Under the pieces are notes generated by a model. That model had not been told where the DNA came from. It ran no database searches and saw only the letters and a program-made list of their open reading frames with translations. A DNA stretch of 33,230 nucleotides from Desulfobacula sp. (GTDB lineage: Bacteria > Desulfobacterota > Desulfobacteria > Desulfobacterales > Desulfobacteraceae). Below, piece by piece: positions 1 through 33,230 of the stretch. The number at the start of each line of letters is the position of its first letter. The first letter of the stretch is position 1. Both the position numbers and the translations under genes were made by a program. The DNA lies in NCBI RefSeq assembly GCF_014237455.1, contig NZ_JABZFL010000066.1, positions 1 through 33,230 on the forward strand, given 5' to 3'.

Positions 1-1415
1 GAGGTAGTCTTAGGTACCATATCACGGGGTGTCTTTTGTTGAAAACCCCAGGTACTTGCTTTTAAAATTCCCTCATTAGTTTGAATTAATTTTGAAAATA
101 TTAAAAGGCCTAAGTGTGCTGTCGCCCTTTTGGCTTGTTGATTTAAAAAAACGCTTTCATTGGAATGAAAAAAATTATGAAATTTGAAATGCCCATTTTC
201 AATTTGTTTTCTATCTTCTTTTAAAAACAATTTATTGTCACCAAAAGTTTCTTCTAATTTTTTTGTACTTTCAAGAAAGGTTTCGATAACCCCTTTCTCA
301 CTGTCATCCAGAATATTGAGAGTAAAGTAGCTTTGACATTTGACATCTTTTTGATCTCCAAGATTTTCAGTTTTTCCGGAATTGGTGTCTGTAACAATCT
401 TTCCCGTAAATATGCCGTGTTTATTGGAAGAATGGTCAATAATGTTCTTTGCCAACTCCTTTAATCCATAAACAAGCTTATCGGTAAATTTCCAAAGATT
501 AGTCAATTTTTTTTTGAAATCTGAAATCATGCCAATGTGGGGGGGCTTGGGGGCCTTCTTTTTATTTCCATCTATTAATTTCCCGGGTAACAGATCAGAT
601 GATAATAAGGTATAGAAAATCAGATGATAGATAGGCGGTTTGTTCTTTAGTGCGTTGAATATATGTTTAATCTTGCTATAGAATTCTTCTCCTTGTTTGA
701 AATTTAATTGACTAACTTTTATTTTGCTTTTATCAATAATTTTAAGCTCTTGCTTTAGGCTATCAGGTATTTCGTCAAACAGAAACATCTGAAGAATTTT
801 TGCTTTATGCAAGGCGCCGTAAAATGATAATTGAGATAAAATTTCCAAATAACTGAATTTGTCTTTTTTCTTAAAAAGGAACTCCCTGCAATATTGATAT
901 AGTTTTTCTCCCTTTTCACCGGTTTCACGTTCCCCTTTTTCCATTTCGTCAAGTGATTGATGGGTTATTTTTTTTTCAAACAACAAATTGTAGTTATTTT
1001 TATCAATATAGATGATGGGAAGAAATTTCTCCGAAAGGACAAATCCGTAATCTAAATTATCTTTATGCTTTCTGGGAGTATGCTCATTGCCGAAAGAATC
1101 AAAAAAAGTGAATACATCTATCCTTCCGGTAGTATAATGTGCATGCACCATAAATTGAATTAGTTTAAAAGCCACATCATTAGCTAATTTTTTTTTAAAG
1201 TGCAAAACAATTTCTAAATCTTTGCATTGTTGTTTGAAAAGGATAAAGCAGGCGATTAACAGTGTATTAATTTCCTTGATTTGTTTTTCGGCAATGATCT
1301 CAAATTTAACTTTTCCGGGAAGTCGATTTTTAATTATATTAAATTGAGTTATACACTGATTAATTTGTGGATAAGAAATTTGTTCTTCTTCTATTTTTAT
1401 TTCAAATTTTACCAT
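1..1415 (-). CDS. GHKL (histidine-kinase-like) ATPase domain protein, C-terminus cut by window edge
   Basis: Reading the minus strand from the ATG at 1415 gives an open frame of about 471 codons with no stop before the left edge; an in-frame stop lies about 45 nt upstream of the ATG. AAGG sits about 8 nt before the start. Residues 1-300 are an unrecognised AT-rich alpha/beta region containing an acidic/lysine-rich stretch. From about residue 310 the protein reads as a GHKL ATPase: the N-box-like motif ELAKNIIDHSS begins at about residue 320, and HLGLLIFSKLI near residue 440 resembles the region around the G boxes. No transmembrane segment, phospho-acceptor histidine box or receiver domain is visible, so it is probably not a classical sensor kinase; stand-alone GHKL ATPases occur in anti-sigma and conflict-type systems. 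It faces away from the adjacent integrase gene, the position and direction of a first integron cassette, but no attC can be seen. The domain call is moderately sure and the role is unknown. Confidence 0.7.
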   Translation of the reverse strand, partial: MVKFEIKIEEEQISYPQINQCITQFNIIKNRLPGKVKFEIIAEKQIKEINTLLIACFILFKQQCKDLEIVLHFKKKLANDVAFKLIQFMVHAHYTTGRIDVFTFFDSFGNEHTPRKHKDNLDYGFVLSEKFLPIIYIDKNNYNLLFEKKITHQSLDEMEKGERETGEKGEKLYQYCREFLFKKKDKFSYLEILSQLSFYGALHKAKILQMFLFDEIPDSLKQELKIIDKSKIKVSQLNFKQGEEFYSKIKHIFNALKNKPPIYHLIFYTLLSSDLLPGKLIDGNKKKAPKPPHIGMISDFKKKLTNLWKFTDKLVYGLKELAKNIIDHSSNKHGIFTGKIVTDTNSGKTENLGDQKDVKCQSYFTLNILDDSEKGVIETFLESTKKLEETFGDNKLFLKEDRKQIENGHFKFHNFFHSNESVFLNQQAKRATAHLGLLIFSKLIQTNEGILKASTWGFQQKTPRDMVPKTT

Positions 1416-1425
1416 AAGTTTGACC

Positions 1426-1536
1426 TTATTGCTGAAATCGGTCTTGATCCCATTTTGAGCTAAAAGTTATCTCAAAAAAATCTTTTGACTCGATTTCGGC
1501 CTCTGAGAAACAATTAAACCTTATTACTTTTTGCAT
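1426..1536 (-). CDS. possible 36-aa small ORF upstream of the GHKL gene
   Basis: ATG at 1536 to TAA at 1426 encodes 36 residues beginning MQKVIRFNCFSEAEIES and ending WDQDRFQQ. The stop lies 10 nt before the ATG of the GHKL ATPase gene on the same strand, so it could be a co-transcribed leader peptide or small partner. The composition looks protein-like (mixed acidic and aromatic residues), but there is no good ribosome-binding site and chance ORFs of this length are common in AT-rich DNA. No family is recognised. Confidence 0.3.
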   Translation of the reverse strand: MQKVIRFNCFSEAEIESKDFFEITFSSKWDQDRFQQ

Positions 1537-1610
1537 ACATTTCTTTTTCTATTTTTAGTGTTCATTTCACGTTAACTTAGCTCCACCATAACAAGTAATT
1601 AACCGGTTGT

Positions 1611-1689
1611 CCGCATATCATTCATCCCAATAATATTTTATTGACAATTCTCCAGTCTTATTCTATGTTTCTAACCGCATATCATTCAT
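1611..1689 (+). promoter_or_regulatory. promoter of the integrase gene flanked by a 15-bp direct repeat
   Basis: A sigma70-like promoter is visible: TTGACA at 1641-1646, a 17-nt spacer, and TATGTT at 1664-1669. The exact 15-mer CCGCATATCATTCAT occurs at 1611-1625 and again at 1675-1689, so the two copies bracket the promoter, 64 bp (about six helical turns) apart; a third partial ATATCATTC follows at 1699-1707. The arrangement suits a regulator or recombinase binding both sides. The rest of 1537-1717 shows no further gene. No GTTRRRY-type attI core was recognised. Confidence 0.55.
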
Positions 1690-1717
1690 TTTTGGATGAT
1701 ATCATTCGGAGGATACC

Positions 1718-3049
1718 ATGATGAAAACAATACCTCAAGAATTTTTAAACAGATTTAATGCTCATTTGATAAAGGCCGGGATACCTTCAAAAGATCATGG
1801 TTTTTTTAAAAAATGGCTGCGTTATTATGTTGATTTCTGTTTTAAATATGGCCATGACTCAAAGCATACTGAGAGTTTGCCCCATTTCATCAATAAACTG
1901 AGGGAGAAAAATCAAACCAGACAACAGCAGAAGCAGGCCTATGACTCCATACTCATTTATTATGCAATGCATAATATTCATTCGGACTGGTCCCAAAAAT
2001 TACCTCTGGAAAATGAAACTGGAAAACAGGTTTCGGCTGTCAGCGAACAGGTGGTTTCTTATCCTGTAAATGATGAATCTCTTAATCCTGGCTGGCAATC
2101 GGTTTATAACCGGATGAGCAATGAAATCAAGGTTCGGCATTATTCTCCAAAAACGCTTAAAGCTTACAGTAAATGGGTGTCTAAATTTAAAAGTTTTGTT
2201 AAAAATAAAGCACTTGAGCAATTGTCACCTGAAGATGTTAAACAGTTTTTAACTTATCTGGCAGTTGAACAGCATTGTTCTGCATCTGCTCAAAATCAGG
2301 CTTTTAACGGGCTTTTGTTTTTTTTCAGGCATATCCTTAAAAAAGAGTTTGGAAAAATAGATGGCGTGGTCAGGGCGAAAAGAAAACCTTATATTCCGGT
2401 TGTATTATCCCGTAAAGAGATTGATCTGATTATTAAAAAACTCAGACATCCTTATGATCTTATTGTAAAATTGCTGTATGGCTGTGGATTGCGATTGTCC
2501 GAGTGCATGAATATCCGGATGAATAATTTGAATTTTGATGCCCGTATTTTAACTATTCATGATGGCAAAGGAAAAAAAGACCGGTCCCTGCCGCTGCCGG
2601 AAACGATTATGTCTGATTTGGCCGGCCAGGTTGGTCTGGTAAAAAAAATGCATTTGAAAGATCTTGATAATGGGTTTGCCGGGGTGTTTATGTTTGATGC
2701 CATGGAAAAAAAATCTAAATATATCGGCCAGGAATTTAACTGGCAATGGCTGTTTCCGGCCAGGGAATTGACCTATGTTGCCGAAAGAAAAGAATACCGT
2801 CGGTCTCATTTACATGATCGCCATGTTCAAAAAGCAATTAAATCTGTTGTTAACCGGCTGCAACTCAATAAACGGGCGACACCTCATACATTCCGTCACA
2901 GTTTTGCCAGTCATTTGCTGCAGGCAAATTATGATATCAGGACGATTCAGGAACTTTTGGGACACAGTGATGTGAGAACAACAATGATTTATACGCATAC
3001 TGTCAAATCCAGGACTATCAAGGAATCAAAGAGCCCGCTGGATTTGTAG
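1718..3049 (+). CDS. intI-like: integron-integrase-like tyrosine recombinase with extra N-terminal domain
   Basis: 443-aa site-specific recombinase expected to cut and rejoin DNA through a catalytic tyrosine. The C-terminal catalytic domain has the first Arg in YGCGLRLSE, a lysine in the beta-hairpin GKGKKDR, HTFRHSF, and LGHSDVRTTMIYTH with Tyr near residue 425. Between the two arginine boxes it carries the segment typical of integron integrases (WQWLFPA, then RRSHLHDRHVQKA), and it ends in SPLDL, as IntI proteins do. A core-binding SAM-like domain spans about residues 130-215. Residues 1-110 form an additional domain absent from the 320-340-aa class 1-3 IntI proteins. GGAGG at 1708-1712 sets the first of two adjacent ATGs as the start. 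It is divergent from the GHKL gene, as intI is from its cassettes. It could instead be a free-standing IntI-like recombinase without an array. Confidence 0.88.
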   Translation: MMKTIPQEFLNRFNAHLIKAGIPSKDHGFFKKWLRYYVDFCFKYGHDSKHTESLPHFINKLREKNQTRQQQKQAYDSILIYYAMHNIHSDWSQKLPLENETGKQVSAVSEQVVSYPVNDESLNPGWQSVYNRMSNEIKVRHYSPKTLKAYSKWVSKFKSFVKNKALEQLSPEDVKQFLTYLAVEQHCSASAQNQAFNGLLFFFRHILKKEFGKIDGVVRAKRKPYIPVVLSRKEIDLIIKKLRHPYDLIVKLLYGCGLRLSECMNIRMNNLNFDARILTIHDGKGKKDRSLPLPETIMSDLAGQVGLVKKMHLKDLDNGFAGVFMFDAMEKKSKYIGQEFNWQWLFPARELTYVAERKEYRRSHLHDRHVQKAIKSVVNRLQLNKRATPHTFRHSFASHLLQANYDIRTIQELLGHSDVRTTMIYTHTVKSRTIKESKSPLDL

Positions 3050-3198
3050 CTGGCGGACTATTGGCACTGCTCCGCTCTGTCGGTTACAATTTTCGCAACT
3101 CGAGATTAGTGAAACAAAACAATTTTACTACTGGTTTATCTAGTATATGAGGATGGCGGAAAAATCAATCAGGGAAAACCCCTAGTTTTGATATTTTT
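3050..3198. other. intergenic, convergent genes; no clear signal
   Basis: Spacer between the end of the integrase gene and the end of nqrF. A weak GCGGA...TCCGC pairing is seen just after the integrase stop and a short GGG/CCC hairpin near 3170-3180. Neither has the length or T-run of a convincing terminator, and I could not identify an attC site. Confidence 0.4.
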
Positions 3199-4410
3199 TT
3201 AAAATTTATCATAAAAGATCATGTCGTCTTCTACACCGAGGTCATATAATGCAGTGATAATGGCATTGATCATGGGGGGCGGGCCGCAAAGGTAGAATTC
3301 TATCTCTGTGGGATCCTCATGTTTGCAAAGATAAGCATCACACAGATGGGTGTGGATAAATCCGGTCAGACCATCCCAGTGGTCTTCTTCGTCTGGATTT
3401 GAAAGAGCGACATGATAGGTGAAATTATCATGTCTTTTTTCAAGGTCCTTGAAAACATCGTCATAAAACATCTCTTTTTTAGATCTGGCGCCATACCAGA
3501 AAGAGACTTTCCGATTTGAATGGGCCCCGTCAAGCTGGTGGAGGATGTGGCTTCTTAAGGGGGCCATGCCCGCACCGCCGCCGACAAAACACATTTCATT
3601 GTCTGTATCTTTGGCCATGAAATCGCCGTAAGGACCGCTGATGGTTACCTTGTCCCCGGGTTCCAGGCCGAAAATATAGGAGGACCCGAATCCCGGCGGG
3701 AGGCCTTGTGTTCCCGGTGGCGGGGTGGCAATCCTGACATTCATCATCATGATTTTATTATCATGGGGCGGGTTGGCAAGAGAGTATGCTCGAAATCCCG
3801 ATTTAATGCCCTTTGCGGCGAGTTCCAGAAAATTGTATTTTTTCCATTCACTCACATATTTGCTTTCAATATGAAAGTCTTTGAACATCAGATCATATTC
3901 AGGCACATCAATCTGGATATAGGCACCAGCCTTAAAATCAATGGGGGTTGCAGGTTTGAGTACCAGTTCTTTGATAAAGGTGGCTACGTTATGATTTGAT
4001 ACCACTGTGGCATCGACTTTTTTGATTCCGAATATGGACTCGGGTATTTTTATCTGAAGGTTATTTTTTACTTTCAACTGGCAGGACAGGCGCTTGTTGG
4101 CAAGTTTGTCTTTTCTTGTGAGATGGGCAAGTTCTGTGGGCAGGATGCTGCCGCCGCCTTCAATGATTTCACACTTGCACATGCCGCAGGAGCCTGAGCC
4201 GCCGCAGGCAGAGGGCAGGAAAATATCTTTCTGGGACAGGGCCGATAACAGGGATGGATTGCCGGAAATCTTTAAGGTTTCATCTTTATTGCCATTGATG
4301 GTGATTTTAAATTCACCCGAGCTTGTCACCTTGGATTCAACAAAGAGGAGCACTGTAACAAGGATCAGAATCACCCCTGTAAAAACCAGTATGCTTAAGA
4401 TGTATAACAA
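3199..4410 (-). CDS. nqrF: Na+-translocating NADH:quinone oxidoreductase subunit F
   Basis: NADH-oxidising entry subunit of Na+-NQR: hydride passes from NADH to FAD, then to a 2Fe-2S cluster and onward to the membrane subunits. Residues 3-24 are one N-terminal membrane helix. A plant-type 2Fe-2S domain follows with C69, C75, C78 and C110 (CGGSGSCGMC). The FAD-binding motif is RAYSLAN; the NAD-binding half has GGGAGMAPLRSH and the YLCGPPPM signature. At 403 aa it is of normal length. The start is TTG at 4410, supported by AAGGAGAG 8 nt upstream; this ribosome-binding site overlaps the stop of nqrE. Last gene of the nqrABCDEF operon. The presence of NqrF and NqrA rather than RnfB/C/G separates it from an Rnf complex. 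Confidence 0.96.
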   Translation of the reverse strand: MLYILSILVFTGVILILVTVLLFVESKVTSSGEFKITINGNKDETLKISGNPSLLSALSQKDIFLPSACGGSGSCGMCKCEIIEGGGSILPTELAHLTRKDKLANKRLSCQLKVKNNLQIKIPESIFGIKKVDATVVSNHNVATFIKELVLKPATPIDFKAGAYIQIDVPEYDLMFKDFHIESKYVSEWKKYNFLELAAKGIKSGFRAYSLANPPHDNKIMMMNVRIATPPPGTQGLPPGFGSSYIFGLEPGDKVTISGPYGDFMAKDTDNEMCFVGGGAGMAPLRSHILHQLDGAHSNRKVSFWYGARSKKEMFYDDVFKDLEKRHDNFTYHVALSNPDEEDHWDGLTGFIHTHLCDAYLCKHEDPTEIEFYLCGPPPMINAIITALYDLGVEDDMIFYDKF

Positions 4411-4425
4411 TTTTATCTCTCCTTG

Positions 4426-5034
4426 TTAAAGGGTGATCCCTGAGAACATCATAAATGTCATGGCCATAAGACCTGCAATAATCATGGTGATGCCAAATCC
4501 TTCTAGTCCTTTGGGGACGTCCGCATACCGGGTTTTTTTCCTGATGGCAGCCATGGATACGATGGCCAGCATCCAGCCGGTTCCGGAGCCTGCTCCAAAG
4601 ACAATGGATTCGATAAAGGTATAATGCCGCTCCACCATGAAAAGCGAAGTTCCAAGGATGGCACAGTTCACGGCGATCAATGGTAAAAATACCCCCAGGG
4701 TTGCGTAAAGCAGGGGTGAATATTTATCAATGACCATTTCAACGGCCTGGACAATAGCGGCGATGACGGCAATAAAGGTGATGAATTTTAAAAAACTTAA
4801 ATCAAGGTCGGGGAATCCAGCCCAGGCCAGCGCTCCGGGGGCGAGAAGCCCGTGATAAATGATCCAGTTAACAGGGCTTGTTACCGTTAATACGAAAATG
4901 ACAGCAAATCCCAGGCCCGTTGCTATCTCAACATTTTTTGAGACCGCGATAAAAGAACACATCCCAAGAAAATAGGCCAGAAGAATATTACCGATAAATA
5001 CAGAATTAATAAACAGAATTAATAGATCACCCAT
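4426..5034 (-). CDS. nqrE: Na+-NQR subunit E
   Basis: 202-aa integral membrane subunit with six predicted hydrophobic helices, homologous to RnfA and paralogous to NqrD. NqrD and NqrE form an inverted-topology pair that holds an intramembrane iron-sulfur centre and part of the sodium path. Cysteines in helices I and IV (YFLGMCSF near residue 26 and VNCAILG near residue 120) are those expected to bind the centre. AAGGA about 8 nt before the ATG supports the start. 18 nt downstream of nqrD and 15 nt upstream of nqrF. Confidence 0.95.
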
Positions 5035-5052
5035 GTGTATTCCTTACCTTTC

Positions 5053-5691
5053 CTACTTATATGTTCCGGGCTTTGATATTCCGGGCAGGCTGTTTTTCAG
5101 CCAGACCAGCAATCCGATAATGAAAAAAGCCCCGGGTGCCAGTACCATGAGGCCCATGTTCTGGTATCCGGCATCAAAGATGAATTGCGGGATAATGTTG
5201 AACCCTAAAAATTTACCCGATCCTAAAAGCTCTCTTAAAAAAGCCACTGTAACCAGTACCAGGCTGTAACCGAGCCCGTTTCCAATACCGTCAAAAAAAG
5301 ACGCCAGAGGCTTGTTGGCAAGGGCAAAGGCTTCGGCCCTTCCAAGAACAATGCAATTGGTGATAATCAGACCGACAAAAATTGATAATTGTTTTGAAAT
5401 ATCGTAAAAAAAGGCTTTCAATATCTGGTCGGTAATAATGACAAGGGAAGAAATAATAGCAAGCTCCACAATGATCCTGATATTGGAGGGGATTTTTTTC
5501 CTCAAAGAAGAGATGATCAGGCTGGAAAAGGCGGTCACTGTTGTAAGCGCAATGCCCATGACAATAGAGGTGGACATTTTGACCGTGACAGCAAGGGCGG
5601 AACAAATCCCCAACACCTGATAGGCAACGGGATTCTCCTTCCAGATGCCTCTGGTCACGATTTCTCTATAGTTTGTTTTCTCTTCGGACAT
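5053..5691 (-). CDS. nqrD: Na+-NQR subunit D
   Basis: 212-aa six-helix membrane protein, homologous to RnfE and paralogous to NqrE. Family features seen are the first-helix cysteine in [10 protein letters not shown] and the fourth-helix cysteine in [11 protein letters not shown]; these pair with the NqrE cysteines to bind an iron-sulfur centre between the subunits. Start ATG at 5691 with AGGAT upstream. Lies 21 nt after nqrC. Length is standard. Confidence 0.95.
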
Positions 5692-5712
5692 GATGAATCC
5701 TATCCTTTTTGT

Positions 5713-6447
5713 TTATTTTTCCACTTTTTTTGTTTTAAGCTGTTTCTGCCTGAATGTGATGGACACGGAATCATACTTGATCAGGGTCTGTTTTATCCCT
5801 TGTGAAAGATATTTGCCGGTCAGTGTTGCTCCTGAAATTCCGTCCACATAATGGGCTTGTTTGTCTTTGGGAAGATTGGAAGCTTTCCCTTTGGCAATGC
5901 CCACTGAAACAAATTTATTTTCAGAGTTTAATATTTTCTTGCCTTTAAAGCTTTTCTGAAACCAGGCGCTTTCTATTTCACCGCCTAACCCGGGAGTTTC
6001 CGAATGGCTGAAAATTGAAAATCCTGATACGGTCTGGCCATCATTTTCAAAGGCCAGATACCCTTGTATTTTTCCCCATAGTCCCCGGGTGTTGATGGGA
6101 AGGATATACCCTTTTATTACGCCATCCTCCTGGAAGAAATAGAGGTTCAAAGAATCGGGGACATAATTTTCAATGATTTTCCCCTGGTTATCGACCGTGA
6201 TTTCCCTGATATGGGCACTATAAAGTTCATTTATTTTTTCTGTAGAAGGCTTTTTTTTGTCAATCAGATCAGCGGCTTTAAGAATATTAATTTTTTTATC
6301 AAGTTCCATATTGGCCATCTGAAATCCCTTTAACCCGACTGCGGCAGCCGTAATCATCATGCTGCAGACGACAGAGAGCAGCAGGGCAAACATGACAACA
6401 TTTTTTTTGCTGTTTTTATCTGGATTTTTATCTGGGATTTCAGACAT
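5713..6447 (-). CDS. nqrC: Na+-NQR subunit C (covalent FMN)
   Basis: Subunit that carries FMN linked by a phosphoester bond to a threonine. The flavinylation motif SGAT is present (DGISGATLTGKYL near the C-terminus), followed by the usual QGIKQTL segment. One N-terminal membrane helix lies at about residues 16-38. I take the ATG at 6447 as the start (244 aa, beginning MSEIPDK) rather than an in-frame start at 6504: AAGGA lies 7 nt before 6447, and the longer form would overlap nqrB by 65 nt instead of 8. The 8-nt overlap suggests translational coupling with nqrB. Confidence 0.94.
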   Translation of the reverse strand: MSEIPDKNPDKNSKKNVVMFALLLSVVCSMMITAAAVGLKGFQMANMELDKKINILKAADLIDKKKPSTEKINELYSAHIREITVDNQGKIIENYVPDSLNLYFFQEDGVIKGYILPINTRGLWGKIQGYLAFENDGQTVSGFSIFSHSETPGLGGEIESAWFQKSFKGKKILNSENKFVSVGIAKGKASNLPKDKQAHYVDGISGATLTGKYLSQGIKQTLIKYDSVSITFRQKQLKTKKVEK

Positions 6448-7600
6448 TGGGTATCCTTTTTGATGCAGTATATTTAACCACAATATGATCCAGCATCGGG
6501 GCAAACACGTTCATAAAAAGAATGGCAAGCATAGTGCCTTCAACAAAAGCCGGGTTGGCCACCCGGATGGTAATAGTTAAAAATCCGATTAAAAAGCCGA
6601 ATATCCATCGCCCCGGGTTGGTGCCGGGTGCACTGACAGGATCTGTGGCCATAAATGATATGCCGAATAAGAATCCACCGGCACAAAGATGGAATAAGGG
6701 GCCTGCATTCATCCAGGAGTCACTGCCGCCGGGAATCAGGTAAAAAATAAGGGAGGTAACAATTAATCCGGCAATCCCGCCGATAATGATCCTGAAGTTT
6801 GCAATTTTTGTGATGATCAGGAACAAGGCGCCAAGGATGCAGCATAAAGCCGAAGTCTCGCCAATACTTCCCGGTACAAACCCGAGAAAAAGATTGGATA
6901 AGCTGAACCCTGAATCGGAAAGGGCAGACGTTATTTTTTCACCTTCCGGGGCTAAAACAGACAGCGCGGTCGCTCCACTGACACCGTCCACTGCACTCTT
7001 TGCTGCCACCCAGACGTCTCCGGACATGGAAACAGGATAAGAGAAAAACAAAAAGGCCCTTCCTGTCAGTGCCGGGTTTAAAAAGTTTCGACCCGTTCCG
7101 CCAAACACTTCTTTGCCGATCACCACACCAAATGAAATCCCTACGGCCACCTGCCATAAAGGAATGGTTGCCGGAAGGGTTAAGGGAAATAAAAGCCCGG
7201 TAACGAGAAACCCTTCACTGATTTTATGTTTCCGGATAACGGCAAAGAGAATTTCCCATAAAAAGCCCACCGTATAAGAGACAATGATGATGGGCAGAAC
7301 ATATCTTGAACCCAGCCAAAAAGCCTGGAAAAAAGTATAGGATTCCCCCCGGGCAAGTCCTGCCTGAAACCCGGTATTGTAAATGCCGAATATCAGGACG
7401 GGCAGAAGGGAAATGAGAACAAAACTCATAAACCGCTTCAGGTCAAGGCTGTCCCTGACAAACGGAGTGTGTTTGGTTTTCGGTGAAGGGAAAAAGAAAA
7501 ATGTTTTTGTGGCATCAAAAAGAGGTTTTAACCGGTTGAATTTTCCTGAACCTGTAAAATATTTTTCACTTGAGTTCACTAGTTTTTTTAAAGGATTCAT
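6440..7600 (-). CDS. nqrB: Na+-NQR subunit B (membrane, FMN)
   Basis: 386-aa multi-helix membrane subunit, homologous to RnfD, that binds a covalent FMN on a threonine and, in the family, riboflavin; it contains the main sodium translocation path. The FMN attachment motif SGAT is seen as DGVSGATALSVL near residue 200. The segment GREVFGG-like GKEVFGGTGRNFLNPALTGR is characteristic. About nine to ten hydrophobic segments are visible. It starts 3 nt after nqrA and overlaps nqrC by 8 nt. Confidence 0.95.
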   Translation of the reverse strand: MNPLKKLVNSSEKYFTGSGKFNRLKPLFDATKTFFFFPSPKTKHTPFVRDSLDLKRFMSFVLISLLPVLIFGIYNTGFQAGLARGESYTFFQAFWLGSRYVLPIIIVSYTVGFLWEILFAVIRKHKISEGFLVTGLLFPLTLPATIPLWQVAVGISFGVVIGKEVFGGTGRNFLNPALTGRAFLFFSYPVSMSGDVWVAAKSAVDGVSGATALSVLAPEGEKITSALSDSGFSLSNLFLGFVPGSIGETSALCCILGALFLIITKIANFRIIIGGIAGLIVTSLIFYLIPGGSDSWMNAGPLFHLCAGGFLFGISFMATDPVSAPGTNPGRWIFGFLIGFLTITIRVANPAFVEGTMLAILFMNVFAPMLDHIVVKYTASKRIPNV

Positions 7601-7603
7601 ACC

Positions 7604-8953
7604 CTATTCTCTATCCTTGTAATGAGCGTCAATTCCATGGGACAATAATTTTGTCAGTTCGATTTTTGACGGGCAGGCATATGAGCACAGGCCGCATCGG
7701 CAGCAATCCAGGAGACCATAGTTTAATGCATCCTCAATATCATCGCTCAGCAATGCTTTTATAATAAAACTGGGCATCAGGTCAACGGGGCAGATGTTGA
7801 CGCAATAGCCACAATTGATACAAGCTCTTTCTTCTCCATGTGTGTTGCAGTCAAGATTTTTCGGTGTCTGGGTCAGGCAGGATAAAAATGTTTTGGAGGC
7901 AGTGGGTTTTGTTAACCCGGGTTGAATAAATCCGAAGAATTCCTCTTCTTGATTGTTATTGATAATGGTCAGGGTGCTTTCAAAAAATCCCATATGGGAT
8001 TTGGGGTCAACAGATCTGCCGTTGAAACGGCCTGTTGTAATGAGGCTGTTATCATCCAGACTTCCCACAAGATTTTTGACAGGTGCGCCCTGGCGGGTAA
8101 TAATATGGGGTTTTTTATCAGTTGATCTTGTAACCGTCACCACCCTTTTGACGGGATATCTGCCGGTTAAGAGGAATTTAGCCATCAGTACAAGATGTTC
8201 TGCCGATATGCACCAGGAGCGATTTTCTTTTCGGGTTCTTTTTAATTTATACAGAACAACTCCCGGATCCCAGGCAGGATAAAAGTCAGGGACGATATGG
8301 GTGATATGTTCTTTCAACCCGTTGAGCCGGTTCAGGCTGGACAGATTGTCCTGGCGTGATGTTATAACGATACGGTTTGAAAATTGTTTTAAAATCTTAA
8401 TGCCGAATTCAAAAAACGCGGTTTCATTTTCAAGCACCACCTGTGGATAAGGGGAAAAAGGGTCATTGCCATTTAAAGAGACAATGATCATAGGAGGCTC
8501 ATGGTTTTCGTCGGCTGTATCCTTTGACGGAAATTCCCGAAAACACTGCCAAAGTCCGCCTTCCTGGAGCCGTTTTGTGATGTTTGATCTGGGAACCGTA
8601 TTAACATCATCTGAAGACAGGGTTTCAAACTGGATGAAGTTATCTTTTTCATCCCTGTTTTTATTCAGGGCAATCACTACCTCGATCAACCTTCTTCGTT
8701 GACCAAAAACGATTTGTTTGACGATTCCGGTTCCCGGTGACACATATTGGATGCATTTATTTCTCTTATCACAAAACAGAGGCGTGCCTGTTTTTACGGG
8801 GTCATTTTTTTTTACCAGAAGTTTGGGACGGATATAAGGGATATCCAGGGCAGACACGGCTATGGTTTCAGGGTCCGGGATCTGAATAACACTCAAATCC
8901 GGCATCCCGGTCAGTGCCACTTTAAACCCTTTTGAAACGTTAATGTTCTCCAT
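7604..8953 (-). CDS. nqrA: Na+-NQR subunit A carrying two 4Fe-4S ferredoxin motifs
   Basis: Peripheral cytoplasmic subunit, homologous to RnfC. I choose the ATG at 8953 (449 aa, beginning MENINVSKGFKVALTG): this aligns with the usual NqrA start (I-K-K-G-L) and gives the family length of about 446. A TTG at 9028 would add 25 residues. GGATG lies upstream of 8953. Unlike Vibrio NqrA, which has no cofactor here, the C-terminal domain contains two full cysteine motifs, CINCGYCVNICP and CCRCGLCSYACP, as in RnfC, so it probably binds two 4Fe-4S clusters. First gene of the operon. No convincing promoter was seen in 8954-9110. Confidence 0.93.
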   Translation of the reverse strand: MENINVSKGFKVALTGMPDLSVIQIPDPETIAVSALDIPYIRPKLLVKKNDPVKTGTPLFCDKRNKCIQYVSPGTGIVKQIVFGQRRRLIEVVIALNKNRDEKDNFIQFETLSSDDVNTVPRSNITKRLQEGGLWQCFREFPSKDTADENHEPPMIIVSLNGNDPFSPYPQVVLENETAFFEFGIKILKQFSNRIVITSRQDNLSSLNRLNGLKEHITHIVPDFYPAWDPGVVLYKLKRTRKENRSWCISAEHLVLMAKFLLTGRYPVKRVVTVTRSTDKKPHIITRQGAPVKNLVGSLDDNSLITTGRFNGRSVDPKSHMGFFESTLTIINNNQEEEFFGFIQPGLTKPTASKTFLSCLTQTPKNLDCNTHGEERACINCGYCVNICPVDLMPSFIIKALLSDDIEDALNYGLLDCCRCGLCSYACPSKIELTKLLSHGIDAHYKDRE

Positions 8954-9110
8954 AGATTTAAACATCCATTCATGACAGGTTAGGGGGAAATCAAATTTTA
9001 ATTTATCATAAAAAGCGTTAAGGTTCAATAAATCTTGATTTTCCTTTTAAGGTTTAATAAGACAAGAGTTAAGGGTTTGAAAAACTTAGTTAAAAAGGAT
9101 AAAAATTATC

Positions 9111-9494
9111 ATGGATCAAGCTGTATTAGATCAGATATTTACACAGGATTATCTTGACATGCTCCTGCCTGTGGAAATAAGTGATCATTTTTTTGAGGCA
9201 CTATACGGTGATGCATCAGATGGGGCGTATGATATCAGGCTTGAATTCATCTCTGCCAATGATAAACGGATTGTTTTAGCATTCAACCTTACCCGGAGAC
9301 CCGGAAAGTGCCTGGTGTGCAGCCTGACATATGGTCTTCCAAATGTATTTTTCCGTCATCCGTTGATCAATATAAAGGGCATGGTGAAAAAAATAGAAGA
9401 AAAAGGTTTTAAGGTAAAGAAATGGCAGTTGGGCGAAACCGAAGCAGACAGCACATCAATTCATATCATTCCTTTTTATCTGGATTTGGAATAA
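9111..9494 (+). CDS. conserved-looking hypothetical protein, 127 aa
   Basis: Soluble, no signal peptide or membrane helix. The sequence reads as a compact alpha/beta domain (a helix at residues 1-30, then strands such as YDIRLEFIS, RIVLAFNLT and KCLVCSLTYGL, and a C-terminal lysine-rich helix followed by STSIHIIPFYLDLE). I do not recognise a family. It is divergent from nqrA with about 160 nt between them and ends at a strong bidirectional terminator. AAGGAT lies 12 nt before the ATG, rather far for a ribosome-binding site. Confidence 0.75.
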   Translation: MDQAVLDQIFTQDYLDMLLPVEISDHFFEALYGDASDGAYDIRLEFISANDKRIVLAFNLTRRPGKCLVCSLTYGLPNVFFRHPLINIKGMVKKIEEKGFKVKKWQLGETEADSTSIHIIPFYLDLE

Positions 9495-9512
9495 CAATAT
9501 TATTTGATAAAA

Positions 9513-9547
9513 AAAAGGCTGGATCTGTGAAATAGATCCGGCCTTTT
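9513..9547. terminator. bidirectional intrinsic terminator
   Basis: 14-nt arms AAAAGGCTGGATCT (9513-9526) and AGATCCGGCCTTTT (9534-9547) pair with one wobble and a 7-nt loop. The A-run on the left and T-run on the right let it stop transcription of both the 127-aa gene (plus) and the convergent cyclophilin gene (minus). Confidence 0.9.
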
Positions 9548-9567
9548 AATGTTTAACGTCGATTTTT

Positions 9568-10098
9568 TTATGCTTTTGGCAGTTTGGGAAACTGTTTATT
9601 CAATGTTTTATTCCAGTCATCCAATTCGGATTTGATTGTTTTAAACAGGGCGCCGGAATTGCCTTTAATGGTGATTTTTTCAATGACATCGCCCTGGGCA
9701 ATGCTGTCCACAACTTTCTGGTCTTCACCACTTTCAACCACGCCGAAAACAGTATGCATGCCGTTAAGATGGGGAGTCGGACCATGGGTGATGAAAAACT
9801 GGCTGCCGTTTGTTCCGGGTCCTGCATTGGCCATGGAAAGAATACCGGGTTTGTCATGTTTCAGATCTTTTTTGAATTCATCTTTAAATTCATATCCGGG
9901 GCCGCCCATTCCATTCCCATGGGGGCATCCGCCCTGGATCATAAAGTTTGAGATGACACGGTGAAATTGAAGGCCGTTATAATATTCCCTTTTTGCAAGA
10001 TTTGCAAAATTCCCACAGGTAACAGGGGTCTGGTCTGCAAATAATTTTATGTTAATGGGGCCTTTGCTTGTTTCGATAATTGCGGTTAATTCAGGCAT
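9568..10098 (-). CDS. ppi: peptidyl-prolyl cis-trans isomerase, cyclophilin type
   Basis: Cytoplasmic cyclophilin that isomerises X-Pro bonds. Signature residues: [13 protein letters not shown] with the catalytic Arg, NGSQFFIT, and [10 protein letters not shown] (the Trp of eukaryotic cyclophilins is replaced by His, as in bacterial PpiB). The C-terminus has a 25-residue extension beyond the usual 150-165 aa core. Start ATG at 10098 (176 aa, MPELTAI) preceded by AAGGAG; an in-frame upstream ATG at 10134 has no ribosome-binding site. No signal peptide. Monocistronic, ending at the terminator at 9513-9547. Confidence 0.95.
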
Positions 10099-10189
10099 AT
10101 TTTTCTCCTTTTTAGTAAAAATAAATATGGTCAAATTTAAGGGTTAGTTTTAACTTGTCAAATAAAAAAGGAGATCGACAGGAAAATCA

Positions 10190-10273
10190 CCGGATTTTAA
10201 TCCGGAGGAGACTCAGATTTAAAATTTCTTTATGTCTTTATAACTTGACATAAAAACATAAAAATAATATTCT
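10190..10273 (+). promoter_or_regulatory. small hairpin and promoter-like elements before the RHH/HEAT small genes
   Basis: A perfect 7-bp hairpin (CCGGATT-TT-AATCCGG) lies at 10190-10205. TTGACA at 10245-10250 with a 17-nt spacer leads to TATTCT at 10268-10273. A second possible promoter has TTGGAT at 10305-10310 and a consensus TATAAT at 10326-10331 (15-nt spacer), which would start transcription only about 9 nt before the RHH gene. Nothing else is seen in 10099-10346. Confidence 0.4.
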
Positions 10274-10346
10274 TTTTTTTCAAAAGGGTTTTTATACAGG
10301 GTTATTGGATAAATCTATTGATTGCTATAATATTTAGGCCAAACAT

Positions 10347-10505
10347 ATGAATGAAAATATTGAGCTCAAGCAGTTAACATTGAGAATACCGAAAAATCTT
10401 CACACAGAGTTTAAAGTTGATTCGGCAAAGCAAGGACGGAGTATGGGTGAGGTTGCTATTGAACTGATCAAAAAATATCTTAAAAAAGAATCCGAGCCCC
10501 TGTGA
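10347..10505 (+). CDS. ribbon-helix-helix (Arc/CopG-like) protein, 52 aa
   Basis: Short ORF starting MNENIELKQLTLRIPK. The pattern is a beta strand (KQLTLRIPKNLH) followed by two helices (TEFKVDSAKQGRSMGEVA and IELIKKYLKK) with the G-R-S-M/S turn typical of Arc/MetJ/CopG ribbon-helix-helix DNA-binding proteins. Such proteins act as dimeric repressors, often of their own operon or as antitoxins. It precedes a 62-aa protein on the same strand by 29 nt. That neighbour does not resemble a known toxin, so I do not call a toxin-antitoxin pair. Confidence 0.75.
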   Translation: MNENIELKQLTLRIPKNLHTEFKVDSAKQGRSMGEVAIELIKKYLKKESEPL

Positions 10506-10534
10506 TGTTTATATTAAAACATTAAGGAGGAGAC

Positions 10535-10723
10535 ATGAAGTTTTCAGATTTATTTTTACCCAAATACTTGCATTCAGATCCGGCAGTGCGGCAAAAATTT
10601 GCTGGCAGATCAGAGGACGTTAATTTGTTGGAACAAATGGCCCAGAAAGATAAGGACGCCGATGTAAGAAAATTTGCAGCAGAGCGTGCGCAGATGCTTA
10701 AGAGTCAGGAACAAACAGCATAG
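10535..10723 (+). CDS. 62-aa HEAT-repeat-like small protein
   Basis: Begins MKFSDLFLPKYLHSDP with an excellent AAGGAGGAGAC ribosome-binding site. Residues 28-56 (VNLLEQMAQKDKDADVRKFAAERA) match the D-x-D-x-x-V-R-x-x-A pattern of a single HEAT/PBS-lyase-like helical repeat. One repeat alone is too short to fold as a solenoid, so it may act by binding a partner. Function unknown. It ends about 20 nt before a terminator hairpin. Confidence 0.75.
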   Translation: MKFSDLFLPKYLHSDPAVRQKFAGRSEDVNLLEQMAQKDKDADVRKFAAERAQMLKSQEQTA

Positions 10724-10744
10724 TACAAGGATTATTCGTTCTGG

Positions 10745-10792
10745 CGGTCGGCTCATGTCAGGCAGGAGCCGACCGGGTCCTTCCATTTTTTT
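10745..10792 (+). terminator. intrinsic terminator
   Basis: Perfect 10-bp stem CGGTCGGCTC (10745-10754) / GAGCCGACCG (10766-10775) with an 11-nt loop, followed by GGTCCTTCCA and a run of seven T at 10786-10792. It ends the RHH/HEAT transcript. The opposite strand has no T-run, so it should not stop the converging glutamate synthase operon. Confidence 0.85.
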
Positions 10793-10802
10793 ATTTCGGT
10801 GT

Positions 10803-13379
10803 TCAGGACGGCAATGGCATCACTTTTCTGTACACCTGGTCAAAGGGCAGTTTATTTCCATCAATTGTTAAGAGATCGGTTTCAACGGAAATACCGAAGA
10901 GTTTTTCGTTTTCCTTTAAGTATGGAAGGATCAGTTCCCAGTCAGCGCCTGTTACTTCGGTAAACACACCGCCGTTTAAGTGTTCGTCCACAACCTTGCA
11001 TTCAGGGTCTCTTAGATAAATGGCTCCGCCCGAAGCAAGGGAGAACAGGTTTGATCCGGGATACGGCATGATAAGATCCATCACCTTGCCGTTCTCATCA
11101 AAGGTAATACCGTTGACAATGACAAAGCCGCCACCTTTCAAAGGATCACCTGCCATAAAAGATTGTGCAAGGTAATCAAGGCATGTACCATTGATGACAA
11201 CCCTTGGTTTGCCGGTGGCATTGATCAGGGGACGGCCTGCTGCATTGCCCAGAATATAGACATTACCGCCTTTGGCACCATACATAAAGGTTTGTCCCAC
11301 ATCGCCATGAACGACAAATTTGCCGCGTTTCATGATCTGTCCCAGCTGATCCTGGGCATTGCCGTGGACATGGATCTCCATGCCGTCAATACCCGAGGCC
11401 ATATAATCACCTGAACTGTCGTACACATCAAATCGAACATCATTAGAATCAGGCCCAAACCCGCAGCCGGTAAACCGCTGACCTTTGTATCCATAACAGA
11501 TATATTGCTTCCATCCCATCCGATAGGCCTTATTAATCATTCTGGAATCACAGTCTTTCCCTTCAGGTTCAAACTCTTTTGCATTCACAACAAGGATTTT
11601 TTCATTCCCTTGAGGGGCTCTTAAATCCTTTCTGCTTGAACGGTCTATATAGACGTACAGGCTGTTTTTATTCTCCCTGATTTTGGGAGAGGATTTGAAA
11701 ATGGCCGTAAGGCTTTCTCTTATGATCTGGAGGACAGAACTTCGTTTTTTATTACCGGTTGGGAAAATCCTGTCATTTAAGTGGGTTAACAGATCAATGG
11801 CCGTGGTCTTTTTGTCATCGTTCTCTTTTGTCAGGATTTCCAGTGTCTCGCAGATAAGCCTGATGTCCTGGAAATCAAGTTCCGCAAATTGGGAAGTGCA
11901 GTATTGTTTTAATGTCGGCAAATCATTTGTATTAAAGAAGTCTGTAATTTTCCGGGTCAGGGTGTTTTCTTTAAAAGAATCTGAAAGATTGATGGCTGTG
12001 TCAAAATGAATCTGGCCTTCCGGGGTCTGAACAATGTCACCAAATTTGTTCTGGGTAATGAGTTTTTTGGAGCCGTCCCCTTTTCCAGAATCCTTGATGG
12101 TAAAGGTAAATGCACCGCCGTCTGTGGAACTTCCGCCACGGGCATTCCAGTATTTATCGGCAATGGGGCAAAATCGTTTGTCTTCTGCGGCTATGCTTTG
12201 CAAGGTGGCATCAATGGCCTGTTTTTCAGAGCAGACAAGGCCGATCTGAACATCTTCGGTTTCCTGGAGGGCAAATACCTGGGGTCTGAGCATGGCGGTG
12301 TCTGTGATTCCGATCAACTGCATCAGATCCTGATACGGGTCATTTCTGGCAATAATAAAAAACCAGGGTCCGTCCGGGGAGCCTGTCATGTGCTGGGACT
12401 GGATATACTTGTAAACCTGCTGCTTTTCAGGGGGCAGGCAGTCAAAATCATATTCCGTGGTCGGTGCCAGGGCTTCGATGATATATTCCAAAGGATATTC
12501 AAATACCCGATTGTATAAATCCAGCAGCAGAACAGAGGTTTCCGTATCTGTAAGGAACTGGGGAAAAATATTGTACTGGTTTAGATACTCACATACGGCA
12601 TGATAATTGGCAAAATCTCCATTATGGACAAGGGCTTCATGCATGCCTGAAAACGGATGGGCACCCCCGGGATGCCAGAGCCGTCCCCGGGTTGGATACC
12701 GCTGATGGGCAATCCATCCATGGGCCCTGAAATCATCCAGGCAATAATATTGTGTGGCCTGTTCGGCATAGCCAACCACCTTCAGGATCATCACGTTTCT
12801 GGCATGGGACAATACAAACGCCTGTTTTTCTCCAAGGGAAGCATAATAGGTCTGGTTCAGACGATTGGAATTCTGGAAGACAAATTCATCCTCTGCTTTT
12901 CTCCTGTCCATATTGTTTAACTGATTCGCCTGGATAAATTTATCCAGCACATCCGGGCGCACCCTTACAAAATACCGCCATACATCCGGTGGTTTGACTT
13001 CAAGGCCAATAGATGTGTAATCATCAATAGTGGGTATTTTTTCAGATTTATAGATATCAAACACAGGGTTGATGTTGGTGGACTCCACCTTAAGGATGGC
13101 ATCCTCATCCAGATATGCCACCTGCAGAAGATAATGGTCTTCAAGCACATCTTGAGGCACCCCAAGATCGCTTGCACTTAAACCGACAGCCGCGATGCCG
13201 CCGCCTTTGCCGTTACCCCTGTTATGCATCTGAACCGAGGGTTCGTAAATATGACGTCCTGCAATGGGAATGGATGCCATGAATCCGGTTACCCCGCAGC
13301 CGCCTTCTTCATTACATTTGTTCACCGGTGTTTTGATGTGGGGCAGCCGGCCTCTTGAAGCCAGTATGTTTTTTATCAT
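10803..13379 (-). CDS. gltB-like: glutamate synthase-like protein: class II glutamine amidotransferase fused to GXGXG domain
   Basis: 858 aa. Residues 28-420 are a class II glutamine amidotransferase: the nucleophile C28 (CGVTGF) would be exposed by removing a 27-residue propeptide, and LSHARNV, HQRYPTRGR and VHNGDFANY are the expected glutamine-site motifs. Residues about 640-820 are the right-handed beta-helix GXGXG domain of the glutamate synthase alpha subunit (HVHGNAQDQLG, MYGAKGGNVYILGNAAGRP). The FMN/TIM-barrel synthase domain that lies between these in bacterial GltB is missing and is encoded separately by the next two genes upstream, as in archaeal split glutamate synthases. It should release ammonia from glutamine for reductive amination of 2-oxoglutarate. 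AAGGA is 9 nt before the ATG. Last gene of the mvhD operon. Confidence 0.88.
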   Translation of the reverse strand: MIKNILASRGRLPHIKTPVNKCNEEGGCGVTGFMASIPIAGRHIYEPSVQMHNRGNGKGGGIAAVGLSASDLGVPQDVLEDHYLLQVAYLDEDAILKVESTNINPVFDIYKSEKIPTIDDYTSIGLEVKPPDVWRYFVRVRPDVLDKFIQANQLNNMDRRKAEDEFVFQNSNRLNQTYYASLGEKQAFVLSHARNVMILKVVGYAEQATQYYCLDDFRAHGWIAHQRYPTRGRLWHPGGAHPFSGMHEALVHNGDFANYHAVCEYLNQYNIFPQFLTDTETSVLLLDLYNRVFEYPLEYIIEALAPTTEYDFDCLPPEKQQVYKYIQSQHMTGSPDGPWFFIIARNDPYQDLMQLIGITDTAMLRPQVFALQETEDVQIGLVCSEKQAIDATLQSIAAEDKRFCPIADKYWNARGGSSTDGGAFTFTIKDSGKGDGSKKLITQNKFGDIVQTPEGQIHFDTAINLSDSFKENTLTRKITDFFNTNDLPTLKQYCTSQFAELDFQDIRLICETLEILTKENDDKKTTAIDLLTHLNDRIFPTGNKKRSSVLQIIRESLTAIFKSSPKIRENKNSLYVYIDRSSRKDLRAPQGNEKILVVNAKEFEPEGKDCDSRMINKAYRMGWKQYICYGYKGQRFTGCGFGPDSNDVRFDVYDSSGDYMASGIDGMEIHVHGNAQDQLGQIMKRGKFVVHGDVGQTFMYGAKGGNVYILGNAAGRPLINATGKPRVVINGTCLDYLAQSFMAGDPLKGGGFVIVNGITFDENGKVMDLIMPYPGSNLFSLASGGAIYLRDPECKVVDEHLNGGVFTEVTGADWELILPYLKENEKLFGISVETDLLTIDGNKLPFDQVYRKVMPLPS

Positions 13380-13405
13380 TATTGAAATTCCTTATTATAC
13401 CTTAA

Positions 13406-14962
13406 TTATAAAATCATTTTGTACCCGGGTGCGGGCTGGTATCTTTTTTGGTCGTCTTCATCCAGATAATCAAGGTGCACCAGAAGATCTGAACGGCCCT
13501 TGAGCTCTTTAATGCTTTTTAATCCGTAGGTTCTCAGGATATCGCACCATTGTTTGCGCCAGGCCATATACATGTTGACAAGACGTTGTTCCACATATTT
13601 TTCGTCGATCATGTTTCCCAGTTCCGGATCTGTGGTGGCTATTCCTCTGGCACATCCCCGGCCGCTTTCGCAATTTCCGCATCTGACACATTCAACTGCC
13701 ACAAGATCAGCCGTTCCGATGACACATCCGTCTGCACCAAGGGCGATAGCCTTTGCCACATCAAGGGCGTTCCTGATGCCGCCGCTGGCGATCAGACAGA
13801 TCTTGTCTCTTGCCCCTTCTTCCACAAGGAATTTGTGAACTTTTGGGATGGCATATTCAATGGGCATGGCAATATTCTTTTTGGCAATGTCCGGGGCTGC
13901 ACCCGTACCGCCGTAACTGCCGTCAATGTGAATGATATGGGCACCGGCATGATAGGCGCCTATGGCAACCATGTCCACATCCGTGGGGGTGGATACTTTT
14001 ATGGAGCACAGGACATTATGGTTAATTTCCTTCATCCAGTCCACATGCTTTTTATGGTCTTCAACCGAATAGACGGAGTGGAAAGGGAAGGGTGAGAAAA
14101 GTGAGCTTCCCACAACGGTTTCCCTCATTTTGGCAACGGCTTCAGTAACCTTTTCACCTAAAAGATGGCCGCCAAGGCCGGGTTTTGCGCCCTGGGCATA
14201 TTTAAATTCCATGATCGGGCACTGCTGGATGGTTTCTTCTCTGACACCGAAGAGCCCTGTGGCAACCTGGGTAATCACATGCTCTTTATAGGGAAGGAAC
14301 TCGGGCGGATATCCACCTTCACCGGTACAGGTGAGAGTATTGAGTTTTTTTGCAGCCCTTGCCCGTCCGATAATAACCGATAACGCGGTTGAACCATAGG
14401 ACATTCCGCCGCCGTAACAGGGCATGGAAATGGTCTTTTGGGGTCGGTCGTCTCCTGTTTTATTTAAGTCAATGCCGGTATCAATCTCTTCATCACTGAT
14501 ATCTATGGCCAAATCGGGGTCCGGTTCAATAAACCGTATCTTGTCAAACCCGCCGCCTGAGTTGCCAAGATTATACTCAAGTCCTACATGGGGTGCATTA
14601 CCTGTTTCTGCCATGGCAAAATGGCCCAGCAGCATTTCAGATGTCCAGCGGTAATCTCCCATGGTGTCCAGCAAAGCATTGTCTTTGAGCACCAGGGCAT
14701 CTTCCGGGCAATGTTCAATGCAGTAATGGTCTGTTTGCTTGCAGTCAAACCCGATACATTTATGCTCAATCGGTCTGAATGGCGATGCATGATTATCCGG
14801 CATAATGTGAACCCCGTACGGGCAGATATCTGCACATTTCCCGCAGGAGATGCAGTTTGAATTCCGTTTAATAATATATTTGCCTATGGTATTGCGAAAC
14901 CGTGACGGGGTTTCATGGATTTCGGGCAATTGATGTTTAACCTGATCTTTAATTGGGTTCAT
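13406..14962 (-). CDS. gltB-like: FMN-dependent glutamate synthase catalytic subunit with N-terminal 2x4Fe-4S
   Basis: 518 aa. An N-terminal ferredoxin domain has C37, C40, C43, C47 and C69, C74, C81, C85. Then comes the glutamate synthase TIM barrel (about residues 150-470) with intact active-site landmarks: SMPCYGGGMSYGS, the glycine loop DGSYGGTGAAP, the phosphate-binding LIASGGIRNALDVAKAIALG, and a cysteine cluster CVRCGNCESGRGC where the 3Fe-4S site of GltB lies. It should condense the ammonia supplied by the amidotransferase protein with 2-oxoglutarate, taking electrons through its clusters. 26 nt upstream of the amidotransferase gene and 3 nt downstream of its paralogue. No gltD (NADPH subunit) is present in the window. 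Confidence 0.9.
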   Translation of the reverse strand: MNPIKDQVKHQLPEIHETPSRFRNTIGKYIIKRNSNCISCGKCADICPYGVHIMPDNHASPFRPIEHKCIGFDCKQTDHYCIEHCPEDALVLKDNALLDTMGDYRWTSEMLLGHFAMAETGNAPHVGLEYNLGNSGGGFDKIRFIEPDPDLAIDISDEEIDTGIDLNKTGDDRPQKTISMPCYGGGMSYGSTALSVIIGRARAAKKLNTLTCTGEGGYPPEFLPYKEHVITQVATGLFGVREETIQQCPIMEFKYAQGAKPGLGGHLLGEKVTEAVAKMRETVVGSSLFSPFPFHSVYSVEDHKKHVDWMKEINHNVLCSIKVSTPTDVDMVAIGAYHAGAHIIHIDGSYGGTGAAPDIAKKNIAMPIEYAIPKVHKFLVEEGARDKICLIASGGIRNALDVAKAIALGADGCVIGTADLVAVECVRCGNCESGRGCARGIATTDPELGNMIDEKYVEQRLVNMYMAWRKQWCDILRTYGLKSIKELKGRSDLLVHLDYLDEDDQKRYQPAPGYKMIL

Positions 14963-14965
14963 AAA

Positions 14966-16384
14966 TTATCCTACATCTATAGATACTTTTCGTTCACCAA
15001 AAATCGGTGCAAAACTCTCTTTTTCAAGATCCTCAAACCACATGGAGCGCCCGACTTCACCTCGAAGACGTCTGGCTTCCCTTAATCCCATGGCACCCAG
15101 CATTTCAAGCATCTGGTTTCGCCAGGCTCCCATGAGATTTATGATCCTGTTGCTGCCGTATGCAGGATCTATGCTTTCCAGTTCAACAGGACAGGACAGA
15201 CCCTTTCTGCACCGGTCGCACAGGCGGCATTCCATGGCAATAAGAAGGGGCCGGTCAATGGCAACCCCGTCTGCACCGCAGATAATGGATTTATTTACAT
15301 GTTCGGCCATACAGATTCCGCCGGATGCAATGATATTGATCTGCTGACGTGTGCCGGCATCAACCAATGCCAGATGGATATCCCGTAACATATCCTTGAT
15401 AAATCGCGGGTTGTCAGACTCAAACTCCCTGCCATGCGCGTCGGCATAGACATGGATGGTATCGATATCGGCTTTTGAAAGTTCAACACAGATGGCGGCA
15501 TAGTCAAGATTCGCCCTGAGGCTCACGCCGACGCTGATAACAAGTTCTTCATTCATGGCCTTTAACGCCCCAAAGACTTTTTCAATCCCCGGTTCGTATT
15601 CGATTTCTACCATATCAACACGGGTCAGAAGCGTTGGATAATTTTGAAAAGTATCTTTTTTAACCAGAGGGATGATGACGGGTCCAAACGGCATCAGATT
15701 TTCATACACATCGGCTGCATTAATAAACATTTTTGTCCCGATGGTTTGAGCGGCTTTCAGCATGGAGATAAGGACTTTCTTGCTTAATACACCAAAATCC
15801 GGCTGCTGGAACAGAATGGGAAGCGGGATTTCGAGGATGGGTTTTACCTCAACGGCAAGAGACCCGTCCTTATTAAAGGTGAGTCTTTCCGGTCGTCTTG
15901 AAAGCTCTATACAGGTATTAATATATTCCCGGCCATGGATTCCGTCCCGGGTGGGCCGGACAATCTCAGACATGTCTGTCCACATGGAATCAAAGCCCTT
16001 TCCCGCAAAAGGGCCCCTGTATCCGGCACCCGATACCGGAACGCTTCCGGTATGGGCCTGGCACCAGGTTCGCCCCAGGACATCCGGTGTCCAGTAGTCA
16101 TCTCCGATTTCCCGATATTCAGGATTGACAACCCGGGAAAAAATGCCTTTGGTACATTCCTGGATACACCTGAAACATGAATTGCAGGTGTAGAGATATT
16201 CAGGCTCATCCATCTGGCTCATATGAAGATAATTGTCCTTGAAGATGTCATACACGCATTTTTTCTTAACACACTCCTTGCAGCTGCCGGCACAGTCTTC
16301 CCTGAATTCTATGGTGGCATATTTGCCCACAGGATAAAATCTTGGCGGTGCAGCCTTGGTGCTGATATTATATTTTTGAGGCAT
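14966..16384 (-). CDS. second glutamate synthase-domain paralogue with N-terminal 4Fe-4S motifs, active site divergent
   Basis: 472 aa, same architecture as the 518-aa neighbour: ferredoxin-like cysteines C31, C35, C38, C43 and C67, C70, C73, C77, then a glutamate-synthase-type barrel with IIASGGICMAEHVNKSIICGADG and a terminal cluster motif CRLCDRCRKGLSC. The glycine-rich GGTGA loop that contacts FMN and substrate is absent; the equivalent position reads HVYADAHGREFESDN. It therefore probably keeps iron-sulfur clusters and perhaps flavin but does not make glutamate in the usual way. It may serve as an electron-transfer or structural partner. GGGGAAG before the ATG. 20 nt after metF. Confidence 0.85.
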   Translation of the reverse strand: MPQKYNISTKAAPPRFYPVGKYATIEFREDCAGSCKECVKKKCVYDIFKDNYLHMSQMDEPEYLYTCNSCFRCIQECTKGIFSRVVNPEYREIGDDYWTPDVLGRTWCQAHTGSVPVSGAGYRGPFAGKGFDSMWTDMSEIVRPTRDGIHGREYINTCIELSRRPERLTFNKDGSLAVEVKPILEIPLPILFQQPDFGVLSKKVLISMLKAAQTIGTKMFINAADVYENLMPFGPVIIPLVKKDTFQNYPTLLTRVDMVEIEYEPGIEKVFGALKAMNEELVISVGVSLRANLDYAAICVELSKADIDTIHVYADAHGREFESDNPRFIKDMLRDIHLALVDAGTRQQINIIASGGICMAEHVNKSIICGADGVAIDRPLLIAMECRLCDRCRKGLSCPVELESIDPAYGSNRIINLMGAWRNQMLEMLGAMGLREARRLRGEVGRSMWFEDLEKESFAPIFGERKVSIDVG

Positions 16385-16404
16385 ACTTCCCCATCCTTAT
16401 TATT

Positions 16405-17313
16405 TTATTTCAGGCTGGCCTGTTCCACAATCTGACCCACGGCTTCTTCCCATTCAATGGCCATGATATGTACGCCATGAACCCCATTTGTTTCTTTTAG
16501 TTCTTCAATGGTCTCCAGGCAGATTTTAATGCCTTCATCTGCCTGGCTTTTTTTGTCAACGCCATCCATTCGTTTGATAATGCTTTCAGGAACATCCATA
16601 CCGGCAACCTTATTATTCATGTACCTTGCCATACCGGCGGATTTTAACGGGGTGATCCCCCCAAGGATGTAAACTTTATCTGTCAGGCCTTGTTCACTGG
16701 CCAGCCTGATCCACTCTTTAAATCGATCCATATTATAAATACACTGGGTCTGGATAAAATCAGCACCGGCATCAATCTTTTTGGCCAGCCGGATTACGCG
16801 GTATTCAAAGGGGTCGGCAAAGGGATTGGCAGCCGCACCAATGAACATTCGGGGTGCCACATCCAGATCAAATCCGCTCATGTCCTTACCCGTATCGCGC
16901 ATGTCCTTCACCGTCCGGATCAGGTTGACCGAGTCGATGTCAAAGACATTCATGGCATCGGGCTGACTGCCGAATTTCTGGTGATCTCCGGACAGGCATA
17001 AAATATTTCTAATCCCTAAAGAATACGCCCCCATGATATCCGATTGAATGGCAATCCGGTTTCTGTCTCTGACCACCATCTGCATCACAGGTTCCAGTCC
17101 TGCGGCAACCAGATGGGCCGAGGCCGCTATACTGGACATCCTGACAATGGCCGTCTGATTGTCGGTGACATTTACTGCATCCACAAATCCTTGCAGCAGT
17201 TTGATTTTTTTATCAATTACCTTAACGTTCGCACCTCTTGGGGGGCCGCATTCTCCTGTTACCGCAAATTCACCACTGGCCAGTTTTTCATGGAGATGGC
17301 TGTAAGTTTTCAT
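16405..17313 (-). CDS. metF: methylenetetrahydrofolate reductase
   Basis: 302-aa MetF TIM-barrel flavoprotein interconverting methylene-THF and methyl-THF, a step of the methyl branch of the Wood-Ljungdahl pathway and of methionine synthesis. Family motifs: FAVTGECGPPRG at the start (with the catalytic Glu), VNVTDNQTA, LCLSGDH (pterin/flavin site), and the ADFIQTQCIYNMDRF and LGGITPLKS segments. It overlaps metV by 4 nt (ATGA), which suggests that the two proteins are made in fixed ratio. MetVF-type reductases receive electrons through MetV rather than directly from NAD(P)H, fitting the presence of MvhD. Confidence 0.95.
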   Translation of the reverse strand: MKTYSHLHEKLASGEFAVTGECGPPRGANVKVIDKKIKLLQGFVDAVNVTDNQTAIVRMSSIAASAHLVAAGLEPVMQMVVRDRNRIAIQSDIMGAYSLGIRNILCLSGDHQKFGSQPDAMNVFDIDSVNLIRTVKDMRDTGKDMSGFDLDVAPRMFIGAAANPFADPFEYRVIRLAKKIDAGADFIQTQCIYNMDRFKEWIRLASEQGLTDKVYILGGITPLKSAGMARYMNNKVAGMDVPESIIKRMDGVDKKSQADEGIKICLETIEELKETNGVHGVHIMAIEWEEAVGQIVEQASLK

Positions 17314-17990
17314 ATGATATGGTCCTCCCTGATCAATTTTCTGGGTCCGCCGGAAAGACTGGTATTCCAGTTTTTTGGAGGGATATAGGTTTTCAGATTA
17401 TCCAGTTGCCCTAAAGTGGTCAGCCGTTCAATAATCAGGTGCCACGCACACGGGGTATCCGGATCAATTTCACAAAAGCCCTTCTGGGAACCGCCGCAGG
17501 GACCGTTTAAGAGTTTTTTGGCACATCGGGTGACAGGACATATGCTTCCGAATGTTGCAAGACTGCAGTTTCCGCACCCGGAGCATTCTTCAGTGAAAAT
17601 GCCGGGACTTTCCTGAATTCCGATAAATGTTGTATTCAGACCGGGCAACACCACTTCTTTGGCAAACCGTTTTGCCATGGCCTGAACACCGGCACCACAG
17701 GCAAGGGAAAGGACGGCATCATTTCTGGCAATGCCGGGTGATGCTTCCTGGATAAATTCATTTTCACACTGGCGTTCAATGGTCAGCTCTTCTATTTCAA
17801 TGGGCCGGGCCATTTTTTTAAAACTGAGCTTGAGGGCGGATGCGAGGACGGCAACCTCATCTTCGCCACCGGCAAAGCATGTTTTTACACAGGTGCCGCA
17901 CCCTAGAATTAAAAGCTTTTTATAAGGTTCCACAAGTTCAATAATTTCATTTATGGGTTTTTGACTGGCGGTTATCATTTTGTGCTCCAT
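17310..17990 (-). CDS. metV: MetV-like zinc/iron-sulfur partner of MetF (MTHFR C-terminal domain protein)
   Basis: 226 aa, cysteine-rich. N-terminal region has CGTCVKTC (C31, C34, C38); the C-terminal half carries CSGCGNC, then CPVTRC and GPCGG, features of the MTHFR C-terminal domain family whose members bind two 4Fe-4S clusters and zinc and feed electrons to MetF. The start is uncertain between ATG 17990 and ATG 17978; GGAG lies 6 nt before the latter, giving a protein beginning MITASQKP (222 aa). Between this gene and mvhD there are 165 nt containing a large palindrome, but both are on the same strand and probably in one operon. Confidence 0.9.
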   Translation of the reverse strand: MEHKMITASQKPINEIIELVEPYKKLLILGCGTCVKTCFAGGEDEVAVLASALKLSFKKMARPIEIEELTIERQCENEFIQEASPGIARNDAVLSLACGAGVQAMAKRFAKEVVLPGLNTTFIGIQESPGIFTEECSGCGNCSLATFGSICPVTRCAKKLLNGPCGGSQKGFCEIDPDTPCAWHLIIERLTTLGQLDNLKTYIPPKNWNTSLSGGPRKLIREDHII

Positions 17991-18015
17991 TTCTTGGACG
18001 TGGTTGAGAAAAAGA

Positions 18016-18125
18016 TCAGATTAAAGCAAGGCTATGTTTTAATATGTCTTTGGTTTCATTGAACAGGGGAGTGGTACACAATGAAATCAAAATTTTAAAA
18101 AAAGATAGCCTTGCTTTAAACCTGA
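18016..18125. repeat. nested palindromic element inside the mvhD-metV intergenic region
   Basis: TTAAAGCAAGGCTAT (18021-18035) and its exact reverse complement ATAGCCTTGCTTTAA (18105-18119) form a perfect 15-bp stem. The pairing continues outward with TCAG/CTGA across a one-base bulge to 18016 and 18125. Inside, TTTCATTG (18053-18060) pairs with CAATGAAA (18079-18086). The whole could fold as one long RNA arm. There is no T-run of terminator type after it. It might be a small mobile palindromic element (MITE/REP-like) or an RNA processing/stabiliser structure setting different levels of mvhD and metVF. Confidence 0.75.
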
Positions 18126-18155
18126 CTTTTTATAATAACATCAACAGGGATGGTA

Positions 18156-18560
18156 TTAATTAAAATGATTTAAAGCAGGATTCGGGCCGATCGTTTCAAG
18201 CTCCGATATCGTGGTTTTTATAATATCTTTAATCGGCCCGCTGTCTTTTGCAGCGGTGTTGAATATGTTCAATCGTCTGCCATCCATTCCAATATCATCC
18301 AGGATGGTTTTTACATAATCAACCCGTTTTCTTGCCCGTATACTGCCTTGGGCATACCGGCAGCCCTCTTCCTTGCAGACCAGAACAAGGACCGCATCGG
18401 CGCCTGATTCAAAGGCCTTTAAAAGGTGGATATCCTTTGTCATTGAGGAGCATGGCATTTTAACGGTTTTAATCGTACAACCGTCAACCATTGAATCCGT
18501 TTCTTCAAAAGAATTTAAACAATGAAACAGCGTAAGTTTTGGTGTGTTGTTAATTTTCAT
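18156..18560 (-). CDS. mvhD: MvhD-like iron-sulfur electron-transfer protein
   Basis: 134 aa. Related to MvhD, the 2Fe-2S subunit that links F420-non-reducing hydrogenase or other donors to heterodisulfide reductase. Recognisable are the GADAVLVLVCKEEGCRYAQGS segment and the RARKRVDYVKTILDDIGM helix. Cysteines are C14, C28, C37, C62 and C67; the N-terminal CxxC seen in many MvhD proteins is reduced to C14 alone, so cluster ligation may differ. As first gene of the operon it probably passes electrons to or from MetV and perhaps the iron-sulfur glutamate synthase proteins. GGGAAG lies before the ATG, immediately downstream of the leader terminator. Confidence 0.88.
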   Translation of the reverse strand: MKINNTPKLTLFHCLNSFEETDSMVDGCTIKTVKMPCSSMTKDIHLLKAFESGADAVLVLVCKEEGCRYAQGSIRARKRVDYVKTILDDIGMDGRRLNIFNTAAKDSGPIKDIIKTTISELETIGPNPALNHFN

Positions 18561-18582
18561 TTTTTCTTCCCAAAATTAAAAT

Positions 18583-18664
18583 AAAAAAGGCATTCGCCCA
18601 GTAATGTTGGGAAAACGCCTTTGTTTTCTTTTAATTTTGCCAATACGCCTTTGTATTTAGCTAT
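18583..18664 (-). promoter_or_regulatory. ANTAR-type tandem-hexaloop antiterminator leader of the mvhD operon
   Basis: On the minus-strand RNA three elements follow each other. Hairpin 1 (18657 to 18642) is AATAC-AAAGGC-GTATT. After a 13-nt linker, hairpin 2 (18628 to 18611) is GAAAAC-AAAGGC-GTTTTC, a perfect 6-bp stem. Both loops are the same hexamer with A at position 1 and G at position 4, as required by ANTAR proteins. A terminator uses 18622-18608 and 18600-18586 as arms (14 of 15 positions pair, with two G-U wobbles that exist only in minus-strand RNA), a 7-nt loop and a U-rich tail UUUUUUAUUUU. Its 5' foot AAAGGC is the loop of hairpin 2, so hairpin 2 and the terminator exclude each other. 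The mvhD ribosome-binding site follows at once. Confidence 0.88.
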
Positions 18665-18670
18665 GATCTC

Positions 18671-18699
18671 AAGCTAAAATTTATTTCATAGAATGTCAA
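18671..18699 (-). promoter_or_regulatory. promoter of the mvhD-metVF-glutamate synthase operon
   Basis: Minus strand: TTGACA (18699 to 18694), a 17-nt spacer, and TAGCTT (18676 to 18671). Transcription would begin near 18664, giving a leader of about 100 nt that contains the tandem hexaloop hairpins and terminator. A perfect -35 box suggests constitutive initiation, with control left to antitermination. Confidence 0.75.
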
Positions 18700-18726
18700 G
18701 TATTTTTTTATAAAAAAAATTATCCC

Positions 18727-18800
18727 TTGCCCAATCTAATAAACTCGTGTATTGTTACAACTTTTGATTTCCCTGGTCGGTGATCCCGGCCTTTTTTTTT
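18727..18800 (+). promoter_or_regulatory. promoter and leader terminator (attenuator) before the DEAD-box helicase gene
   Basis: A promoter-like pair TTGCCC (18727-18732), 17 nt, TATTGT (18750-18755) would start RNA near 18762. GGTCGG (18775-18780) then pairs with CCGGCC (18786-18791) around a 5-nt loop and is followed by nine T (18792-18800): an intrinsic terminator 15 nt before the helicase start codon. No gene lies upstream on this strand that would need it, so it looks like an attenuator in the helicase 5' UTR. Confidence 0.6.
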
Positions 18801-18814
18801 ATAAGAGGAACCCT

Positions 18815-20536
18815 ATGTCCCAGAAAATTTTACCCAAGACCCGGTTTGATGAAATGAACCTGAACCCCTCTGTATTCTCTGTATTGCAGGATGTGGGTTA
18901 TGAGACCCCCACGCCGATCCAGACTTTGACTATTCCCCATCTGATCCAGGGAAAGGATGTGCTGGGCCAGGCCCGGACCGGTACCGGCAAGACAGCGGCC
19001 TTTGCATTGCCCCTGCTGTCCCGGATTGACCTTGACAATAAACGACCCCAGGTGTTGGTGTTGACCCCCACCCGGGAGCTGGCCATTCAGGTGGCGGATT
19101 CCTTTAAAACATATGGTGCAAGGATGAAAGGGCTGAATGTATTGTCCGTGTACGGGGGCCAGAGTTACGGGGTCCAGTTGAACCAACTCAAGCGGGGTGT
19201 CCATGTGGTCGTGGGAACGCCCGGACGGCTCATGGATCATATGCGGAAAAAAACGGTCTCCTTTGCAGATCTTTCCTGCGTGGTTATAGATGAGGCCGAT
19301 GAAATGCTTCACATGGGCTTTATTGACGATGTGGAATGGATTCTGGAAAGAACTCCGGATGATTCACAGACCGCTCTTTTTTCAGCCACCATGCCAATGC
19401 CCATTAGGAAAATTGCTCAAAAATATCTGACCACCCCAAAAGAAATCATAGTCAAACCAGACACCACAGAGCTTAAAACCATCAATCAGCAATACTGGAT
19501 GGTCAACGGTATTAAAAAAACCCAGGCCCTGACACAGATTCTGGAGGGTATCTCCTTTGATGGGGTGATCGTGTTTACCAAAACCAAAACCGCCACCCTT
19601 GATGTGGCAAAAGTCCTTGAGAACAAAGGATTCAAGGCAGAGGCCCTTAACGGGGATATTGCCCAGAATGCCAGAGAGCGAACTGTCAACCGGTTGAAAG
19701 ACGGTTATATCGATATCCTGGTGGCTACAGATGTGGCTGCCCGGGGCCTGGATGTGGACCGGATCTCCCATGTGATTAATTATGACATGCCGTCCAAGGT
19801 GGATCCCTATGTCCACAGAATCGGCAGAACGGGCAGGGCTGGCCGCACAGGGGAAGCCATCCTGTTCGTGAACAGGAACGAACGCTGGATGCTTAAAGTT
19901 ATAGAGCGGGCCACCAAACATAATATCAAGGAAATCTCCCTGCCCTCCAACAAGGTCATCAACAAAAAACGTGTGACTGATTTTAAACTATCCATCACTC
20001 AGGCCCTGGCATCGGAAGACTTAAGTGTTTTTCAGGATTTGATTGAGACCTATGCCAAGGAACAGGATATCCCTGTAACACAGGTTGCGGCGGCCCTTGC
20101 TAAACTGGCTCATGGGGACACCCCCTTCTTATTGTCAGCCAAAAAAAATGAGAAAAAGACAAAAATTAAAACAGCCGGGAAAGACCGGTCGGTCCGGAAA
20201 AACCTTTCTGATAAAAAGCACCTGTCTGTAAAAAAGCAAAAACCCAAACAGATGGAAAACATATCTTCGTTAAAGGAGGATAGTGTCATCCCGCCGGAAC
20301 AGGGTATGGAGCGCTACCGCATTGAGGTGGGGCGTCGCCATGGGGTCCGGGCAGGAAATATTGTGGGGGCCATTTCAAATGAAGCCGGTCTTGACAGCAA
20401 ACATATCGGAAACATTGATATCAACCAGGAATTTTCCCTTGTTGATCTTCCATATGGCATGCCAAAGGAAGTTTTCTCGCTGTTGAAAAAAACCTGGGTG
20501 AGATCCCAGAAGATGGAGATTTCAAAGTACGCCTGA
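18815..20536 (+). CDS. deaD: DEAD-box ATP-dependent RNA helicase with DbpA-type RNA-binding domain
   Basis: 573 aa, DeaD/CsdA/DbpA type, unwinding RNA in ribosome assembly or cold/translation stress. Motifs in order: Q motif (TPTPIQTLTIP), Walker A ARTGTGKT at residues 53-60, PTRELA, TPGRLMDH, DEAD box VIDEADEM, SAT, then in the second RecA domain ATDVAARGLDVD and HRIGRTGRAGR. A basic lysine-rich linker (about residues 460-490) leads to a C-terminal DbpA RNA-binding domain (YRIEVGRRHGVRAGNIVGAI). Start ATG 18815 (MSQKILPK) has GAGGAA 5 nt before it; an upstream in-frame TTG at 18752 would lie inside the promoter and terminator. Its stop is 1 nt from the stop of the convergent GAF-ANTAR gene. 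Confidence 0.95.
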   Translation: MSQKILPKTRFDEMNLNPSVFSVLQDVGYETPTPIQTLTIPHLIQGKDVLGQARTGTGKTAAFALPLLSRIDLDNKRPQVLVLTPTRELAIQVADSFKTYGARMKGLNVLSVYGGQSYGVQLNQLKRGVHVVVGTPGRLMDHMRKKTVSFADLSCVVIDEADEMLHMGFIDDVEWILERTPDDSQTALFSATMPMPIRKIAQKYLTTPKEIIVKPDTTELKTINQQYWMVNGIKKTQALTQILEGISFDGVIVFTKTKTATLDVAKVLENKGFKAEALNGDIAQNARERTVNRLKDGYIDILVATDVAARGLDVDRISHVINYDMPSKVDPYVHRIGRTGRAGRTGEAILFVNRNERWMLKVIERATKHNIKEISLPSNKVINKKRVTDFKLSITQALASEDLSVFQDLIETYAKEQDIPVTQVAAALAKLAHGDTPFLLSAKKNEKKTKIKTAGKDRSVRKNLSDKKHLSVKKQKPKQMENISSLKEDSVIPPEQGMERYRIEVGRRHGVRAGNIVGAISNEAGLDSKHIGNIDINQEFSLVDLPYGMPKEVFSLLKKTWVRSQKMEISKYA

Positions 20537-20537
20537 A

Positions 20538-21263
20538 CTAAGACGACTCATCATTAAAGATTTCACTGGAGAGGATTACCGCTTCCGCCACTTCACGGAT
20601 AGATTTTCTTGAGTCCATGCTTTTTTTTCGTATCCAGCCATAGGCTTCATTGCCGGTCATCTTACGGTTATGCATGAGAAGTTCCTTGGCCTGTTCTATC
20701 TTTTTGCGGGCTTCCAATTCCTCCTGAATCACTTTGGTTTTAACCATAAGTTCCGTATTAACAATGGCGATAGCAGATTGATTGGCAACAGCCCTTAAAA
20801 GATTGACTTGTGTATCGGGAAAGTCATGGGGTTCGGATGTAAAACAGTTTAAAACTCCAATGACTTTTTCGTCTTTTGTTTTTAAAGGAATTCCGACCAT
20901 GGAGACCAGACCCAGTTTTTTGGCCATTTCTTTTTCTTTGAACCGCTGGCTTTTTAAAACATCCTTCAGGATCAAAGGCTTTTTGTGGGTCACCACCCAC
21001 CCCACAACGCCTTCATCTAAATCAAGATCCCGGTCCTTGATATAATCCGGTGAAATGGACTGGGTTGCCTTAAGGCGTATTTTGGGCGGTTTTTCCTCCT
21101 CATCGACAATCCATAAGGAACAGATTTCAACACCGGTAACCTTGGCGGTTACCATGACAATCAGCTTTAACAGGTCCTCAATAAACAGGTCCGAGGTGAT
21201 TGCCCGGCTGATATCGGTCAATGCTTTTATATAGCGGTCGTATGTCGGGTCCAGTTTTTCCAT
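20538..21263 (-). CDS. GAF-ANTAR transcription antiterminator
   Basis: 241 aa, soluble. Residues about 15-170 form a GAF sensor domain (VEICSLWIVDEE, GVVGWVVTHKKPLILKDV, SMVGIPLKTKDEKVIGVLNCF, LLRAVANQSAIAIVNTEL). A short coiled coil (IQEELEARKKIEQAKELLM) leads into an ANTAR RNA-binding domain (residues about 180-235) with the signature GNEAYGWIRKKSMDSRKSIREVAEAVI. ANTAR proteins dimerise and hold tandem hexaloop hairpins to prevent terminator formation. The matching RNA target lies at 18583-18664, before mvhD. No receiver domain is present, so the signal is probably a small molecule or redox state sensed by GAF; several cysteines are present. 42 nt downstream of the NifX-like gene and probably co-transcribed with it. 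Confidence 0.93.
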   Translation of the reverse strand: MEKLDPTYDRYIKALTDISRAITSDLFIEDLLKLIVMVTAKVTGVEICSLWIVDEEEKPPKIRLKATQSISPDYIKDRDLDLDEGVVGWVVTHKKPLILKDVLKSQRFKEKEMAKKLGLVSMVGIPLKTKDEKVIGVLNCFTSEPHDFPDTQVNLLRAVANQSAIAIVNTELMVKTKVIQEELEARKKIEQAKELLMHNRKMTGNEAYGWIRKKSMDSRKSIREVAEAVILSSEIFNDESS

Positions 21264-21305
21264 AACTCTTCCATATTAGTTAGAAATTATTATCATATGA
21301 CACTA

Positions 21306-21698
21306 TCAGTGATGGTGTCCGCAGCCGCCTTCCTTTTTGTTCTTTTTTGTTTGACAGAAGTCAAATATATGGAACAGCTTGAGTTCATCTTTCTCAAAAA
21401 GCTTCAGATTTTCCAGAATGGTGTTTTTTCGGGCCTGATAAACTTTTATATTTGATGACATAAGACTTCTCTGGGACCCGTCTCCCATGCACCGGGTAAC
21501 AACGGCATCGACCCGATCCTCTTTTTTGAATACACCGATTTTACACGTAGGTCCTTCATCTGAAAGTTTCCGGTTTTCCTTGAGTTCAAGTTTCCGGGTT
21601 TTCAGGTCTACAATTAAAAAAATTTCAGAAACACCGAAATGGTCATCGATGATACTCTCCAATCCCTTGTTTTTTTTAACAGGAAAGGCTACCTTCAT
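21306..21698 (-). CDS. NifX/NifB-like (dinitrogenase iron-molybdenum cofactor family) protein
   Basis: 130 aa. Matches the NifX/NafY/NifB C-terminal fold that binds metal-sulfur cofactors or precursors: KVAFPVKKNKGLESIIDDHFGVSEIFLIVD at the start and VDAVVTRCMGDGSQRSLMSSNIKVYQA in the middle. The tail ends GGCGHHH, a likely metal-binding appendage. Strong ribosome-binding site GGAGGGATG before the ATG. It lies between an acyl-CoA dehydratase activase and a GAF-ANTAR regulator, so it may serve iron-sulfur cofactor handling or redox sensing. No nitrogenase genes are in the window, so a nitrogen-fixation role is not implied. Confidence 0.85.
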   Translation of the reverse strand: MKVAFPVKKNKGLESIIDDHFGVSEIFLIVDLKTRKLELKENRKLSDEGPTCKIGVFKKEDRVDAVVTRCMGDGSQRSLMSSNIKVYQARKNTILENLKLFEKDELKLFHIFDFCQTKKNKKEGGCGHHH

Positions 21699-21796
21699 TA
21701 CATCCCTCCAAAAAAATAATCAATATATTAACTCTCTTATACCAAAAACCGGTTTAAAAGATAAGGATTTATTTTGTAATGACAAGCAAGATTTTT

Positions 21797-22588
21797 TTAT
21801 CCGTAAATTTTTTCAAAGCCAATAATTGCTGCACCCAGGGCACCTATGATATCCGGTGTTTCAGGAGTGTTTATTTTTTCAAGATTCATGCTTTCTGCAA
21901 TGGCTTTTACCACACCCTTGTTCCGCGCCACACCACCGGACATGGAGACGGTAAGGCCGTCAATATTTCTGGCCACCCGTTTGACAAGGGAATTGGTCCT
22001 TGCTGCAATGGACCTGTTAAGTCCTTTTGCAATCTCTTTCTGCTCGGTACCGCAGGCAATCAGTGAGATGACTTCACTTTCAGCAAATACCGTACACATG
22101 CTGCTGAGGACAAGGTCACTTGTCGCTCCTTTATCCAGGTCTCCCAATTCGGTAATATCCACTTCCAGAGCCCTTGCCATGGCTTCCAGAAATCTGCCGG
22201 TTCCTGCAGCACATTTATCATTCATGGCAAAATCCACCACATTCCCGTCCGGATCAAGGCGCATGGCTTTGCTGTCCTGTCCTCCGATATCAATGAGAAT
22301 CCGTGTCTCCGGGATCACATGTTTTATTCCCTTTGCATGACAGGTGATCTCAGTGACTGCAGCATCTTTTTCTTTGACCCGGGCTCTCCCATATCCGGTG
22401 GCGATAATGGATCGGATATCCTTTTCCATAATTCCTGCTGCATCAAGGACGTTCTTTTTCGCACGGGCAATGGACTCGATGTTTTTCGCTCCGGTGAGGA
22501 TTACCGATGAGGCCAATATGTTTTTTTCTTCATCAATCAATACGGCATCACAGGAAAGACTGCCGATATCAATACCAAGGAAAATCAT
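21797..22588 (-). CDS. hgdC-like: 2-hydroxyacyl-CoA dehydratase / benzoyl-CoA reductase-type activase (archerase)
   Basis: 263-aa ASKHA-fold ATPase that binds one 4Fe-4S cluster between the two subunits of a homodimer and uses ATP to push a low-potential electron into its partner dehydratase. Seen: GIDIGSLSCDAVLID (phosphate 1), IDIGGQDSKAM, NDKCAAGTGRFLE with C126, LSSMCTVFAESEV with C165 (the usual cluster ligands), and SGGVARNKGVVKAI. Length is normal for HgdC/BcrA-type single-domain activases. 38 nt downstream of the dehydratase subunit gene. Start ATG 22588 has AAGGAGAAAATGT just before it. Confidence 0.94.
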   Translation of the reverse strand: MIFLGIDIGSLSCDAVLIDEEKNILASSVILTGAKNIESIARAKKNVLDAAGIMEKDIRSIIATGYGRARVKEKDAAVTEITCHAKGIKHVIPETRILIDIGGQDSKAMRLDPDGNVVDFAMNDKCAAGTGRFLEAMARALEVDITELGDLDKGATSDLVLSSMCTVFAESEVISLIACGTEQKEIAKGLNRSIAARTNSLVKRVARNIDGLTVSMSGGVARNKGVVKAIAESMNLEKINTPETPDIIGALGAAIIGFEKIYG

Positions 22589-22626
22589 TACATTTTCTCC
22601 TTAATCAAAGTTTAAAATAAATTTTT

Positions 22627-23835
22627 CTAAGAAAGCATTTCCAAAAAGGCTTCTACCCGGGTTTCTATCTGGCCCCTGGCAAGATTCCTCGAATCCACAC
22701 AATCGATTTCAAGGTTCAGTACAGGCACATTAATGTCTTTAAATCCTTTTGAAATCAGCCCTCTTGTACCTGTTCCCTGGCGGCATCCCCAGTGGCAGGG
22801 GTTAATGGCCCCGTCAATCCGATATTCTCCGGCAAGAGTCTGTATGTGTTTGATCCGTTCTGTTGTGTCCATGCTAAAGGGAATTGAAATCATTCTTTTT
22901 GCAATGCTCTCAAAAGGATTGTCCGGATCCATTGGTTCCCAGGTGACATCATTGAGTTCATCCACTACAATTTTAGCCCCAAGATCATCAAGCATCTCAT
23001 TGATGGGAAAGGGATACTGAATCCTGTTCTGTATCCACATCAGCCTTGTTTTTTCTTTTGAGGAAGTATGCTGGCCCGTTTCAATCCTGTGATTTAATTC
23101 ATTTTTAAATGCCTGGCAGATATCAACCCCCTGCTGTGTGCCCATCATAAGGGTTATTACCGTACTGAAATCCTTTAAAAGATTGTTGTCAACAGGAGAT
23201 GGTTTTGTTTTGGCAAGATCATAAATTTCTTTTAAGAGCGTGCTTGAGGCGTTGAAATTTTCCAGGGCAATGCCAAGCTTTTCTTTTGATAACGGCCTTT
23301 TGGTATGATCAGACACAAAAAGAGTCATGTCTTCAAGCTGGGCCGCCAGATATTTTATCGCATCCTGTGTATAGTTCTGGGGTACGTTTAAAATGAAAAA
23401 GTCCTTTTTATACTGGTGTGCAAAATTTTCCATAACGGCAAGGCCGGCTGTGCAGGGGCTGCTGGTCCCGATTATGAAATCAGGTTTAGGCATGGCATTC
23501 TTCAATACCGCTCCCATGACCGCCCTGTGATAAGCGCAGGAATCTGTTGCAAACCCTGAATCTTCCGCTTCTTCAAAAAAACCCCCGGCCGTTTGCGTTG
23601 AAGAGAGCATGGCACCGACAAATTCAACAAAACATGAAGTGATTCCCATGGCACCTAAGAGATCAAAAGGAGCTGTTACGCCGCACCATGCAATGGTTTC
23701 ATCTTCGGAATAAAGTTTTTTCCCCAGTTTGGACAGTTCCAGTACATATTTTTTTTTGGCATTGATGCCTTCAGGGTCCTGGTTTAGTTTGTCTGTTATC
23801 CCTTTTACTGCATTCTCAAAATGATCGTACATCAT
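22627..23835 (-). CDS. 2-hydroxyacyl-CoA dehydratase family subunit (HgdA/BcrB-like)
   Basis: 402 aa. Iron-sulfur subunit of the HgdAB/BcrBC family, which performs radical dehydration or ring reduction on CoA thioesters after activation. Conserved cysteines that would bind a 4Fe-4S cluster: DSCAYHRA, GTSSPCTAGLAV and NPCHWGCRQGTGTRG. I start it at ATG 23835 (1 nt after the preceding stop, preceded by GGGGGTG) rather than at an in-frame codon at 23868 inside the upstream gene; ATG 23832 is equally possible. The substrate cannot be deduced. Partner of the 347-aa subunit and activase. Confidence 0.88.
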   Translation of the reverse strand: MMYDHFENAVKGITDKLNQDPEGINAKKKYVLELSKLGKKLYSEDETIAWCGVTAPFDLLGAMGITSCFVEFVGAMLSSTQTAGGFFEEAEDSGFATDSCAYHRAVMGAVLKNAMPKPDFIIGTSSPCTAGLAVMENFAHQYKKDFFILNVPQNYTQDAIKYLAAQLEDMTLFVSDHTKRPLSKEKLGIALENFNASSTLLKEIYDLAKTKPSPVDNNLLKDFSTVITLMMGTQQGVDICQAFKNELNHRIETGQHTSSKEKTRLMWIQNRIQYPFPINEMLDDLGAKIVVDELNDVTWEPMDPDNPFESIAKRMISIPFSMDTTERIKHIQTLAGEYRIDGAINPCHWGCRQGTGTRGLISKGFKDINVPVLNLEIDCVDSRNLARGQIETRVEAFLEMLS

Positions 23836-23836
23836 A

Positions 23837-24880
23837 TTACACCCCCAGCATTTCTGTAAACGCTTCAATTCTTGTCTGCTGCTGCCCCATAGATCCCATG
23901 GTGCAGTCTCCTTCCAGCATAAGGAAGGGAATGGATTCTTTCTGAAGGGCCTGCCTGATCATGGGAATCCTGGCAAGGTAGGGATCGCAGAATTTTAAGG
24001 TAAACCCGATAACGCCCCTTGCATTACTTTTTTTTGCCCGTTGAACAATTTTTTGGGCGATGTCGCCGGGCTTTGCGGTATCCATGGTTCTTGCACAAGG
24101 TGTCTGCTCCATATATGAACTTGCCAGAGCTCTGAAGATATTATCGTCTGCCGTGGTGTCCACTGGTGTGATAAACCGTGAAGTGGTGCAGAAATCACTG
24201 GCAGTCACATGCACGTTCCATTCTTCGAAAAGATCAAACACCTTTGGATCAAACAAAAGATTCCCAAAAAGAAAAACGGGCGCCAGGCCGGCCTTAGCAG
24301 GTTCTTCAGGCTGAAGTTCCTTTTGGGCCATTGCCAGAGCCTTGTCTGTTGACTCTGTCGCTGCTGTATTGATGATTTGTTGAAGCCCGGAAGCATATCC
24401 CGGGAAATAATCTCGGGACATTTTTTTTTCGATTTTTTTAACTGAGGCAGCAACAAGATTCCAATTGTCGATTTTATCTTTTATTTTTTTTATAGAAAAG
24501 GGTTCATTGTTCCATCTGAAAAGGGTTTTAGCCAGGCGTTCATACTCTTTTGAAAGAAAATCAAGGCTTAAGCTGTTTGTTCCGGAAGGAAGGTCTACCA
24601 GGATAATCGGGTCATCAGGTTTTGCCTCATGCCAGGCATCGGCCAGCCGCCGCATGGAATCACAGGAATTGATAAAAATCAACCCGTCAAGTTCCGGAAG
24701 GTCATCTGCAAGGGCCCGGTCAAGTACTTTTTTGACATGGGGGCACAAATTGTCGTGAAGCAGGTGACCTGCCTGATCTGGCGCCTTTGAATCAGGGAAA
24801 ATCCTGAAAGGGGAAAACCCGGCCGCTTCAATTAAAGGGACCGGTGTATAGGCGCAGGTAAACCCGATTTTTTTGTTCAT
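23837..24880 (-). CDS. 2-hydroxyacyl-CoA dehydratase family subunit (HgdB/BcrC-like)
   Basis: 347 aa, same superfamily as the 402-aa neighbour, supplying the second iron-sulfur subunit of the heterodimer. Typical signs: FTCAYTPVPLIEAAGFSPFR at the start, the cysteine sites DNLCPHVKK and INSCDSMRR, LVDLPSG, GFTLKFCDPYLARIP and the terminal LMLEGDC...QQQTRIEAFTEML. Its start overlaps the stop of the marR gene by 4 nt (ATGA), indicating translational coupling. Family call is firm; whether the complex dehydrates a 2-hydroxyacyl-CoA, reduces an aryl-CoA or does another low-potential reduction is unknown. Confidence 0.88.
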   Translation of the reverse strand: MNKKIGFTCAYTPVPLIEAAGFSPFRIFPDSKAPDQAGHLLHDNLCPHVKKVLDRALADDLPELDGLIFINSCDSMRRLADAWHEAKPDDPIILVDLPSGTNSLSLDFLSKEYERLAKTLFRWNNEPFSIKKIKDKIDNWNLVAASVKKIEKKMSRDYFPGYASGLQQIINTAATESTDKALAMAQKELQPEEPAKAGLAPVFLFGNLLFDPKVFDLFEEWNVHVTASDFCTTSRFITPVDTTADDNIFRALASSYMEQTPCARTMDTAKPGDIAQKIVQRAKKSNARGVIGFTLKFCDPYLARIPMIRQALQKESIPFLMLEGDCTMGSMGQQQTRIEAFTEMLGV

Positions 24881-25329
24881 TTTAATTTCTCCTTACCGCA
24901 ATTCAAAAGAATGGTGCGAAGCAGGTTTTTCGTGGTTTCAATATCCTTTTTTGAAATAGTGCAGAAGACTTTTTCAAGGGTGGCTGATACGATTTTTGTT
25001 GCGGAAACTTTGGCATCAACACCTCCTTGTGTCAAGTGAATTCTGTTTGCTCTCCTGTCGTTGGGATCGGGCTCCCGTTTTACCAGCCCGTCTCTTTCCA
25101 TGCGGTCTAAAAGCCCTGTCATGGTGGAAGGTTCAAGGCCTGCCCTCTTGCCAAGCTCGTTTGCCTTAAGCCCGTCTTTATCCCACAAGGAGAGCAGAAC
25201 GCCAAGATAGGCCGGCCTTATTGTGCTGATCCCTTCATCGGCAAATCCTTTTTTCAAATGGGATGTTACGGCAAGTGTAGCCCGGGAAAGCAAATAATAC
25301 GGGCAGTCGGGCGGAAGCGGCAAATTCAT
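24877..25329 (-). CDS. MarR-family transcriptional regulator
   Basis: 150-aa winged-helix dimeric regulator. The DNA-binding part reads LKANELGKRAGLEPSTMTGLLDRMERDGLVKREPDPNDRRANRIHLT (about residues 53-100), with the conserved wing D-x-R. It is the first gene of the operon with the two dehydratase subunits and the activase and overlaps the next gene by 4 nt, so it probably represses the whole operon including itself until a ligand, perhaps an aryl or acyl-CoA compound, is bound. GAGAGG lies before the ATG. A perfect palindrome in the promoter is the probable operator. Confidence 0.93.
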   Translation of the reverse strand: MNLPLPPDCPYYLLSRATLAVTSHLKKGFADEGISTIRPAYLGVLLSLWDKDGLKANELGKRAGLEPSTMTGLLDRMERDGLVKREPDPNDRRANRIHLTQGGVDAKVSATKIVSATLEKVFCTISKKDIETTKNLLRTILLNCGKEKLK

Positions 25330-25361
25330 TTTTTACCTCTCATATATATTATATTTGTCCG

Positions 25362-25391
25362 ATATATTACGCATGCGTAATATATTGTCAA
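25362..25391 (-). promoter_or_regulatory. promoter of the marR operon with embedded 24-bp perfect palindrome
   Basis: The half-site ATATATTACGCA is followed directly by its exact reverse complement TGCGTAATATAT at 25362-25385. On the minus strand TTGACA (25391 to 25386) abuts this palindrome, and TAATAT (25369 to 25364) lies inside it with a 16-nt spacer. Binding of a MarR dimer here would block RNA polymerase, the usual MarR autorepression design. Confidence 0.85.
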
Positions 25392-25492
25392 GAACTAAAT
25401 TGCATAATTTTCTGTTCGTTTTACCGCTTGCAGTCTTCTCCTTGACAACCCCCTGCAAATATAACAAAATAAATAATGAAAACACTTCTATT

Positions 25493-26005
25493 ATGCATGC
25501 AATATTATTTAAAATATTATTAATACTAAGTTCAATAGCCATATTTTTTAGCTGCTCGCCAGAACAGCATAAATTTAAAATTATCAATGCTACCGAACAA
25601 ACTATCTCAAAACCTAAAGAATCTGACAGAAATTTTATTAAAAACGTAATCCTGAAAGAATTTGAAGAATGGGAAGGGACTCCTCATAAGATGGGAGGAA
25701 ACAGCAAAAGAGGGATAGATTGTTCAGGTTTTGCACACCACATGTATACAGAATTATTTAACATAAATGTTCCAAGGACAACAAAACAATTTTTTACTGC
25801 GGGAATAAAAATAAATAAATCACAATTAAAACCAGGGGATTTAGTTGCTTTCATACCTCACTCCTACCCAAGGCATGTTGGGATTTATATAGGAAATAAC
25901 AAATTCATTCATGCGTCTACATCAAATGGTGTCATAATGTCTGATCTCGGTAATCCCTACTGGGAAAAATATTATGTTATGTCTCGACGAATTATAAAAA
26001 ACTAA
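25493..26005 (+). CDS. NlpC/P60 family lipoprotein (cell-wall peptidase/amidase)
   Basis: 170 aa from ATG 25493. A hydrophobic signal segment (residues 3-19) ends at a lipobox-like IFFSC with C21, suggesting an outer-membrane or periplasmic lipoprotein. The NlpC/P60 papain-like domain has the catalytic triad C77 (RGIDCSGFAHHMY), H128 (PRHVGIYIGN) and H140 (KFIHAS), with the KPGDLVAF motif between. Such enzymes cut peptide bonds in peptidoglycan stem peptides. The frame is open further upstream to 25355 and contains a second signal-like hydrophobic stretch, but that reaches into the marR operator; the true start is uncertain. Codon use is much more AT-rich than in the neighbouring operon. Confidence 0.82.
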   Translation: MHAILFKILLILSSIAIFFSCSPEQHKFKIINATEQTISKPKESDRNFIKNVILKEFEEWEGTPHKMGGNSKRGIDCSGFAHHMYTELFNINVPRTTKQFFTAGIKINKSQLKPGDLVAFIPHSYPRHVGIYIGNNKFIHASTSNGVIMSDLGNPYWEKYYVMSRRIIKN

Positions 26006-26117
26006 AAAATATTAATAAGGTTTTTATACGTGAGAATAATTTCAGGCAAGTTGTACTTTAAACATTTTAAATAAAAAAATGACACCATACCACTTGTATA
26101 TGTGATACAAAAAACAG

Positions 26118-26141
26118 GGCAGGACCATTTCTGACCCTGCC
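26118..26141 (-). terminator. intrinsic terminator after the GYD gene
   Basis: GGCAGG (26118-26123) pairs with CCTGCC (26136-26141) around a 12-nt loop. Read on the minus strand it is followed by CTGTTTTTTG, suiting termination of the GYD-domain gene transcript. Confidence 0.65.
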
Positions 26142-26152
26142 ATTAATAATTT

Positions 26153-26446
26153 TTACGGAAGTTCAGAGATGATTTTTCGATATTCTTCCTCTGGAAAAGC
26201 AGGAAGTGTTTCAGTACTGACTGCTCCTTGAGATGCAATTGAAAGAATGATCTTTGCAGCGGTTTCAGGATTTGGCCCATCTACGATCAAAACCATGTCA
26301 TATCGACCCATCGTCAGATAAAAAGCTTCCACCTTCGAATCCATTGATTCACAAAGTTTTTTGACCGCATCAAGCCGATTTGGACTTTCTTTAATATTTT
26401 CAACGCCTTTCGGCGAGTATTTCACAAGAGAGATATATTTAGGCAT
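26153..26446 (-). CDS. GYD domain protein
   Basis: 97-aa small alpha/beta-barrel-like protein of the GYD family (named after the G-Y/R-Y-D motif, here TMGRYDMVLIVDG). Begins MPKYISLVKYSPKGVENIKESPNRLD. Members are small cytosolic dimeric proteins of unclear role. Good ribosome-binding site (GAGGAGAAATC) before the ATG. Monocistronic, with its own terminator. Confidence 0.88.
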   Translation of the reverse strand: MPKYISLVKYSPKGVENIKESPNRLDAVKKLCESMDSKVEAFYLTMGRYDMVLIVDGPNPETAAKIILSIASQGAVSTETLPAFPEEEYRKIISELP

Positions 26447-26509
26447 AATGATTTCTCCTCATTTAAAGATTAAGATATGGTTTTCGAATATGTCCAACAT
26501 AAAATAAAT

Positions 26510-26545
26510 TTGCTCCCGAAAGAATACCAATCCCATCAGGAGCAA
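26510..26545 (-). terminator. possible weak terminator hairpin
   Basis: TTGCTCC (26510-26516) and GGAGCAA (26539-26545) form a 7-bp stem with a 22-nt loop. On the minus strand it is followed by ATTTATTTTATG, so it may end the ATC-hydrolase-like transcript. The large loop makes this uncertain. Confidence 0.35.
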
Positions 26546-26639
26546 TGATTTGCATAGTTTAAGAGGAACCCCCATTTTATAATTCCTTACATAATTTCAA
26601 TTAAATCATTTAATATTCGTTTGTAGCCAATCGATAGAA

Positions 26640-27122
26640 TCATAATGATGTTACGCCTTCACAAATCTGATCATTAGAGGGCATGTTTTTAGTCAGCTTG
26701 AAAGTGGCATTCGGGTTTAATCCCTTATACATATTTTTTGTAAATGCAGCATGACCGCTTGGGCATAATCTCCAATCACTTGGCATGTCCAGAGCCATAT
26801 AAGCATCCTGCCAGGGACATTTAGCATACTCTGATTGAATCGTCTTTTCGGTTACCTTCTCACTAATTTCCATTCCGTGGATACTCGATGCCATTGCTCC
26901 TGACTGATGAAGAGCTTTAATGTTCACAGTTTCGCCGAACATAGGTTTTAATTGTTCAGCTGCTTGTTGCCCTAATATAGCCCATGCTTTATCACTTGCC
27001 TTTTTGACCTTTTCAAGATCTACACCTTCTTCCAGAAGATTTTTAATCAATAAGGTGTATGAATAAATCAATACATTCAATCTCTGATTTGCCAATTCCT
27101 CCACGGGTAATGCTTGTTCCAT
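26640..27122 (-). CDS. L-2-amino-thiazoline-4-carboxylic acid hydrolase-like protein
   Basis: 160 aa. The C-terminal half shows the family pattern KCPWQDAY, RLCPSGHAAFTKNMYKGLNPNATF, and a final MPSNDQICEG, with conserved Cys/His residues that look like a metal or catalytic site. The ATC hydrolase family is named for an enzyme of L-cysteine synthesis from thiazolines, but most members lack proven function, so the substrate here is unknown. A helical N-terminus (residues 8-60) precedes it. No operon partner. No convincing promoter was found in the upstream stretch. Confidence 0.7.
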   Translation of the reverse strand: MEQALPVEELANQRLNVLIYSYTLLIKNLLEEGVDLEKVKKASDKAWAILGQQAAEQLKPMFGETVNIKALHQSGAMASSIHGMEISEKVTEKTIQSEYAKCPWQDAYMALDMPSDWRLCPSGHAAFTKNMYKGLNPNATFKLTKNMPSNDQICEGVTSL

Positions 27123-27229
27123 TTTTATCCCCCTTTTTTTACCTTGTTTTGATTGACTAAGTTAAGCCTCATCGGGACTGTAGGCCCCATTGTCCTCCTG
27201 ACAAGGCGCAAAACATCCTGCCAGGAGCA

Positions 27230-27454
27230 TTATAGGCACAATTTTAGAAGTATCTTCATTCCATTTTCCTTGAATTCATCAAATCGAATCTTTTGATCTT
27301 CGATACTCCACAGACATTCCAACTTCATATTCAGGGATTCCTGGATAAGTTTATTTGCGACTACATCATTCGTGGTTTGAGCGTAGTTAAAAAGAGAATC
27401 AACTGGTTAGCTTTGATAATAGCAGAGTTAGGGAGTTTTGCTTCCTTGTTTCAT
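27230..27454 (-). pseudogene. possible degraded coding remnant (phasin-like helical protein)
   Basis: In the 620-nt stretch without a clear gene between the ATC-hydrolase-like and ATPase genes, the minus strand shows protein-like segments in three frames that join if two small frameshifts are allowed: MKQGSKTP, then NSAIIKANQL, then DSLFNYAQTTNDVVANKL continuing to GMKILLKLCL and a stop at 27230. The joined sequence would be a long amphipathic helix. An 85-codon plus-strand ORF (27293-27550) covers the same DNA but looks less protein-like. This is a judgement by eye, and neither may be real. Confidence 0.25.
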
Positions 27455-27537
27455 CAGAATTTTAATAATATCAGAATAGTTATAATACACCGGAGCACAT
27501 ATGATCACTATCATTTCAATATCGAGAAGAATAGAAA

Positions 27538-27717
27538 ATGTCAACAGTAAAAATTGTTAAAAATATCAATGTCAATAATATCACAAGGATTCATAGAAGC
27601 CCTGCTCCTTGGATTGAAGCCAGGGCTATTTTCTATGGATTACCAAAAACAGAAAAACAACACGTTGTTTTCTTAGGTATTGACAAAAACAACACGTTGT
27701 TTTATTCATATAAGTAA
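27538..27717 (+). CDS. possible 59-aa small ORF upstream of the ATPase gene
   Basis: ATG 27538 to TAA 27717 encodes 59 residues, starting MSTVKIVKNINVNNITRIHR and including APWIEARAIFYGLPKTEKQ. The last third is formed by the two tandem palindromic repeats. The ORF also contains a 7-bp hairpin (AGCCCTG 27598-27604 / CAGGGCT 27621-27627) followed by ATTTTCT. It could be a small gene, or only a regulatory leader of the ATPase gene 26 nt downstream. No ribosome-binding site of note. Confidence 0.35.
   Translation: MSTVKIVKNINVNNITRIHRSPAPWIEARAIFYGLPKTEKQHVVFLGIDKNNTLFYSYK
27653..27703. repeat. tandem palindromic operator-like repeat
   Basis: The 19-mer AAAAACAACACGTTGTTTT occurs at 27653-27671 and again at 27685-27703, 32 bp apart (about three helical turns). 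Each copy is itself a near-perfect inverted repeat: AAAACAAC and GTTGTTTT around a 2-bp centre. They end 40 nt before the ATPase start codon. Two identical palindromes on one DNA face suit cooperative repressor binding. Confidence 0.8.
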
Positions 27718-27743
27718 TTAATAACTTTAGAAGAATAAAAAAT

Positions 27744-29108
27744 ATGATCCGATTTGCATCTGCACAATTAGATAGCTGGCTGGCTGAAAAAAAAAGAAAA
27801 CCCCTCGTTATCAGGGGTGCAAGGCAGGTTGGCAAGACCTGGATAGTGCGTGATCTTAGCAAACGTAATGGCCTGAAATTGATAGAGTTGAATTTTGAAA
27901 GGAATCCAGCTCTTGCTGATCTGTTCACAAGTAACAATCCCAAAGAGATATTAAAAAATCTGGAAATAGAATTTGAAACTTTGATAGATCCTGACGCCTC
28001 TTTACTTTTCCTTGATGAAATTCAGGCTGCTCCAGAAATATTTGCCAGGCTTCGCTGGTTTAAGGAAGATCTTGGAAACATTCCCCTTATTGCTGCAGGC
28101 TCGTTGCTTGAATTTGCCTTGAAGGAATATCAATACAGCATGCCTGTAGGAAGAATTACCTATTTTTTTCTGGAACCATTCTCTTTTTTTGAATTTCTGC
28201 TTGTTACCGGCAATGAATTTCTTTTAAAAAAACTTGAAACCTTTTCTTTGAATGACACCATTCCTGAATCAATTCATAAAAAATGCCTGGGCCTTTATCA
28301 TGATTATTGCCTTGTCGGTGGAATGCCTGAGTCTCTTCAAAAATGGGCTGATACTAAAAATTTAAATGATTGCATAAAAATTCAGCAGGATCTTCTGTCT
28401 ACTTTTCGTGATGATTTTTATAAATACGGGGGACAATTTGACCCTGGGCTGCTGTTTAAATTATTTATTTCAGTATCTAAGCAGTTGGGGAATAAATTTG
28501 TTTATAAACGGGTTGATCCATTGGCTAAGTCCTTGTTGATAAAGAAAAGTCTATCCATGTTATCCCAGGCCAGAATATTTACAAAAATAATGCATACCAG
28601 TGGCAATGGTCTTCCACTTGGTGCTGAATCAAATGAAAATTTTTTTAAAATGCTTTTAATTGATATAGGGCTTGTATCTGTCCAGCTGGGACTTTCCCAG
28701 ATGACACAATCCAAGGCAGACAGAATGACTTTCCTAAATAAAGGAGGGCTTTCAGAACAATTTGTCGGGCAGCAGATCAGATCATCCCAGGCTCCTTTAA
28801 CAGATCCGGCACTTTTTTACTGGCAGAGAACCGGTGGCAGGCAGGGTGAGACTGATTACATAATTCAGCATGGTAATTGTGTCGTGCCGGTTGAAATAAA
28901 ATCAGGAACTGCCGGCAGCATGAAATCTCTTCATCAGTTCATGGCAGATAAAAAGCTTGATCTTGCTGTCAGATTTAATTCAAATCTACCGTCAACAGAA
29001 AAGATAAATGTCAAAACAACCAAGGGTGATTCTATATCTTATACACTGATTTCTATCCCATTATATCTTGCACAGCAAACCAATAATCTTTTGACCGAAT
29101 TTGTTTAA
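27744..29108 (+). CDS. AAA+ ATPase with DUF4143 (archaeal-type ATPase/nuclease fusion)
   Basis: 454 aa. N-terminal AAA_14 ATPase with Walker A GARQVGKT (residues 25-32), Walker B LLFLDEIQAAP and sensor IPLIAAGSLLEF. The middle has VGRITYFFLEPFSFFEFL and DYCLVGGMPESLQ, hallmarks of the family. The C-terminal DUF4143 region ends in a PD-(D/E)xK-like nuclease pattern, GETDYII then VPVEIKSG. The family is widespread in accessory regions and its biological role is not settled. No neighbour on the same strand is coupled to it except the small ORF and operator repeats upstream. Confidence 0.92.
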   Translation: MIRFASAQLDSWLAEKKRKPLVIRGARQVGKTWIVRDLSKRNGLKLIELNFERNPALADLFTSNNPKEILKNLEIEFETLIDPDASLLFLDEIQAAPEIFARLRWFKEDLGNIPLIAAGSLLEFALKEYQYSMPVGRITYFFLEPFSFFEFLLVTGNEFLLKKLETFSLNDTIPESIHKKCLGLYHDYCLVGGMPESLQKWADTKNLNDCIKIQQDLLSTFRDDFYKYGGQFDPGLLFKLFISVSKQLGNKFVYKRVDPLAKSLLIKKSLSMLSQARIFTKIMHTSGNGLPLGAESNENFFKMLLIDIGLVSVQLGLSQMTQSKADRMTFLNKGGLSEQFVGQQIRSSQAPLTDPALFYWQRTGGRQGETDYIIQHGNCVVPVEIKSGTAGSMKSLHQFMADKKLDLAVRFNSNLPSTEKINVKTTKGDSISYTLISIPLYLAQQTNNLLTEFV

Positions 29109-29239
29109 AGGTTCAGAATTTTATCAGGAATATTGCACTTTCATTAATTATATCATCAGTTTTTGGGTAATGCATTTATCAGCGTCAGTTATAATACCCG
29201 CACAACAAATTCCTATTGCGTAAAGCAAAAATTTCATTA

Positions 29240-29632
29240 TTATCGTTCTGAATCTTGATTCGATTTGAAATCTGAAATAATAAGATCGATGACCTCAGCA
29301 AGTTTTGGTATGTCTTCTTTACAGGTGTTGAAAATTTCTTCAGCATCGATGTTGAAATAATCGTGGACTACGATGTTCCTCATCCCTTTTATCTCTCCCC
29401 AAGGAATGACAGGATAATTTTTTAAAAGGGACTGGTCAGTTATTTTATCTATTTTTTTGACAAGTTCGCCGATCACAATCAATGGCATGCACAGCAAATC
29501 AAGTCGTTCTATTCCTTTGGGTGAATTTGTTAAATCCGAAGCGGTATCTATGGATTGAACTCTTAGTTGAATCTTATTTAAGCAATCTTGTATTTTATCT
29601 AACAAATCAGCAAGAATTTCGGGATCATACAT
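29240..29632 (-). CDS. hepT: HepT-like HEPN-domain toxin (RNase)
   Basis: 130-aa all-helical HEPN (DUF86) protein. The catalytic/regulatory motif R-x4-H-x-Y is complete: R85, H90 and Y92 (RNIVVHDYF). HepT toxins cleave RNA, including tRNA; the cognate MntA adenylylates the motif tyrosine to silence it. The start at ATG 29632 is preferred over ATG 29641 because AAAGG sits 8 nt before 29632 but directly against 29641. It overlaps mntA by 8 nt, with the antitoxin first, as usual for this pair. Confidence 0.9.
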   Translation of the reverse strand: MYDPEILADLLDKIQDCLNKIQLRVQSIDTASDLTNSPKGIERLDLLCMPLIVIGELVKKIDKITDQSLLKNYPVIPWGEIKGMRNIVVHDYFNIDAEEIFNTCKEDIPKLAEVIDLIISDFKSNQDSER

Positions 29633-29918
29633 AAATAACATCCTTTGTTATTCGCTCCTTCAAAAGAGGACTCAAATCCTCCCGATAGGCAACAACATCA
29701 ACAGGTACTCCAAGAAAATCTTCCAAGCTCATTTTCAAACCTATTCTGTTTAACAAATTTCGTTTGTTTAGCTCAACAACTATATCTATATCGCTACTTT
29801 CATTGGCGGATCCTCTGGCAACGGATCCAAAAATACCCATTTTAATAACACCAAATCGTTTGGATTGTTCTTTTTTGTATTTTTTCAATAGGGCTATGAT
29901 ATGCTCTTTATTAATCAT
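29625..29918 (-). CDS. mntA: MntA-like minimal nucleotidyltransferase antitoxin
   Basis: 97-aa minimal nucleotidyltransferase. The motif G-S-x10-D-x-D is intact (G31, S32, D43, D45 in GSVARGSANESSDIDIV) and a third acidic residue D74 (VPVDVVAY) completes the metal site, so it should be active. It transfers AMP to the tyrosine of HepT and neutralises it. First gene of the two-gene module, overlapping hepT. Upstream DNA to 30250 shows no further gene. Confidence 0.9.
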   Translation of the reverse strand: MINKEHIIALLKKYKKEQSKRFGVIKMGIFGSVARGSANESSDIDIVVELNKRNLLNRIGLKMSLEDFLGVPVDVVAYREDLSPLLKERITKDVIYV

Positions 29919-30257
29919 TATCCTTATCCATGTCTTATTTTAGATATTTAAAAATTATAGGCTTTTATATCCATCACGTCAAATTAGATTTTGAAATGTG
30001 GTGTCGTTCGCATAAATATCATCCAGTGGGATTTGAGCAAAGATCACACAAAAAAGAAATGGGGATTAACCAATATTTTTTTAAAATTGAGAAAATACTA
30101 ATGTTCATGATCGATAGCTGTGGACAGGGATTAATCTTTTAACAAGAACAAATTGTGTTCACAGATGAAACAATATTAAGCAGCCTCTCGCCACCCATAA
30201 CTCCAATTACGCAAAGCAAAAAATTTGAGAGGACCGGAGGCGGACCGGAAAAACAAA
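29919..30257. other. AT-rich intergenic stretch, no gene supported
   Basis: A 70-codon plus-strand ORF (29930-30142) overlaps the mntA promoter region and has no family likeness or ribosome-binding site. At 30206-30225 the sequence ATTACGCAAAGCAAAAAATTT closely resembles ATTGCGTAAAGCAAAAATTT at 29215-29233, so the MntA/HepT module is bracketed by an imperfect direct repeat. The octamer GGACCGGA is repeated at 30231-30238 and 30242-30249. Confidence 0.4.
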
Positions 30258-30288
30258 AAAGGTTTTCAGACAATTTCTGAAAACCTTT
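30258..30288 (-). terminator. tRNA-Glu terminator
   Basis: Perfect 13-bp stem AAAGGTTTTCAGA / TCTGAAAACCTTT with a 5-nt loop. On the minus strand it is followed by TTTGTTTTTCC. It lies 7 nt past the CCA end of the tRNA fragment and is its natural terminator, which shows that this side is the original chromosomal flank. Confidence 0.85.
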
Positions 30289-30295
30289 GCTGTCA

Positions 30296-30343
30296 TGGTG
30301 ATCCCACGGGGAATCGAACCCCGGTTTCCGGCGTGAGAGGCCG
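30296..30343 (-). tRNA. tRNA-Glu(CUC) 3' fragment, attachment site of an integrative element
   Basis: The minus strand reads as the 3' part of a tRNA: anticodon stem-loop CGGC-CTCTCAC-GCCG (anticodon CUC, Glu), variable loop AAAC, T arm CGGGG-TTCGATT-CCCCG, acceptor strand TGGGATC, discriminator A and encoded CCA. The 5' half (acceptor GATCCCA, D arm) is absent: the sequence before it is unrelated AT-rich DNA. Identity stops at the anticodon stem, where many tyrosine integrases cross over. An integrase gene starts 160 nt away. So this is the displaced 3' end left by insertion of an element that extends to the right. Confidence 0.85.
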
Positions 30344-30422
30344 TGAATAGATATTTACCTTGAAATAATCTTAGTTCCTTGAAAAGCCACAATAGAGCAT
30401 CTTACAGGATATACTATTTCCC

Positions 30423-30479
30423 TTGACTTACTGAATATTACCCTGATATAGTCAAAATAGGTGGGGGATACGGTGGGGG
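30423..30479 (+). promoter_or_regulatory. integrase promoter and G-rich direct repeat
   Basis: TTGACT (30423-30428), a 16-nt spacer and GATATA (30445-30450) form a promoter-like pair. Just downstream, GGTGGGGG occurs at 30460-30467 and 30472-30479 (12-bp period), in the leader between promoter and ribosome-binding site. The repeat may be an integrase arm-type site or could form a two-layer G-quadruplex. Confidence 0.5.
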
Positions 30480-30503
30480 GCTTTTATTTCAAGGAGTTAA
30501 AAA

Positions 30504-31658
30504 ATGCCAAAGCAAAGAAGATATTCAACAACTTATCCGGGGATATACTATGTTAATGGAAAAAGGCCTGATGGAAAGCCTGAAAAAATCTTTTATGCCA
30601 GGTACACACGTAAAGGTAAAAAGATTGAAGAGCGGGCAGGCAGACAATTCCAAGATGACATGACCGCTGCAAGGGCCAATGCGCTTCGAATGGATAGAAT
30701 TAAAGGCAAAGACCCCTCAAATATGCAAAAGCGGAAATTCAAAGAGGAACAAAAGCTTAAAGAACAAGGCAAATATACCATTGAGAAACTTTGGCAGGAA
30801 TACAAACTCAACCGGCCCCATGGTAAAAGTCTGAAAATAGACCAGGGAAGATATGAAAAATATATTGAACCTGTCTTTGGCAAGAAAGAGCCAAATGAAT
30901 TAATTAAGCTTGACGTTGACCGGGTAAGAATAAGGCTACTCAAAAAGCTTTCGCCACAAACCGTAAAACATATTTTAAACCTTCTGACCTGGATTATCAA
31001 TTATGGTGTTAAGAACAATCTTTGCGAGGGTATTTCATTTCATATTCAAAAACCATCTGTTAATAATGAAAAGACAGAAGACTTAAGCCCGGCACAATTG
31101 GAAAGGCTATTAAAATCCATTAAAGAAGATGGGAATATTGATGTTGGCAACATGATGTTGATGGCCCTTTATACTGGAATGAGACGTGGGGAAATGTTCA
31201 AGCTTCAATGGAAGAATATAAACCTTGATACTGGTTTTATATTGCTTGCAGATCCCAAAGGCGGGCCGGATCAGAAGATCCCAATAAATGATATGGCAAG
31301 AAGCCTATTGGACAGTATCCACCGCTCAAGAAGCCCCTATGTTTTCCCCGGGCGGAATGGCGGCATGAGAACCACAACCGGTGTTGCCGGAAGAAGAATA
31401 AGAAAGAATGCAGGCCTGCCCGATGACTTCAGACCCATGCACGGTTTAAGGCATGTCTATGCCTCAATGCTTGCGTCTTCCGGTAAAGTTGATATGTATG
31501 TATTGCAAAAGCTTATGACCCATAAATCGCCTAAAATGACAATGCGATACGCCCATTTAAGAGATGATGCCTTAAAGAGTGGAGCAAGCCAGATTGATGA
31601 TATTTTTAAACGACAAAAATTTGAACAGAAGGTTGTGAATATCGAGGATAAAAGATAA
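30504..31658 (+). CDS. int: tyrosine recombinase/integrase of a tRNA-Glu genomic island
   Basis: 384 aa. An N-terminal arm-binding-like domain (YYVNGKRPDGKPEKIFYARYTRKGKK) is followed by a SAM-like core-binding domain (about residues 95-170) and the catalytic domain with Arg in YTGMRRGEM, HGLRHVYASML, and THKSPKMTMRYAHL with the nucleophilic Tyr. AAGGAG lies 7 nt before the ATG. It reads away from the tRNA-Glu fragment into the element. Typical phage/island integrase length. It differs clearly from the integron-type recombinase at the other end of the window. Confidence 0.94.
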   Translation: MPKQRRYSTTYPGIYYVNGKRPDGKPEKIFYARYTRKGKKIEERAGRQFQDDMTAARANALRMDRIKGKDPSNMQKRKFKEEQKLKEQGKYTIEKLWQEYKLNRPHGKSLKIDQGRYEKYIEPVFGKKEPNELIKLDVDRVRIRLLKKLSPQTVKHILNLLTWIINYGVKNNLCEGISFHIQKPSVNNEKTEDLSPAQLERLLKSIKEDGNIDVGNMMLMALYTGMRRGEMFKLQWKNINLDTGFILLADPKGGPDQKIPINDMARSLLDSIHRSRSPYVFPGRNGGMRTTTGVAGRRIRKNAGLPDDFRPMHGLRHVYASMLASSGKVDMYVLQKLMTHKSPKMTMRYAHLRDDALKSGASQIDDIFKRQKFEQKVVNIEDKR

Positions 31659-31704
31659 ATTGGGGGTTGCAATTTAGCACCTCCAATATAGAGAAGTTAT
31701 TTTT

Positions 31705-31725
31705 AAGATCACAAGATGTGACCTT
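31705..31725. promoter_or_regulatory. inverted-repeat operator-like site before the ORF6N gene
   Basis: AAGATCACA (31705-31713) and TGTGACCTT (31717-31725) are inverted copies with one mismatch and a 3-nt centre. The site ends 6 nt before the AGGAG ribosome-binding site of the ORF6N gene, where a bound protein would interfere with expression. Confidence 0.45.
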
Positions 31726-31739
31726 AACCAGGAGACACT

Positions 31740-32240
31740 ATGGCAGAAAATAATCTTATTACCATTGAGCAGATTACAGCAAAAATTTATTATATCCGGG
31801 GCAACAAAGTTATGCTTGATAGAGACCTTTCAGGGCTTTATGAAGTTGAAACAAGAATTTTAAAAAGAAATGTTAGGCGACATATTGACCGTTTCCCTGA
31901 TGATTTCATGTTTGAATTAACAAAAGAAGAGTATAACAACTTGAGATCCCAATTTGGCACCTCAAGTTGGGGTGGTTCAAGATATTTACCCATGGCTTTT
32001 ACAGAACAGGGCGTTGCAATGCTGTCAGGAATATTAAACAGCAAGAGGGCTATCCAGGTCAATATTCAAATCATGCGGACATTTACAAAACTCAGGCATA
32101 TGATTGCAGGACATGAAGAATTAAAAAAAGCAGTTGACGAATTGCGTGAACAAACAGACGAACGCTTTGAGGTTGTATTCTCTGTGCTGGATAAACTTTT
32201 GGCAGATGATGAAAACCCCAAAAAGAAAATAGGGTTTTAA
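31740..32240 (+). CDS. ORF6N-domain (phage antirepressor-type) protein
   Basis: 166 aa. Residues 8-95 match the ORF6N DNA-binding domain: IYYIRGNKVMLDRDLSGLYEVETRILKRNVRRHIDRFPDDFMFELTKEE followed by YLPMAFTEQGVAMLSGIL. The C-terminal part (residues 115-155) is a predicted coiled coil rich in Glu/Lys. ORF6N proteins are common on prophages and islands, where they act as regulators or antirepressors. Good AGGAG ribosome-binding site. Second gene of the island after the integrase. Confidence 0.9.
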   Translation: MAENNLITIEQITAKIYYIRGNKVMLDRDLSGLYEVETRILKRNVRRHIDRFPDDFMFELTKEEYNNLRSQFGTSSWGGSRYLPMAFTEQGVAMLSGILNSKRAIQVNIQIMRTFTKLRHMIAGHEELKKAVDELREQTDERFEVVFSVLDKLLADDENPKKKIGF

Positions 32241-32259
32241 ATATACTTCCCTGGGATAG

Positions 32260-32280
32260 ATCCGGAATAGCTATCCGGAT
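32260..32280. repeat. hairpin between the ORF6N gene and the edge gene
   Basis: ATCCGGA and TCCGGAT pair perfectly around a 7-nt loop. No T-run follows, so it may be a processing or stability element rather than a terminator. Confidence 0.5.
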
Positions 32281-32347
32281 TGAAAGGATGGTTTTCCTGA
32301 ATCATCTTTCCTGGGGATTATAAATCAGGATCTTACAGGAGAGAATA

Positions 32348-33230
32348 ATGTCGGAAATCATCACGTGGGAAAAGATAAACGATTCTAAAAAATATGATTA
32401 TTTTGCATTAGGGTTACAGCCTTGTTTTAAAGAGACCCATAAACCTATTCCATGCCCTGAATATTGTCACGAATTGCATATACTGCTTAATACACCCAGA
32501 TATACTCACATAAACACTACGCGAGAAAAATTAAAAGAATGGGAAAATGAAACCAAAAAAAATAAGACAATTTCAATCTGTCTTACAAACTGTTCTAACC
32601 TCCTTTTATATCTGATAAGGAGTTGTGGAAATACCCTAAGCAAGTTTAATATTATGAATAATATATCAGTAGAAGACAAAAAAAATCTTGAGGCGATTAT
32701 GGTTCAGGGAGTCGATCGGAATAATGAACAGAAGCTTAAAGCAGCTCTGATTCAGAAATTCGGCGAGAAGGATGACCGTTTGGAAGAGTTTCAAAAGATA
32801 CTTTATAATGACCCAGATAATATAAACTTAACATTAGAAGATGTACGAAAACTTGAGGTGGTTTTTGATCAGGAATCAGTAAAGGATAATGAACGATCAG
32901 AAAAACTTGACGAGATAATAAAAAATGATCCAGATCGTAATTCCTGGATATTTTTTCAAATGCCGAATTCTGGGGAGAAGGGTAAAGAGCTTTACGATCT
33001 TTTAAGCGAGGCTGTTTTCGATAAAGAACAAGTTGATAAAATAAGAGAGAAGTCATCGGGTAAGAATCAACTATCAAAATTATCAGACCTTGAAGACAAG
33101 CTTAATGAGGAGCTAAAAAAAATATGTCCAGAACTTGAAAAATTTTATGCTGCATTGGTAGATGAAATTGATTTGGGCGATTATGGCGTCGAGGATTCAA
33201 TAAACAAAATTGGAGCGCCTGAATTACATA
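32348..33230 (+). CDS. unrecognised protein, C-terminus cut by window edge
   Basis: From ATG 32348 (AGGAG 6 nt upstream) the frame stays open for 294 codons to the window end. It begins MSEIITWEKINDSKKYDYFA. The first 60 residues contain a Cys/His group, IPCPEYCHELHIL, that could bind metal. Residues about 115-290 are highly charged and helical, with repeated D/E-K segments (NLEAIMVQG, DRLEEFQKIL, KLDEIIKND). No signal peptide or membrane helix is seen. I do not recognise a family. It is the cargo-position gene following integrase and ORF6N on an island, where defence or regulatory genes often lie, but that is context only. Confidence 0.7.
   Translation, partial: MSEIITWEKINDSKKYDYFALGLQPCFKETHKPIPCPEYCHELHILLNTPRYTHINTTREKLKEWENETKKNKTISICLTNCSNLLLYLIRSCGNTLSKFNIMNNISVEDKKNLEAIMVQGVDRNNEQKLKAALIQKFGEKDDRLEEFQKILYNDPDNINLTLEDVRKLEVVFDQESVKDNERSEKLDEIIKNDPDRNSWIFFQMPNSGEKGKELYDLLSEAVFDKEQVDKIREKSSGKNQLSKLSDLEDKLNEELKKICPELEKFYAALVDEIDLGDYGVEDSINKIGAPELH

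Follow-up and report, generated by a model that had tools for sequence, protein, structure and literature searches.

A conserved dual-hexaloop leader in Desulfobacula and its relatives, very likely an ammonium-assimilation switch acting by GAF-ANTAR antitermination

The RNA leader in front of the mvhD gene of a Desulfobacula sp., found in a 33,230-nt stretch of DNA (the window, below), is very likely an antitermination switch for ammonium assimilation, the reader of which would be a GAF-ANTAR protein predicted to bind the RNA. The architecture of the leader, its conservation and covariation, its phylogenetic and positional linkage with ANTAR genes and the identity of the genes that follow it were observed directly. 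On this basis we hold with high confidence that the leader is an attenuation switch read by the neighbouring GAF-ANTAR protein, which would bind the RNA, favour read-through in response to a nitrogen-type signal and run a small regulon serving glutamate formation. The elements of the leader and the proposed regulator are as follows.

18694-18699, minus strand: putative -35 element TTGACA, recognized by eye and present at the same place in most orthologous leaders
18671-18676, minus strand: putative weak -10 element TAGCTT, recognized by eye, at a 17-nt spacing from the -35
18642-18657, minus strand: hairpin P1, AATAC-AAAGGC-GTATT, 5 bp, perfect, with hexaloop AAAGGC at 18647-18652; seen in the sequence and located by script, conserved and covarying
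18611-18628, minus strand: hairpin P2 (antiterminator), GAAAAC-AAAGGC-GTTTTC, 6 bp, perfect, with hexaloop AAAGGC at 18617-18622; conserved and covarying
18583-18622, minus strand: intrinsic terminator, mutually exclusive with P2, the loop AAAGGC of P2 pairing with GCCTTT at the 3' end of the terminator
18558-18571, minus strand: ribosome-binding site and start codon of mvhD, GGGAAGAAAAAATG, read from the sequence and located by script
20538-21263, minus strand: GAF-ANTAR gene, the proposed regulator (ANTAR domain PF03861, 66.8 bits for a cut-off of 27.3)

A sequence-only reading of the window had placed two hairpins with identical AAAGGC hexaloops (A at position 1, G at position 4) before mvhD, the second loop doubling as the 5' foot of a terminator. 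Both hairpins were located and both are perfect, and the terminator does begin with the P2 loop. Its stem folds with 14 pairs, two of them the G-U wobbles that had been described, plus one U.C mismatch; the claim of full pairing goes a little too far. The predicted stability of the terminator alone is -17.2 kcal/mol. For the 82-nt leader, the terminator form is predicted at -19.9 kcal/mol versus -6.6 kcal/mol for the dual-hairpin form; with the terminator favoured by 13 kcal/mol, the leader would be off unless a protein holds P2. The fold of the 141-nt region has a z-score of -3.7, only 2 of 200 shuffles being equally stable. A consensus promoter scanner missed the -35/-10 pair.

The P1 and P2 stems lie 13 nt apart, the linker reported for ANTAR targets being of about 2-25 nt (PMC8164766, passages covered). 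Also found in the leader are the other traits of a dual-hexaloop ANTAR target: stems of at least 3 bp, hexaloops with A1 and G4, overlap of P2 with a terminator, and covariation. A rule-based scan for two A..G hexaloops and an overlapping terminator gave a single match on the two strands of the window, the mvhD leader; when 600 Markov-shuffled versions of the whole window were scanned, six matches appeared, and in none were the two loops identical. No Rfam family reached its gathering score in the window, and an Rfam-listed element was therefore rejected as the identity of the leader.

The switch would operate as follows. By default, the nascent RNA would fold the terminator at 18583-18622 and transcription would stop before mvhD. 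The GAF domain would receive a signal, most likely nitrogen status (2-oxoglutarate is a guess), and an ANTAR dimer would bind the P1 hexaloop, then the P2 hexaloop. Once bound, P2 would stay folded, its 3' arm and loop being kept out of the terminator, and read-through would allow transcription of the six-gene operon mvhD-metV-metF-gltA-gltB-gltC. The same protein would control at least two further leaders in its own genome, and would in that way run a small regulon centred on glutamate formation.

To follow the leader in relatives, we searched 58 genomes, the own one among them, with the MvhD protein and kept the 20 top-scoring loci (L002-L021, 122 bits or more); the presence of an ANTAR gene was not a selection criterion. 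Two hexaloop hairpins precede mvhD in 19 of the 20 orthologous loci (own included; those of L018 were placed by eye), the exception being L017, a 53% identical orthologue with no recognizable leader upstream. A mechanical scan found dual hexaloops at 18 of 20 orthologues versus 1 of 10 paralogues (L022-L031), and dual hexaloops with an overlapping terminator at 15 of 20 versus 0 of 10. In the 19 leaders, whose loops were chosen in part with an A..G rule, 18 copies of P1 and all 19 of P2 have A1, and G4 is there in 19 of 19 for both. Stem cells are paired in 94.7% of cases (at most 63% for slid structures) and 6 of the 11 pairs show changes on both sides; further pair types are no more frequent than in shuffles (230/500). 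This is the outcome of the covariance check that the sequence-only reading had proposed, and the features whose loss it had set down as a refutation, A1, G4 and stem pairing, are kept.

A covariance model, R1, was trained on the 19 mvhD leaders only. A second one, R2, was trained on 61 hits, including the three of the own genome and ANTAR-adjacent loci. In this larger set, 91.3% of stem cells are paired and 7 of 11 pairs changed on both sides; four of five covariation measures beat 500 of 500 shuffles and the fifth was reached by 18 of 500, a result that leans towards covariation since the hits were fitted to the model. In one leader (G006:C131), position 4 of the P1 loop is A, not G. Under a relaxed rule, an overlapping terminator was found in 53 of 59 related leaders versus 97 of 2950 random positions, and a hairpin folds there in the six failing leaders too; under a strict rule, the figures were 37 of 60 versus 17 of 3000. 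Position 3 of the loop is A in 57 of 60 copies of P2, and U in 34 of 60 copies of P1. The bias to A in P2 is as expected if its loop can also pair with the GCCUUU of the terminator, which the P1 loop need not do. Locus L111 (3678-3793) suggests stacked attenuators: its first terminator is followed by a third hexaloop hairpin, AAGACAAAGGCGTCTT, at 3778-3793.

The leader goes with ANTAR genes. With R1 (E<=0.01), it was found in 29 of the 39 genomes with an ANTAR gene versus 2 of the 19 without, among the 58 (Fisher 4e-6). R2 (1e-3) gave 33 of 39 versus 3 of 19 (Fisher 6e-7), counts on close relatives that are not independent because the training took in ANTAR-adjacent loci. The three leader-bearing genomes in which no ANTAR gene was found (G007, G016 and G023) are 56-81% complete. 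At E<=0.1, two weak hits without ANTAR were added, in G032 (R1, 0.06) and G053 (R2, 0.06); the former, seen with R1 only (23.9 bits), was rejected as it has no second hairpin by eye.

A wider set of 158 genomes of at least 90% completeness was drawn from the phylum. The leader is present in 18 of them, all 18 with an ANTAR gene, for a total of 66 ANTAR genomes (P = 3e-8), 65 of which have the domain above the Pfam cut-off; removal of the three genomes shared with the set of 58 left 15 out of 15 (P about 4e-7). The other 48 ANTAR genomes show no leader that the model finds at the threshold used, and may have ANTAR proteins of a different type. The 16 phylum loci that were inspected have, as first gene, a glutamate-synthase-family gene (11), mvhD (2), a GdhA relative of 32% identity (1) or a gene whose protein reads by eye as PII (1), one more being an apparent false hit. 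Hexaloops kept at mvhD orthologues, covarying stems and phylum-wide co-occurrence all support the claim that the leader has the known ANTAR-target architecture.

Linkage is also positional. R1 matched 36 of 80 GAF-ANTAR loci at E<=1; the 44 with no match at that threshold include many short contigs. Among the 35 matched loci that were drawn, all but L132 have the leader on the strand of the ANTAR gene and on its 3' side; in these 34, the leader is followed by mvhD (7), by a glutamate-synthase-family gene (26) or by a GltB stretch (1). Some genomes, G004 and G021 being examples, have the leader and the ANTAR gene on separate contigs. In the window, one divergent deaD-type helicase gene separates the leader operon from the GAF-ANTAR gene.

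The PF03861 match of this gene bears out the sequence-only reading, and no other ANTAR domain was found in the own genome (3.48 Mb, 97.8% complete). The domain can be aligned with those of EutV, NasR, AmiR and Rv1626. An AlphaFold2 model, built on an alignment of 31 sequences (block pLDDT 77-94 over residues 151-240), has C-terminal helices at 150-200, 204-218 and 222-239, the first continuous with a coiled coil. The 50 Foldseek matches listed were to GAF-containing proteins, PtsP GAF domains ranking near the top; as these matches rest on the GAF part, the ANTAR fold is supported by the model and the sequence. Among 79 proteins compared, R186, K187, W210, M216 and R219 are invariant, position 208 (here Y) is F or H in 29 and position 212 (here R) is Q in 55. 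Sequence and fold both place PtsP GAF domains among the nearest matches to the GAF domain of our protein, and NifA also matches, below the family cut-off. Since PtsP and NifA are nitrogen-linked proteins, our guess for the signal is 2-oxoglutarate or a PII-type one.

On the 5' side of the GAF-ANTAR gene (21306-25329, minus strand) are genes for a Nitro_FeMo-Co domain protein, a BadF/BcrA-type activase, two HGD-D (2-hydroxyglutaryl-CoA dehydratase D-component family) proteins and a MarR regulator. Many Desulfobacula-type loci carry, about 2.5 kb 5' of the ANTAR gene, a further protein with ferredoxin and glutamate synthase domains, 27-30% identical to gltB (for instance L064, 5957-7516); no R1 leader match was found at this gene.

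In the own genome, R1 gave two strong sites and a weak one, which reads by eye as a dual hexaloop with terminator; three other R1 hits (C93, C39 and C107, 17.7-18.8 bits) were dropped on score. R2 gave three sites, of 63.3, 60.5 and 41.2 bits, the next match being at 17.5. The best precedes the mvhD operon of the window and the third precedes a 552-aa glutamate-synthase-family protein (PF01645). The second precedes a 146-aa protein whose N-terminus is signal-like and which matches nothing in Pfam or NCBIfam; there (L151, 7660-8100, contig C96), a similar copy of leader and promoter lies before the secreted-looking protein, homologues of which have a leader in G006, G011 and G025.

Over the 58 genomes, R2 (E<=1e-3) gave 58 sites, with mvhD as the first gene in 19, a glutamate-synthase-family gene in 29, gdhA in 2, GltB in 1, a class IV aminotransferase gene in 1, the gene of this small protein in 4 and a contig end in 2. 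By this tally, 52 of the 56 readable leaders precede an mvhD operon or a glutamate-synthase-type, gdhA or aminotransferase gene. Weaker hits added a gdhA leader in three more genomes; the two full-length gdhA genes of the own genome have no hexaloop pair upstream, unlike gdhA in five other genomes. The gdhA leaders of L196 and L203 have dual hexaloops (P2 loops AATGGT and AATGGC) followed by a ribosome-binding site, with no U-tract terminator by eye; the mechanism may thus vary, and these are perhaps a translational ANTAR variant. The hits at L255 and L232/L235 look false by eye and were set aside.

The operon that the leader precedes in the window has six genes; the names gltA, gltB and gltC were assigned in this analysis.

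18156-18560, minus strand: mvhD, FlpD/MvhD family, 134 aa (PF02662)
17310-17990, minus strand: metV, MTHFR C-terminal/DUF5981 family, 226 aa (PF12225)
16405-17313, minus strand: metF, methylene-THF reductase family, 302 aa (PF02219)
14966-16384, minus strand: gltA-like, 472 aa, diverged glutamate synthase FMN domain (PF01645, 62 bits)
13406-14962, minus strand: gltB-like, 518 aa, ferredoxin plus glutamate synthase FMN/Fe-S domain (PF01645, 296 bits)
10803-13379, minus strand: gltC-like, 858 aa, GXGXG domain and weak class II amidotransferase match (PF01493 above, PF13522 below the cut-off)

Family matches confirm the identities first proposed from the sequence, i.e. MvhD, MetV, MetF and three glutamate-synthase-like proteins. 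In the gltC-like protein, the class II amidotransferase domain (PF13522) scores 24.3 bits for a cut-off of 27, and a CGVTGF motif is seen by eye after 27 residues. Residues 203-497 of the gltB-like protein align with the synthase domain of solved GltB chains; the cysteines of the cluster region, which we take to be cluster-binding, are present, with one residue inserted relative to solved GltB. The metV and metF genes overlap by 4 nt, the gaps after metF are of 3-26 nt and that between mvhD and metV is of 165 nt. Six loci (L257, L258, L260, L261, L262 and L263) have the leader followed by genes in this same order, mvhD-metV-metF-gltA-gltB-gltC, and L259 has it as far as gltA, where the contig ends. 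The operon proteins of these loci, which belong to other genera and families, are 30-79% identical to those of the window. Given the six further MTHFR-family genes and eight further MvhD-type matches in the own genome, the operon set looks like a dedicated copy.

A long and very stable hairpin (-45.7 kcal/mol, z -7.9) folds in the gap between mvhD and metV (17991-18155, minus strand); it has a U-rich tail and occurs once in the own genome. Its apical CUCCCC is invariant in ten aligned gaps, of 21 examined; the gaps of L009, L019 and loci from more distant genera do not resemble these. An internal terminator, a stoichiometry element and a small RNA derived from the 3'-UTR are possible roles.

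Other explanations of the leader can be weighed against these data. Chance identity of two loops around an ordinary terminator might be suspected, for AAAGGC and GCCTTT-T give the impression of common terminator sequence in an AT-rich genome. We rejected it as scarcely credible: the shuffled windows gave only the 6 hits in 600, and neither stem covariation and loop conservation nor the co-occurrence statistics with ANTAR fit a chance feature. The leader could also be an ANTAR target that acts mainly on translation or RNA stability, or one on which binding promotes termination. The two gdhA leaders lacking a U-tract terminator point that way, and some ANTAR targets may act on translation (Ramesh 2012, PMC3369931, passages covered). 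In the window, however, the P2 loop is itself part of the stem of a strong terminator that lies before the ribosome-binding site; the overlap recurs in related leaders far above its frequency at random positions (53/59 versus 97/2950), and the contrast at loop position 3, A in nearly all copies of P2 and mostly U in P1, is that expected of alternating P2 and terminator. This explanation is accordingly improbable for the mvhD leader.

It is still less probable that a protein other than the GAF-ANTAR protein of the window reads the leader. Linkage is not universal, to judge from the genomes with leader and ANTAR gene split over contigs, and three genomes have the leader with no ANTAR found. Against this, the nearly complete own genome has one ANTAR domain found, all 18 leader-bearing genomes of the phylum set have an ANTAR gene, and the leader is 3' of that gene on the same strand in all but one of the 35 drawn loci. 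As to the theme of the regulon, the sequence-only reading had joined one-carbon and nitrogen metabolism. A regulon centred on the former, with the glutamate synthase genes as passengers, would be compatible with the switch and could invoke metV and metF after mvhD in 14 of 14 drawn mvhD-operon loci. The first-gene tally and the location of the MTHFR-family genes led us to reject it as distinctly improbable: a glutamate-synthase-family, gdhA, GltB or aminotransferase gene comes first in 33 of the 56 readable leaders, one-carbon genes enter the regulon only through the mvhD operon, and none of the six other MTHFR-family genes of the own genome is on a contig with its two further leader sites. 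The nitrogen and glutamate half of the original idea stands, whereas metV-metF comes in through one conserved operon and does not make one-carbon metabolism a theme; glutamate formation is the theme that the data support.

The switch itself is of an already known type, its RNA element and, by analogy, its mechanism being those of EutV, NasR and AmiR. In the eut locus of Enterococcus faecalis, the EutV leaders likewise have two short hexaloop stems with A1 and G4, P2 overlapping an intrinsic terminator (Ramesh 2012, PMC3369931; structure in PMC8934654; passages covered). Hand-mapping from the alignment of the EutV RNA contacts given in the parts of PMC8934654 covered shows 7 of 11 to be identical in the GAF-ANTAR protein (R142, K143, K149, Y164, R168, M172 and R175), EutV K147, E160, N173 and R177 being replaced by Q191, G204, D217 and S221. 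EutV is a phosphorylated receiver-ANTAR protein with ethanolamine targets, whereas a GAF-ANTAR protein and glutamate-forming genes are found here. NasR (Klebsiella nasF) resembles our protein in having a sensor domain fused to ANTAR, though the sensor is NIT in NasR and GAF here, and the leader architecture is alike for NasR and AmiR (Pseudomonas amiE). R340 and R366 of NasR are matched by R186 and R212, but W362 and N373 are replaced by Y208 and R219. AmiR senses via its partner AmiC, as opposed to a GAF domain. In the nitrogen-fixation cascade of Geobacter, a relative within the Desulfobacterota, ANTAR-type antitermination of nitrogen genes was reportedly described by Ueki and Lovley in 2010; that system is said to differ from ours in its two-component regulator and in having nif genes as main targets.

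As an ANTAR target, glutamate synthase has a precedent in the passages covered of Ramesh et al. 2012 (PMC3369931). The predicted ANTAR targets given there include glutamate synthase, P-II and other nitrogen genes, with regulons for glutamate synthase in Desulfotomaculum reducens, nitrogen genes in D. acetoxidans and nitrogenase in Pelobacter carbinolicus; the same RNA element thus lies before glutamate synthase and P-II genes, in other taxa. In the open-licence literature, covered as titles and starts of abstracts plus ANTAR passages, we found no ANTAR leader before metVF or in Desulfobacterales; the predictions of Ramesh 2012 may overlap with this order. Within that coverage, the conserved six-gene operon mvhD-metV-metF-gltA-gltB-gltC under an ANTAR-type switch was not found described.

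With a set of genes that looks like a dedicated copy and a gltB-like protein that aligns with the GltB synthase domain, the operon is in all likelihood nitrogen-regulated. Its content hints at a split glutamate synthase to which a dedicated methylene-THF reductase is coupled, with a putative electron flow between them. More tentatively, and with doubts that outweigh our belief, the six proteins might form one electron-transfer unit: MetVF with MvhD would oxidize methyl-THF (or do the reverse) and pass the electrons to the split glutamate synthase and its two flavin-type subunits, so that the sulfate reducers of this group, complete oxidizers, would fund ammonium assimilation from the methyl branch of the Wood-Ljungdahl pathway, at a rate set by the GAF-ANTAR switch according to nitrogen status. 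Gene order and leader conserved in families far apart, the six other MTHFR-family genes and the overlapping or tightly spaced genes from metV on are in line with such a unit. The redox potentials, about -200 mV for methyl-THF and about -120 mV for glutamate formation, would make the transfer feasible.

For the Desulfobacterales, which are major marine sulfate reducers, these results link ammonium assimilation with a specific regulator, an RNA target and a set of genes, on the strength of a comparative test over many genomes rather than of one locus, and the GAF-ANTAR proteins of the order gain a predicted function. The presence of a specialized methylene-THF reductase inside a glutamate synthase operon, under a nitrogen-type switch, makes the question of the glutamate synthase reductant directly testable.
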